A DNA stretch of 64,000 nucleotides from Microbacterium schleiferi (GTDB lineage Bacteria; Actinomycetota; Actinomycetes; Actinomycetales; Microbacteriaceae): assembly GCF_020781975.1 (NCBI RefSeq), contig NZ_JAJGNI010000002.1, positions 124,001 through 188,000 on the forward strand, in the 5' to 3' direction. A program made the translations under genes and the position numbers. The notes beneath the pieces are model-generated. The model made no database searches. It was not told the DNA's origin and worked only from the letters and a program-made list of their open reading frames with translations. This document shows, in pieces, positions 1 to 64,000 of the stretch. How positions within the stretch are numbered: position 1 is the first letter of the stretch; every line of letters starts with the position of its first letter.

Positions 1-1044
1 CAAGAACAGCCCGAGTCCGCCGCGGCGCGCCCGGAATCACAGCCGAAGATCCTGCCCGGGTGGGCTATCGCGACGATCGTGTCGGTCGGCGTCGTTCTCG
101 TGGCAGCCATCGCCGCCACCGTCTGGATGTTCCTGAATCACTGGGTGCGTGATTTGACCGCTACCGCTCCGGCAGTCGGGACGACGATCATCGCCCCGGA
201 GGAGTCGAAAGCCGCCCTCGCACTGCCGGGCCTCGCCGAGGGGACCGACGAGTTCGCCGCTACCGACTACCTGGCAGCCCAGCCCACCGCCTACTGGTTG
301 ACCCCCGAGATCGATCCGGTGAGTGAGATCGGCGCGCGGATGACGAATCTCCTGAGCGAGGCCCGCACGCAGGGCAAGGCGCTGGCGATCGTGGTCTACG
401 GGCTTCCCGAGCGCGACTGCAGCGCCGGCCTCTCCGCGGGCGGACTGGACGATGCAGCCTACGCCGAGTGGACGCAGATCATCGGCGAGGCCCTGCACTC
501 GGCCCCCGACATCCAGAAAACCGTCGTCCTCGAACCCGACAGCCTGGCCCTCGCCCCCGAGTGCGGAAACACCGCCGAGCGCACGGAGCAGCTGCGGAAT
601 GCGATCACCCGACTTGCCTCGACGAACACCTGGATCTATGTGGACGGCGGTCACTCGACCTGGCTGCCGGCCTCGCAGATGGCCGAGCTCATCAACGGCA
701 TCGGCATGAACGATGTCATCCGCGGCTTCGCGACGAACGTCTCGAACTACAACGACACGGCGATCGAGTTCGACTACGCCCACCAGCTCTCTGGCCTGAC
801 CGGCGGTCTCCACGCGATCGTTGACACCTCTCGCAACGGAGCCGGCTCCAACGGCGAGTGGTGCAACCCCCCGGGCAGGCTCATCGGCGCTCCCGGCGGC
901 ACCTACGGCGACGACGTCGTCGACACGAACCTCTGGATCAAGCCGCCAGGCGAAAGCGACGGCACCTGCAACGGCGGACCGGTAGCCGGCGCATGGTGGC
1001 CCCAGTCCGCGGTCGAGCTGACCCGCAACGTCACGCTCCCCTGA
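1..1044 (+). CDS. Membrane-anchored GH6 endoglucanase/cellobiohydrolase-like protein (5' partial)
   Basis: The frame is open from the first base, so the true start lies before the window. A cytoplasmic stub is followed by one membrane helix (nt ~58-135) and then an extracellular glycoside hydrolase family 6 domain. Family motifs are visible in order: VVYGLPERDC with the helper Asp, LEPDSL with the catalytic acid Asp (nt 532-540), YVDGGHSTWL, NVSNY, DTSRNG, and WIKPPGESDG with the expected base Asp near the C-terminus. GH6 enzymes cut beta-1,4-glucans. The gene ends 158 bp before a response regulator and lies near a BcsA-like synthase, so trimming or release of a beta-glucan made by the neighbours is more likely than scavenging (inference; Streptomyces csl loci also pair a synthase with a GH6). 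Family call is strong; substrate is not shown. Confidence 0.88.
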   Translation, partial: QEQPESAAARPESQPKILPGWAIATIVSVGVVLVAAIAATVWMFLNHWVRDLTATAPAVGTTIIAPEESKAALALPGLAEGTDEFAATDYLAAQPTAYWLTPEIDPVSEIGARMTNLLSEARTQGKALAIVVYGLPERDCSAGLSAGGLDDAAYAEWTQIIGEALHSAPDIQKTVVLEPDSLALAPECGNTAERTEQLRNAITRLASTNTWIYVDGGHSTWLPASQMAELINGIGMNDVIRGFATNVSNYNDTAIEFDYAHQLSGLTGGLHAIVDTSRNGAGSNGEWCNPPGRLIGAPGGTYGDDVVDTNLWIKPPGESDGTCNGGPVAGAWWPQSAVELTRNVTLP

Positions 1045-1202
1045 GGGCGGCGCGCTCAGCACGCAGGCCACCGTGGCACGCCGACGGATGACCGCGCCCC
1101 CGGTCTGCCCGCCTGTGTACGATCAAGAGGGTCGGCCGCGCATGCCTGGGATTGCGCGGCTCGGATACTCGACCCAGCCCGACGCGAAAGAGACAATCGA
1201 GC

Positions 1203-2369
1203 ATGAGCACTGACGCGGGGGTGAGCAAGACCGCCGTCATCGTCGAGGATGATCCGCAGATCCGGCATATCCTCGCCGAAACACTCGAGGCGGCCGGGTT
1301 CTCGACGGTCTCGGTGGGCAATGGCATCGACGGTGTCCGTGCCGTCCTCTCCTACCAGCCACTGATCACGACCCTCGATGTGAACATGCCCGGTATCGAC
1401 GGGTTCGAGGCAGCCCGCCGCATCCGCGCCCAGAGCGACACCTACATCATCATGCTCACGGGCCTCGAAGACGAGGCTGACGTCGTCCTGGGTTTGGGAG
1501 CCGGCGCCGACGAGTACATCGTCAAGCCGTTCCGCCCGCGGGAACTGCGGGCACGGATCGAAGCGCTGTTGCGCCGCCCGCGCCAGACACCGACTGCAGC
1601 CCAGCCGCCCGCGCAGGCACCCTCGGGGCCCTCGTTCCCGGGCGCGCGACCCGCCATCGTTACCCAGCCCGCTGCGCCCAGCGCCGTGCCGCCGGCAGCG
1701 CAGCAACCGTTCGCCACTATCGATGCGACCGGAGCCGTCACGCCCGGCGACCCCGCCCAGGCCCCGGGCCAGCATCCGGCACAGGCTCCCTACCCGGCAG
1801 GGCAACAGCCGACCCAGGCCCCACCCCAGCCCGGCTACCCCGCTCAGCACCCCGGTTATCCGCAGCCCGGAGGCGCACAGCCGTACTATCCGCCGACGCC
1901 GCAGGCTCCGGTCGACCCGCCGGGGGCCGGCGGCAACCAGCAGCCTCCCGGATCTCAGTTGGTGGCACGCACACCACCGAACGCCCCGGCCCCAGGTCCC
2001 GGTGGTCACCACCTCGGACCTCACACTCTGGTCCACCGTGACCTCGTGCTCGACCCGGACTCGCGGATCGTGCTGGTCGGCAACCGTGAGGTCGAACTCA
2101 CACGCACGGAGTTCGAGCTGCTGGCGACGCTTATGGAATCCAAGCGCCGGGTGCGAAGCAAGGCCGACCTGACGCTCGTGCTGCGCGGCGAGTCATACGT
2201 GACGTCGTACTTCGTCGGGGATGCCGACAAGCGCGCCATCGAAGCGCACATGACGAATCTGCGCCGAAAGCTCGGCGACGATCCGAACAACCCGCGCTAC
2301 GTCGAGACCGTGCGCGGCGTCGGCTACCGGATGACAGCCGAGAACGTCGCGCCGCCGCCGGGCCAGTAA
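1203..2369 (+). CDS. OmpR/PhoB-type response regulator with long Pro/Gln-rich linker
   Basis: 388 aa from the ATG at 1203; an in-frame start at 1152 exists but adds 17 residues without receiver homology. The receiver domain (residues ~9-122) has the acidic cluster E15/D16/D17, phospho-acceptor D59 in LDVNMPG, T86 and K108. A winged-helix DNA-binding domain fills roughly residues 275-388 (LTRTEFELLATLM, recognition region AIEAHMTNLRRKLG, wing VRGVGYRM). Between them is a ~145-residue low-complexity linker rich in Pro, Gln, Ala and Tyr, whereas PhoB-family regulators usually have a linker of only a few residues and total ~230 aa. It is convergent with the GT2 synthase gene; the kinase at 6199 is the nearest candidate partner (inference). 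Confidence 0.93.
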   Translation: MSTDAGVSKTAVIVEDDPQIRHILAETLEAAGFSTVSVGNGIDGVRAVLSYQPLITTLDVNMPGIDGFEAARRIRAQSDTYIIMLTGLEDEADVVLGLGAGADEYIVKPFRPRELRARIEALLRRPRQTPTAAQPPAQAPSGPSFPGARPAIVTQPAAPSAVPPAAQQPFATIDATGAVTPGDPAQAPGQHPAQAPYPAGQQPTQAPPQPGYPAQHPGYPQPGGAQPYYPPTPQAPVDPPGAGGNQQPPGSQLVARTPPNAPAPGPGGHHLGPHTLVHRDLVLDPDSRIVLVGNREVELTRTEFELLATLMESKRRVRSKADLTLVLRGESYVTSYFVGDADKRAIEAHMTNLRRKLGDDPNNPRYVETVRGVGYRMTAENVAPPPGQ

Positions 2370-2376
2370 CCCGGCC

Positions 2377-2396
2377 CGGGCTCGCGCGCGAGCCCG
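2377..2396. terminator. Bidirectional hairpin between convergent response regulator and GT2 genes
   Basis: A perfect 20-nt palindrome (CGGGCTCGCG then CGCGAGCCCG) fills the gap between the TAA of the response regulator and the TGA of the GT2 gene, as expected of a shared terminator for converging transcripts. There is no clear U-tract. Confidence 0.6.
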
Positions 2397-3995
2397 TCAG
2401 ACCTTGTAGCCGTACTGGCGGCGGAAGAGCTTGAACGCCATGAGCAGGGTCTGGATGACGGTGACCACACCGACGATCGGCCAGCCGACCCACAGGATCG
2501 ACGACTGCACCACGGGGTCAAGTAGCGACCAGATGAAGGCCATCGCGATCGCCGTGATCACGAGCAGAATCATGGGCACCCAGTGCCCGAGCGACACACC
2601 GCCACCACGCTCGGCCTTCGCCTGAGCAGCCCAGTTGTCGACCTTCTTGCGCGAGAGGAACGACGACCACGACCGCAGGAAGTGGCCGATCCGGATCCAC
2701 ATGAAGATCTCCGCCGGAAACACGAGTGCCGAGAACAGGATGTCTCGCTGGTTCACGTACTTCATCGTCAGCGCCACGCGCAGGTTCAGCAGCGTCGCCA
2801 CCAGCGGCGGAATGAGCCACCAGGGCGAGAAGACGAACGCGTTGATCGAAAGCGATGCTGCCAGGAGCGTCAAGAACGCAACACGCACGAACAGGTTCGT
2901 GAGCATGCCGAAGTTCTCGAACCACCGGAGGCGCAGGTTCGGGTGGAAGGGCTGCCCCTTGGTGTCGCCGCGCTGGCCGGGCCACATGAGCTCGATCGCG
3001 CCGTAGGTCCACTTCACCTGCTGCGCGTCGTACCCCTTGAGGGTCGTCATGCCGCCCACGCTCGCCCGTGCGTACGGGCTGATCTTGGTGAGGTAGCCGG
3101 CGCTCTTGATCTGCAGCGACAGCAGGGAGTCCTCCACCTCGCTGTCTTTCACCCATGGCGTGCTCTGGTGGTTGGCGCGCATCACATCGCGCAGTGCCGC
3201 CGTCGAGAAGATCGAGAACTGGCCGCCGAGCACTGCCATGTTGCGTCCGCGCAGCAGATTCTGCAGGTTGAACGCCGCGAACTGCGTGCGCTGACCGGCG
3301 ATCAAGAACTTGCCGATCAGGCCTTTGATGGGGCGGTCATCGATCGTGTAGATCGCCGAGATCCCACCGATCCGCGAGTCACCGACGGCCTCGGTCTCGA
3401 GGTACTCCACCGCCCGTTCGTCAGCGATGGTGTCGCCGTCGACACCGAGCAGGTAGTCGTAGCCCTCGACAAGGGCGTAGCCGTAGTTCAGCGCACCGAC
3501 CTTCTTGTCGGGGTTCTTGCCGATGTCGTGGATGAACACCTCGGTGAACTGCTCGCCGAGGTCTGTCACCACCTGGTGCGGGCCGGCGTACTGCGAAGCG
3601 ATAGCAACTGTGGCGTCAGTGGTGTTGTTGACGACGACGTGGATGACGTCGGGCACGCGCGTCTGGTGCAGCAGACCCTCGAGCACCCCCGCGATCGACT
3701 CTTCCTCGTTGTAGCAGGGGATGACGCATCCGATGGTGGACCGGTGCACCGAGATGCGCTCCAGCACCGACTCGAACTCGTCAGTGAACTCCGCGTGCGA
3801 GGTCTCGACCTGCGCGTTCGGGAACCGGGGGTCGCCGTACGAGGGCTGAGCGTATGGCTGCTGGCCGTATGCCGGATCGGCGTACTGCGGCCCCGGGTAC
3901 TGCTGACCCGCGTAAGCCGTACCGGGATACTGCCCGATCGCGGGCTGATTCTGCTGCGGGTACGGAGGAACGTACGGGGCTTCCCAGTGGGACAT
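2397..3995 (-). CDS. BcsA-like processive GT2 polysaccharide synthase
   Basis: 532 aa from the ATG at 3995, which has a GAAGGAG ribosome site 7 nt upstream; a GTG six bases earlier is too close to it. Residues 1-60 are low complexity (repeated QYPG, YGQQPY, PSYGDP). The cytoplasmic GT2 catalytic domain (~85-335) shows CVIPCYNEEESI, GVDGDT (DXD at 186-188), the acidic EVED near 286-289 in the place of the TED motif, and QQVKW (325-329) matching the Q..RW signature of processive synthases. About five membrane helices follow (~345-520). These are hallmarks of cellulose/chitin/PNAG-type synthases that extend and export a beta-glycan. No PilZ domain is present. With a GH6 glucanase next door a beta-glucan product is plausible but unproven. 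Confidence 0.85.
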   Translation of the reverse strand: MSHWEAPYVPPYPQQNQPAIGQYPGTAYAGQQYPGPQYADPAYGQQPYAQPSYGDPRFPNAQVETSHAEFTDEFESVLERISVHRSTIGCVIPCYNEEESIAGVLEGLLHQTRVPDVIHVVVNNTTDATVAIASQYAGPHQVVTDLGEQFTEVFIHDIGKNPDKKVGALNYGYALVEGYDYLLGVDGDTIADERAVEYLETEAVGDSRIGGISAIYTIDDRPIKGLIGKFLIAGQRTQFAAFNLQNLLRGRNMAVLGGQFSIFSTAALRDVMRANHQSTPWVKDSEVEDSLLSLQIKSAGYLTKISPYARASVGGMTTLKGYDAQQVKWTYGAIELMWPGQRGDTKGQPFHPNLRLRWFENFGMLTNLFVRVAFLTLLAASLSINAFVFSPWWLIPPLVATLLNLRVALTMKYVNQRDILFSALVFPAEIFMWIRIGHFLRSWSSFLSRKKVDNWAAQAKAERGGGVSLGHWVPMILLVITAIAMAFIWSLLDPVVQSSILWVGWPIVGVVTVIQTLLMAFKLFRRQYGYKV

Positions 3996-4156
3996 CAGCA
4001 CGCTCCTTCCCTCAATCCGCGCGCCAACCGAAGTGCTGTTACCACACTGCTACACTCGGCTCAAGCATCCGGTCTGTTGTCGAAGAGCATCACCTCAGGT
4101 TTTCCTCAAGAAAGCCTCCGGTGAATACCCGAGGCCCCGAGAAACAGAAGCGCAGA

Positions 4157-5254
4157 ATGAGTGTACTGGAGTTGTCTGCCGTCCTGGCGATCGCTTTCGT
4201 GATCGCCGCACCGGCCCTCATCCAGTTGCCCGGCAAGCCTCTCCCCAATGGTGGGCGCGCTGCCCGTCGGTACTTTCTGCGCTTCGCTGCCGCCGCAGCC
4301 CTGAGCGGAGTCGTCGCCGGCATCACATCCGCACTGGTGCCGGATCAGCCGATGCCGATCATCATCGGGGCGGCGAACGCGGCGCTCGTCGGCGGACCCG
4401 CCTACTTCTGGGCGGGGATGCGACAACTGCGAGACACCTCGATCACCCCCGGCTGGGTGGTGTCGGTGGCGGTCGCGGCCACCTTCATCGCGAGCGCGAC
4501 AGTGACCGCCGTCATCGGGGGCCCGACCGACGGCTTCGTGTTGCGGCTGATCCTGGTGGCCGTCGGATGCGGAGGGGTCGCGATCGAGGCTTTCCGCCCG
4601 CCGGCGCGCGACATCGCAGCCTTCCGACTGATCGGTGTCATCTTCGCCGTCTACGCCGTGTATTCGGCGATCCGCACGTTCATGTTCTTCGCCGTCGGCG
4701 AGGACTCCCCCGCGTTTCAAACGGTGTTCTCACCCCTGACGGCATCAGTTCTCAGCATCCTGCTCGTGGTAACCCTCTGCGTGGCGGTGTGGTGGAGCGA
4801 CCGCGCGCTGGAGACTCGAGCACGGCAGATCGAGCACCTCATCAATGCGCTGCGCTCAGACATCGCCTCCCACGGCGCGGTGACCGTCTACGACGTCGAG
4901 GTCCCCGACCTCAGTCTCATCCGCGCCGCCTTCGGTGGCCCCGCAGCAACAGCCGTGGATCGCGCTGCGGCGATGTCTCTTCACGAGCTCCTTCCCGACG
5001 CCGCACATCGCGGCCGCGTCGGCCGCCATGTCGTCGCACTTCCCGGAGACCAGCGGATCGAGAACCTGGAGAGCGTCGTGAAGGCGGCAACCGCCCACGC
5101 CGTGCCGAACCTCGACTACCGCGAAGCGATCGAGATCCGCATAACGCGCTACACGCTGCATTCCGAGGCAGAACTCGCCGCGGTCTGGCCCGATGCCGCC
5201 CCGACCGCCACGAGTGATCTCAAGACCCGGCCGGCAGGCGGCGTCGTCAGCTGA
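4157..5254 (+). CDS. Seven-helix membrane protein with degenerate GGDEF-like cytoplasmic domain
   Basis: 365 aa from the ATG at 4157. Seven hydrophobic helices occupy residues ~2-225, followed by a cytoplasmic domain (~240-350). The domain has the outline of a GGDEF fold: a VTVYDVEVPDLSLIRAAFGG segment resembles the LLxxDLDxFKxxND strand-helix, and GRVGRHVVALPGD sits where RLGGDEFAVLLPG would be, so the signature residues are lost. The membrane half resembles that of the gene at 7833 (GGPAYFWAGMRQLR versus GAPALLWSGLRAHR at the same place), so the two look like paralogues. It is transcribed divergently from the GT2 gene with 161 bp between starts. Probably a non-catalytic nucleotide sensor or scaffold for the synthase (inference). 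The fold call needs a profile search. Confidence 0.6.
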   Translation: MSVLELSAVLAIAFVIAAPALIQLPGKPLPNGGRAARRYFLRFAAAAALSGVVAGITSALVPDQPMPIIIGAANAALVGGPAYFWAGMRQLRDTSITPGWVVSVAVAATFIASATVTAVIGGPTDGFVLRLILVAVGCGGVAIEAFRPPARDIAAFRLIGVIFAVYAVYSAIRTFMFFAVGEDSPAFQTVFSPLTASVLSILLVVTLCVAVWWSDRALETRARQIEHLINALRSDIASHGAVTVYDVEVPDLSLIRAAFGGPAATAVDRAAAMSLHELLPDAAHRGRVGRHVVALPGDQRIENLESVVKAATAHAVPNLDYREAIEIRITRYTLHSEAELAAVWPDAAPTATSDLKTRPAGGVVS

Positions 5255-5271
5255 CTCGGTCCGGCTCCCGC

Positions 5272-6045
5272 TCAGCCCTGCGGCGCGGTGGTCGGCTCGT
5301 TGGACACGATGTTCAGCGTGCCCTGATCGTTGTAGATCGCGATCGGCAGGTACTGATAAATCGTCTGTTGCGCGAACGAGGCGTCGTCGTTGGCGGTGCC
5401 CTCGACGTAGATGCCGAACGAGAACTGCAGCGTGATGCCGTACGTATCGGCCGGAAGCATGAAGATCGTCGTCTCGGGTACGAGCAGACCACCCTGATAG
5501 CTGTTGAGCAGCAGGCCGCGGTCAGAGCGCAGCGTGTCCGGCGGCACCAGCGTGCGCGGGTCGGCGGCGAACTGGAACGGCTGCTGCACCATCCCCGAGG
5601 TCTGCGCGGTCTGCGACGTGATCGAAATCGACGAAATGTAGACGCGGCGCTTCTGTGTCAACACCGCCTTGTCATCGACGCGACGGTCATACGCGTTGAT
5701 CGCGAACCCGAACACCTTCTCATTGTTCGGCGTCCACTCGCGCGTGCGCTTCGGGTCGGCAGCCCACACATCGAGAACGACTTCCAGATCGGACGCGACA
5801 TCCGTCGTGAGCGAGACAGACCCGTCGTACGAGAACAGCGAGTCGAAGTCCATCGTCGCCATTGTCGAGACCGGCTGCGGCACCGGCGTCGCCGTCGATG
5901 CTGTGCCCGGCGCTTCGCCCTGGATCGAATTGAAGGCCTCGGCGATCTGCTGGCATCCGGTCAAGGACGAGGCGCCCAAAGCCAGTGCGGCGGCACCGAG
6001 CACGACGCGGCGCACGACGCGCGACGATTGCGGGGCGGTGGCCAT
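5272..6045 (-). CDS. Secreted lipoprotein, putative exopolysaccharide-cluster component
   Basis: 257 aa from the ATG at 6045, with an AAGGAG ribosome site; an upstream in-frame ATG at 6126 lacks one. The N-terminus is a type II signal peptide: Arg-rich start, VVLGAAALALGASSLTG and the lipobox Cys, so the mature protein is a lipid-anchored extracellular protein. After a Thr/Pro-rich tether there is a beta-rich domain of ~200 residues that I do not recognise. Its C-terminal part (LPADTYGITLQFSFGIYVEG ...TIYQYLPIAIYND) is shaped like the lipoprotein at 9120 (VPSNAISVTVQFTYDFLVQT ...DTLTIAIAQQ), suggesting distant paralogues. It is convergent with the gene at 4157 and divergent from the kinase gene. 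Function unknown; surface role in polymer retention is a guess. Confidence 0.75.
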   Translation of the reverse strand: MATAPQSSRVVRRVVLGAAALALGASSLTGCQQIAEAFNSIQGEAPGTASTATPVPQPVSTMATMDFDSLFSYDGSVSLTTDVASDLEVVLDVWAADPKRTREWTPNNEKVFGFAINAYDRRVDDKAVLTQKRRVYISSISITSQTAQTSGMVQQPFQFAADPRTLVPPDTLRSDRGLLLNSYQGGLLVPETTIFMLPADTYGITLQFSFGIYVEGTANDDASFAQQTIYQYLPIAIYNDQGTLNIVSNEPTTAPQG

Positions 6046-6198
6046 GGTTTCTCCTTGAGCGGGCCGACGTGCAGGGCAGCGAGGGCTGATTTTCCGCGGT
6101 TTTCTCGGGCTCATGGCGGGTTCCACAAGCCGGATGCGCTGGAAGTATACGATACGAACAAAGGCCTGAACTCAACGCTGTCTAAGGGGGAGCACAAG

Positions 6199-7833
6199 GT
6201 GAGCGCAAGAGACGCGCAATTCCGCGACGTCGACGGCGCGACAGTGCGAGTGAGGTCTATTTGGCTCACGCAGCTCTCCCTGGGCGTCTCGATCATCATC
6301 ATCTCGGTCGTGTCGCTCGGTTACGAGCCGGAGCTGTTCACGTCGTGGCTCATGCTCACCGGTGTGGCGATCGTCATCCTGGCCACCGCCGTGACTCTCG
6401 TAACCCCCTGGGCGCGGATGCCCCGGTGGCTGCCGCTGGTCATCCCCTTCGCCGACATCGTCGCCGTCGGTTTCATGGCGGCATCCTCGATCCTGCCGCT
6501 CGGCTTCTTCTGGGTCTTCCCCATCATGTGGATCGGCCTGCACTTCTCGCGCTGGGCACTCGGTGCTGCTGTCGCAACCATCGCCGGTTCTCTTCTGATT
6601 GAGGCGGCGACCTCGGCCGAGCCCCCCGGCGCCGTGGAACTGTTCACTGTGCTCCTGGGCGTGACGTTCCTGGGGGTTACCGCGAGCATCACGATGCGCC
6701 AGACGCGCGCGTTCAAGCGCTTGCTCCTCGGCCAGACGCGGCGTCTCGAGACGACGCTCGACCGGGTCTCGAACGCCGAGCGCAGCACGATCGAGCTGAT
6801 CAACGGCGTGGATGTCGGCATCCTCCGCTTCGCCCGTGACGGGTCTCTGCTCGCTGCCAACACCACGTACGACCGCCTTTACGGCACGAACCTCAACGAC
6901 CCGAGTTCTCCGCCCACATCAGTCGAGTACGCGTCCCTTCAGGGGACGGCGATTCCGGCATCCGAGCGAACCTTCGCGCGTGCGCAGCGCGGCGAGATCT
7001 TCGAGGATGCCCGTGTCTGGCTCTTCGACGCCGAGGGCACCTGGCACGCCCTCTCGGTGACGACCATGCCGCTGACCTCGTCAGCCGACGACTCCGCGTC
7101 CACGATGCTCGTGGCCCACGACATCACCGCCGTCACCGAGGCCGAGCGCGAGCGCGAGCGTATCGCCGCGGTGGCCTCCCACGAGCTGCGGCATCCGCTC
7201 ACCGTCATCATCGGCCACGCCGACCTCGCACTCGAAGAAGAGGACGAGCTGACTCCGAAGATTCGGGAGCACCTCGAGACCATCCTCTCGGCCAGCGAAC
7301 GGATGCTGGGTATCGCCTCGACGATGCTGCAACGCTCACGCAGCGGGTTCACCCCCACCCAAGACCGCCGCTCCTTCGACCTCGTCCCGATGCTCGCCGC
7401 CGTCAGCGAAGCTTTCGCTGCGTCGGCGCGCGAACAGCGCGTGACGCTCGAAACCGATCTTCCCGCGCACCTGCGGATGGATGGCGACGTGTTCCGCCTC
7501 CGGCAGGTCCTCGACAACATCGTCAGCAACGCCGTCAAGTACACGCCGGCAGGCGGATCCGTGCGGGTCTCGGCGTCCCTGGATGGCGACACCGCCGTGA
7601 TCGTGGTCACCGACACCGGTATCGGCATCGCCTCCGAGGACCTGGAGCACGTGTTCGACCCGCTGTTTCGCAGCACCCGCGCCCAGGAACAGGCACCCGG
7701 CACCGGTCTCGGGCTCGGTATCGCGCGCGAGATCGCGACCGCCCATGGCGGCACCCTCACGGTGACCAGCGAACTCGGTCACGGCACGACGGTGACTCTC
7801 CGCCTTCCCCGTTCCGTCACTCCGGAGTCGTGA
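6199..7833 (+). CDS. Membrane-bound PAS-domain sensor histidine kinase
   Basis: 544 aa from the GTG at 6199, with AAGGGGGAG upstream. Five or six membrane helices lie in residues ~22-165, then a linker coiled coil (~170-200), a PAS-like domain (~200-312, INGVDVGILRFARDGSLLAAN), a HisKA dimerisation domain with phospho-acceptor H328 in ASHELRHPL, and a HATPase domain with N-box DNIVSNAVKYTP, G1 DTGIGIASEDLEHVFDPLF and G2 GTGLGLGIA. All catalytic motifs are intact, so it should autophosphorylate. The stop overlaps the start of the next gene (TGATG), so the two are translationally coupled. The response regulator at 1203 has no adjacent kinase and is the natural partner (inference). Confidence 0.93.
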   Translation: MSARDAQFRDVDGATVRVRSIWLTQLSLGVSIIIISVVSLGYEPELFTSWLMLTGVAIVILATAVTLVTPWARMPRWLPLVIPFADIVAVGFMAASSILPLGFFWVFPIMWIGLHFSRWALGAAVATIAGSLLIEAATSAEPPGAVELFTVLLGVTFLGVTASITMRQTRAFKRLLLGQTRRLETTLDRVSNAERSTIELINGVDVGILRFARDGSLLAANTTYDRLYGTNLNDPSSPPTSVEYASLQGTAIPASERTFARAQRGEIFEDARVWLFDAEGTWHALSVTTMPLTSSADDSASTMLVAHDITAVTEAERERERIAAVASHELRHPLTVIIGHADLALEEEDELTPKIREHLETILSASERMLGIASTMLQRSRSGFTPTQDRRSFDLVPMLAAVSEAFAASAREQRVTLETDLPAHLRMDGDVFRLRQVLDNIVSNAVKYTPAGGSVRVSASLDGDTAVIVVTDTGIGIASEDLEHVFDPLFRSTRAQEQAPGTGLGLGIAREIATAHGGTLTVTSELGHGTTVTLRLPRSVTPES

Positions 7834-8990
7834 TGATCTTTCCCGCACCTGGTGAGTTGCCCTGGCCCGACCTCGGCGGCGCGAACATCGGCATCGCCCA
7901 CGCGACCATCGCGACCCTCGGCACGATCCTGTTCGTGGGGCTGGCCTTTCTCGCAAGACCCCGCCGGTCCACACTCCTGTGGTCGCTGACGTTCATGGGA
8001 ATCATGGTGGCCTGCTACGGCTACCTCGCCGCGACCGCGGCCGAATCCGAGGAGTTGCGACGAGGGTCGATGGGTCTGTTGTTGGGTGCCCCGGCGCTGC
8101 TGTGGTCGGGACTGCGCGCCCACCGCAAAGTGCGCACCTACGCGTGGATCAGCGCTCTCGTCGCCGCCGCGTCGATCCTCGCGCTCCTCGCGCCGGGTGA
8201 GTCGGCCTGGTTCGGACTGGCCTACCGTGTCATGTTCTTCGTGTCCGGCATCTTCGGGGTGCTGTTCCTCCTCGAGTGGCGGCGCATCCCGGAACGGTCC
8301 GAGCGTCTGCTGTGGCCCATCGTCGTCGCCTCGGCGGTCTACGCGCTCGCTGGCGTCACGGTGCTCATCGGTGCCCTCTTCACCCCGCTTTCGACGGCTG
8401 AAGCTTTCGCCTCGACACGCATCTTCAACTCCATCGGGATGCTCGTCTACATGGTGTGCGCCCTGGTGTCGCTGGTGCCGTTGGTCACCCCGGGGTCGCG
8501 AGCGATCCAGTCGGGCGCGCCACAGGGCGACTGGGGTCGGTTCGTCGGGACGGCCCGCGAGCGTCTCGAACGCGCCGCAGCGCGGGATGCCGACACCTGG
8601 TCGCTCCTGCGCATCGAACTCGACGACGCCGAAGACCTGCAAGAGGCGGGAGGCCCGGCGATCTTCGGTCGGCTCCTTCGCGACATCCAGGCGCGCGTCA
8701 CTGCCGTCTTCCCGACGGATGCCGACATCGCGATCGCCCCCGACAGCGCAGTCATCGTGCTGATCTCGCGTCCCGAGGCAGTCATCCGGGACCTCGTACG
8801 GGATGTGCTGAGGCGAATCGCCGTGCGTGACCCCGCGGCCCCCATCACCGTGACCACCTCAGCCAGCATCGGCTGGGCAAGCGTCGCGACGGCAGGATTC
8901 GACCTGGACGCTCTGCTTGCCACCACGGCCGAGGCCGCGGCTACGGCCCGGGCGCAGGGTGGCGACCGCTGGGAGCGCGTTACCGCCTGA
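7833..8990 (+). CDS. Polytopic membrane protein with degenerate GGDEF domain
   Basis: 385 aa; the ATG at 7833 overlaps the kinase stop, and a GTG at 7830 is an alternative. Six to seven membrane helices occupy residues ~10-225. The C-terminal ~165 residues align in order with a GGDEF domain: LLRIELDDAEDLQEAGGPA for the first strand and helix, ITVTTSASIGWASV for the VTVSIGVA strand, and DLDALLATTAEAAATARAQGGDRW for the final helix ending in xAKxxGRNR. The catalytic signature is replaced by IAIAPDSAVIVL, so diguanylate cyclase activity is not expected. Coupling to the kinase suggests it modulates kinase signalling or senses a nucleotide (inference). The gene ends in front of palindrome copy A. 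Confidence 0.75.
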   Translation: MIFPAPGELPWPDLGGANIGIAHATIATLGTILFVGLAFLARPRRSTLLWSLTFMGIMVACYGYLAATAAESEELRRGSMGLLLGAPALLWSGLRAHRKVRTYAWISALVAAASILALLAPGESAWFGLAYRVMFFVSGIFGVLFLLEWRRIPERSERLLWPIVVASAVYALAGVTVLIGALFTPLSTAEAFASTRIFNSIGMLVYMVCALVSLVPLVTPGSRAIQSGAPQGDWGRFVGTARERLERAAARDADTWSLLRIELDDAEDLQEAGGPAIFGRLLRDIQARVTAVFPTDADIAIAPDSAVIVLISRPEAVIRDLVRDVLRRIAVRDPAAPITVTTSASIGWASVATAGFDLDALLATTAEAAATARAQGGDRWERVTA

Positions 8991-9024
8991 CCAGAAACGC
9001 TACTGCCCTACCCGACACCCATCC

Positions 9025-9108
9025 CGCCGAACCCACACCTTCCGCGCCGAGCCCACACGTCTGGCACGCCGAAGCGTGTGGGGTCGCGCGCGAACGTGTG
9101 GGTTCGCG
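9025..9108. repeat. Nested palindromic repeat, copy A (~84 nt)
   Basis: Two left arms (GAACCCACAC at 9029, GAGCCCACAC at 9049) and their inverted partners (GTGTGGGGTC near 9076, GTGTGGGTTC at 9096), with ~20 nt between neighbouring arms. It lies between two convergent gene ends, so it could also act as a bidirectional terminator. Four further copies occur at 12818, 14057, 17508 and 18731. Confidence 0.9.
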
Positions 9109-9119
9109 GATCGGAAGCG

Positions 9120-9782
9120 CTACTGCTGCGCGATCGCGATGGTGAGCGTGTCGGATGCCGTCTGCTTCGCGTATTCGTTCGAGGTCGGGGTCGTCTGCAC
9201 GAGGAAGTCGTACGTGAACTGGACTGTCACCGAGATCGCGTTCGACGGCACCGGACCGACGGTGAAGTTCTGTGAGTAGCTGTAGGGCGAGAGCACGAGA
9301 TAACCGGGGTTGACGCTCGCAGCATCCACCTGCGGATCCAGGGGAGCAAGGTCTCCCGTGTCGCTCTGGGGCACCGCGACCATCGTCGCCCGCTGCAGGT
9401 AGACCTTTTGGCCGTCGTTGGGCTCAATCGTCGTGATCAGTGACAGGCTGATCGGCTTGAGCGCGTCGGCTGTCCACTTGTCCATCGACAGCGTCGACCA
9501 GTAGTCGACGGTTGCCTTCACGGCCCCGGCCTGGAGGTCTCGCTGCGTTGCGCCGCTGGACAGATCGTTCTTCACCGGCGGGGCGACGGTCTGCCGGGTG
9601 GAGGTCGGCGTCGGACTCGAGGTCTCGTAGCCCCAGTTGTTCCACGGAGCGGGGCCGCATCCGGCGAGCGCGATCGGCAGGACGACCAAACCGGCGATCA
9701 CACCCGCCCTCGCGAGAGCTCTCGCCGAACGACCACGGATGCCGACGCTCGCGTCGCTGCGACCAACGGCCTTCATCTCCAT
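9120..9782 (-). CDS. Secreted lipoprotein, distant paralogue of the 5272 lipoprotein
   Basis: 220 aa from 9782; the ATG at 9776 is an equally good start. The N-terminus has Arg residues, a hydrophobic stretch (AGVIAGLVVLPIALA) and the lipobox LAGC, so it should be lipidated and surface exposed. A Ser/Thr/Pro tether (SSPTPTSTRQT) leads to an unrecognised beta-rich domain of ~160 residues. Features shared with the lipoprotein at 5272 are size, tether, and a C-terminal pattern of alternating strands (ISVTVQFTYDFLVQT ... LTIAIAQQ). It is convergent with the GGDEF-like gene and lies 3' of the truA terminator. Its role in the polysaccharide cluster is inferred only from position. Confidence 0.72.
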   Translation of the reverse strand: MEMKAVGRSDASVGIRGRSARALARAGVIAGLVVLPIALAGCGPAPWNNWGYETSSPTPTSTRQTVAPPVKNDLSSGATQRDLQAGAVKATVDYWSTLSMDKWTADALKPISLSLITTIEPNDGQKVYLQRATMVAVPQSDTGDLAPLDPQVDAASVNPGYLVLSPYSYSQNFTVGPVPSNAISVTVQFTYDFLVQTTPTSNEYAKQTASDTLTIAIAQQ

Positions 9783-9802
9783 CCCCCCTCGGGATCATGA
9801 AT

Positions 9803-9821
9803 CACCCCCCGCGCGGGGGTG
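9803..9821. terminator. GC-rich hairpin downstream of truA
   Basis: CACCCCC and its complement GGGGGTG enclose a short loop, 34 bp past the truA stop on the minus strand and just upstream of the lipoprotein start. It is a reasonable truA terminator, without a clear U-tract. Confidence 0.45.
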
Positions 9822-9854
9822 GGATCAGTCTACGCATCCGCGGCGTTGCGACCC

Positions 9855-10706
9855 TCAGTCCGCGTCGAGGTCCCGTCGTGCGCGGGTCTGCGACGCTCGG
9901 TGCGCAAGCAGGTCATCGGCGGGGTACCCGACTTCGGTGAGGGTCAACCCGCGGGCAGCGAGCACCTTGACCTCGGGTACTCGAGCCAGCTCGTCGCGGA
10001 TACGCACGAGGTCGTCAACGCCGAGTCGCCCCTGACCGACCGCGACGCACCCGCCCACCAGGGCGCGCACCATGCTGTGGCAGAACGCGTCAGCCCGAAC
10101 CGTGGCAACCAGCACGCCGGATGCCTCGCGCACCCACCCGAAATCGAGCAGTGTGCGGATCGTCGTGGCCTCTTCCCGCGGCTTGCAGTACGCAGCGAAG
10201 TCGTGGAGTCCCCGCAGGGCGCCGGCTGCGGCATCCATCGCGGCGACATCGAGCTCACCGCGCACCACGGTGGTGCGGTGACGTTCCAGCGGATCGTAGG
10301 GAACCGAATCGTCAGCAACGCGATACTCGTAGCGACGCCATACCGCCGAGAACCGCGCATCGAAGCCGTCCGGTGCGATCGAGGTGCGGGTCACCGCGGC
10401 ATCGGCGTAGGCGCCGAGCACGCCCCGGATGCGACGGGCGAGAGCTGCTACGACGTCGTCATCCTCCGTGCGCCGGCGCGAAGAAGCGAGCCGTGCGGCC
10501 TGTCCGTCGTCGAGATCCAGGTGAGCAACCTGGCCGCTCGCGTGCACTCCGGCGTCAGTTCGACCCGCCACGACCAGCCTCGGATCTCCCCCCAGCACGC
10601 GAGAAATCGCACCCTCGATCGTTCCCTGCACCGTCCGTTGATGCGGCTGCCGCGCCCACCCGCGAAAGTGCGAACCGTCGTAGGAAATGTCGAGCCGGAT
10701 GCGCAC
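9855..10706 (-). CDS. truA: tRNA pseudouridine synthase A
   Basis: 283 aa from a GTG at 10706. TruA converts uridines 38-40 of the tRNA anticodon arm to pseudouridine. Visible family features are the N-terminal RIRLDISYDGSHFRGWARQP, catalytic D51 in AGRTDAGVHA, the YRVAD region (WRRYEYRV), and the C-terminal SFCHSMVRALVG-type motif (DAFCHSMVRALVGGCVAVG). Length is normal. In actinobacteria truA commonly follows rplQ directly; here an acyltransferase and an acetyltransferase gene sit between them, with palindromic repeats in the gaps. Confidence 0.97.
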   Translation of the reverse strand: MRIRLDISYDGSHFRGWARQPHQRTVQGTIEGAISRVLGGDPRLVVAGRTDAGVHASGQVAHLDLDDGQAARLASSRRRTEDDDVVAALARRIRGVLGAYADAAVTRTSIAPDGFDARFSAVWRRYEYRVADDSVPYDPLERHRTTVVRGELDVAAMDAAAGALRGLHDFAAYCKPREEATTIRTLLDFGWVREASGVLVATVRADAFCHSMVRALVGGCVAVGQGRLGVDDLVRIRDELARVPEVKVLAARGLTLTEVGYPADDLLAHRASQTRARRDLDAD

Positions 10707-10805
10707 GTCTTCAGCCTAATCAGCACCCGGCGCAGCCCCAGGGAACTCGCGCCGCCCGGACGTAGACTTGGGTACCCGAACCCGCATCGCCCGACCGAGC
10801 CGCCG

Positions 10806-12791
10806 TTGTCCAGCCCCCTCCACACCGACCGCCACGGTGCCATCCCTGGTGCCACCTCAGGCCCCAGACTTCCTGGTCTGGATGGCCTCCGTGCCCTCGC
10901 TGTCATCCTCGTGGTCGTCTTCCACCTGTTCCCACAGTGGTGGTTCGTCGGCGGGTTCATCGGCGTGGACGTCTTCTTCGTGATCAGTGGGTTCCTGATC
11001 ACGACCCTGCTGCTTCGTGAGCGCGACGCGACCGGCCGGATCAGCCTCGTCGGGTTCTGGCGTCGGCGAGCCAGACGCCTCCTGCCTGCGCTGGTCCTGC
11101 TGCTGCTCGTGTGCTCGAGCGCAGCCTGGGTCGTCGGCGGTGATGTTCTCGTCCGGTTGGGCGCCCAGATCGCCGGTGCCCTCACCTTCAGCTACAACTG
11201 GATCGCGATCTTCATCGGCGAGGGATACTTCGGCGCCACCAGCCCGGAGCTCTTCCGCAACCTCTGGTCACTCGGCATCGAAGAGCAGTTCTACGTGCTG
11301 TGGCCGCTCGCGCTCCCCCTGATCCTGCTGCTGCCGCGCACGTGGGCGCGGGTTGCTGCGGCGGGCGCACTGGCTGCAGCATCCGCCGTATGGATGGGCG
11401 ACATCGTGTCGGCGACGGGCAACGTCAGCCGCGCGTACTACGGCACCGACTCGCACGCGTTCGGCATCCTCCTCGGCGTCGCACTCGCCTTCGTCCTCCA
11501 CCGCGCCCTGGCGGCGCCCACGCTCTGGATGCAGCGCACGACAGTCCGTCGCGGCGCCACGATCCTCGGCGCGGCCGCTGTGATCGGCCTCGTCGGGCTG
11601 TCCCTGCTCGCACCCACCGACTCCGTCAGAACCTTTCCGCTGACCATCGCCGCCGCGAGCGCCCTGACGGGTATCGCGATCGTCGCTGCCGTCTGGCCGC
11701 ACGCCGGCCTCGGCCCGGCCCTGGATGCGCGTCCGCTGCGGTGGATCGGTGAACGCTCCTACGGCCTGTACCTGTGGCACTGGCCCCTCCTGGTCCTGCT
11801 GGTCGCCGCCGTGCAGGGCACCGCACCGGAAGCGGGAGTACCGGTATGGGTCGGCCTTGTGACGCTGGCGCTCACCGTGGTCATCGCGGAGGCTTCCTAC
11901 CGATTCCTTGAGACACCGGTGCGGCGCCTCGGTTTCCGTGGCACCTGGCGCGCGGCACGCGCACGGGTCGGCGTCGATGCCGGGGCGCTGTGGGGCACCG
12001 TCGTCGGGGGCCTTGCCACAACTGCCCTGGTGTTCGGGACGGTAGCGGCAGCCACCACCGGTGCGAGCGTGTCATCCGGCGAAGCAGTCGTCGCCGAAGG
12101 GCAGGCAGCCGTTGATGCGGCATCCGCCAGCCCGACGCCGTCGGCAGATACCCGACCGCAACCCGATGAGCCGGCACCGGCTGGCGCCCTCGCCGATGGA
12201 GCCGTCCGGCCGCCCGCGCCGTCACCGACGCCGATCTCGGGCGGCGAGGTCACCGCCGTCGGCGACTCGGTCATGCTCGCTGCCGCACCCTCGCTGTACG
12301 AGACGCTTCCCGGCATCCGGGTGGATGCCGCAGTCTCGCGGTCCTCATGGGCGGGCCCCGGCATCGTCGACCAATTCGCCGCCGCGGGGCAGCTGGGCCG
12401 CTACGTGGTCGTCGCTCTCGGCACGAACGGTCCGATCAGCCGGGATGCCTACGAGCGGATCGCTGCAACCGCCGGGCCCGACAGGACCCTTGTGCTCGTG
12501 AACGCCTACGCGCCCCGCGACTGGATCCCCGGGGTCAACAGCGACATCACCGCGTTTGCCGCCGCCCACCCGGGCACTCTGGTCGCCGACTGGGCGAGCG
12601 CCATCGACCCCCACGTGGACTACCTCGCCGGCGACCGCATCCACCCCGGCACTTCGGGCGGCCAGATCTACGCCGACACCGTGCTCGCTGCGATCCGCCA
12701 GTCCGAGAACCAACGCGCGATCGACGCGTACCTCATCGAGACCCGGGCCTACCGTGAGGCCACCCGCGAGGAGGCGCGGATCGCCCAGTAG
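10806..12791 (+). CDS. OatA-like membrane acyltransferase with SGNH hydrolase domain
   Basis: 661 aa if translation begins at the TTG at 10806; no ATG or GTG in frame lies closer to the first conserved block, so the start is uncertain. The N-terminal two thirds is an acyltransferase-3 domain of about ten helices, opening with GLDGLRALAVILVVVFHLFP (catalytic His) and GVDVFFVISGFLIT, and including NLWSLGIEEQFYVLWP. After a last helix and an Ala/Pro/Ser-rich linker comes an extracellular SGNH domain: AVGDSVML (block I nucleophile), VVALGTNG, and DRIHPGTSGG (Asp-His). Such two-part enzymes move acetyl groups across the membrane and place them on peptidoglycan or polysaccharide. It may modify the polymer made by the 1-9 kb cluster (inference). 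Confidence 0.88.
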   Translation: MSSPLHTDRHGAIPGATSGPRLPGLDGLRALAVILVVVFHLFPQWWFVGGFIGVDVFFVISGFLITTLLLRERDATGRISLVGFWRRRARRLLPALVLLLLVCSSAAWVVGGDVLVRLGAQIAGALTFSYNWIAIFIGEGYFGATSPELFRNLWSLGIEEQFYVLWPLALPLILLLPRTWARVAAAGALAAASAVWMGDIVSATGNVSRAYYGTDSHAFGILLGVALAFVLHRALAAPTLWMQRTTVRRGATILGAAAVIGLVGLSLLAPTDSVRTFPLTIAAASALTGIAIVAAVWPHAGLGPALDARPLRWIGERSYGLYLWHWPLLVLLVAAVQGTAPEAGVPVWVGLVTLALTVVIAEASYRFLETPVRRLGFRGTWRAARARVGVDAGALWGTVVGGLATTALVFGTVAAATTGASVSSGEAVVAEGQAAVDAASASPTPSADTRPQPDEPAPAGALADGAVRPPAPSPTPISGGEVTAVGDSVMLAAAPSLYETLPGIRVDAAVSRSSWAGPGIVDQFAAAGQLGRYVVVALGTNGPISRDAYERIAATAGPDRTLVLVNAYAPRDWIPGVNSDITAFAAAHPGTLVADWASAIDPHVDYLAGDRIHPGTSGGQIYADTVLAAIRQSENQRAIDAYLIETRAYREATREEARIAQ

Positions 12792-12817
12792 CCCCCTCCC
12801 GCGGAGCCCCGACCTCC

Positions 12818-12903
12818 CGCCGAACCCACACGATTTGCGCTGAGCCCACAGCTTCCGCGCGACGAATCCTGTGGGCTCGCGCAGGAACGCGTGGGTTGAG
12901 CGG
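12818..12903. repeat. Nested palindromic repeat, copy B
   Basis: Arms GAACCCACAC (12822), GAGCCCACA (12842), TGTGGGCTC (12870) and CGTGGGTTGAG (12890) repeat the two-tier layout with 20-nt arm spacing. The outer right arm is slightly degenerate. It lies between the convergent ends of the acyltransferase and GNAT genes. Confidence 0.9.
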
Positions 12904-12948
12904 TCTAGCCGGACGCTAGCCAGGTCAGGCTGAGGGAACGGGCGCCGT

Positions 12949-14028
12949 TCAGAACCGGGCGACCATGGCAACCTCGCGGTCCGTGGCCTCGAACCCCAGC
13001 CGGCCGTAGAGACTGTTAGCTCCAGTCGGGCTCTCGGTGTCGACGTCAAGGTTGACCTTCTCAAGTCCGGCATCCCGTGCCGCCGTGAGCAGGGCCGTGA
13101 TCACCGCCGGGGCGAGCCGCCTGCCGCGATAGTCGCGAACGACACCGATCAGCGCGACGTAGGCCGATGTATAGCCCTGCACCTCCCAGTCATCCTCGTT
13201 CACGGTAGCCAAAGCCATCGCCACCACGCGGTCGCCGTCCACCACGACGCGCGAGAGGTCGTCGCGGAACTGCGAACCGCTGACGAACCGTTCCCATCGC
13301 TCCGGCGGCGTCTCCAGGCTCCCCCAGTGGTCACGGAAGGCATCATTGCGCGCCACACGGGTCGCATCCCGCCACTGCGGGCCGAAGGTCTCGATCCGCA
13401 GGGCCGGGGATCCGGCATCCAGCGGCACCTCGGGGATCGGGTCGCTGAGGTCGCGAAGCATCGTCGTAAACCACCGCTCCTCGGGCATCCCGCGCCGCGC
13501 ACCCAGCGCGCGAGCCTCAGCGTCGTGCTCGTACGCGTGAAGGAAGATCGCACCCGGAAGCCGGGCATCCGTCCGCGCTAGCTCGGTCTGGGCGGTCTCG
13601 TACTCCCAGCGCAGCACCTGCGTGCCGACACCGCGGCGGCGCCACCGCGGGTGCACCATGCCGGTGCAATAGACGTACACATGCTTGTCCTGCGACGGAT
13701 GCACCAGGATGCCTGCCATGGCGACAAGTTCGCCGTCGGCGGCGAAGCCGAGTCTCGTGTGAAGCTCCGGATCGATATGTGAGAGCTCGAAGATCTCCTC
13801 GACATCCTCGCGCGGCGTCAACCACGTCGGATGATCGACCCTGTCGCAAGAGTCTACGAGCGCCACCATCTCGTCGAGGTCCGCCCGGGTCGCGGGGCGC
13901 CAGGTGGCGACATCCGGATGCTGGATCTCATCGACGGTCTCGGGCGCTCCGACACGCTCTGACAGCGGCCGCGCATCACTCGGCGTGGCGTTCTCAGGGA
14001 TCGGTGCAGGGGCGGTGCTCTCGTTCAC
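12949..14028 (-). CDS. Tandem-GNAT N-acetyltransferase
   Basis: 359 aa from a GTG at 14028. Two GNAT folds are seen: residues ~45-200, with the acetyl-CoA binding loop HPRWRRRGVGTQVL, and ~215-359, with VVRDYRGRRLAPAVITALL and the C-terminal ANSLYGRLGFE. Double GNAT proteins in actinobacteria include the mycothiol synthase MshD, but this one lacks an obvious match to MshD and is better left as a general acetyltransferase. It lies between rplQ and truA and between repeat copies B and C. Substrate unknown. Confidence 0.88.
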   Translation of the reverse strand: MNESTAPAPIPENATPSDARPLSERVGAPETVDEIQHPDVATWRPATRADLDEMVALVDSCDRVDHPTWLTPREDVEEIFELSHIDPELHTRLGFAADGELVAMAGILVHPSQDKHVYVYCTGMVHPRWRRRGVGTQVLRWEYETAQTELARTDARLPGAIFLHAYEHDAEARALGARRGMPEERWFTTMLRDLSDPIPEVPLDAGSPALRIETFGPQWRDATRVARNDAFRDHWGSLETPPERWERFVSGSQFRDDLSRVVVDGDRVVAMALATVNEDDWEVQGYTSAYVALIGVVRDYRGRRLAPAVITALLTAARDAGLEKVNLDVDTESPTGANSLYGRLGFEATDREVAMVARF

Positions 14029-14056
14029 CGTCCCACCCTACGCGCCGCCGCCAAAG

Positions 14057-14140
14057 CGCCGAACCCACACGAAAACGCCGAACCCACACGATCCGCGCGA
14101 GAAACCTTGTGGGTTCGCGCGCGAAGGTGTGGGTTCGGCG
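14057..14140. repeat. Nested palindromic repeat, copy C
   Basis: Arms GAACCCACAC (14061), GAACCCACAC (14080), TGTGGGTTC (14108) and GTGTGGGTTCGGCG (14127). It lies just past the rplQ stop on the minus strand and before the GNAT gene start, so it could terminate the long rpsM-rplQ transcript. Confidence 0.9.
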
Positions 14141-14157
14141 GGTCTGGGACCCGGGTA

Positions 14158-14748
14158 TTACTTGGCGTCGTCCTCGGCGGGAGCGTCGACAACGGCATCC
14201 TCGGCGGCGGCCTCAGCGGCTTCGCCCTCCTCGGGCGATTCGGCGCCTGCCGCAGCTGCCTCGTCGGTGGACTCTTCCTCGACCTCGGGCGCCAGAGCCT
14301 CGGCGGGCGTCTCCTCGGCGGGAGCCTCCTCCGCGGCCGGCGCAGCGGAGGCCGGAGCAGCCTTCTTCGCCGACTTCGGCTTCGGGTTCACCGGCTCAAG
14401 CACGAGCTCGATGACCGCCATCGGGGCGTTGTCACCCTTGCGGTTGCCAACCTTCGTGATGCGGGTGTAGCCGCCCTCACGCTCGGCGACCAGCGGCGCG
14501 ATCTCGGCGAACAGGATGTGCACGACTTCCTTGTCACCGATGACCGAGAGCACCCGGCGACGGGCGTGCAGGTCACCGCGCTTGGCGAAGGTGATCAGGC
14601 GCTCGGCGAGGGGACGCAGGCGCTTGGCCTTCGTCTCGGTCGTCTTGATCGACTTGTGCGTGAACAGCGCCGCGGCGAGGTTCGCGAGCAGCAGGCGTTC
14701 GTGGGCGGGGCCGCCTCCGAGGCGGGGACCCTTGGTGGGCTTGGGCAT
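14158..14748 (-). CDS. rplQ: 50S ribosomal protein L17 with acidic C-terminal extension
   Basis: 196 aa; start [29 protein letters not shown] is canonical. L17 lines the exit-tunnel region of the large subunit. The core (~120 residues) is followed by about 70 residues rich in Ala, Glu, Pro and Asp ([20 protein letters not shown]), an extension seen in several actinobacteria and of unknown use. It is the last gene of the alpha-operon segment, 57 bp after rpoA. Confidence 0.97.
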
Positions 14749-14805
14749 GTCAGTTACTCCAGGGAAAGTCGGTCAGGATGCCGCGGCATCCGTTTCGGGT
14801 ACCGG

Positions 14806-15795
14806 TCAGACGGTCTCGTCGTCGTAGCCGCCGTAGAAGTGCGCGCCGTCGAACCCGGGAACCGAGTCCTTCAGGCTCAACCCGAGCGAGATGAGCTTGT
14901 CGCGAACCTCATCGACCGACTTCTGGCCGAAGTTGCGGATGTTCATGAGCTGCGTCTCTGAGAGGGCGACCAGCTCCGAGACGGTGTTGATGCCCTCGCG
15001 CTTGAGGCAGTTGTAGGACCGGACCGACAGGTCGAGGTCTTCGATCGGCATCGACAGCTCGTTCGACATGACGGTCTCGACCGGCGCGGGGCCGATCTCG
15101 ATACCCTCGGCCTCGACGTTCAGCTCGCGGGCGAGGCCGAACAGCTCGGTCAGGGTGCGACCGGCGGAGGCCACGGCGTCGCGCGGTGCGATGGAGGGCT
15201 TGGTCTCGACATCCAGGATGAGCTTGTCGAAGTCGGTGCGCTCACCGGCACGGGTCGCGTCGACGCGGTAGCTGACCTTGAGCACCGGCGAGTAGATCGA
15301 GTCGATCGGGATCTGACCGCTCTCGGCGTACTCGTTGCGGTTCTGGGTCGCCGAGACGTAGCCGCGGCCACGCTCGATGGTGAGCTCGAGCTCGAACTTC
15401 GCGGTCTCGTTGAGGGTCGCGATGACAAGCTCGGGGTTGTGGACCTCGACACCGGCGGGTGCGGAGATGTCGGCGGCGGTGACCTCACCGGCGCCGGTCT
15501 TGCGCAGGTAAGCCGTGATGGGCTCGTCGCGCTCGGAGGAGACGACCAACTGCTTGATGTTGAGGATGATCTCGGTGACATCCTCCTTCACACCCGGAAT
15601 GGTGCTGAACTCGTGCAGCACGCCGTCGATGCGGATGCTGGTGACGGCGGCGCCGGGGATCGACGACAGGAGGCTGCGACGCAGCGCGTTACCGATCGTG
15701 TAACCGAAGCCGGGCTCAAGCGGCTCGATGACGAAACGGCTGCGGAACTCCCCGATCTTCTCCTCGGTCAGAGTGGGACGCTGTGCGATGAGCAC
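14806..15795 (-). CDS. rpoA: RNA polymerase alpha subunit
   Basis: 329 aa from a GTG at 15795 preceded by AAAGGAA. The N-terminal domain ([29 protein letters not shown]) dimerises and seeds assembly with beta and beta-prime. The C-terminal domain (~250-315: [39 protein letters not shown]) binds UP elements and activators. Length and both domains are standard. A 161-bp gap separates it from rpsK. Confidence 0.98.
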
Positions 15796-15956
15796 GATGT
15801 GTTCCTTTCGATCACGTGCCCGCTATATGACACGTGCAATGGGTGAGGTGTTGAGTTTTTCTCGCGGGATGCCGAGGCGCAGCGCAGTAACGCACGCCCC
15901 GGCACCCGAAGTGCTTCACCCGGGTGGCTGTGAGCCGGCCCGGAACGGGGCTGTCG

Positions 15957-16355
15957 TCAGACGCGACGGCGCTTGGGCGGGCGGCAGCCGTTGTGCGCCT
16001 GGGGCGTGACGTCCTGGATCGAGCCGACCTCGAGGCCAGCGGCCGTCAGCGAACGGATCGCGGTCTCACGACCCGAACCCGGACCCTTGACGAAGACGTC
16101 GACCTTCTTGACGCCGTGCTCCTGCGCCTGGCGGGCAGCAGACTCGGCTGCCATGCCGGCGGCGTAGGGCGTCGACTTGCGCGAACCCTTGAAGCCGACG
16201 CCACCCGAGGAGGCCCAGCTGATCACCGCGCCCGAGGGGTCGGTGATCGAAACGATCGTGTTGTTGAACGTCGACTTGATGTGGGCCTGGCCCACGGCGA
16301 TGTTCTTCTTCTCCTTGCGGCGCGGCTTGCGCGCTGCGGACTTGGGGGTAGCCAT
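15957..16355 (-). CDS. rpsK: 30S ribosomal protein S11
   Basis: 132 aa. Recognised from [44 protein letters not shown] and the C-terminal [19 protein letters not shown]11 helps shape the mRNA exit platform of the small subunit. It follows rpsM by 28 bp in the alpha operon. Confidence 0.98.
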
Positions 16356-16383
16356 GTGCGTTTTCTCCTAAACCTTCCGCGCC

Positions 16384-16764
16384 TTACTTCTTTCCGGCCT
16401 TCTTCTTGCCGGCGACGGTGCGCTTCGGGCCCTTGCGGGTACGCGCGTTCGTCTTGGTGCGCTGACCGCGCACCGGCAGGCCGCGGCGGTGGCGCAGGCC
16501 TTCGTAGGAGCCGATCTCAACCTTGCGGCGGATGTCGGCGGCAACCTCACGGCGAAGGTCACCCTCAACCTTGTAGGTGCCTTCGATGTAGTCGCGGAGG
16601 GCGACGAGCTGGTCGTCGCTGAGGTCCTTCACGCGGATGTCCTCGTTGATCTCGGTCGCCGCGAGGATCTCGTGCGAACGGGTACGGCCGATGCCGTAGA
16701 TGTAGGTGAGGGCGATCACCACGCGCTTATCGCGCGGGATGTCGACACCGGCAAGACGTGCCAT
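16384..16764 (-). CDS. rpsM: 30S ribosomal protein S13
   Basis: 126 aa starting [26 protein letters not shown]. The C-terminus [20 protein letters not shown] with a Lys-rich tail is typical; S13 contacts the P-site tRNA and the subunit bridge. It is followed by rpsK and separated from rpmJ by 176 bp. Confidence 0.98.
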
Positions 16765-16940
16765 GTCGGTTCTCTCTTTCCCCCGGGTTTCCCCGCGGAG
16801 TATGTCGAAGGTGTGGAGCAGAATCGGTGCCCGGGCCTTCGTCCCGAGGTGTCCCCTGCACCCGGCATCCGGATGCGGGTTCTGACCCTGCCTGTGTGTA
16901 TTGAGTTATGAGTCCTGGGGCCGCCGGAACGGCATCCGTC

Positions 16941-17057
16941 TCAGCCCTGGCGCTGCTTGTGGCGCGGGTTGGACTTGCAGATCACCATCACGTTGCCGTG
17001 GCGGCGGATGACCTTGCAGTGGTCGCAGATGGGCTTGACGCTGGGGTTGACCTTCAT
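16941..17057 (-). CDS. rpmJ: 50S ribosomal protein L36
   Basis: 38 aa, [20 protein letters not shown] continuing to a Lys/Arg-rich end. The Zn-binding set Cys11, Cys14, Cys27 and His33 is present, so this is the zinc-containing (C+) form. It lies in the usual place between infA and rpsM. Confidence 0.95.
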
Positions 17058-17122
17058 GATGTTCCTGTTCGCTGTCTTCGCCGGGCGGGCACGGATGCCC
17101 GGGGCGTTACTTCTCGACCGGC

Positions 17123-17344
17123 CTAGCGGTAGCGGTAGACGATGCGGCCGCGGGTGAGGTCGTAGGGCGAAAGCTCCACGACGACGCGGTCCTCGGGGAT
17201 GATGCGGATGTAGTTCTGCCGCATCTTTCCCGAGATCGTTGCGAGCACCTTGTGTCCGTTGGTCAGCTCAACGCGGAACATCGCGTTGGGCAGCGCCTCG
17301 GACACTGTGCCTTCGATCTCGATGACACCGTCTTTTTTGGCCAT
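17123..17344 (-). CDS. infA: Translation initiation factor IF-1
   Basis: 73 aa from the ATG at 17344: [40 protein letters not shown], ending in [14 protein letters not shown] single OB fold that binds the ribosomal A site during initiation. Longer readings of the frame upstream cross non-coding DNA. It precedes rpmJ by 65 bp, and a sigma-70-type promoter is visible upstream. Confidence 0.98.
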
Positions 17345-17450
17345 AGCCTCGCTCACGCTTATGCAGACCGGTCGGTCTGCGGTGGATGGGAGTCGGTGCC
17401 GGTCCGCTCTGCCCGGACACGCCAAGGCAGGCGCAAAGCACCAAAGATCA

Positions 17451-17479
17451 ATAGTACGTGATAGTGAACACCCCGGCAA
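17451..17479 (-). promoter_or_regulatory. Predicted promoter of the infA-rpmJ-rpsM operon
   Basis: On the minus strand TTGCCG (-35) and TACTAT (-10) are separated by 17 bp, about 105 bp before the infA start. Matches are 4/6 and 4/6. The position between the upstream gene's end and infA supports it. Confidence 0.55.
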
Positions 17480-17507
17480 CCTCGGGCGTGTCGGGGTGCT
17501 CCCCGGG

Positions 17508-17593
17508 GCGCGAACCCACACGTTTCGCGTCCGCCCCACATGTTCCGACGGACATAGCGTGTGGGTTCGGCGCGGTAAGTGTGGGTTCACGAA
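17508..17593. repeat. Nested palindromic repeat, copy D
   Basis: Arms GAACCCACAC (17512), CGCCCCACA (17530), GTGTGGGTTC (17559) and GTGTGGGTTC (17579). It lies 29 bp past the stop of the PD-(D/E)XK gene and upstream of the infA promoter. With copy E it brackets that gene. Confidence 0.88.
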
Positions 17594-17621
17594 CACAAGT
17601 CGGATGCCGCGGGGCGCGGGG

Positions 17622-18620
17622 CTAGCGCGGAGGACGGATGCCGAACTCGGCCAACCGCCGGCCGAGCGTGACCGGCGAAGCGAGGTGCTGCATCCCCCAC
17701 CGAACCAGCGGGCGGTGGGTGGTCGCGCGGATCCAGTCCTCGCGCTCCTTTTCCGCGCGCACCACCTCCCACGGTGTGCGTTCGCCACGAAACTGCGCAT
17801 CCGTGTACTTGCCCTCACCGTCGAACTCGCCCCATGCCTTCGCGTCGTCCAGCCCGAAGTCGACGAAGTACAGGTGGGACGAGTCGGCGAGCCGCACCTG
17901 AAGCCGCGGGCTAGCAAACCCGAGGTCATGCAGCAGCAACCTGCTCATGCTCTCACCGGGTAGCTGCGCGCGCCCGTCTGCGAAGGCCATGATCCACCGC
18001 GCTTGACGGATGCCACGTGCTCCCCGCGCGCGGGCGATACGCTCCTCCATCGCGGTAGCCCATGTCGAGGCTGCACCCTGGTCATAGACCCGATCTTCGG
18101 GATCCCACGCGACCAGCCGCAGCGCGGCATCCGCGACGGCCACCGCACTAGCCAGCGGCAGGGTACGCGCAACGTCGAACACCGTGCGCTCGAGGGACGT
18201 GCACGGAATGCCACCGATCACCACGATGTCATCGTCCGGCACGCTGACCTCGTGTCGGGCTACGCCCCGGGCATGCCGCACGACACCGTTGTGGTGGGCG
18301 TCGCTGACGTGTACGGCTTCAGGAACGTGCCGAAAGAGGGGCAATCCCCAGAGCACCGCCGCCGACGCGTGCGAGAACGGCGCAGCGGATGCCTGTCGCC
18401 GCGAGTGCACCGCCGCGATCGTCCGTAGATGCCTGTCTTCGATGAATCCTTGCGCGTCAGCGGCTCGCGCGTAGCGCCCCGAATGGAGCCGGATCAGCTC
18501 GCCATCCGCATGCTGCGCGGCGATGGTCGCCGCTGCGCTCTCGCGCTCGAGCCGTTCGCGCGTGAGGATCGCCGCACGCGCGTCCCAGACCCGATCGGAG
18601 CTCGGCGGTACGACATCCAT
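17622..18620 (-). CDS. PD-(D/E)XK nuclease-like protein with AbiEi-type N-terminus
   Basis: 332 aa. The first ~200 residues include a winged-helix-like segment ([29 protein letters not shown]) and the block [12 protein letters not shown] ... [26 protein letters not shown], a layout often labelled AbiEi-like antitoxin. The C-terminal ~110 residues resemble DUF559/Vsr-type nuclease folds: GESMSRLLL (first Glu), VDFGLDD, and EFDGEGKY (acidic-x-Lys). It is a paralogue of the gene at 38620; both carry [12 protein letters not shown]. No toxin gene is adjacent. It sits within the ribosomal locus upstream of infA, bracketed by repeat copies D and E, suggesting insertion. Nuclease activity is inferred from motifs only. 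Confidence 0.75.
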
Positions 18621-18730
18621 GCCCGCAGTCTCGCCTGCGCGCGCAGCCCCTCACGCGTCGCTGCGCACACCTGCGGCATCCGCTCGCCCTTCCACCCCTG
18701 GGGAGGAGCGCACTGCCCAATCACCACCAG

Positions 18731-18815
18731 CCGCGAACCCACACCTCTCTCGCCGAGCCCACAGGATCTCGCGACAGATACCTGTGGGCTCGAGCGAAAA
18801 GGTGTGGGTTCGGCG
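18731..18815. repeat. Nested palindromic repeat, copy E
   Basis: Arms GAACCCACAC (18735), GAGCCCACAG (18755), CTGTGGGCTC (18782) and GTGTGGGTTCGGCG (18802); this is the most perfect copy, and both arm pairs are fully complementary. It lies 3' of the giant surface protein gene and 5' of the PD-(D/E)XK gene. Confidence 0.92.
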
Positions 18816-18838
18816 AAAGGGGATGGTGCGCCGGTGGG

Positions 18839-21800
18839 TCAGCCCTCCGCTCGGCCTCCCCGGCGGCGACGGATGACGACAAGTGCCAGGCCGAGAACGA
18901 TGACTGCAGCAGCCCAGGGCAGCACTGGCACCCCCGTCGCCGCGACCGTGCCGCCGGTCGCGGCGAGCGCCTCGACCTGGACGTAGACCCACCCGATCAC
19001 CGCACCGGTCGAGTCGGTGACCACCAGGCGGTGGGTGCCGACCGGCATTCCTGCGGGGATCGTGAAGGTCGCGGTTCCCGCGGCGCTCACCACGGATGTA
19101 CCGAGGTAGGTCGGCGTCGAGAAGATCCAGCCCTCCACAGTCTGCCCCGCATACTGAGTGCCGACCGTGACCGTCACCGTCTGTCCCTGCTTGAAGGTCG
19201 TCCCACCCTGCGGCTGGATCGCGTCCTGCGTCTGCGGGGTCAAGTCCGTCTCCGCGGGCGGGGTGGTGCCACCCGTGGGCGGTAGCGGCGTGAACGTTCC
19301 CGTGACCGTCAACGGAATCCGCACCCCGGTTCCCGATGGCTCGGCGTTCACGACAAGCGCCGAGTTCAGGGGAGCGTCCTTCGGCACGGTGATGCTGATC
19401 TGCGCGGCGCCGCCGTTGATAAGTACCGGGTCGAAGACGGCGCTGCTGCCTTCAATCGACACGAGCGCTGTCGTGTTCGCCGGAGCGCCCAGCGAGCGGA
19501 TGTCGAGTCCCGACACCGTCGCGTTCAACGTCTCGCCCTGCTCGATCGTGGCGGGGACCCCGGTCACCTGGGCGCTGCGGGAGGCGAAGTCCGGCGACAG
19601 CGGCGAGTTGTTCTTGAGGTAGTCGATCCACGCGTCGCGGTCGATCAGACCGGAGTCACGGGTGTCGGTTCCCTCCGTGAGCACCGTGAAGTTGTCGCCG
19701 CCCTGCAGCAGGAAGCTGAACGACCCGACCCGATACTCGGCATCCATCACGATGGGCTGCCCGTCGATCCAGATCCCGGTGATCCGGTCGCCCTTGGCAA
19801 GCGACGCATCGTACGTGTAGAACACGTTCTCCGACACACCCAGCTGCAGGTACGGACGCGACGCGGTGTCGGGCTGCCACTGCTGCTCCAGCACGACCTT
19901 GAACTGCGCGCCGGTCAGCGTCGTGGTCCACAGGTTGTTCACGAACGGCAGCACCGCGTTGGCTTCCGCGTACGTGATCACCCCGTCCTCGCCGTAGTAG
20001 AGCTCGTTACGCAGACCGCCCGGGTTGACCAAACCGATCTCCGCCCCACCACGGTCGGCCGACGACAGCGAAGCCACCAGCGCATCCGCAACCAGGTTCC
20101 CGAGCGTCGACTGGGATGACCGATCATCCCGCTTGTCGCCCACGAACGCCGTCGTGATGTCGGCGGTGACCGAGCCGACCTGCTGCGAACCCACGACATC
20201 CGCCTGCGCGAGCGCGGCATCCACGATCGTCTTGACGGCAGCGACGCGCGGGTACGCGGAAGTCAGGGTCGCATCGGCGGATGTCGTGCGCGCCACGTTG
20301 CGCACGTCGTAGTCGTTCACAGAGCCCGTGACCGGGTCGATCCAGAGCCGAACCTGGCCGATGTTCTCGCCGTAGGAACCGGTCTGCAGGATCGGACGCG
20401 TCCGGTCCGAACCGGGAACGGGGCCGTCCCACGCGTATTCCTTGTGCGTGTGGCCGGTGAAGATCGCATCCACCGCCGCCGAGGTCTGCGTCACGATCTT
20501 CGCGAACGCTCCGCCCGCAGCGATCTCGTCCTCGATCGACGCGCCTTCCTTCACCCCGTCGATCGAACCCTCGTGGTACTCGGCGATGATGATGTCAGCT
20601 TCGCCGTTGCCCTCGTCACCGTCGGTCAGCTGCGCGGCCACCCGATTCACAGCATCCACGGGGTCACCGAAATCGAGGCTGGCGATCCCACCGGGCGAGA
20701 CCAGCGACGGCGTCTCCTGGGTGATGGCACCGATCACCGCGACCGCGAGTCCCTCCACCTCGAACGTCCCATACTCGGGCAGCACCGGATCCTGTGTCCC
20801 CTTCGCATAGACGTTGGCGCCCAGGTACGGGAACTGCGCCGCATCCGTGACCCGACCGAGCAGGTCAGCCGAGCCCTTGTCGAACTCGTGGTTCCCGGCA
20901 GCGGATGCGGCCAGCCCCAGTGCGTTCAACACGTCGATCGTGGGCTTGTCATCAGCGTACGCTGAGGCGAACAGCGACGCCCCGATGTTGTCACCGGCCG
21001 AGAGGAACAGCGTGTTGTCGTCGCCGTATGCGGCGCGCAGCTGCTCGATCGTGCCCGCGAACTTCACGGTGTTGCCGTCGATGCGACCGTGGAAGTCATT
21101 GATGTTCAGGAGGTTCAGGAGCACGTCATCGCCGCCGTGGTAGGCCCCGCAGTACATCCGGCCCTCGCGCAGCGAGATCTTGTCGGTCTCGCTGTCGTCG
21201 GCGTAGAAGACCGGCGCGACACCGTTCTCGCACGTACCGATCGCGAAGCCCTCGTTGCCGGCCTTGGCGGGCATGCCAGCCGGCGCGAGGTAGGCCGCGA
21301 CGTTCTGGAAGGTTCCGGCATAGACGCCGTCCGCGGCAATCCGCATCGCGTGGATCTCGCCACCGCACGCGTCATCACACACGGCGTACAGGGTTCCGGA
21401 TGCCGCATCCCACGTGACGTCGGCCACCACCGAGAGCTTCGGATCGATCGTGGCGACGATGCTCGCGGCTCCCGCTTCCTGAAGCGCGACGGCGTAGATG
21501 CGCGCCGTTCCCTCAACGCCGACGAAGAACAGGCCATCGCCGTGCGCGCCGTAGGTCGCCGGGTCGTACGCCTTGCCGGTGCTGCTATCGACGAATCCCT
21601 GTGCGACCACGACCGAGTCCGGGACCCACGTGACGCCCTCGAGCCCGCCGTTGGCGGGGAGAGCCGGCAGGAAGGTTGCAAGGTTCCACTCGTCGGTCGC
21701 GACAAGTTCGGTTCCGGATGCCGACACATCGAAGCGCAGCACGGAGGGTCGGCTGACGTCGCTGGCCGTGTTGTCCCGCTCCGACGCGACGTACACCCCG

Positions 21801-23773
21801 CCCGCCGAGGTGCCCGCGACGAGGCTCACACCCTCGGCATCCACGGCACCGGAACCGCCGGGGTAGCGCAGGACCTTGCCCGCCGCCCACTCACCCTGTT
21901 TCGGGCTGATCCACTGCCCGGCCTCGGCGTTCCACTCGAGCTGGAAGAGCGTTCCCGTGCCGTTGTTCACGGCCCAGAGCGTCCCGCGACCCTCAGCGGT
22001 CGCCTCATAGGCCAGGCCGCTCATGTCCTCGCCGAAGGCATCCGGCGCCGAAACTGCAGTCACACCCGCGTCGCCCGGCCACGGCGTTGCCGCGACAAGG
22101 CCGATGCAGTCGTTCGGAGCACCCTTGGTCACCGACGCGGCAACCTCGAACTCGCCGAGGCCGTCGGGGCAGCGCGCCCACGACGTCTCGGCGTGCTCGC
22201 TCCAGCTCATCTGGTTCAGCAGCGTCGTCCCGTCGGGCGCGAACAGGCGCGCTGCGTCAGCACCGCCGAGGCCGAAGCCTCCCGTGACGTCGACGTCGAT
22301 GGCCACGAAGGCGCCGGGCTGCAGGGTGGTTCCATTCGGCACGACGACGGCGTGGTCGTCGTTGTCGTCCCGCAGGATGTAGCCGGAGATGTCGACGGCG
22401 TCCGGACCCGCGTTGGTCAGCTCGATCCAGTCGACGGGCTCAGCGCCCTTCGAGTCCACCTCGTTGATGCGGATCGGCGAGCAGTCGTTCGCAGCGCCTG
22501 GAGTCGAGCTGTAGGTCTCGACGAACTCGCCGGCACCGTCCGGGCAGCGACCCCAGGTCGTGCGCTGCGCGTGGGCGGGATACGAGTGGCTGTCGACAGG
22601 GGTGACGCCGTCGGGCAGGAACAGTCGCGCCGCATCCCCGTTCCCGAGCCCGAACCCGTCACCCGGGAGGTCGGTGTAGATGACGGTGTAGCCACCCGCG
22701 GCGATCGTCGTGCCAGCCGGGATGGTCAGGGCGTGGTCATCCTTGTCGTCCTTCAGGATCCAACCGCCGAGATCGACATCCGTGTCCGACGTGTTCACAA
22801 GCTCTACCCAGTCGCCCGGGTCGCCCCCGCTGGACTCGATCTCGTTGACCCAGATGGCGTCAGCGCCAGCCACAGGGGTGTCCCCGCCGTCTGCCGGCGC
22901 ACAGTCGTTCGCGGCGGCCTTAGTGACGGATGCCGTCAGTTCGAACTCACCAGTCGCATCGGGGCAGCGCCCGTAGCTCGTCGCGGCGTGCGCGGTCCAC
23001 GAGTACTGATCGATGAGCGTGGTCCCATCAGCGGCGAACAGGCGCGCCGAGTCCGCCTTGCCGAGGCCGTAAGCGGACGGCCCCGCATCCACGACGAAGG
23101 CGGCGAAGCCGTAAGCGGGGATGGTGGTTCCCGTCGGGATCGTGAAGGTGTGGGTGTCGTCGTTGTCGCGCAGGATGAGCCCGCTTGCGTCGACGGGAAG
23201 GTAGGACGTGTTCGCCAGTTCGATCCAGTCGGCCGGGTCGCCGCCGTCGGATTCGACCTCGTTGATCACAAGAGAGGTCGCGGGATCGGGTGCGCAGGAG
23301 TTCGCCTCGCCCGGGGTCTGGGCTGCAGTGGGTCCGAAGTCTCCGGTCAGGTCGGGGCACCGGCCCCAGGAGGCGTTCGACGCACCGGGGGGCAGCTCCG
23401 TGAACGCGTACTCGTCGACGACAGTGCCGTCAGGGAGGAGCAGGTGGACCTCGTCACCGCTCTTGCCGAGGCCGAACGAGAACCCGGCATCCTCGGAGAG
23501 CACCAGGTATCCGCCGGCGGGAACGACGTAGCCCGACGCGATAGTGCTCTCGTTCTTGTCGTCGCGCAGCTTCCAGCCGGCGAGGTCGACATCGGCCTGC
23601 CCGGTATTGGCGAGTTCCACCCAGTCGGCAGCATCCTGCGGGTCATCCGGCTGGATCTCGTTGATCACCACCGGCGGGACCTCAATCGGTTCAGCCGACG
23701 CAGCCGCAGGAACGGCGACGGCAAACGAGAGCCCAAGGATCACGGACAGGGCGGCGGCAAGGCGTCGGCGCAT
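18839..23773 (-). CDS. Giant LAXTG surface protein: four LTD domains, propeller, 5'-nucleotidase module
   Basis: 1644 aa from the ATG at 23773 (GGAG 8 nt upstream). Order: Sec signal peptide (~1-28); four lamin-tail-like domains (~35-580), each opening with V/I-x-INEI/V and containing DWVELVNTS and LRDDxDDHxxxIPAGT; a beta-propeller-like region (~590-870, DMSGLAYEA, LEGVTWVPDS); a metallophosphoesterase of the UshA/5'-nucleotidase class (NDFHGRID, SAGDNIG, AGNHEFDKG, FTGHTHKEY); its C-terminal substrate domain (LVNPGGLRNELYYGEDG); Ig-like stalk domains; and LAATG at ~1603, a membrane helix and RRRRGGR. LAXTG is the class E sortase signal, so it is probably wall-linked. Likely releases phosphate or nucleosides from extracellular nucleotides or DNA. 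Confidence 0.9.
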   Translation of the reverse strand: MRRRLAAALSVILGLSFAVAVPAAASAEPIEVPPVVINEIQPDDPQDAADWVELANTGQADVDLAGWKLRDDKNESTIASGYVVPAGGYLVLSEDAGFSFGLGKSGDEVHLLLPDGTVVDEYAFTELPPGASNASWGRCPDLTGDFGPTAAQTPGEANSCAPDPATSLVINEVESDGGDPADWIELANTSYLPVDASGLILRDNDDTHTFTIPTGTTIPAYGFAAFVVDAGPSAYGLGKADSARLFAADGTTLIDQYSWTAHAATSYGRCPDATGEFELTASVTKAAANDCAPADGGDTPVAGADAIWVNEIESSGGDPGDWVELVNTSDTDVDLGGWILKDDKDDHALTIPAGTTIAAGGYTVIYTDLPGDGFGLGNGDAARLFLPDGVTPVDSHSYPAHAQRTTWGRCPDGAGEFVETYSSTPGAANDCSPIRINEVDSKGAEPVDWIELTNAGPDAVDISGYILRDDNDDHAVVVPNGTTLQPGAFVAIDVDVTGGFGLGGADAARLFAPDGTTLLNQMSWSEHAETSWARCPDGLGEFEVAASVTKGAPNDCIGLVAATPWPGDAGVTAVSAPDAFGEDMSGLAYEATAEGRGTLWAVNNGTGTLFQLEWNAEAGQWISPKQGEWAAGKVLRYPGGSGAVDAEGVSLVAGTSAGGVYVASERDNTASDVSRPSVLRFDVSASGTELVATDEWNLATFLPALPANGGLEGVTWVPDSVVVAQGFVDSSTGKAYDPATYGAHGDGLFFVGVEGTARIYAVALQEAGAASIVATIDPKLSVVADVTWDAASGTLYAVCDDACGGEIHAMRIAADGVYAGTFQNVAAYLAPAGMPAKAGNEGFAIGTCENGVAPVFYADDSETDKISLREGRMYCGAYHGGDDVLLNLLNINDFHGRIDGNTVKFAGTIEQLRAAYGDDNTLFLSAGDNIGASLFASAYADDKPTIDVLNALGLAASAAGNHEFDKGSADLLGRVTDAAQFPYLGANVYAKGTQDPVLPEYGTFEVEGLAVAVIGAITQETPSLVSPGGIASLDFGDPVDAVNRVAAQLTDGDEGNGEADIIIAEYHEGSIDGVKEGASIEDEIAAGGAFAKIVTQTSAAVDAIFTGHTHKEYAWDGPVPGSDRTRPILQTGSYGENIGQVRLWIDPVTGSVNDYDVRNVARTTSADATLTSAYPRVAAVKTIVDAALAQADVVGSQQVGSVTADITTAFVGDKRDDRSSQSTLGNLVADALVASLSSADRGGAEIGLVNPGGLRNELYYGEDGVITYAEANAVLPFVNNLWTTTLTGAQFKVVLEQQWQPDTASRPYLQLGVSENVFYTYDASLAKGDRITGIWIDGQPIVMDAEYRVGSFSFLLQGGDNFTVLTEGTDTRDSGLIDRDAWIDYLKNNSPLSPDFASRSAQVTGVPATIEQGETLNATVSGLDIRSLGAPANTTALVSIEGSSAVFDPVLINGGAAQISITVPKDAPLNSALVVNAEPSGTGVRIPLTVTGTFTPLPPTGGTTPPAETDLTPQTQDAIQPQGGTTFKQGQTVTVTVGTQYAGQTVEGWIFSTPTYLGTSVVSAAGTATFTIPAGMPVGTHRLVVTDSTGAVIGWVYVQVEALAATGGTVAATGVPVLPWAAAVIVLGLALVVIRRRRGGRAEG

Positions 23774-23953
23774 GACGAGTACTCCTGCGAATCGGTGCAA
23801 GGGATGGTGCGCCGAACTCGCTGACGTTGCCTCAGCGCGGTGGCGCCCCGCCAGCCTCGCCACCGAAGTCAACGCACAGGTGAACGCATCCAAAACCGCG
23901 AGTAGTCACGGGGAGTCGCCCCGCCGAACCGGCGCGTCGCGGCCAACCGACGG

Positions 23954-24000
23954 CACGCGCGACGCCCCCGGGACCGAAGTCCGCGGGGGCGTCGCGCGTG
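23954..24000. terminator. Strong hairpin terminator after the DsbA-like genes
   Basis: A 17-bp perfect stem (CACGCGCGACGCCCCCG with its complement) and a loop containing ACCGAAGT lie 8 bp past the stop of the gene at 24009 on the minus strand. It would end the secY-adk-map-dsbA-like transcript. Confidence 0.85.
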
Positions 24001-24008
24001 AGGGGGTC

Positions 24009-24683
24009 TTAGCTCAATCGGTTGACGATGTCGGCGTTTACGTCACCGGTGAGGCTGATGTACTCGCCGTTGATCACGAGCGTCGGCGTTCCCTGCCCGC
24101 CCTGAGGGCTCGCAGGGATCTCCCGGGTCTGCGCGTCGACGAAGTCGACGTACGTGCGCTGGGTGACGCACTCGTCGATCCCGGTCACCCCGGAGTCGGC
24201 AGCCAGCGCGATGAGTTCGTCATCCGTCCATCCCGCGCCGGTGACGTCAGCAGTCAGAAGCGTCTGGGTGAACGCGAAAGCAGCGTCAGTGTCCTGCGTG
24301 GCGACGCAATAGAGCGCGCTGGCCGAACGCTCGGAGAAGTCGGTGCCGGATGCCGCGTTCAGTCCCGACAACGCAACGGGATGCAGGTTCAGGGTGATGT
24401 CGCCCGAGGTGACGAGTTCATCCAGCGTCGGGCCATAGACGTCCTCGAAGTCCTGGCAGTGAGGGCAGTAGAAGTCGAACCACACATCGACCTCGTCAGG
24501 CCCGCTGCCCACCGCGATCGCGCCGGTCGACGAGTCGATGCCCGGCCCCTCGGGTGCAGCACCCGGAGCCGCAGCGGTGTTGTTCATCCACACCACGAGC
24601 GCGCCGACCAGAACGAGTGCCGCAACCACCGCGACGCTGATCCAGATGGCGAGATAGCTGTTCTTCTTTGCAGGCGCTGCCAT
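24009..24683 (-). CDS. Membrane-anchored DsbA-like thioredoxin-fold protein (CPHC)
   Basis: 224 aa. One N-terminal membrane helix (~10-33) and an extracytoplasmic thioredoxin_4/DsbA domain. The active site is CPHC in FDFYCPHCQDFEDV, the DsbA-type dipeptide; the cis-Pro loop is GTPTLVINGEY. Two further cysteines (ALYCVAT, DECVTQ) may form a second disulfide. It is a close paralogue of the next gene upstream (24754), 70 bp away, and both follow map in one strand. Probably oxidises or isomerises disulfides in exported proteins (inference from family). Confidence 0.9.
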   Translation of the reverse strand: MAAPAKKNSYLAIWISVAVVAALVLVGALVVWMNNTAAAPGAAPEGPGIDSSTGAIAVGSGPDEVDVWFDFYCPHCQDFEDVYGPTLDELVTSGDITLNLHPVALSGLNAASGTDFSERSASALYCVATQDTDAAFAFTQTLLTADVTGAGWTDDELIALAADSGVTGIDECVTQRTYVDFVDAQTREIPASPQGGQGTPTLVINGEYISLTGDVNADIVNRLS

Positions 24684-24753
24684 GGTGTCGTCCTACGGGT
24701 GCTGTGTCTGTGCCCATTGCTGCGGGCGCTCGGCGGCGTGGTCCTGTTCGCGC

Positions 24754-25434
24754 TCAGTTCAAGCGAGCGACGATGTCGGTCTGCGGGTCGTAGGTCACCG
24801 TCACGTACTCTCCGTTGACGACGAGCGTCGGCGTGCTCGCCCCGCCCGTGGCAGGGTTCGTCGGCAGGTTCTGCGTCATCGTGGTTGCGAAGTCCATGTA
24901 CGTGCCATCCGTAATGCAGGAGCTGGAGTTCGTGGCTCCCGCGCCCTCAGCGATCGCAACGATCTCGTCGTCGGTCAGTCCCGGCGAGGACTCGGCCGGC
25001 TGCTGGGCGTACATGGCAGTGATGAAGTCCAGCAGCGCATCCGGATCCGACTCCGCAACGCAATAGGCGGCGCTGGCCGACCTCGTGGAGTACTGGGTGC
25101 CCTGCGATACCCGGTCGAGGATCGAGACCGGGTGGACGTTCAGCGTGATCGACCCGTCATCGATGAGTTGCCGAATGGTCTCGCCCTCGGCCTGCTCGAA
25201 CTGGTTGCAGTAGGGGCACATGAAGTCGACGTAGGTGTCGACGGAGTTCGAACCGGTGCCGACCGCGATCCCACCGGTCTCGGTGTTGATGTTCGCGGCA
25301 GCCGGAACGGGCCCTGGAGCCGATGCCGTGTTGTTCATCCACACGACGAGAGCTCCGACCAGTACCAGCACCGCGACGACCGCGACGCTGACCCAGATCG
25401 CGAAAGAGTTGTTCGACTTCGCGGTAGCTGCCAT
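24754..25434 (-). CDS. Membrane-anchored DsbA-like thioredoxin-fold protein (CPYC)
   Basis: 226 aa from the ATG at 25434, which has GGAGGAAG upstream; the reading frame extends further but into map. An N-terminal helix (~10-33) is nearly identical to that of the paralogue at 24009. The extracytoplasmic domain has VDFMCPYCNQFEQ (CPYC), extra cysteines in AAYCVAES and SSSCITDG, and the cis-Pro loop STPTLVVNGEY. The change His to Tyr between the Cys residues should lower the redox potential compared with CPHC, so the pair may divide oxidase and isomerase roles (inference). It is 52 bp after map. Confidence 0.9.
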   Translation of the reverse strand: MAATAKSNNSFAIWVSVAVVAVLVLVGALVVWMNNTASAPGPVPAAANINTETGGIAVGTGSNSVDTYVDFMCPYCNQFEQAEGETIRQLIDDGSITLNVHPVSILDRVSQGTQYSTRSASAAYCVAESDPDALLDFITAMYAQQPAESSPGLTDDEIVAIAEGAGATNSSSCITDGTYMDFATTMTQNLPTNPATGGASTPTLVVNGEYVTVTYDPQTDIVARLN

Positions 25435-25486
25435 GTTTGCTTCCTCCGGATGCTGTGTGTCCGTCGGGCCTGCCAGCGTGCGCCGC

Positions 25487-26329
25487 TCAGGCCCCTGCGA
25501 TCGGTTGCGGGATGACACCGAACGGAGCAAGCTCCGCGGCGCCGCCATCGGGTGCCGTGAGCACCCAGATACCACCATCGTGCACGGCAACGCTATGTTC
25601 CCAATGTGAGCCGTCTGTGCCATCGACGGTCGACACTGTCCAATCGTCATCTTCGACGAACGTCGCCTGATCGCCGGCGACCACCATCGGCTCGATGGCG
25701 AGCACCAACCCCGGTCGCACCTCGGCGCCCGGATCACTGGTTCGGTAGTTGAACACCGGCGGCGCCTCGTGCATCTTGCGCCCGATGCCGTGGCCGATGT
25801 AGTCGCGCAGGATGCCGTACCCGCCCTCGGGGGCGTTCGCCTCGACGTATCCTTCGATCGCCGCGCCGACCTCGCCGACGTGGGATGCCGATGCCAGGGC
25901 GGCGACTCCGGCCCACAGCGATCCTCGCGTGACATCGGAGAGCCGCTGCCGAGCAGCGACGAGGTCCGGCCGCTCCGGATCGGGCAGAACGACAGTGAAC
26001 GCGGAGTCCCCGTTCCACCCGTGATACTCGGCTCCGGCATCCACCGAGAGGATGTCACCGGGCTGTAAGACGTAGTCACCCGGAATGCCGTGGACGACCT
26101 GCTCGTTCACCGACGCACACACCGTGTGGCGGTACCCGCGCACGAGCTGGAAGTTCGAACGCGCCCCACGACCGGTGATCACGGCGGATGCCGCAGCATC
26201 AAGCTCGAGGGTCGTGACTCCCGGCGCGGCGAGCGCACGAACCGCATCCAGGGCGGCGGCGGTGATCAGCCCCGGCTCGACCATCGCTCGCAGCTGAGCG
26301 GGGGTCTTGTAGATCGATCGACGCAGCAC
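25487..26329 (-). CDS. map: Methionine aminopeptidase, type I
   Basis: 280 aa. Removes the initiator Met from nascent proteins. The five metal ligands and catalytic His are in their usual blocks: NEQVVHGIPGD, SVDAGAEYHGWNGDSAFT (two Asp), GHGIGRKMHE (His), LAIEPMV (Glu) and SHWEHSVAV (Glu). Length is normal for the short type I form without the N-terminal zinc domain. It lies 9 bp after adk. Confidence 0.97.
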   Translation of the reverse strand: MLRRSIYKTPAQLRAMVEPGLITAAALDAVRALAAPGVTTLELDAAASAVITGRGARSNFQLVRGYRHTVCASVNEQVVHGIPGDYVLQPGDILSVDAGAEYHGWNGDSAFTVVLPDPERPDLVAARQRLSDVTRGSLWAGVAALASASHVGEVGAAIEGYVEANAPEGGYGILRDYIGHGIGRKMHEAPPVFNYRTSDPGAEVRPGLVLAIEPMVVAGDQATFVEDDDWTVSTVDGTDGSHWEHSVAVHDGGIWVLTAPDGGAAELAPFGVIPQPIAGA

Positions 26330-26338
26330 GACGCCCGG

Positions 26339-26944
26339 TCAGCCGGTGATGCCGCGCGCCGCGAGGGCGGCGGCGATGCGGTCTGCGATCTCGTCGAGCG
26401 ATCCGACGCCGTCGATCGCGTCGACGATCCCGCGCTCCCGATACACATCGAGGATGGGAGCTGTCTCGCGCTCGTAGATGGCGAGCCGGTTGGCGATGAC
26501 CTCTTCGGTGTCATCGGTCCGGCCCTGGTCGATGGCGCGCTGTGTCAGTCGCGCTATCGACTCATCACGCGGAACGGAAAGCTCGATGACGGCATCCAGC
26601 GACTCGCCGCGGCTCTCGAGGAACGCGTCGAGGTCGCCGACCTGGCCGAGGTTGCGCGGATACCCGTCGAGAAGGAAGCCGTTGCTCGCGTCATCCTGCG
26701 TCAGACGGTCGCGCACGATCTCGCTGGTCAGCGAATCCGGCACGAGGTCGCCGGCTTCGATGATCGCCTTGACCTGTTGGCCGAGAGGGGTTCCCGCGCT
26801 GACGTTGGCGCGGAAGACGTCCCCGGTCGAGATCACGGGAATCGACAGCGCTTCGCCCACGCGAACCCCCTGCGTGCCCTTGCCCGAGCCCTGCGGCCCG
26901 ACGATCAAGAGGCGAGCGGAGGGGAGGTCGGCGGAGCGCGTCAT
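26339..26944 (-). CDS. adk: Adenylate kinase
   Basis: 201 aa. Interconverts 2 ADP with ATP and AMP. P-loop GPQGSGKGTQ (usual consensus GPPGAGKGTQ), the NMP-binding STGDVFRANV, and LLDGYPRN are clear. The LID is short and lacks the zinc Cys set, as in other actinobacterial Adk. Its start overlaps the secY stop by 4 nt (ATGA), so the two are translationally coupled. Confidence 0.97.
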   Translation of the reverse strand: MTRSADLPSARLLIVGPQGSGKGTQGVRVGEALSIPVISTGDVFRANVSAGTPLGQQVKAIIEAGDLVPDSLTSEIVRDRLTQDDASNGFLLDGYPRNLGQVGDLDAFLESRGESLDAVIELSVPRDESIARLTQRAIDQGRTDDTEEVIANRLAIYERETAPILDVYRERGIVDAIDGVGSLDEIADRIAAALAARGITG

Positions 26945-28263
26945 CGGAGGAGCCCTTCGTAGTGTCGCTGCTGCAGCTGTGCGTCGATCTGCTTCACGGT
27001 CTCAAGACCCACACCCACGATGATCAGGATTGAGGCACCGCCGAACGGGAAGTTCTGGTTCGCGCCGACCAGCGCCAGCGCGAACAGCGGAAGCAGAGCG
27101 ATCAGACCCAGGTACATCGAACCGGGAAGCGTGATGCGCGTGAGCACGTAGTCGAGGTACTCGGCAGTCGGGCGCCCCGCACGGATGCCGGGGATGAACC
27201 CGCCGTACTTCTTCATGTTGTCGGCGACCTCAACCGGGTTGAAGGTGATCGCGACGTAGAAGTAGGTGAACCCGACGATGAGCAGGAAGTACACGATCAT
27301 GTAGATCGGGCTGTCACCGTTGGTGAGGTTGTTGCTGATCCACACGACCCACGGGGCGGCGGTCTCCCCCGCGGCGGGCTGGTTGAACTGGGCGATGAGC
27401 GCCGGGATGTACAGCAGCGACGACGCGAAGATGACGGGCACAACACCGGCCATGTTGACCTTGATCGGGATGTACGTGTTGGTTCCGCCATAGGTGCGGC
27501 GGCCCACCATCCGCTTGGCGTACTGCACCGGGATGCGGCGCTGGGACTGTTCGACGAACACCACAAGGCCGACGACCACGATGCCGACGGCGACGACGAG
27601 CAAGAACGTCTCGAACCCACGCGACTGCCAGATCGCCCACAGCGAGGCCGGGAAGGCGGCAGCGATGGAAGTGAAGATGAGGATCGACATCCCGTTGCCG
27701 ATACCGCGCTCGGTGACGAGCTCGGCGAACCACATGATGAGGCCGGTACCTGCGGTCATCGTGATGATCATGAGCAACTGCGCCCACCACGCGTCGTTGG
27801 TCAGCAGCTGCTGGCACTCCGGCACGTTCGACGTTCCGAACAGCTGACCGCTGCGGGCAACGGTGACCAGGGTCGTCGACTGCAGGAGCGCGAGCGCGAT
27901 CGTCAGGTAGCGGGTGTACTGCGTGAGCTTGGCCTGCCCCGCCTGCCCCTCCTTGTAGAGCGCCTCGAAGTGCGGGATGACCACGCGCAGCAGCTGCACG
28001 ATGATCGTCGCGGTGATGTAGGGCATGACGCCCAGCGCGAAGATCGACAGCTGGAGCAGAGCACCACCGGAGAACAGGTTGACGAGAGCGAGCAGACCCT
28101 CAGTGCCGGTGGAGTCCCGCAGACACTGCTGTACGTTCGGGAAGTCCACGAACGGCGTCGGGACGTGCGCACCGAAGCGATACAGGGCGATGATGGCCAG
28201 GGTGAACCCGATCTTGCGACGAAGGTCGGGAGTGCGGAACACCCGCGCGATGGCGCTGAACAA
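26941..28263 (-). CDS. secY: Preprotein translocase subunit SecY
   Basis: 440 aa with ten membrane helices forming the Sec channel. Family marks include the N-terminal FRTPDLRRKIGFTLAIIALYRFGAHVPTP, the plug and TM2 region, FFVEQSQRRIPVQYAKRMVGRRTYGG-type cytoplasmic loop (FVEQSQRRIPVQYAKRMVG) and the C-terminal PGSMYLGLIALLPLFAL. It heads a secY-adk-map-dsbA-like series and is separated from rplO by a perfect terminator palindrome. Confidence 0.98.
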   Translation of the reverse strand: MFSAIARVFRTPDLRRKIGFTLAIIALYRFGAHVPTPFVDFPNVQQCLRDSTGTEGLLALVNLFSGGALLQLSIFALGVMPYITATIIVQLLRVVIPHFEALYKEGQAGQAKLTQYTRYLTIALALLQSTTLVTVARSGQLFGTSNVPECQQLLTNDAWWAQLLMIITMTAGTGLIMWFAELVTERGIGNGMSILIFTSIAAAFPASLWAIWQSRGFETFLLVVAVGIVVVGLVVFVEQSQRRIPVQYAKRMVGRRTYGGTNTYIPIKVNMAGVVPVIFASSLLYIPALIAQFNQPAAGETAAPWVVWISNNLTNGDSPIYMIVYFLLIVGFTYFYVAITFNPVEVADNMKKYGGFIPGIRAGRPTAEYLDYVLTRITLPGSMYLGLIALLPLFALALVGANQNFPFGGASILIIVGVGLETVKQIDAQLQQRHYEGLLR

Positions 28264-28322
28264 GAGGATTCCTCCAAGGGGGATGCCGACACGCTCGGGC
28301 GCGCCAACGTCCAGGCTAACCG

Positions 28323-28356
28323 AAAGAGGGGCCGGAGATATCTCCGGCCCCTCTTT
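28323..28356. terminator. Perfect 34-nt palindromic terminator between rplO and secY
   Basis: The strand reads AAAGAGGGGCCGGAGAT and then its exact complement ATCTCCGGCCCCTCTTT, giving an uninterrupted 34-nt palindrome with A and T runs at its ends: a textbook bidirectional intrinsic terminator. It separates the spc operon from secY, which therefore needs its own promoter or read-through. Confidence 0.9.
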
Positions 28357-28363
28357 CCAGGTA

Positions 28364-29059
28364 CTACTCTGCCGAGGCGGCGGTCGCGACCGACCCGCCG
28401 GCTGCGACGATCTTCTGCTCGGCCGAACCCGAAACCTTGTCGACGGTCACGGTGAGCTTGACCGAGATGTCACCGTCTCCGAGGACCTTGACCTTCTCGT
28501 TCTTGCGAACTGCACCCTTGGCCACGAGGTCACTCACGGTGACCTCTCCACCCTTCGGGTAGAGCTCAGCCAGCGTCGAGAGGTTCACGACCTGGTACTC
28601 CACGCGGAACGGGTTCTTGAAGCCACGGAGCTTCGGGGTGCGCATGTGCAGCGGCATCTGCCCACCCTCGAAACCGACCTTGACCTGGTAGCGGGCCTTC
28701 GTACCCTTGGTACCGCGGCCTGCGGTCTTACCCTTCGAACCCTCACCGCGGCCCACCCGAGTCTTCGCCGTGTTGGCGCCGGGGACCGGACGAAGGTGGT
28801 GCACCTTGAGCACACCGGGACGGGTCGCGGGTGCGACATCCTTCTTCGCTGCAGCCTTGGCCGGAGCCTTCTTGGCGGGAGCCGCCTTCTCGGCCGAGGC
28901 GTCGCTGTCAGCTGCGGCCTTGGCCGGAGCCTTGCGCGCAGGCGCCTTCTTCTCGGCGGGCGCGTCGGCAGCAGCCTTGGCCGGAGCCTTGCGGGCCGGG
29001 GCCTTCTTGGGCGCCGCGGCTACTGCTTCTGCAGCCTCGACGTTTTCGTTGTCTGCCAT
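28364..29059 (-). CDS. rplO: 50S ribosomal protein L15 with long histone-like N-terminal tail
   Basis: 231 aa against ~145-150 usual. Residues ~1-85 are an Ala/Lys/Pro tail with repeated [15 protein letters not shown] units, similar to histone H1 tails and to mycobacterial and streptomycete HupB-like tails. The canonical L15 begins at about [33 protein letters not shown]. The start is fixed by a 1-nt overlap with the rpmD stop, so the tail is translated as read. The tail's Lys/Ala repeats recur in S17 in the same operon. Confidence 0.96.
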
Positions 29060-29244
29060 TAGTCGATCTCCTCAACCTTCACGAGGTGAGCGACGGTCTT
29101 GACGTAGCCGCGCGTCTGCGCGTCGTCGGGACGGACGACCGAGTCGCCGATCCGCTTGAGACCGAGCGAGCGCAGCGTGTCACGCTGGTTCTGCTTCTCA
29201 CTCACCTTGGACTTGACCTGGGTCACCTTCAGCCGAGCAGCCAT
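29059..29244 (-). CDS. rpmD: 50S ribosomal protein L30
   Basis: 61 aa: [37 protein letters not shown] small large-subunit protein. Its start and stop each overlap a neighbour by one base (rpsE and rplO), showing tight translational coupling. Confidence 0.97.
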
Positions 29245-29954
29245 CAGGCACCTACCTTCTGTGCGGCCGTAGCCTCAGCTTCGGCACGAACGAGACGGGC
29301 CGGCGCGACCTGGTCGAAGTCAAGACCACGGCGCGCGGCAACCGAACGCGGTTCCTCGAGCTGCTGAAGAGCCTCGACCGTCGCGTGGACGATGTTGATC
29401 GTGTTCGAGGAGCCGAGCGACTTCGAGAGCACGTCGTGGATACCGGCGCACTCGAGCACCGCACGCACCGGACCACCGGCGATAACACCGGTACCGGCAG
29501 CTGCAGGACGCAGGAGCACCACGCCGGCTGCTGCCTCACCCTGCACGGGGTGCGGGATGGTGGATCCGGAGCGCGGCACGCGGAAGAAGTTGCGCTTGGC
29601 CTCCTCGACGCCCTTCGAGATCGCCAGAGGAACCTCACGGGCCTTGCCGTAGCCGACGCCGACCACACCGTTGCCGTCACCGACGACCACGAGGGCGGTG
29701 AAGCTGAAGCGACGTCCACCCTTCACGACCTTCGACACACGGTTGATGGTGACGACACGCTCCAGGAACTGGTTGTCGCCACGGTCACGCGAGTTGCGGT
29801 CACGGTTGGGGTTGCGCTCGCGGCTACCGCGACGCGGCTCGCGCTCGCGCTCGGTGGTCGCAGCAGTACCCTCGGCCGCAGTGGCATCGGCAGCCTGCTC
29901 GGTGCCCTCGGCAGTGGTCACGTCGTTCTCCACGGGGTTGTTGTTCTCGCTCAC
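29244..29954 (-). CDS. rpsE: 30S ribosomal protein S5 with charged N-terminal extension
   Basis: 236 aa. The core starts near [33 protein letters not shown] and includes [12 protein letters not shown] and [18 protein letters not shown]5 acts in mRNA unwinding and decoding fidelity. About 60 N-terminal residues are acidic, then Arg/Asn-rich ([19 protein letters not shown]). The start overlaps the rplR stop by 4 nt. Confidence 0.97.
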
Positions 29955-30310
29955 AGGTTCAGACCTCCTTCGCGGGCGCCGTCGGCGATAGCCGCGACAC
30001 GCCCCGCGTAGCGGTTGCCGCCACGGTCGAACACGACGTCGGCGACGCCGGCTGCCTTCGCACGCTCAGCGACGAGCTCGCCGACCTTGCGGGCCTTGGC
30101 GGTCTTGTCACCGTCGAACGACCGCAGGTCGGTTTCGAGGGTGGATGCCGAGGCCAGCGTGTGGCCCTTGCTGTCGTCCACGACCTGCACGAACACGTGA
30201 CGGGCAGAGCGGGTGACGACCAGGCGCGGACGCTCGGTGGTGCCGACGACCTTCTTGCGAAGACGGGTGTGGCGACGCGCGCGGGCGTCGGACTTCGTCT
30301 TGACGCTCAT
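29951..30310 (-). CDS. rplR: 50S ribosomal protein L18
   Basis: 119 aa: [34 protein letters not shown], ending in [19 protein letters not shown]. Binds 5S rRNA. It starts 2 bp after the rplF stop and overlaps rpsE by 4 nt. Confidence 0.97.
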
Positions 30311-30312
30311 GG

Positions 30313-30849
30313 TTACTTACCAGCCTTTCCGGCCTTGCGACGCACGACCTCGCCGGCGTAGCGGATGCCCTTGCCCTTGTAGGGCTCCGGCTTGCGAATC
30401 TTTCGGATGTTGGCAGCAACCTCACCGACGGCCTGCTTGTCGATGCCGCTCACGGTGACCTTGTTGTTGCCCTCGACCGTGAAGCTGATCCCGCTGGGCG
30501 GGTCGACGAGCACGGGGTGCGAGAAGCCGAGGGCGAACTCGATCGAGCTGCCCTTCTGGGCAACGCGGTAACCGGTGCCGACGACCTCGAGGCCCTTGGT
30601 GTAGCCCTGGGTCACGCCGATGATGTTGTTGTTGATCAGGGTGCGGGTCAGGCCGTGAAGCGACCGCGACTCGCGCTCGTCGTCGGGACGGGTGACGAGC
30701 ACCTGGCCCTCTTCGACCTTGACCTCGATGGGGCGCGCGACGGTCAGCGACAGCTCACCCTTCGGGCCCTTGACGGCGACATCCTGGCCCTCGACCGTAA
30801 TGGTCACGCCAGCGGGGATGTCGATGGGAAGACGTCCAATACGCGACAT
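30313..30849 (-). CDS. rplF: 50S ribosomal protein L6
   Basis: 178 aa: [20 protein letters not shown], the motif [20 protein letters not shown], and the C-terminal [25 protein letters not shown]. Contacts the sarcin-ricin region where GTPase factors bind. It lies 6 bp after rpsH. Confidence 0.98.
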
Positions 30850-30855
30850 GTCAGA

Positions 30856-31254
30856 TCACCACACGTAGGCGAGGACTTCCCCACCCACGCCCTTCTGCTC
30901 GGCCTGACGGTCGGTGAGAAGACCGGAGGAGGTGGACAGGATCGCAACACCCAGTCCGCCGAGAACCGTGGGGATCTCGGTCGACTTTGCGTACACGCGA
31001 AGGCCGGGCTTCGACACGCGCTTGATGCCCGCGATCGATCGCTCCCGGTTCGGGCCGTACTTGAGGGTCATGGTCAGGGTCTGGCCCACGCGGGCATCCT
31101 CGACCGACCAGTCCGAGATGTAACCCTCTTGCTTGAGGATCTCGGCGATGTGGGTCTTGAGCTTGGAGCTCGGCAGCGACACGGAGTCGTGATGCGCCGA
31201 GTTCGCGTTGCGCAGCCGGGTCAGCATATCTGCGACCGGGTCTGTCATGGTCAT
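30856..31254 (-). CDS. rpsH: 30S ribosomal protein S8
   Basis: 132 aa: [33 protein letters not shown] and the C-terminal [21 protein letters not shown] 16S rRNA binder that also represses the spc operon in E. coli. The gene directly upstream is rplE, not rpsN. Confidence 0.98.
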
Positions 31255-31350
31255 GGGGTTCTTCTTTCGTTCACCAGGTTTCGACGCCCGTTACGCGGAC
31301 GCCGACCTGTGGTGGTGATGCCCCGGAGGTCCCGGGACATCAAGAGTGGA
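31255..31350. other. 96-bp gap between rplE and rpsH where rpsN is expected
   Basis: No S14 frame with the CxxC or long-form signature can be read on either strand. The gap holds short GC-rich inverted segments only. The spc order otherwise is intact, so rpsN must be encoded elsewhere. Confidence 0.7.
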
Positions 31351-31941
31351 TCAGGCCTGCTGCTCGGTACCGCGGAACGGGAAGCCGAGGTGACGCAGCA
31401 GAGCGCGACCTTCGGCATCCGTCTTCGCCGACGTCACGATCGTGATGTCGAACCCGCGGACGCGGTCGATCTTGTCCTGGTTGATCTCGTGGAAGATCGA
31501 CTGCTCCTGCACACCGAAGGTGTAGTTGCCGTTGCCGTCGAACTGCTTGTCCGACAGGCCGCGGAAGTCACGGATGCGGGGCAGTGCCAGGCTCACGAGG
31601 CGGTCGATGAACTCCCACGCACGGTCACCGCGAAGGGTGACGTGCGCGCCGATGGCCTGACCCTCACGCAGCTTGAACTGCGCGATCGACTTGCGAGCCT
31701 TCGTGACGACCGGCTTCTGACCGGTGATCTTGGTGAGGTCGTCGACCGCACCATCGATCACCTTGCTGTCGCGAGCTGCCTCGCCGACACCGGTGTTCAC
31801 GACGACCTTGACCAGGCCAGGAATCTGCATGACGTTCGCGTAGCCGAACTCGTCCTGCAGCGCCTTCTTGATCTCGCCGTTGTACTTCTGCTTCAGGCGC
31901 GGCTGGATTTTGCCAGCGGGCGCAGCAGTGGTGGTGCTCAT
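31351..31941 (-). CDS. rplE: 50S ribosomal protein L5
   Basis: 196 aa, including [67 protein letters not shown] and a C-terminal [14 protein letters not shown]-type end ([14 protein letters not shown]). Binds 5S rRNA and P-site tRNA. It overlaps rplX by 1 nt. Confidence 0.98.
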
Positions 31942-32300
31942 CAGAGGTCCTTACCTGACTTCTTCGCATAGCGCACGCGAACCGTGCGCTTGACGCCGTC
32001 CTTGACCTGCTCCTCGACACGGTGGCCGACACGGGTCGGCTTCTTCGTCTCGGGGTCCACGACCTGGACGTTGGAGATGTGGATGGGCGCCTCGATCGTC
32101 TCGAGCCCGCCGGTCTTGGTGCCGCGCTGGGTCTGGCCAACGCGCACGTGCTTGGTGACGTAGTTCACGCCCTCGACGATCACGCGGTCCTGCTCGACAA
32201 GGACCTCGAGGACCTTGCCCTGCTTGCCGCGGTCACCGCCGCGCTCGGGCGTCGGGCCCGAGATGACCTGAACCAGGTCGCCCTTTTTGATGTTCGCCAT
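31941..32300 (-). CDS. rplX: 50S ribosomal protein L24
   Basis: 119 aa: [20 protein letters not shown] then [22 protein letters not shown], a KOW motif. An early assembly protein of the large subunit. It is 2 bp after rplN and overlaps rplE by 1 nt. Confidence 0.98.
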
Positions 32301-32302
32301 GA

Positions 32303-32671
32303 TCAGATGACCTCCGGGGCCAGCGAGACGATCTTCATGAACTTCTTGTCACGAAGCTCACGGCCGACCGGCCCGAAGATGCGGGTGCCGCGGGGCTCCC
32401 CGTCGTTCTTCAGGATGACGGCGGCGTTCTCGTCGAACTTGATGTAGGAGCCGTCGGGACGACGGGTCTGCTTGACGGTGCGCACGATAACTGCCTTGAC
32501 GACATCGCCCTTCTTGACGTTGCCGCCGGGGATCGCGTCCTTGACGGTTGCCACGATGATGTCGCCGAGACCCGCGTAGCGACGGTTCGAGCCGCCCAGC
32601 ACACGAATGGTCAGCAGCTCCTTCGCGCCAGTGTTGTCCGCCACCTTGAGGCGGGATTCGTTCTGAATCAT
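32303..32671 (-). CDS. rplN: 50S ribosomal protein L14
   Basis: 122 aa: [65 protein letters not shown]. Highly conserved large-subunit protein at the bridge to 16S rRNA. It starts 4 bp past rpsQ. Confidence 0.98.
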
Positions 32672-32675
32672 GAGA

Positions 32676-33095
32676 TCACTTCGCCTTCTCGAGGATCTCG
32701 ACCAGACGCCAGCGCTTGGTCGCGCTCAGCGGACGGGTCTCGTTGATGACGACCAGGTCGCCGACACCCGCGGTGTTCGCCTCGTCGTGCGCCTTCACCT
32801 TCGAGGTCCGGCGGATGACCTTGCCGTAGAGGGGGTGCTTCACGCGGTCCTCGACCTCGACGACGATCGTCTTGTCCATCTTGTCCGAGACGACATAGCC
32901 ACGGCGAGACTTGCGGTAACCGCGGGCGTTGGGGTCACGAACGTCGTGCTCGGAGTGCTCGTGGCCGGCCTCGACCGGAGCCTCGACAACGGCCTCCTCG
33001 GCAGCCTTCTTGGCCGGAGCCTTCTTGGCCGGAGCCTTCTTGGCGGGAGCCTTCTTGGCCGGAGCCTTCTCAGTGGTGTTCTCTGTGGTGGCCAT
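32676..33095 (-). CDS. rpsQ: 30S ribosomal protein S17 with Lys/Ala/Pro N-terminal tail
   Basis: 139 aa from the ATG at 33095, which overlaps the rpmC stop (TGATG); a GTG at 33098 adds one residue. The usual S17 (~85-90 aa) begins near [29 protein letters not shown]. The first ~48 residues hold four KKAPA repeats followed by an acidic stretch, similar to the tail on L15. Confidence 0.97.
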
Positions 33096-33406
33096 CACTC
33101 AGCCTCCTCCTTGGCGGCGGCGTCGTCATCCGACTTCGCGGCCTTCGTCTTGCGAGCCTTGGTCGCCTTCTCGACGGGAGCGGGCGTGGCACGGATGCCG
33201 AGCTCGCGCTCGCGGATGACGGTGTACAGCCGCGCGATGTCGCGCTTGACCGCACGGATGCGGCCGTGGCTGTCGAGCTGGCCGGTGGCCGACTGGAAGC
33301 GCAGGTTGAACAGCTCTTCCTTGGCCTTGCGCAGCTCCTCGACCAGGCGCTGGTCTTCGAACGTGTCGAGCTCGCTCGGGGCGAGCGTCTTGGTGCCGAT
33401 CGCCAT
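33095..33406 (-). CDS. rpmC: 50S ribosomal protein L29
   Basis: 103 aa. Core [44 protein letters not shown] is unmistakable. About 30 C-terminal residues are a Lys/Ala then acidic extension. L29 sits at the tunnel exit next to L23. It overlaps both rplP and rpsQ. Confidence 0.97.
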
Positions 33407-33825
33407 TACGCGTCGCCCTCCTCGCGCTTGATGATGCGTGCCTTCAGGGGCAGCTTGTGGATGGCACGGGTCAGGGCCTCACGAGCGAGCTGCTCGTTGA
33501 CGCCGGCGACCTCGAACAGGACGCGACCCGGCTTGACGTTTGCGACCCACCACTCCGGCGAACCCTTACCCGAACCCATGCGGGTTTCGGCAGGCTTCTT
33601 GGTCAGCGGACGGTCGGGGTAGATGTTGATCCACACCTTTCCACCACGCTTGATGTGACGGGTCATCGCGATACGAGCGGACTCGATCTGACGGTTGGTC
33701 ACGTAAGCGGGGGTCAGGGCCTGGATGCCGAACTCACCGAACGACACCTTCGTGCCACCGGTGGCCTGGCCATCGCGACCCGGGTGGTGCTGCTTGCGGT
33801 ACTTGACCTTGCGGGGGATGAGCAT
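33406..33825 (-). CDS. rplP: 50S ribosomal protein L16
   Basis: 139 aa: [77 protein letters not shown]. Positions the A-site tRNA elbow. It overlaps rpsC and rpmC by one base each. Confidence 0.98.
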
Positions 33826-34583
33826 TATGCCGACGCTCCTTCTGCGACCGGGGCCTCAGCGGCGCGGTTGTCGCGACGGGGGCCACGACGGTCACCACGC
33901 TCGCGCGCGGGCTTCTGGTTCGCCTGCTCGCGGGCCAGTTCCTTGTTGGTGAGGTCGCCCTTGTAGATCCAGACCTTCACGCCGATGCGGCCGAAGGTGG
34001 TCTTGGCCTCGTAGAAGCCGTAGTCGATGTTCGCGCGCAGGGTGTGCAGGGGCACACGACCTTCACGGTAGAACTCCGACCGGCTCATCTCCGCGCCGCC
34101 GAGGCGACCCGAGACCTGGATCCGGACACCCTTGGCGCCGGCACGCTGCGCGCCCTGCAGACCCTTACGCATGGCGCGACGGAATGCGACACGAGCAGAC
34201 AGCTGCTCGGCGATGCCCTGAGCGACCAGCTGAGCGTCGGCCTCGGGGTTCTTGACCTCGAGGATGTTCAGCTGGATCTGCTTGCCGGTGAGCTTCTCGA
34301 GGTCGGCGCGGATGCGCTCGGCCTCGGCGCCACGGCGACCGATCACGATGCCCGGGCGGGCGGTGTGGATGTCGACGCGGACGCGGTCACGCGTGCGCTC
34401 GATCTCGATGTTGCTGACACCGGCACGGTCGAGCTGCGTCTTCAGCAGTCGACGGATCTTGATGTCCTCGGCCACGTAGTCCGCGTAGCGCTGACCCGGC
34501 TTGGTCGAATCCGAGAACCACCGCGACACGTGGTCGGTGGTGATGCCCAGGCGGAAGCCGTACGGGTTGACTTTCTGTCCCAT
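33825..34583 (-). CDS. rpsC: 30S ribosomal protein S3
   Basis: 252 aa. [20 protein letters not shown], the KH-domain GXXG-type [13 protein letters not shown], and [25 protein letters not shown] are clear. S3 forms part of the mRNA entry channel helicase. The last ~35 residues are Arg/Asp-rich and low complexity. Confidence 0.98.
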
Positions 34584-34978
34584 TACTTGCTCGCCTTCTT
34601 CTGGGTAGCGGGCGCGGTCTCAGCAACCTCGGGGGTCGCGAGGACAACCGTGATGTGGCTGGTGCGCTTCTTGATCTGGAATGCACGACCCTGCGCGCGC
34701 GGCTGGAACCGCTTGAGCGTCGTTCCCTCATCGACGTACGCGTTCTTGACGAACAGCGCACCCTCGTCGAAGTAGGTGCCCTCGTTGTCGGCCTTCACGC
34801 GAGCGTTCGCGATGGCCGAAGCGACCAGCTTGTAGATCGGCTCGCTCGCACCCTGCGGCGCGAACTTCAGGATTGCAAGGGCCTCTTCGGCCTGCTTGCC
34901 CTTGATGAGCGCGACGACACGACGAGCCTTCTGAGGGGTCACGCGGATGTGTCGCACGCGTGCGATGGACTCCACCAT
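34583..34978 (-). CDS. rplV: 50S ribosomal protein L22
   Basis: 131 aa: [23 protein letters not shown] and the tunnel-lining loop [24 protein letters not shown]. The loop reads normally, with no macrolide-type change visible. It overlaps rpsC by 1 nt and follows rpsS by 25 bp. Confidence 0.98.
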
Positions 34979-35003
34979 TTCTCTCTCCTCTTGCGCCCCC
35001 GCG

Positions 35004-35285
35004 TCAGCGGCGGCGGCCCTTCTTGTCGTCCTTCTCGTGGCCGCGGAAGGTGCGGGTGGGCGCGAACTCGCCCAGCTTGTGGCCGACCATGGTTTCGGTC
35101 ACGAACACAGGGATGTGCTTGCGACCGTCGTGCACGGCGATGGTGTGCCCGAGCATGGCCGGGATGATCATCGAGCGGCGCGACCAGGTCTTGATGACGT
35201 TCTTCGAACCCGATTCGTTCTGGGAGACGACCTTGCGAAGCAGGTGCTCGTCGACGAAGGGGCCCTTCTTGAGACTGCGTGGCAT
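35004..35285 (-). CDS. rpsS: 30S ribosomal protein S19
   Basis: 93 aa: [67 protein letters not shown]. Small-subunit head protein near S13. It follows rplB by 13 bp. Confidence 0.98.
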
Positions 35286-35298
35286 CTTCTGTTCCTAC

Positions 35299-36138
35299 CT
35301 ACTTGCGCTTCTTGCCGGCCGTGCGGCGGCGGACGATGAGCTTGTCGCTTTCCTTGTTGGCGTGGCGCGTACGGCCCTCCGCCTGACCCCACGGGCTCAC
35401 GGGGTGACGACCACCAGAGGTCTTGCCCTCACCACCACCGTGCGGGTGGTCGACCGGGTTCATCGCGACACCGCGGACGGTCGGGCGCACGCCCTTCCAG
35501 CGCTTGCGGCCGGCCTTACCCCAGTTGATGTTCGACTGTTCGGCGTTGCCGACCTCGCCGATGGTTGCGCGGCAGCGTGCGTCGACGTTGCGGATCTCAC
35601 CCGAGGGCAGACGAAGCTGCGCGTACGGGCCGTCCTTGGCGACAAGGCGAACCGCTGCTCCTGCCGAGCGGGCCATCTTCGCGCCGCCGCCGGGGCGCAG
35701 CTCGATGGCGTGCACGACGGTACCGGTCGGGATGTTGCGCAGGGGCAGGTTGTTGCCGGGCTTGATGTCGGCCGAGGCGCCCGACTCCACGATGTCACCC
35801 TGCTGCAGCTTGTTCGGAGCGAGGATGTAACGCTTCTCGCCGTCGACGTAGTGCAGCAGCGCGATGCGCGCGGTGCGGTTGGGGTCGTACTCGATGTGCG
35901 CGACCTTGGCGTTGATGCCGTCCTTGTCGTTACGACGGAAGTCGATCACGCGGTACTGACGCTTGTGTCCGCCACCGATGTGACGCGTGGTGATGCGGCC
36001 CTGGTTGTTGCGGCCACCGGTCTTCGCGATGGGACGAAGGAGCGACTTCTCGGGCGTCGATCGGGTGATCTCAGCGAAGTCCGCCACCGACGAGCCGCGG
36101 CGACCGGGGGTCGTGGGCTTGTACTTGCGAATTGCCAT
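35299..36138 (-). CDS. rplB: 50S ribosomal protein L2
   Basis: 279 aa. [20 protein letters not shown] start, [23 protein letters not shown], and the peptidyl-transferase-proximal [21 protein letters not shown] with its conserved His. Needed for subunit joining. It follows rplW by 24 bp. Confidence 0.98.
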
Positions 36139-36162
36139 GTCTCTAGTCCTCTATCCCGACTG

Positions 36163-36462
36163 TCAGCCGACTGCCGTGAAGATGTCGATGGAGCCCGACT
36201 TCAGCGTGACGATGGCGCGCTTGGTGTCCTTGCGCTTGCCCATGCCGAAACGGGTGCGACGGGCCTTGCCGACGCGGTTGATCGTGTTGACCGACGCCAC
36301 CTTGACGCCGAAGATCTTCTCGATCGCGAGCTTGATCTCGGTCTTGGTCGCACGCGGGTCCACGAGGAACGTGTACTTGCCCTCGTCGATGAGCGAGTAG
36401 CTCTTCTCGGAGACGACCGGCTTCAGGATGATGTCGCGCGGGTCCTTGTTGACAGCGGTCAT
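36163..36462 (-). CDS. rplW: 50S ribosomal protein L23
   Basis: 99 aa: [35 protein letters not shown] and [24 protein letters not shown]. Docking site for trigger factor and SRP at the tunnel exit. Its ATG overlaps the rplD stop by 4 nt. Confidence 0.98.
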
Positions 36463-37121
36463 GCGGAGACCTCCTGGGTGGAGACGGTCTTCGACGCGAC
36501 GAACGCGTCGTAGGCAGCCTTGGTGAAGACGATGTCGTCCGAGACGAGCACGTCGTAGGCGTTGAGCTGGTCGACGTAGAGCACGTGCACGTACGCGAGG
36601 TTGCGGACGCTCAGGATGCTGGTCTCGTCGTCGCGGGTGACGACCACGAGCACGTTCTTCGCCGGGGCGAGGTTGCCGAGGACCGCGACAGCAGCCTTCG
36701 TGGACGGAGCGCCTTCGATGCCGAACGAGTCGACGATGTGCAGGCGGTCACCGCGAGCGCGATCGCTCAGCGCACCGAGGAGCGCGGCGGCGATCATCTT
36801 CTTGGGCGTGCGCTGGCCGTAGTCGCGGGGCTTGGGGCCGTGGACGATGCCACCACCGGTCATGTGCGGCGCGCGGATCGAACCCTGACGGGCGTTACCC
36901 GTGCCCTTCTGCTTGAAGGGCTTGCGACCGGCACCCGAGACCTCACCGCGACGCTTGGTCGAGTGTGTTCCCTGGCGAGCCGCGGCGCGCTGCGCAACGA
37001 CGACCTGGTGGATGAGCGGAATGTTCGTCTTGACGTCGAACAGGGCGGCGGGCAGCTCAACCGAGCCGGCCTTCTTGCCGTCAGCCTTGTGGACGTCGAG
37101 CGCGAGAGTCGAGTCAGCCAT
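36459..37121 (-). CDS. rplD: 50S ribosomal protein L4
   Basis: 220 aa: [63 protein letters not shown] spans the tunnel loop in the N-terminal half (quoted here only by its key blocks [12 protein letters not shown] and [13 protein letters not shown]). L4 also autoregulates the S10 operon in E. coli; whether that holds here is unknown. It is 2 bp after rplC. Confidence 0.98.
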
Positions 37122-37123
37122 GA

Positions 37124-37783
37124 TCAGGCACCCTTCACTGCGTTGCGGACGTAGACGATGCGACCACGCGCACCGGGGACAGCGCCCTTGACGAGCAGCA
37201 GACCCTTCTCGGCGTCGACTGCGTGGACGGTGAGGTTGAGCACGGTGACACGATCGCCACCCATGCGACCTGCCATCCGCATGCCCTTGAACACGCGGCT
37301 GGGGGTCGAGGAGGCGCCGATCGAACCGGGCTTGCGGTGGTTACGGTGCGCACCGTGCGAGGCCGAGACGCCCTTGAAGTTGTGACGCTTCATGACACCC
37401 GCGGTGCCCTTGCCCTTGCTCGTGCCGACGACGTCGACGAGCTGGCCCGCCTCGAACACGCCGTCGACGGTGAGCTCCTGACCGAGTGAGTAGTCAGCAG
37501 CATCCGCCGTGCGCACCTCGGCGAGGTGGCGGCGCGGGGTGACGCCGGCGGCCTCGAAGTGAGCCGAGAGCGGCTTGTTCACCTTGCGGGGGTCGATCTG
37601 GCCGTACGCGATCTGCACGGCGTTGTAGCCGTCCTTCTCGGGCGTGCGAACCTGGGTGACCACGTTGGGGGCCACCTCGATGACCGTGACGGGAACGAGC
37701 TTGCCGTTCTCGTCCCAGACCTGGGTCATGCCGAGCTTGGTGCCCAGCAGGCCCTTGGAAACCTTTTCGTTGATGTGTGCCAT
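37124..37783 (-). CDS. rplC: 50S ribosomal protein L3
   Basis: 219 aa: [70 protein letters not shown] by its key blocks KRHNFKG and [12 protein letters not shown]. Sits close to the peptidyl transferase centre. It follows rpsJ by 11 bp. Confidence 0.98.
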
Positions 37784-37794
37784 GGTCGAGGTCC

Positions 37795-38103
37795 TCAGAG
37801 CTTGATCTCGATGTTGACGTCGGCCGGCAGGTCAAGGCGCATCAGCGAGTCGACGGCCTTGGGCGTCGGGTCGATGATGTCGATCAGACGCTTGTGGGTG
37901 CGCATCTCGAAGTGCTCGCGGCTGTCCTTGTACTTGTGGGGCGACCGGATGACGCACACGACGTTCTTCTCGGTCGGAAGCGGCACGGGTCCTACGACCG
38001 TCGCGCCCGCTCGGGTCACGGTGTCGACGATCTTGCGCGCCGAGCTGTCAAGCCCCGCGTGGTCGTACGACTTCAGGCGAATGCGGATCTTCTGTCCCGC
38101 CAT
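37795..38103 (-). CDS. rpsJ: 30S ribosomal protein S10
   Basis: 102 aa from the ATG at 38103 ([20 protein letters not shown]). [25 protein letters not shown]-type region reads [21 protein letters not shown]10 is also NusB's partner in transcription antitermination. It is the first gene of the S10 operon; frame readings upstream of 38103 are non-coding. Confidence 0.98.
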
Positions 38104-38507
38104 TGTCTGCTCACTCTCTTTCTCGCGTCTTACCTCTGAACCCCGATCGGTTCGGGGCACGGGCATTGGACGCACCGTGGCGCTTGCACGCCGTGGCACT
38201 TCACTCCGCTGCATGGGGATGCATGTTGCGGATGCTGCACCGCTGTTCTGATGTCAACCCGGACGCTCGCGCATCCGGTCCCGCACGACACGCACGCGTG
38301 TCACCCTGGCAAGCAGGGATGCTGTGTGGGAAACGTGTTCTGCTGCCCGCGGCCTAGACTCTGCGCTTCCGCGCGTTCTATGCACTGCCCTGGCAGTGAT
38401 CCAGGCGCACAGCAGTGCGCACCGGAATGTGGAACCTGAACAGTCTACGTGCATCCCGGGCGTGTCGCAAACTCGCGCCGGATTCGATCCGTGAGCTCGA
38501 AACCTTC
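38104..38507. other. S10 operon leader region (no gene)
   Basis: About 400 bp without a credible frame. It contains the predicted rpsJ promoter, a perfect short hairpin (GACACGC, loop AC, GCGTGTC at 38289-38304) and several GATGC-containing direct repeats. A leader of ~330 nt would leave room for ribosomal-protein autoregulation, but no known L4 leader structure can be asserted. Confidence 0.6.
38442..38470 (-). promoter_or_regulatory. Predicted S10 operon promoter
   Basis: Minus-strand TTGCGA (-35), 17-bp spacer, TAGACT (-10). It lies ~340 bp upstream of rpsJ and directly beside repeat array 1. Matches to the sigma-70-type consensus are 4/6 and 4/6. Confidence 0.5.
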
Positions 38508-38622
38508 CCAGCCGAGTTGTCCCTCCCCCAGCCGAGTTGTCCCTCCCCCGGCCGAGTTGTCCTTCGCTCAGCCGAGTTGTCACTCACCCAGGCGAGTTGT
38601 CCTTGAGTCAGCCGCGCTGTCA
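38508..38622. repeat. 20-nt tandem repeat array 1 (six units)
   Basis: GCCGAGTTGT recurs at 38511, 38531, 38551 and 38571, then as GGCGAGTTGT at 38591 and GCCGCGCTGT at 38611: an exact 20-nt period. Read on the minus strand the unit is GGACAACTCGGCTGGGGGAG. The first 10 nt are the core shared with arrays 2 and 3. The last, degenerate unit overlaps the stop codon of the PD-(D/E)XK gene at 38620. Confidence 0.95.
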
Positions 38623-39594
38623 CTCTGCGCGAAGTGCCGGGTAGAGCCGGATCTCCCGCAGATACTCCACGAACTCGTCGAAGCACTGCATCTGTTCGAA
38701 GCCCCACCGGTATGGCTGCCATCCGGTCGCCGCTCGAATCTTGCGCTCACGCTCCGCCTGCGCAGCAAGAACGTCGTCGCGGTGACGGCCCCGCAGGATG
38801 TCGCCATCGCTGTACTTCACCTCACCGTCGAACTCGCACCAGAGCCCGGCATCCGGCCACGCGAAGTCGAGCAACGCGTACTTCCCACCGCCCAGTGCCA
38901 CCCGGTATTGCAGTTCGGGTTTGCGGATGCCGAGCTGAGCCATCCAGAGCCTGCTCACGCTCTCGCCCGGAAGTTGGGCACGTCCGTCCGCAAAGCGCGT
39001 GACGAATCGCGCCTGGATGATGCCGCGGGCGCCCGGGTTGGCGAAGACACGAGCGCGGACGAGGGCGCGGCATTCCTCGGCGGCGGCGTGGTCATATTCG
39101 TTCGTTGTCTCATCCCACCCGGCCAGCCGGAGCGCCGCATCGAAGCAAGCCACGGCGGTTTCTAACGACTCCGTGCGGATGACGTCATAGACAGTTCGAT
39201 CGAGACTCGTGACGCGCATCCCCTCCCGCTCAACGATCTCGCTCTCGTCGAGCGGCGCGAAGTGCCACGTCACGTCGGATCCGTTCCGGCGCGGATGTTC
39301 ACCGAACAGGGTCATCGAAACCCGATTCGTGCCGGTCCGGTAGAGCGGAAGCCCGTGAAGAGCAGCAGCGGTGGCGTGTGACCAAGCTCCCGATCGCGTA
39401 CGTCGACGGCCGTCGACGGCCAGCGCGCGCAAACGAAGGCGCTCTTCCGCGTAGACGGCATCCCAATCGGAAGCCAGGACGAGCGCGCCAGGACGCAGGG
39501 AAGCGAGGCGCTTCCCTGCCACCCCGCGACGCGGCAGCCCGATGTCCGTATCCGAGAGGCTGAACAGCTGCGCTGGTGGACGGCGACGAGTCAT
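38620..39594 (-). CDS. PD-(D/E)XK nuclease-like protein, paralogue of the 17622 gene
   Basis: 324 aa from the ATG at 39594; an ATG at 39603 adds three residues. The N-terminal part has AAALHGLPLYR and TSLDRTVYDVIRTESLETAVACFDAALRLAGWDE, aligning with the gene at 17622. The C-terminal part has [39 protein letters not shown] and then an Arg/His-rich helix: conserved Glu, Asp, then E-x-D-x-E-x-K as in PD-(D/E)XK/DUF559 nucleases. It lies between rpsJ and the tuf region and is bracketed by two tandem-repeat arrays in opposite orientation. AbiEi-like antitoxin is the alternative label, but no partner toxin is present. Confidence 0.75.
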   Translation of the reverse strand: MTRRRPPAQLFSLSDTDIGLPRRGVAGKRLASLRPGALVLASDWDAVYAEERLRLRALAVDGRRRTRSGAWSHATAAALHGLPLYRTGTNRVSMTLFGEHPRRNGSDVTWHFAPLDESEIVEREGMRVTSLDRTVYDVIRTESLETAVACFDAALRLAGWDETTNEYDHAAAEECRALVRARVFANPGARGIIQARFVTRFADGRAQLPGESVSRLWMAQLGIRKPELQYRVALGGGKYALLDFAWPDAGLWCEFDGEVKYSDGDILRGRHRDDVLAAQAERERKIRAATGWQPYRWGFEQMQCFDEFVEYLREIRLYPALRAE

Positions 39595-39720
39595 GGCATC
39601 CACGGTGCACCGTCGTTACCCACTCGCGCGGGAGTGCGCCACGCGCGAGAAGTATTGCCGCTGGGGCTGCAGGTGGGGAGGAGCTGATCGGGGACGGCTC
39701 GTCGACCTACTCGGGCCGGT

Positions 39721-39860
39721 CAGCCAGGGACAACTCGCGTCAGCGAGGGACAACTCGCGTCAGCAAAGGACAACTCGCGTCAGCAAAGGACAACTGGCGT
39801 CAGCCAGGGACAACTCGCGTCAGCCAGGGACAACTCGCGTCAGCGAAGGACAACTCGCGG
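39721..39860. repeat. 20-nt tandem repeat array 2 (seven units)
   Basis: Seven contiguous units of CAGCVARGGACAACTCGCGT start at 39721, 39741, 39761, 39781, 39801, 39821 and 39841, with only 1-3 changes each. The core GGACAACTCG is on the plus strand, opposite to array 1. The array lies 3' of the LATTG protein gene (after its terminator) and 5' of the PD-(D/E)XK gene. Confidence 0.96.
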
Positions 39861-39879
39861 GAAAGTGATGGGGATGCAG

Positions 39880-39909
39880 GAAGCCCCCACACCGAAGTGC
39901 GGGGGCTTC
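39880..39909. terminator. Terminator hairpin of the LATTG surface protein gene
   Basis: GAAGCCCCC and its complement GGGGGCTTC enclose a short loop containing ACCGAAGT, 18 bp past the stop on the minus strand. The same loop sequence appears in the terminator at 23954. Confidence 0.8.
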
Positions 39910-39927
39910 TTGGGCAAAGCTTTGCGG

Positions 39928-40416
39928 TTAGGCGTCCTGACGCTCGCGGCGAGCCGCGAAGACCGTGACGAGCACACCGCCGAGCAGCAGTACGCCGCCA
40001 CCGATCCAGACGCCGAGCATCGAGCTCGCGTCGAAACCTGTCGTGGCGAGCGTCGCGTTGATCGTGAGGGTGATGGACTCGCTGCCGAGCGTGCCGACAA
40101 GCGTGTAGGTCCCCGTGGCGTTCGACGGAAGCGTGACGGTGACGGTCTCGCCCACGGCCTTGGAAACCTGGGTAGAGGTCGGCGCAGCCTTCACCATGGC
40201 GAGGCTGCCCGGCCCGACGCCCTCACCGGTCAGGGTGTAGGTGACGGTGCCGGTGCCGCTGAAGTCGAACAGGAACGTCGCCGACCCGCCGGCCGGAATC
40301 GTTGTCGTCGCGCCGGACGGCCCAACGGGCGTGTAGGCCATCGCTGCCGTAGGTGCGGCAACGAGAGCGACGATAGCGATTGCGACCGCCGCGATCTTGG
40401 TACGTAGGCTCTTCAT
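39928..40416 (-). CDS. Small LAXTG-anchored surface protein
   Basis: 162 aa from the ATG at 40416 (GGGGAGA ribosome site). Sec signal peptide MKSLRTKIAAVAIAIVALVA with a signal peptidase site after AMA; one Ig-like beta domain (IPAGGSATFLFDFSG ... VSKAVGETVTVTLPSNATGTYTLVGTLG); then LATTG at ~123-127, a membrane helix and ARRERQDA. LAXTG is the class E sortase motif, so it should be wall-linked. The stalk domain resembles those of the proteins at 18839 and 62494. Function beyond display is unknown. Confidence 0.87.
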   Translation of the reverse strand: MKSLRTKIAAVAIAIVALVAAPTAAMAYTPVGPSGATTTIPAGGSATFLFDFSGTGTVTYTLTGEGVGPGSLAMVKAAPTSTQVSKAVGETVTVTLPSNATGTYTLVGTLGSESITLTINATLATTGFDASSMLGVWIGGGVLLLGGVLVTVFAARRERQDA

Positions 40417-40626
40417 AGTGTCTCCCCGACGTAGAAAAAGTCTGTTTGGTTTATTGCCGACATGCGGCGTGGGGGGCGTTTTGCGCGGAGGCCATCGCTG
40501 CCTGGAACAGCCCTCGTCCTCCCCGAGTTGTTCCCAGGCTACCCACAGTTTCGCGAATACCACAATCGGAGCCGTGAAACGGGACGCAATGTTCACCGGT
40601 TCGAAACAAAGTGCTCCCCGAGACAC

Positions 40627-40695
40627 AACCCCCGAAGCAGGGGGTTTCCAGTATGACGACAGGGGCCGCCCGCATGACGCGAGCGACCCCTGTCG
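40627..40695 (-). terminator. Double hairpin terminator of tuf
   Basis: Downstream of the tuf stop come CGACAGGGG/CCCCTGTCG (40658-40695) and then AACCCCC/GGGGGTT (40627-40648). Two successive stems 3' of a very highly expressed gene make a strong terminator. Confidence 0.8.
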
Positions 40696-40709
40696 AGAGA
40701 TTCCGAAGA

Positions 40710-41903
40710 TTACTTCAGGATCTTCGTGACCGTGCCGGCGCCGACGGTGCGGCCACCCTCACGGATCGCAAAGCCGAGGCCCTCTTCCATGGCGATGGGC
40801 TGGATCAGCTCGACCGTCATGTCGGTGGTGTCACCGGGCATGACCATCTCGGTGCCCTCGGGCAGCGTGATGACGCCGGTCACGTCGGTGGTGCGGAAGT
40901 AGAACTGCGGGCGGTAGTTCGTGAAGAACGGGTTGTGACGGCCACCCTCGTCCTTGGACAGGATGTACGCCGTGCCCTCGAAGTTGGTGTGAGGGGTAAC
41001 CGAACCGGGCTTCACGACGACCTGGCCGCGCTCCACGTCCTCGCGCTTGGTGCCGCGAAGAAGCAGACCACAGTTCTCGCCGGCCCACGCCTCGTCGAGC
41101 TGCTTGTGGAACATCTCGATACCGGTAACCGTGGTCTTCTGCGTCGGGCGGATGCCGACGATCTCGACCTCGGAGTTGATCGCGAGAGTGCCACGCTCGG
41201 CGCGGCCCGTGACGACGGTGCCACGACCGGTGATGGTGAAGACGTCCTCGATGGGCATGAGGAACGGCTTGTCCTTGTCACGCACCGGGTCGGGGATGGA
41301 CTCGTCGACGGCCTCCATGAGCTCGACGATCGAGTTGACCCACTGCTCGTCACCCTCGAGAGCCTTCAGGCCCGAGACACGGATGACGGGAGCGTTGTCA
41401 CCGTCGAAGTCCTGGCTCGAGAGCAGCTCGCGGACCTCGAGCTCGACGAGCTCCAGGATCTCCTCGTCGTCGACCATGTCAGCCTTGTTCAGCGCAACGA
41501 GCAGGTAAGGAACACCGACCTGCTTGGCGAGCAGAACGTGCTCACGGGTCTGAGCCATCGGGCCGTCGGTGGCGGCGACCACGAGGATCGCGCCGTCCAT
41601 CTGGGCAGCACCGGTGATCATGTTCTTGATGTAGTCAGCGTGACCCGGGGCGTCAACGTGTGCGTAGTGACGCTTCGGGGTCTCGTACTCGACGTGCGAG
41701 ATGTTGATCGTGATACCGCGCTGACGCTCCTCGGGAGCCGAGTCGATCGACGCGAAGTCACGCTGCACGTTGGTGGCCGACGGGTACTTGTCGGCGAGCA
41801 CCTTCGAGATCGCCGCGGTGAGCGTCGTCTTGCCGTGGTCAACGTGACCGATCGTTCCGATGTTCACGTGCGGCTTGGTCCGCTCGAACTTGGCCTTAGC
41901 CAC
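40710..41903 (-). CDS. tuf: Elongation factor Tu
   Basis: 397 aa from the GTG at 41903, preceded by GAGGAGGA; the longer frame to 41960 is 5' untranslated DNA. GTPase motifs GHVDHGKTT (P-loop), [13 protein letters not shown] and SGL are intact, with the tRNA-binding domains 2 and 3 complete (ending [14 protein letters not shown]). Delivers aminoacyl-tRNA to the ribosome. It lies downstream of fusA but beyond a hairpin, so it probably has its own promoter. Confidence 0.99.
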
Positions 41904-42034
41904 TGGGTCCTCCTCAGGACGGTCATGTAGAAGCTCCGGGCGCTGGATTGCGACCGGCACTCTACGGGGATGTCTCTCAGTCTAGGCGAGAGGGTGTGTG
42001 TGTTTCTGGTGTGAAGTTGTAACCCCGAAGAACC

Positions 42035-42056
42035 GGATGCCGCGGGCGCGGCATCC
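42035..42056. terminator. Hairpin between fusA and tuf
   Basis: GGATGCCGC, loop GGGC, GCGGCATCC: a perfect 9-bp stem 8 bp past the fusA stop, separating the fusA and tuf transcripts at least in part. Confidence 0.7.
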
Positions 42057-42064
42057 GTGGGCGA

Positions 42065-44179
<2,115 letters not shown>

Positions 44180-44219
44180 GGGATGTCCTTACGTGTGGTG
44201 AGGGATGTCGCGGACTCTG

Positions 44220-44252
44220 CCGTTCCCGCAGGTTCGTGGCCTGCGGGAACGG
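44220..44252. terminator. Perfect 13-bp stem between rpsG and fusA
   Basis: CCGTTCCCGCAGG, loop TTCGTGG, then CCTGCGGGAACGG. It lies 10 bp past the rpsG stop inside the str operon. It may attenuate fusA relative to rpsL-rpsG or stabilise processed ends; no U-tract follows, so complete termination is unlikely. Confidence 0.65.
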
Positions 44253-44262
44253 CGGAGGGGTG

Positions 44263-44733
44263 TTACCAGCGGTAGTGGGCGAATGCGCGGTTCGACTCGG
44301 CCATCTTGTGGGTGTCTTCGCGGCGCTTGACCGCGGCACCGAGGCCGTTCGAGGCATCCAGGATTTCGTTCTGCAGGCGCTCGGTCATCGTCTTCTCACG
44401 ACGACCCTTCGCGTAGCTGACAAGCCAGCGCAGCGCGAGGGTGTTCGCACGGTGCGGCTTGACCTCAACGGGAACCTGGTAGGTGGAACCACCGACGCGG
44501 CGGCTCTTGACCTCGAGGGTGGGGCGCACGTTGTCGAGCGCCTTCTTGAGGGTGGCAACAGCGTCCTGGCCGTTCTTGGACTCGACACCCGACAGAGCGC
44601 CGTACACGATCGACTCGGCGAGCGACTTCTTGCCGTCGACGAGGATCTTGTTGACCAGCTGGGTGACGATCGGAGCGCCGTAGACCGGGTCGTTGACGAC
44701 GGGGCGCTTGGGGGCGGGACCCTTACGAGGCAT
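44263..44733 (-). CDS. rpsG: 30S ribosomal protein S7
   Basis: 156 aa: [43 protein letters not shown], and the C-terminal [25 protein letters not shown]. Nucleates the small-subunit head and is the str operon repressor in E. coli. It follows rpsL by 5 bp. Confidence 0.98.
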
Positions 44734-44738
44734 TTTTC

Positions 44739-45107
44739 TCAGCCCTTCTTCGCGCCGTAGCGACTACGGGCCTGCTTGCGGTTCTTGACAGCCTGGGTGT
44801 CCAGGGCGCCGCGGACGATCTTGTAGCGCACACCGGGAAGGTCCTTCACACGGCCGCCGCGCACCAGCACGAGCGAGTGCTCCTGCAGGTTGTGGCCCTC
44901 GCCGGGGATGTAGGCGGTCACCTCGGTGCCGTTACGCAGCTTCACACGAGCGACCTTGCGCATCGCCGAGTTCGGCTTCTTGGGGGTGGTGGTGTAGACG
45001 CGGGTGCAGACCCCGGCCTGCTGCGGGTTCGACTTCAGTGCGGGGGCCTTGGTCTTGCTGACCTTGGGCGACCGTCCCTTTCGAACCAACTGCTGAATGG
45101 TTGGCAC
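44739..45107 (-). CDS. rpsL: 30S ribosomal protein S12
   Basis: 122 aa from the GTG at 45107 (AAGGAG, 5-nt spacing). [12 protein letters not shown] start, [18 protein letters not shown] and [31 protein letters not shown]. The lysine positions linked to streptomycin response (in PKKPNSA and in [12 protein letters not shown]) are wild type. First gene of the str operon. Confidence 0.98.
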
Positions 45108-45310
45108 GTTTTCTCCTTGGTTGTGCTGCACGGTGACAGCTCGTGGTTTCACCACAGATCCACCGGCGCGCCAGAAGTCTGTCGCGAGTCGTGTGGTGGA
45201 TATGCCGTGGGGGTGGCCTGTTCGCAGGCCGTTCCCTGATGTGCGGACCGCGCTTGCCTTGCGATACACCGAGGCGCAGCACAAGTGGCGCGCAGGCGCA
45301 CACCCGATCA

Positions 45311-45340
45311 ATGATACGCGGGTTTTCGGAGGTCGGTCAA
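45311..45340 (-). promoter_or_regulatory. Predicted str operon (rpsL) promoter
   Basis: Minus-strand TTGACC (-35) and TATCAT (-10) with an 18-bp spacer, ~205 bp before rpsL. Matches are 5/6 and 5/6, among the best promoter-like pairs in the window. Confidence 0.65.
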
Positions 45341-45365
45341 ACGCAGAACATTCTCGACCCTGCTG

Positions 45366-46883
45366 TCAACGCGACGCGCGGACCAGTCGCAACTCAAGGT
45401 CGCCGAGCAGCATCCGTTCCCCGGCCGGAGCTTCCCCTCCGGCAGCGAGTTCGAGCTCGCTCCCCGTGACCGAAATCACAACGACGCCGTTCGTGGACCC
45501 GAGATCGACGACGTGCCACTGTTCGCCGCGCAACTCCAACCGAGCGTGTGTCTTGGAGACCGTGACGTCATCGAGTGCCACGAGCTGCGCGCCCGAGTGA
45601 GCAGGGTCGGGTGACGGGCGCCGCCCGAGGATGACGACCTGCGCGCGCAACTCGAACTCGTCGCCCGCCGCCGTCACGAGCGACCACCGCTGACGATTGC
45701 GGTGGGCCAGCAGCGTCGCGTCGAAGTCACCGTCGGCGTCAGCGGATGATGACACCGCCGATCGCGCCATTCGCGGCGATCCCGCCACCGGGGAACCGAC
45801 GATCGCCGAAACTGCACCCGAGGTCTCGGGGAAGGGCTCTGCGTCCGGCCCCGTCGCCCAGTGTTCGCCGTCGGCAACCGGCGGGAACAGGGGCGCGTCC
45901 TCATAGGGCGACCGACCGCTGACCGCCGAAACCGGCGCCGGTGCGCCGGGAACGGCATCCGTCACATCATCGATCGGCTCACCCGCCGGCACGCGGCCGG
46001 GGGCATCCGCGTCGGCCGCCGGCGCCAGGCCCGTAGCACCGGTCTCGGGAGGTCGCGCAGCACGCGCGGGCGGCGCGAACGGTTCGGGGGCAGCGGCGGG
46101 TTCAGGGGCAGCAGCGGGTTCGTCCCGTGCTGCCGGCTCGTCGGGAGCGGATGGCGCCGGCTCCCGCGTATTGGATGCCGGCACCTGCCGTGCCTCCTCG
46201 GGCACCTCTGCCGACGGCGACGCAGCCGGCGCGACGGGAGGCACCAATGCCGGCGGACTCTGCTCGGCCTCGGCGAACGCGGAGAGCAGGTCCCATCCGT
46301 CGTCGTCGGCGCGGGACTCCTCCGCATGCGATCGCGAGTCAGCGTATTCCACGGGCGCAGAAGGCTCGAGGGGCGGTGGGGCGAACGGGGAGACGGCAGG
46401 CGGGGCTGGTGGAGGCGGTGGCGCTGACGCCGCTCTCCCCCCGCCAGCGTCGGAGGCACCGAACACTCCAGCATCGGCTGCCGTGCCACGACGGCGGCGG
46501 CCTTCCCGTCCGATCCAGCGCGCTGATCCGAAACCGAGCACCGTCGCCCACACGGGCAGCAGCAGAGCCGCCAGCACCGTCATCCCTCCCCCATACCCGA
46601 AGGAGAGTCCGATGCGATGCGCGGCGACGATCATGAGAACCCAGACAGCGACAGCGCCGAACCCCGGGACCACCAGCAGCAGGACCCACCATCCCGGAAT
46701 GCCTCCCAGAACGAGCAACGCTGCGATGTTCAGGAACGGGACCCACGCTTTCCAACGCGGCTCACCCGACTTCGCGAAGACAGCCCCGAGTGCGAGGGCG
46801 CACCAGACGTACAGGGCGATCATCGTCACCGAGACGGGGATCAACAGAATCAGCGCCTGATTCATCGCTGTGCCGTCGGTCAT
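45366..46883 (-). CDS. Membrane protein with C-terminal FHA domain
   Basis: 505 aa from the ATG at 46883; an ATG at 46892 is possible. Three or four helices (~5-125) resemble the small membrane module found before signalling domains in actinobacteria. A ~240-residue Pro/Ala/Glu-rich disordered linker follows. The C-terminal ~100 residues are an FHA domain: VILGRRPSPD (Gly-Arg), VSKTHARLEL (Ser/His), DLGSTNGVVV (Asn-Gly), which binds phosphothreonine on partner proteins. It probably tethers a Ser/Thr-kinase substrate complex at the membrane (inference). Part of a minus-strand row of five membrane or secreted proteins between rpoC and rpsL. Confidence 0.88.
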   Translation of the reverse strand: MTDGTAMNQALILLIPVSVTMIALYVWCALALGAVFAKSGEPRWKAWVPFLNIAALLVLGGIPGWWVLLLVVPGFGAVAVWVLMIVAAHRIGLSFGYGGGMTVLAALLLPVWATVLGFGSARWIGREGRRRRGTAADAGVFGASDAGGGRAASAPPPPPAPPAVSPFAPPPLEPSAPVEYADSRSHAEESRADDDGWDLLSAFAEAEQSPPALVPPVAPAASPSAEVPEEARQVPASNTREPAPSAPDEPAARDEPAAAPEPAAAPEPFAPPARAARPPETGATGLAPAADADAPGRVPAGEPIDDVTDAVPGAPAPVSAVSGRSPYEDAPLFPPVADGEHWATGPDAEPFPETSGAVSAIVGSPVAGSPRMARSAVSSSADADGDFDATLLAHRNRQRWSLVTAAGDEFELRAQVVILGRRPSPDPAHSGAQLVALDDVTVSKTHARLELRGEQWHVVDLGSTNGVVVISVTGSELELAAGGEAPAGERMLLGDLELRLVRASR

Positions 46884-46940
46884 GGCATCCACCCTAGGCC
46901 GCAGCCATGCGCGACGACGCGTCCGGTCACCGTAGAGCCA

Positions 46941-47597
46941 TCACTCCCCGACGGCGTCACGAGGATCGAAGGGCGCGTCCAGCGACCGGGCGAGATCGTC
47001 GAGCATCGCCGTGATCTGCGGCTCGACGTACTGGCTGACTCCCTGTTGGATGCGCAGTCGATGATGGAGCAGGATCGTGCAGACATCCCGCCCGATCATG
47101 TTGGCATAGTCGTCGGCCAGCCCGACCTCTTGGCGCAGCGCCGCCTTCGCCTCGGGGCTCAGGGGCGGAAGCGCCGGAACATCGGCGTCCGCCTCGTCGG
47201 CAAGACCCGAGATCGTGAACAGGAACGGAGCACCGGGAACCGGATCAGGGTCCAGCGGCAGACCCTCGAACTCGGGTTCAAGGCCTTCTGCCGGCCGGTA
47301 GCTGCGGGCGCGGTTACGGGCAGCCTGCTGATCGAGTTCCGCCTGCAGCATCGGGAGGTTCTGTGCCGTGTAATCGGCAACCGCATGGTCGACGATCGTC
47401 TTGATGCGGGTCGACAGGCCGTGCTGCACACCGTGCGGCACATCGGAGCCAAGACCCGCCGCCGACAGGATTGGTGACCCGAAGCACCGTCGACACGGCG
47501 CCACCCGCCCGCGGTGGGTCGCGGGTTCCCAGCGCGGAAGCCAGCGCAGCCAGGCATCGACTGCCTGGCTCACCTCCGTCTCGAGCGAGCGCTCCAC
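46941..47597 (-). CDS. Conserved hypothetical cytoplasmic protein
   Basis: 218 aa if it begins at the GTG at 47597 (AGGTG close by); an upstream ATG at 47708 would overlap the previous gene and adds an Arg-rich stretch unlike coding sequence. I do not recognise the family. Visible features: a Trp-rich N-terminus (AVDAWLRWLPRWEP), one CRRC pair at ~40, a Gln/Ala-rich helix, and a conserved-looking C-terminal helical block (VGLADDYANMIGRDVCTILLHHRLRIQQGVSQYVEPQI). No signal peptide or membrane helix. Neighbours are membrane proteins on the same strand. Confidence 0.65.
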   Translation of the reverse strand: MERSLETEVSQAVDAWLRWLPRWEPATHRGRVAPCRRCFGSPILSAAGLGSDVPHGVQHGLSTRIKTIVDHAVADYTAQNLPMLQAELDQQAARNRARSYRPAEGLEPEFEGLPLDPDPVPGAPFLFTISGLADEADADVPALPPLSPEAKAALRQEVGLADDYANMIGRDVCTILLHHRLRIQQGVSQYVEPQITAMLDDLARSLDAPFDPRDAVGE

Positions 47598-47664
47598 ACC
47601 TCTACGGTAGCGCCGGAGCCCTCGTCCGCCGAGGCTCCGTCGCAGACTGCGCGTGTCGAGGCGC

Positions 47665-48123
47665 TCACTCGTCGTCCTCTCGTTCCCACGGCCACCGGGC
47701 GTTTTCATCGGCGCCGCGCACGACTGCCAGAGCCATCGCCGCTGCCAGGATCGCCGCTGCGATCACGACCAGACCCGGCCAAGTGGTTGCTGCGCGCCCG
47801 ACGGCGGAGAGCGCACGGGCGACATCCCCCGACGCGAACACGGATGCCGCGCCCAGCCCCGCGAGGTAACCGAGGAAGCCGGCAAGGCCGCTCCACAACA
47901 GCGTTCCCCAGATGCCTGGGGACAGCATCCGCGCCCAGATCGTCGCCGCCACCGCCGCGAGCGAAGCGCCGACGGCGATGATGCCCGGCGCCTGACCCAG
48001 GCCCGGCGTGACGATGACGTCCTCGTCCAGGAGCAGGCTGACGATACCGAACGCTGCGATGAGCACCGCCGCGAACAGCACGGCTCCCGCCGCCGTTGCT
48101 GCTGCCCTCCGCGACCGGCTCAT
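47665..48123 (-). CDS. Small four-helix membrane protein
   Basis: 152 aa, ATG at 48123. Four hydrophobic helices: ATAAGAVLFAAVLIAAFGIV, GIIAVGASLAAVAATIWARM, LLWSGLAGFLGYLAGLGAASV, TTWPGLVVIAAAILAAAMALAV. The C-terminus is short and acidic with WPWEREDDE. I cannot name the family. It lies 47 bp after the gene at 48171, so the two are probably cotranscribed. Confidence 0.7.
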   Translation of the reverse strand: MSRSRRAAATAAGAVLFAAVLIAAFGIVSLLLDEDVIVTPGLGQAPGIIAVGASLAAVAATIWARMLSPGIWGTLLWSGLAGFLGYLAGLGAASVFASGDVARALSAVGRAATTWPGLVVIAAAILAAAMALAVVRGADENARWPWEREDDE

Positions 48124-48170
48124 GAGCTGGACGCGCTCCGAGCCACCGTCACGGGTGCTCCCACCGCGCC

Positions 48171-49091
48171 TTAGTACTGGTGCAGCTGCGGACCCGCCTC
48201 GAGAGTGCGCTCATACTCACGGCGCGCCTCGACGTTGAGCTCGGTCATCCGCTTGCCGCGCGCGGCAACCCACGAACCGAACCAGATCGTGAGCTCACGG
48301 CCGATGATGAAGGCAGCGATAGCCAACGGAGCCAACAGCTGGCCTTCGACCAGCTCTGCGCCCTCCGCGGCCGTGAGGTTCCAGAACGGCGCCTGGAACA
48401 GCTGCCCCAGCAGGTGCCCCCCGTAGGCCGCGACCCCGACGATGAGACCGAAGATCACCCACGCCGCCCAGCGGCCGCGGTTGATGATCGCACCAAGCAA
48501 CCAGAACGCGACGAAGAACACAACGACCGGCACCCACAGGGCCCAGGTCCCCAGCGCCGCAAGCAGCGCGGTGCCGATGCTGCCCACGGTCACGGATCCG
48601 TCGATGAGGCCAAGACCGACCCAGACGGCGAGGTAGAGAACTCCGAACGAGAGCGCCGCGAGCAGGCCGATCGCGCCCGCAGCGGCACGGTTGCCGCGAG
48701 GACGCGGAGCCTCAGGCGCCTGAACGAAGATCGGCTGCGCACCGTAGGGTCCCACGCCCGGCTCGCTCGCCGTCACCACGGGTGCGACAACGGTGGCCTC
48801 GTATGCTTCGGTGGGGGCTGCCGCCTCCGCTGGCGCGGATTCGACAACAACGGGCTCGGCCTCGGGTTCGACGCTCGTCGGCTCTGCCACAGGCTCGACC
48901 ACGACGGGTTCAACGACCACGGGCTCGGCGGGAGGTGCATCAGCCTCGGGCGTTGCCGACCCAGCGGCTTCGGCATCCGCGAGGCTCTCGCGCGCGCTGC
49001 CGACAACGTCATCGACGGGCGGCTCCTCGGCGACGGGCTCGCCGACCGGTTCCTCCACGGGCTCGCCGGGCGTGGGCTTGTCGTCACTCAT
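48171..49091 (-). CDS. Membrane protein with long Glu/Pro/Val-rich cytoplasmic N-terminus
   Basis: 306 aa from the ATG at 49091, which has GGGAGGAG 6 nt upstream. Residues ~1-135 are acidic and repetitive (EPVEEPVGEPVAEEPPVDD, VVVEPVVVEPVAEP), probably disordered. Four helices occupy ~145-270, and a basic C-terminal helix (RGKRMTELNVEARREYERTLEAG) is likely cytoplasmic. Function unknown; the acidic repeat could bind cations or partner proteins. Adjacent to another small membrane protein in the same orientation. Confidence 0.78.
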   Translation of the reverse strand: MSDDKPTPGEPVEEPVGEPVAEEPPVDDVVGSARESLADAEAAGSATPEADAPPAEPVVVEPVVVEPVAEPTSVEPEAEPVVVESAPAEAAAPTEAYEATVVAPVVTASEPGVGPYGAQPIFVQAPEAPRPRGNRAAAGAIGLLAALSFGVLYLAVWVGLGLIDGSVTVGSIGTALLAALGTWALWVPVVVFFVAFWLLGAIINRGRWAAWVIFGLIVGVAAYGGHLLGQLFQAPFWNLTAAEGAELVEGQLLAPLAIAAFIIGRELTIWFGSWVAARGKRMTELNVEARREYERTLEAGPQLHQY

Positions 49092-49224
49092 GCGAAACTC
49101 CTCCCGAGGTAGATCCTCGGCTCGCAGAATACCCCGACCCGGGTTCAGATCCGCGGAACGAGGCCGTGCGGATGCCGATATGGATTCTCGGCGACACCGC
49201 TGAGCCACCCCCAACTCGCTGACA

Positions 49225-49842
49225 TCACTGCCAGAGATGGATCGCGATGCGGTGGTCGTAGTCCTCCGGGTACCACGCGCTCGAGATGGTCGTCACCCAG
49301 AGCGGGCCGTGCACAGCTTGATGTTCGGTGCCGGCATCCGTCGTCGACGAACATTCCAGCGTGCCCTCCGTCGTCGCGCAGGCGAAGCCTTGACCGCGCA
49401 GGGAAGCCTCTGCCATCCCCGCGGCATCCGCTGACACAGTCGCAAAGGTCGTGACGACGGCCTGCCCTGCGCTGGTGGTCCACGTGCAGGTCCGGGCTGC
49501 GGTGGGCGCCAGGGCCGCGACGAGGTCAGACATCGCCGTTGCCGGTCCCGCCGTGGACTGACTCAGAATCGCATCGGATGTCCAGGTGAGCTCGTTCCAC
49601 AGGTCGTTCGGGTACAGCTCGCGGCAGTCGGTCTCGGCGACGTCCAGCCCTTCGGCGACGACAGTGTGCGGCGTCGGGGTCGCGGCGAGCATGGTGACGG
49701 CGTTGCCCGCTGCACCTCCCGCCCACGCCATAACCAGCGGCATGGCGGGGACGGCGAACCAGACGAGCGCCCCGACAATCGCCAGAGACAGCACCATCGC
49801 GGGGACAGCGATGCGGTTGTCGCGACCGGGAACGCGAGCCAT
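49225..49842 (-). CDS. Membrane-anchored extracellular protein of unknown function
   Basis: 205 aa from the ATG at 49842 (GGAGG, 5-nt spacing). One N-terminal helix (AMVLSLAIVGALVWFAVPAMPLVMAWA) is a signal anchor. The extracellular part contains four Cys residues (TDCREL, RTCTWTT, FACATTEGTLECSS) probably forming two disulfides, which could be substrates for the DsbA-like pair at 24-25 kb (inference). No domain recognised. It lies 134 bp before the gene at 48171. Confidence 0.75.
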   Translation of the reverse strand: MARVPGRDNRIAVPAMVLSLAIVGALVWFAVPAMPLVMAWAGGAAGNAVTMLAATPTPHTVVAEGLDVAETDCRELYPNDLWNELTWTSDAILSQSTAGPATAMSDLVAALAPTAARTCTWTTSAGQAVVTTFATVSADAAGMAEASLRGQGFACATTEGTLECSSTTDAGTEHQAVHGPLWVTTISSAWYPEDYDHRIAIHLWQ

Positions 49843-49993
49843 GGTGACCTCCGCCAGCAACCGTACGACGCCGACACCGTTCGAGCCGGTCGGAACCGCT
49901 CGCGACGCCCGGAAAAGTTGGCGCGAGTGTCGCGAAGCCCGCAAGACGCGACAGTTCCTTTCCGTTTTTTCCACTCAGATGCCAAGGCGCAGT

Positions 49994-50079
49994 GGCACAC
50001 GCGGGTCGCGGGGCTGGCACCGGGTCTGGCGGGAGCCGGCGCAGCCGGCGAGGGCATGTCCCCGCGACCCGCGTGTGCC
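49994..50079. repeat. 86-nt palindrome with perfect 20-bp arms
   Basis: GGCACACGCGGGTCGCGGGG at 49994-50013 is the exact complement of 50060-50079. The 46-nt loop contains GCCGGC twice. No coding frame covers it. It sits between a gene start and tandem array 3. Size and two-part layout resemble the 84-nt repeats, but the arms differ. Confidence 0.9.
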
Positions 50080-50094
50080 GCGGAGCCGGACATG

Positions 50095-50174
50095 AAGGAC
50101 AACTCGGCGGAGGGAAGGACAACTCGGCGGAGGGAAGGACAACTCGGCGGAGGGAAGGACAACTCGGCGGAGGG
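50095..50174. repeat. 20-nt tandem repeat array 3 (four units)
   Basis: Four identical units AAGGACAACTCGGCGGAGGG at 50095, 50115, 50135 and 50155. The core GGACAACTCG is on the plus strand as in array 2. It lies just past the rpoC terminator. The 402-bp gene-free stretch 49843-50244 holds only this array, the 86-nt palindrome and the rpoC terminator. Confidence 0.96.
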
Positions 50175-50196
50175 GTGAGGGGATGCTGGGAACGAC

Positions 50197-50226
50197 GCAG
50201 GGCCCCGGGAAATCCCGAGGCCCTGC
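50197..50226. terminator. rpoC terminator hairpin
   Basis: GCAGGGCC...GGGA, loop AA, TCCC...GGCCCTGC, 18 bp past the rpoC stop on the minus strand. One bulge in an otherwise complete stem. Confidence 0.8.
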
Positions 50227-50244
50227 GTGGGGTGACGACGTGGG

Positions 50245-54117
<3,873 letters not shown>

Positions 54118-54163
54118 GAGTTCTCAGTTCTCCTGTATCGGAATTCTGTGTTGCCTGGCCGGG

Positions 54164-57658
<3,495 letters not shown>

Positions 57659-57821
57659 GGGGATTACCTCCGTGGGCCCGGGCGGGGCACTATCCTTGTC
57701 GTCAGGTGAAGCGTTCGGTCCTCCCCGAAAACCAGCGCGTCTCGCACCGCATCGAGCGGGGACACGCAGGCACAGCCGACCACCATATGAGGGCAGGGGG
57801 AATCCAAGAGCGCAACCACCA

Positions 57822-57850
57822 ACTATACGCGTTCCGGCACGCCGTGTCCA
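57822..57850 (-). promoter_or_regulatory. Predicted rpoBC promoter
   Basis: Minus-strand TGGACA (-35), 17-bp spacer, TATAGT (-10); 5/6 and 5/6 matches, leaving a leader of about 155 nt before rpoB. rplL is not upstream in this window, so rpoBC appears to be transcribed from its own promoter here. Confidence 0.6.
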
Positions 57851-57896
57851 GCGGGATTCTTGACGAGTCGAAATTCGTGCGGTATAACCAGCGATC

Positions 57897-59558
57897 TCAG
57901 TGCTGTGTCGCGTGTATGAAGCGGATCGTGGCGCCCGGCCCCGCCTGTGCGAGCAGGTCGAGATCGGCATCCAGAACCGTGGCGATCACCGGGTAGCCGC
58001 CGGTCACGGGACCGTCGGCCAGCAGGATCGTGGGAGAGCCCGACGGTGGCACCTGGATCGCCCCCGGAACCATCCCCTCGCTCGGCAACTCCCCGGCATC
58101 CGTGCGATCCAGCCGCGGCCCCTCCAGCCGCATCCCGACCCGGTCGGCAGCAGCGCCGACAGTCCACGTCGCTTCGAACAGCGCGGTTCCCGACGCCGGA
58201 GTGAAGGCATCCTCGCGGGGTCCGGGCACGAGGCGGACGACCAGATCGGCCGGCGGGGGACTCCAGGGCGCCAGATCGGATGCCGGGATCTCGTCGACCG
58301 CGAGCGCCCCGCCGGAGAGGACTGCGTCGGCGCGGAGGGGTTCTGGCCCGAGGCCGGCGAGGGTGTCGGTAGCGGCCGAGCCCAGGACGCGCCGGGCCTC
58401 GATGCCGCCGCGAACGGCGAGGTACGCGCGAACGCCGGCCGTGAACCACCCCTTCCGCAGGCGCTCACCGCGCCGCCACAGCTGCGCCGCGCCGTGGTCG
58501 ATGCCGCGTCCGTCGATGGTGAGCTCGCCCCACGCGCCGGCCACGGCGATCCACACGTCAGCGAGCGCGGTGGCTTCGAATCCGCCCGCCGTGATCTCCA
58601 GGCCCGCCGCGCCCTCGGGGTTCCCGACGAGGCGATTGGCGGTGCGCAGGGCCGCGCGGTCGAGGGCGCCAGAGACGGAGACGCCCAGCGACCCGTGTCC
58701 CGGGCGCCCGGCATCCTGGACCGTCGCGAGCAGCCCCGGCGCCTCGACCCGCAGCACGGGACCACTGCCGGCATCCGCCTCCACTCCGCCTCGCGCGTGT
58801 GCGGCGGTTTCGTGCGAGTGCTGCGCATTTGTGCGCAGCGGACGCACGAAACCGCCGCGCTCGAGGGAGGGGCCGGACGCGGGGAGGTCGGCGACCTCGC
58901 GGAATCGAACGCGCATGCCGGGGCGTAGGAGCGCGGGGGATGCGGCATCCGGGTCGAACAGCGGGGCGGAGGTGGTGCCGATCAGCCGCCATCCGCCCGG
59001 CGTCGATCGCGGGTAGGCACCCGAGAAGCTCCCGGCAAGTCCCACCGAGCCTGCCGGGACCCGCGTACGCGGCGACGCGAGGCGAGGCACGTCGAAGGGC
59101 CAGTCCTCGCTCACGAGATACCCGAAGCCAGGCGCGAACCCCGTGAAGGCGACCGTCCAGGTGGCCGCCAGATGAGCAGAGACGAGGTCAGCGGAGTGGA
59201 TGCCGAGGAAGGCCGCGGTCTTGTCGAGGTCGGGTCCGTCATACCGGATGCCGATCTCGACATCCGTGTTCCCGTCCACGGCCGCACGCGCCGGTACGTC
59301 AGTCACCGCGAGGGCATCGGCGAGACTCTTCTCGATCCAGGCGCGCACGACCGAGGTGGCTACCTCGCGCGGTGCGAACCGCACGAGGACGGTGCGCGCG
59401 GCAGGGACGAGATCCACGACGCCCGCGGGCTGTGAACTGGAGAGTCGCTCGCGGAGCGAGATGACGACCCGCAGCGCCTCGGCGGGGCTGATGCTCTCGG
59501 GCACCTCAGCGAGCAGACCCGTGTCGCCGAAGACTCGGACCCCGGCGCTGCTCACCAC
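57897..59558 (-). CDS. pxpBC: 5-oxoprolinase subunits B and C fused
   Basis: 553 aa. Residues ~1-230 match PxpB/KipI ([33 protein letters not shown]). Residues ~265-553 match PxpC/KipA ([49 protein letters not shown]). With PxpA the complex opens 5-oxoproline to glutamate with ATP. B and C are normally separate, and fusion is known in actinobacteria. The linker (~240-265) carries an in-frame nested palindrome at 58801-58858. The start, GTG at 59558 or 59555, overlaps the pxpA stop. The C-terminal active residues look intact. Confidence 0.93.
58801..58858. repeat. Nested palindrome inserted in frame in the pxpBC linker
   Basis: Outer arms GCGGCGGTTTCGTGCG (58801-58816) and CGCACGAAACCGCCGC (58843-58858) are perfect complements; inner arms TGCGCA (58822 and 58832) form a second tier. 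The DNA is translated on the minus strand within the linker between the PxpB and PxpC domains. Confidence 0.9.
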
Positions 59559-60307
59559 GGCGCTCGCACTGATATTGACGCAGCATCCAGGGCCGCCCGC
59601 ACCGCACGAGCCGCCGCAACCGACCCTGGCGAGTCGCCGTGCAGGCAGAGGGAGGCAGCGCTCACCGCGATACTCGTGCCGTCAACGGCGACGACGGTGC
59701 CCTGGCGTGCCAGGCGGACGGCCCGGATCGCGGCGGCATCAGGATTCTCGAGAACCGCGCCGGGCTCGCCGCGGGGGACGAGCTCTCCGCTCGGCGTGTA
59801 GCCGCGGTCGAGAAACGCTTCAGCTACGACCTCCAGACCGTGCTCTCGCGCCGCCTCGGAGATCTCGCCCGGCATAGCGAGGATCGGCAGTCTTCGGCCC
59901 AGCTGACCCGACAGATCTGCCACAGCGGCGGCGAGCGCCGCCGCGTGCGCGGCATCCGTGCGAACAGCGTGATACAGCGCACCGTGGGGTTTGACATACC
60001 GGATGTCGGCGCCGACGTCCGCGAGAGCATCCAGCTGCGCAGACACGGTGCCGCGAAGCTCGGCCGTCGCCATCGCGAGCGGCAGCCTGCCGAATCCGGG
60101 CCTGTCGGGGTAGGAGGGGTGAGCGCCGATCACCACCCCGAACCGGGCAGCCCGTTCGACAGCCTCAACCATGGAGTCCAGGTCTCCGGCGTGACCACCG
60201 CAGGCGATGTTTGCGCTGGAGATGACGGCGAAAAGCGCCTCGTCGTCAGCGGTAGGCACCCCGTCGACCGTTTCGCCGAGGTCGGCGTTCAGGTCGATGG
60301 TCCTCAT
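59552..60307 (-). CDS. pxpA: 5-oxoprolinase subunit A (LamB/YcsF family)
   Basis: 251 aa from the ATG at 60307: MRTIDLNADLGETVDGVPTADDEAL, SANIACGGHAGD, GAHPSYPDRPGFGR, YVKPHGALYHAV and LDRGYTPSGELVPRG. Supplies the hydrolytic TIM-barrel of the oxoprolinase complex. The stop overlaps pxpBC, so the two make one operon. It is divergent from the spermidine-synthase-like gene with only 33 bp between starts. Confidence 0.95.
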   Translation of the reverse strand: MRTIDLNADLGETVDGVPTADDEALFAVISSANIACGGHAGDLDSMVEAVERAARFGVVIGAHPSYPDRPGFGRLPLAMATAELRGTVSAQLDALADVGADIRYVKPHGALYHAVRTDAAHAAALAAAVADLSGQLGRRLPILAMPGEISEAAREHGLEVVAEAFLDRGYTPSGELVPRGEPGAVLENPDAAAIRAVRLARQGTVVAVDGTSIAVSAASLCLHGDSPGSVAAARAVRAALDAASISVRAPW

Positions 60308-60340
60308 GCGACCACGGTACGCCCGGTCTACGGTGGATGC

Positions 60341-61216
60341 GTGGCCCGAGCGCACGTCGAAGCCCCGCCGCCGCAGGTGCGGCTGTCGGACGGATCCGTG
60401 GCGCGCATCGTCCCGTCGGCATTCGCAAGCGGATGGGAACTCGAGGTCGGCGGCACCCCGCAGTCCCATGTCGACCTCGCCGATCCCACCCACCTGCACT
60501 TCGAGTACGTCGCACGGATGGGCGCCGTCATCGATCAGCTCGGAGAGCCGGGCGAGCCGCTCACCGCCATTCATCTGGGGGCCGGCGCCTATACGCTCCC
60601 CCGGTACGTCGAAGCGACCCGACCGGGGTCCCGGCAGCAGGTCATCGAACTCGAACCGGCTCTGGTTTCGCTCGTCCGCGAACATCTGCCGCTGCCGTCC
60701 AGTTCACGCGCCGGCGGCTCGATCCGCACGCGGACCGGAGATGCCCGGGCCGTGCTGGAACGGCTGCCAGCGGGCATTCGCGGTCAGGCCGACCTGGTGA
60801 TCTCAGACATCTTCCACGGCGCGCGGACGCCGGCTCACGTCACGAGTCTCGAGTTCTACTGCCTCGTTGCGCGCTACCTCACGGAGACTGGCGTGCTGCT
60901 GGTCAACGTCGCCGACGGCGCGGGGCTCGCCTTTGCGCGGCGCCAAGCCGCCACCGTCCGCAGCGAACTCCCGCACGTCGCGCTGCTGGCCGAAGTGCAA
61001 GTCTTGAAGGGCAGGCGGTTCGGGAACATCGTGATCGCGGCATCCCGGACCCCGCTTCCCACCGCGTGGCTCCCGCGGCTGATGGCTGCAGGACCGCATC
61101 CGGCGAAGGTGGCGCAGGGCGCAGAGATCGACGCGTTCGTCGCAGGTTCGCGCCCTGTCACGGATGCCGACGCCGCGCCGTCGCCAGCGCCCTCGGCGAC
61201 GCTGTTCGAGCGCTGA
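60341..61216 (+). CDS. Spermidine synthase-like methyltransferase-fold protein
   Basis: 291 aa from the GTG at 60341; the frame is open further upstream but overlaps pxpA antisense. A Rossmann fold shows AIHLGAGAYTLPRY (motif I), QQVIELEPALVSLVRE (acidic end of strand 2), RTRTGDARAVLERLP and DLVISDIFHGARTPAH. These match the spermidine-synthase superfamily, but the residues that define true SpeE for putrescine binding cannot be confirmed, and no polyamine genes are near. A Pro/Ala-rich tail ends the protein. Often annotated as fused or spermidine synthase in this group; substrate unknown. Confidence 0.82.
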   Translation: MARAHVEAPPPQVRLSDGSVARIVPSAFASGWELEVGGTPQSHVDLADPTHLHFEYVARMGAVIDQLGEPGEPLTAIHLGAGAYTLPRYVEATRPGSRQQVIELEPALVSLVREHLPLPSSSRAGGSIRTRTGDARAVLERLPAGIRGQADLVISDIFHGARTPAHVTSLEFYCLVARYLTETGVLLVNVADGAGLAFARRQAATVRSELPHVALLAEVQVLKGRRFGNIVIAASRTPLPTAWLPRLMAAGPHPAKVAQGAEIDAFVAGSRPVTDADAAPSPAPSATLFER

Positions 61217-61349
61217 CGGCGTGGGAAGCCGGCGCGATTCGCCGACGCCGTCACAATGAGAGCGCACCGCGTATGGGGCGAGGTGCGGCAAGGATGCGGA
61301 ATCGGGCGGCCTGACCGCGGCGATCACCGCTCTGCGGGAAGGAGCGCGA

Positions 61350-61883
61350 GTGAGCTATATCCACGGCTACGACCCCGTCACGCTGCGCGAAGTAGTCAAC
61401 CCCCGCGACTGCCGCGACCGCCTCGACGAACTCGGCGACCAGCGCTCGCTCCCCGCCCTGCTCGAGCGGGTGTGGCTTCTGAAGGTTCTGGACCGCCTCG
61501 ACGACGCGCTCGAGATCGCCGACCAGACGGTGCGCACGGCCCGGATGGCGGGAACGCGCAAGGATCTGCTGCGCGCACGCATCCTGCACGCGACAGTGCT
61601 GCAGTTTCGCGGCTCGCTCGCTGCCGCCGCGCAAGAGCTCACCACCTGCGCCGTCGAGGCCGAGGGGGCAGGCTGGGCATCGATCGCCGCGTTCGCGTAC
61701 CAGCACCGCGGCAAAGTGCACTACGACGCGGGAGACTTCGACGCAGCTCGCGCTGACTTCAAGCGCGCACTCTTCGCTCGCCAGAGCACGTCAGCCCCCG
61801 ACGACCAGCTCGAGTCGACTCTTCTCGCGATCGACGCCGCCGAGCGCCGGCGGGCCGAGGCCGGCGCGGCAGTCGCCAGCTGA
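61350..61883 (+). CDS. Tetratricopeptide-like repeat protein
   Basis: 177 aa from a GTG at 61350 with AAGGAG upstream. Helical throughout; the repeats DALEIADQTVRTARMAGTRK, AAAQELTTCAVEAEGAGWAS and YDAGDFDAARADFKRALFAR fit TPR helices, giving three to four units. No signal peptide. TPR proteins scaffold other proteins; no partner is indicated. It is followed 36 bp later by the SprT-like gene in the same direction. Confidence 0.8.
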   Translation: MSYIHGYDPVTLREVVNPRDCRDRLDELGDQRSLPALLERVWLLKVLDRLDDALEIADQTVRTARMAGTRKDLLRARILHATVLQFRGSLAAAAQELTTCAVEAEGAGWASIAAFAYQHRGKVHYDAGDFDAARADFKRALFARQSTSAPDDQLESTLLAIDAAERRRAEAGAAVAS

Positions 61884-61919
61884 CCGGCCGGTGTCTGAGG
61901 CCCGACTTACGCTGTCGTC

Positions 61920-62408
61920 ATGTCCGAGTTGCACCGCGTTCGCCACTGGGCCGAGGCCCTGCTCTCGGTGCACCTGAGCCCGGAGTGGTCGTTCGGTTTC
62001 GACAACGCGAAGCGGCGCGCGGGCCTCTGTGACTTCACCCGCAAGCGCATCACGGTGTCCCGGTATCTCGCGGCCCGCCACGATGATGACACCAACCACC
62101 AGACGCTGCTGCACGAGGTGGCGCACGCCCTCGCCGGCGCGGCAGCAGGCCATGGGCCGCGCTGGAAAGCGATCGCGCGAGACCTCGGCTATGTGGGCGG
62201 GACCACGCACCACGGCGAGACAGCGACAGAACTCGCGCCCTGGGTCGGCGTGTGCCCCGCCGGTCACGTCGCCTACCGGCATCGCCGCGCGAGCCGGCAG
62301 ACCTCCTGCGCCCGCTGCGCTCCCCGCTTCGACGAGCGCTACCTGCTCACGTGGACCAGGCGCGAGATCACGGCGTCCACGCGCCTGGCGGCGATGACCC
62401 CGCGCTGA
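61920..62408 (+). CDS. SprT-like zinc metalloprotease-fold protein
   Basis: 162 aa. HEVAHALAG (HExxH) near residue 60 with a downstream HG block (AAGHGPRWKAIARDLG) supplies the zinc ligands, and a C-terminal zinc ribbon is formed by CPAGH and CARCAPRF. SprT domains are shared with DNA-protein crosslink proteases (SPRTN) in eukaryotes and stress-related proteins in bacteria. Small, no signal peptide. Activity unproven. Confidence 0.87.
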   Translation: MSELHRVRHWAEALLSVHLSPEWSFGFDNAKRRAGLCDFTRKRITVSRYLAARHDDDTNHQTLLHEVAHALAGAAAGHGPRWKAIARDLGYVGGTTHHGETATELAPWVGVCPAGHVAYRHRRASRQTSCARCAPRFDERYLLTWTRREITASTRLAAMTPR

Positions 62409-62435
62409 CGGCGGGGCTGCCGCCGGCGCCGCAAC

Positions 62436-62478
62436 GCCCGAGCCCGCCTCCCACAGGTTACGGAAGGCGGGCTCGGGC
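62436..62478. terminator. Bidirectional terminator between convergent genes
   Basis: GCCCGAGCCCGCCT and its exact complement AGGCGGGCTCGGGC form a 14-bp stem between the stops of the SprT-like gene and the LASTG gene. Confidence 0.85.
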
Positions 62479-62493
62479 TGAGAGCGCGATTCG

Positions 62494-63788
62494 TTAGCTC
62501 ACCGTGCGGCGCCGACGCACGAGCCACAGCCCGCCGCCCACCAGGGCCGCAGCGAACGCGGCTAGCGCGACCGACACACCGATGAGGCCGCCGGTCGAGG
62601 CGAGGTCGCCGCCCTGCGAGGATCCACCAGGGGCCGCGCCGGGGTCGGCCGGGTTCGCCGGCGTCGCGGTAGCTACCGTGACCGACTGCCAACCGAGGAG
62701 CGTGCCGTCGGCGGCGTAGACCGCAACCCGGTGTGCTCCAAGCGGCACACTCGAGGGCGTCACCATCGTGATGCGCGCGGCGCCCGACACCGTCGCCGAC
62801 CCCAGCGCCGTGGGCTCGGAGAAGGCGAACACGTACACCGCGTCTCCCTCGTGACCGGCCGGCAGGGTGATCGTCACGGTGTCTCCCGGCGCGAACGGGT
62901 TCGGGGCGACGGTGATGGCGTTCTCGAGGTCAGCGGTCAGCTCGCTGTCCGACGGGCGCCACTGATCGGTGACGCCGACCAGATAGACGACCTCCTGAGC
63001 GGCACCGTCGCGTGTTCCGAAGCTCGGAGTGATCGTCAACGGATGCGCGCCGGGACCGCCGACGGGCGTCGAGAGGGTCACCGTCCACGATCCGTCCTCG
63101 CCGACCTCGGCGCTACCGAGGGTGCCGTCCGCGTCCGCGATGCGCACGCCGGAGCCGGGCAGGCCCGTTCCCGTGACCTCGGTGAGCTGTTGGTCGGGGG
63201 CGTAGACAGCGCCGAAATCGGTCGTCACCGCAAAGGAATCGGCGATGTTCACTCGGTTGTAGAGGAACTGCGAGGTGGTGAGCGCGTGATCGACGATGCG
63301 GGTCTCACCGACGCATCCGTACCAGCCGTGATCGGGCTCGGTCTCCCAGGTGGAGGTGCCGATGATCCATGGCATGAAGTCAGCTGCCATCATCCCGCCA
63401 ACCGACGACGCGTTGCGCAGAACCGGAACGCCATCGACGTACATGATCGCGGTGTCGGCTGCCGGATCGTTCACGATGGCTACGTGGTGCCGAGCACCGG
63501 GTATGCGAGGACCTCCTGCGCGGTGATCGCCGACGCGGTGTCACCGATCTCGAAGATGGCTGCGGCAGCTGGTGTGTCATCGGGATTGGTCAGCGGAGCC
63601 TGCTCGGAGCCGATCACGAGCACCTTGCCTGCGGCATGGACGTTCTCGATGAGAAGCGTCTCGGCGGGGCCGACGAGCTGATTTCCGTCTTCAGCGGTAG
63701 CGACAGCGGGAACGAGGAGAGCGCACCCGAGCGCGAGTGCAGCACAGGCTGCAGCAGCGCTCCGAGTGACGCGTCGATCGACGGTCAT
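62494..63788 (-). pseudogene. Broken LAXTG surface protein with LamG-like, Ig-like stalk (frameshift plus deletion)
   Basis: The N-terminal piece (63480-63788) has a signal peptide (RSAAAACAALALGCALLVPA then ATAEDG) and runs into a TAG at 63480. The C-terminal piece (62494 to ~63500, other frame) opens inside a LamG/concanavalin-like domain: HHVAIVNDPAADTAIMYVDG with no ribosome site or start before it. It continues with GWYGCVGETRIVDHAL, Ig-like domains, LASTGG, a helix and RRRRTVS. A LamG domain should have about 70 more residues before HHVAIVND, so sequence seems to be lost as well as the frame shifted. A sequencing error could explain the frame but not the missing half. The original enzyme type is not recoverable. 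Confidence 0.7.
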
Positions 63789-63863
63789 GAACGGAGGATT
63801 CCTTTCCACGACGGCACCGGGCGATGCCGACGGGGGACGAACCTAACCGCGAAGGATGACAGA

Positions 63864-63877
63864 AGTTATCGCTAACA
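63864..63877. promoter_or_regulatory. Predicted LacI-family operator
   Basis: AGTTATCGCTAACA is close to the palindrome TGTTAGCGCTAACA bound by several LacI-type sugar regulators of actinobacteria. It lies 76 bp upstream of the surface protein start and could also control a gene beyond the window edge. Confidence 0.5.
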
Positions 63878-64000
63878 TGGCCGCGACGTGAACGCGACTC
63901 AACGCCTCGCGAAACCCGCGTGTCGTTCGGTTTCGCCTCTCTCGGCGACGCAGTTCACCGAGCCGCGTCGACCTCGGCCGCGGCCAAAACCGCGTCGCGC

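Follow-up and report, generated by a model that had tools for sequence, protein, structure and literature searches.

The window, by which we mean the whole 64-kb stretch of DNA analysed here, carries a fused gene for 5-oxoprolinase subunits B and C on its minus strand, and the reading frame of this gene runs through a long palindrome. The features at the locus are as follows:

57897–59558, minus strand: fused pxpBC (5-oxoprolinase subunits B and C), with Pfam domains CT_C_D (PxpB) at residues 7–211 and CT_A_B (PxpC) at residues 291–547
59552–60310, minus strand: pxpA-like gene (LamB_YcsF, Pfam E 8.9e-78), given for context only
58797–58862, no strand assigned: 66-nt palindromic element, 22 codons in frame 0 of minus-strand pxpBC; exactly 66 nt in models R1 and R2; 26 of 31 pairs
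58799–58860, no strand assigned: hairpin predicted by RNA folding, with an 18-bp outer stem, a 2x2 internal loop, a 9-bp inner stem, and a 4-nt loop (G-U pairs included)

The palindrome in the pxpBC linker

An earlier sequence-only reading of this locus had described a 58-nt two-tier palindrome at 58801–58858. This structure is real, with perfect 16-nt arms, a 3x3 mismatch, inner arms of 8 nt, and a 4-nt loop, and its extent alone needed revision: the natural unit is 66 nt long (58797–58862), 4 nt more on each side. In a consensus-free scan of the 66-mers of the whole 64-kb window, this unit formed 26 of 31 pairs and the runner-up 20, and the best 66-mer in simulated DNA (five order-2 Markov runs of 64 kb) reached at most 21. 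RNA folding of 58781–58878 gave −72.4 kcal/mol (z = −8.2), and none of 200 shuffles folded to an energy as low; no Rfam family matched positions 57800–59800 at E ≤ 1. As had also been noted, the palindrome sits at the join of PxpB and PxpC and keeps the frame: pxpBC is a single ORF, and 22 residues of its inter-domain linker are read from the element.

We compared the locus with pxpBC of related genomes, a check that the sequence-only reading had proposed. A pxpBC match was present in 46 of 58 genomes (own genome included), in 30 of them as one match spanning both domains, and the linkers varied freely among relatives. When the repeat model was run against the pxpBC loci of 28 relatives, only G010, whose linker holds a 22-residue element, matched at E ≤ 0.01. 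The closest relatives found, G257, G296, and G349 (79–83% DNA identity in pxpBC), share with the window genome the element's place in the linker and its frame; G257 and G296 match the repeat model, and the G349 copy (E 0.73 only) was placed by alignment.

The number of pairs out of 31 was 26 in the window genome, 22 in G010, 21 in G257, 19 in G296, and 15 in G349. The window copy is the most perfect, and its left arm differs from those of G257 and G296 at four pairs, where the differences complete Watson-Crick pairs, as templated correction of a quasi-palindrome would. A conserved peptide with synonymous changes that break the pairing, a pattern named beforehand as telling against a palindromic element, was not seen: relative to G257, 11 codons have changed, 9 of them non-synonymously, and the pairing stands at 26 versus 21 of 31. 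The pxpBC linker of G154, another species, holds a palindrome unlike this one, its arms about 25 nt long (GTGAGCCTCCAGCTGGTCGCCGAGA...; L133), and that of G019 holds a long tandem protein repeat (QPAANRARQQDGNDQGRG...; L058), another expansion at the same tolerant place.

Dispersed copies and sister genomes

The window genome (Microbacterium, 3.02 Mb in 34 contigs) was searched at the DNA level, as had been suggested for its intergenic regions, and yielded further copies of the palindrome that align without gaps at 66 nt. With a covariance model, the element was found at no fewer than 12 distinct places, each exactly 66 nt long; this number is a lower bound, because 150 of 1790 candidates were scored. 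Across the genus, it was detected in 7 of 59 genomes in a first survey and in 40 of 295 with a broader model (17 candidates scored per genome), own genome included in both counts, and a few matches in other species are 64 or 67 nt long. Among 22 distinct copies, changes on both sides of a pair occurred at 20 of 31 pairs (70 cells), versus at most 13 pairs (23 cells) for slid partners, a result that leans towards the structure because the copies were found with a model of that structure.

Four copies in the window genome are known to be coding: besides the pxpBC copy, a cytochrome b561-like gene contains two and the N-terminal tail of scpA one. All are read in element frame 0 as 22 residues (e.g., ESGSSVHPRRIDEPQVHETAAH). 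Gene context was assessed in a set of 81 items, 60 of which came from places listed in the 295-genome survey; one item lies at an edge, one copy is included twice (L032 and L307), and several copies flank the gene family described below. Three of 80 items were called inside genes, versus 27% of random window positions by the same classifier; it finds only this share of random positions in-gene and overlooks the copies in scpA and the cytochrome gene, so that the count of 3 is a minimum. The third of these calls, L024, is a possible coding copy in frame 2, and the frame may be spurious. As a separate observation, GGATGCC or GGCATCC occurs within 50 nt outside 7 of the 12 own copies (L009–L020), versus 12.3% of random positions.

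Some of these copies differ between sister species. The rplT and scpA copies are absent from all three sisters compared, and the katG copy is absent from both of the two compared; the rplT copy adjoins a separate hairpin that is common to the sisters. Gain in the window lineage is the simpler reading of these absences, and the comparison of sister genomes thus speaks for short copies that are mobile. The miaB–miaA copy is missing in G257 through what looks like an internal deletion, and no target-site duplication was noticed.

A gene family flanked by palindromes

Pairs of copies about 1.1–1.2 kb apart led us to an element-flanked gene of about 320 codons at two different sites; one such pair (G091 C13) and G153 C1 hold different content between the copies. 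We looked for core homologues of this gene (at least 46% identity) in 22 of the 39 other element-positive genomes and in 18 genomes that were negative in the first survey. They were found in 15 of the 22, the other 7 being without a full core gene, and in 2 of the 18, both of which do have elements beside the gene. The palindrome model matched 17 of 18 core loci, on both sides at 16 (weakest matches, E ~0.008); the 18 exclude second core-like copies in G299, G245, G017, and G091, and the one locus without a palindrome match is L105. The same model matched none of 16 distant-paralogue loci, and a consensus-free scan found 66-nt palindromes also beside some distant paralogues.

At E ≤ 1e-30, the A4 profile detected the family in 161 of 297 genomes and 62 of 94 genera of the order. 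A named sample, consisting of the best 80 of 250 loci, includes Microbacterium, Labedella, Mycetocola, Cryobacterium, Frondihabitans, Naasia, Frigoribacterium, Curtobacterium, Arthrobacter, Rathayibacter, Agromyces, Rhodococcus, and others. Flanks and control windows were available for 77 of the 80, and at 68 of these 77 the two 300-nt flanks of the gene were more alike than the best control window (mean score 38.3 versus 13.8, p 3.9e-14), without use of a consensus. In a further sample, which was drawn from the A4 profile search and repeated no locus of the first, flank likeness exceeded the controls at 27 of 28 loci (p 4.2e-6), or at 26 of 27 when the truncated and unreliable L371 was left out. 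When the flanks of 57 other genes served as the reference, the 95th percentile was exceeded by 65 of 79 loci from the best 80 and the maximum by 28; the highest-scoring of these control genes (43) has another palindromic repeat on either side. The flank similarity at these 79 loci was mainly direct in 38, mainly inverted in 13, and even in 28. The palindrome beside the gene of Labedella endophytica is itself dispersed, with 50, 3, and 35 matches in three Labedella genomes (27, 3, and 20 places when merged by eye).

Two distant members of the family lie in the window:

17634–18437, minus strand: distant AbiEi-like/Vsr-like family member (36% identity to P0001, E 2.4e-19; overlapping A4 profile match, E 2.7e-71)
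38656–39531, minus strand: second distant family member (31% identity; A4 profile E 7.4e-58)

The left and right flanks of the first do not match clearly. Beside it are GAACCCACA units similar to the CGAACCCACACG units of a different palindromic/tandem repeat, which stands on both sides of the ORF at 12949–14037 (putative acetyltransferase-like). Tandem CGAGTTGTCC repeats stand in inverted orientation to either side of the second member (flank alignment score 43).

Residues E206, D238, E249, D251, G252, K255, Y256, E274, K275, and R277 are among those invariant in alignment A4 (67 rows). With an AlphaFold2 model of the protein (mean pLDDT 92.7, pTM 0.89), Foldseek placed the AbiEi antitoxin 6y8q first (E 3.3e-4) and listed Vsr at E 0.17. 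By VIA-align, residues 203–313 matched the catalytic domain of I-Bth0305I (3r3p; Z 10.2, 94 aligned, rmsd 2.7) and residues 8–198 matched AbiEi (Z 9.5, 170 aligned, rmsd 7.0); Vsr scored Z 7.7. The catalytic domain of Vsr-like homing endonucleases goes by the name EDxHD. On the strength of the model, the protein reads as an AbiEi-like domain joined to a Vsr/I-Bth0305I-like domain of homing-endonuclease fold, a common fold being no proof of activity. By sequence, the family protein matched no PDB chain at E ≤ 1; P0001 and P0002 had no match in NCBIfam, none in PHROGs at E ≤ 0.01, and none above the cut-off in Pfam, and their PADLOC matches to AbiEi were weak (best E 3.1e-5). Phages gave neither a protein nor a DNA match, and plasmids gave three distant Tsukamurella proteins and no palindrome.

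Among 45 named loci with at least 42% identity, the neighbours are guaB and/or corC in 33 cases and terC and/or a response regulator in 9; the remaining 3 are at other sites. In a tree of 40 rows (39 named loci and the window genome's own, with broken or partial copies left out), the eight terC rows form one clade (support 100/98) that is nested with moderate support among the guaB-site rows, and four labels combining site and orientation need 5 changes, which fits, for the most part, inheritance in place together with one move to terC. The gene unit has thus mostly stayed at its site through descent, and moves and flips have been rare. The guaB–corC unit of L171 lies opposite in orientation to those of its close relatives L166, L170, and L197, as if flipped between its palindromes. 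In G257 and G349, the guaB–corC unit is missing, with 10 and 27 nt between the conserved flanks. An insertion in the window genome is one reading of this, but guaB–corC is where the gene usually sits, in either orientation, and loss in the sisters is therefore at least as likely as gain.

The gene-side palindromes were also compared with the dispersed copies. The best match of 29 of 45 dispersed copies was to a palindrome beside the gene of their own genome (2.8 expected; maximum of 21 in 5000 label permutations, with species kinship uncorrected). For the 10 copies of the window genome, the mean similarity was 47.3 of 66 to its own flanks and 47.5 to the flanks of other genomes; like them, copies in G125 and G153 showed no own-flank preference, and the single G299 copy showed the reverse.

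Origin of the copies and comparison with known systems

The pxpBC palindrome probably represents a 66-nt mobile element in solitary, non-autonomous form, and the larger form of this element would be a palindrome-gene-palindrome unit; our confidence is slightly lower because the window genome's copies show no own-flank preference. According to the structural model, the unit would encode an AbiEi-like DNA-binding domain joined to a Vsr-like nuclease domain. This protein would bind its own palindrome and nick or cut either the target or the hairpin; short copies would then be placed elsewhere by repair or strand transfer, mostly near gene 3' ends, so that the putative nuclease would be what mobilises them. 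Solitary copies could also form by recombination between the flanking palindromes, which would delete the gene. One copy presumably landed in the tolerant linker of an already fused pxpBC, in the frame of all four known coding copies of the window genome, and may have been kept as a 22-residue spacer.

Another trans-acting transposase might instead spread the short copies, with the AbiEi-Vsr gene as a passenger or as a regulator that binds the palindrome. We judge this unlikely: the in-place inheritance of most gene units and the 7 of 22 element-positive genomes tested that are without a full core gene would suit such an enzyme, but family gene and lineage-specific palindromes pair repeatedly across genera, and the window genome has no Y1_Tnp match in a search limited to Y1_Tnp. 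A RAYT was rejected as the mobiliser on the same search (PF01797), which was positive in 5 of 14 control genomes.

Still less probable is a plain host function at gene ends, in which the palindromes would be bidirectional terminators, mRNA stabilisers, or nucleoid sites and the nuclease gene would merely sit among them. Such sequences might explain the orientation of the neighbouring genes, which was resolved on both sides for 53 copies: convergent at 28, codirectional at 20, and divergent at 5. Such sequences fit poorly with a constant length combined with lineage-specific sequence, one gene family flanked in pairs across genera, copies within three genes, and rplT, katG, and scpA copies missing in sister genomes, the first of them next to a hairpin that is separate and that the sisters share. 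The fusion scar offered by the sequence-only reading, in which an intergenic element between pxpB and pxpC became translated once the genes fused, agrees with a palindrome at the domain join but is extremely improbable, because fused, element-free pxpBC is widespread among relatives and the fusion therefore preceded the insertion; the other half of that reading, an RPE-like mobile palindrome in a tolerant site, holds by analogy and agrees with the 12 copies in the genome.

Returning to the mobile 66-nt element, the palindromes flanking genes for probable DNA-cutting proteins suggest a little-known kind of selfish DNA in actinobacteria. We tentatively extend this, with some doubt, to an actinobacteria-wide selfish class in which an AbiEi-like plus Vsr-like endonuclease recognises lineage-specific long palindromes and spreads them, as a second, independently evolved counterpart of RAYT/REP, some copies of which have become translated linkers. 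If true, this second, unrelated partner would give orphan palindromes in GC-rich actinobacteria a home, palindrome spread would become testable in a tractable genus, and a function would be suggested for a large unannotated protein family. The pxpBC and scpA copies are also an example, dated by sister species, of mobile DNA turned into protein spacers. A literature search, with most subscription papers and all bioRxiv preprints outside its scope, returned no paper on the link between gene and palindrome.

In the literature cited here, REPs are 20–40 bp long with GTAG or CGTC at one end (PMC3733652), and REP/REPIN-RAYT systems combine short palindromes mostly outside genes, RAYT gene copies flanked by the same palindromes, and repeat families tied to particular genes (PMC3733652, PMC3116915). 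The same papers tie REP palindromes to RAYT tyrosine transposases, leave a large CGTC class without a known dedicated enzyme (PMC3733652), and describe a RAYT phylogeny that largely follows species (PMC3116915). The layout agrees with that of a REP-RAYT "REPtron": the palindrome is dispersed, lies mostly outside genes, and flanks a candidate partner gene (17 of 18 core loci), its families go with this particular gene, and the phylogeny of the gene likewise points mostly to inheritance in place. In contrast to REP-RAYT, the modelled partner resembles AbiEi plus Vsr/I-Bth0305I and not an HUH tyrosine transposase; unlike REPs, the element is 66 nt long, and by eye its ends in alignment A2 carry neither a GTAG nor a CGTC tag.

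The predicted protein also recalls two other systems. Its predicted C-terminal fold resembles that of I-Bth0305I and other Vsr-like homing endonucleases, and, as with these, the gene is often at one intergenic site with patchy presence. Unlike them, the protein would begin with an AbiEi-like domain, and the gene has borders formed by palindromes and short copies dispersed elsewhere; no intron or intein was seen. The predicted N-terminal fold is like that of the AbiEi antitoxin (type IV toxin-antitoxin), which differs in that here the domain is joined to a nuclease-like one.

RPEs are about 150 bp long, and their in-frame insertion in protein genes adds a peptide (PMC10969869). The element resembles them in being translated in frame in pxpBC, the cytochrome b561-like gene (two copies), and scpA, always in element frame 0. 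Compared with RPEs as described there, it is 66 nt rather than about 150, has few copies inside genes, occurs in another phylum, and has a candidate partner gene. By analogy, the element would work like a REPtron in its spread and like an RPE in its translation, and by the features compared it belongs to neither.
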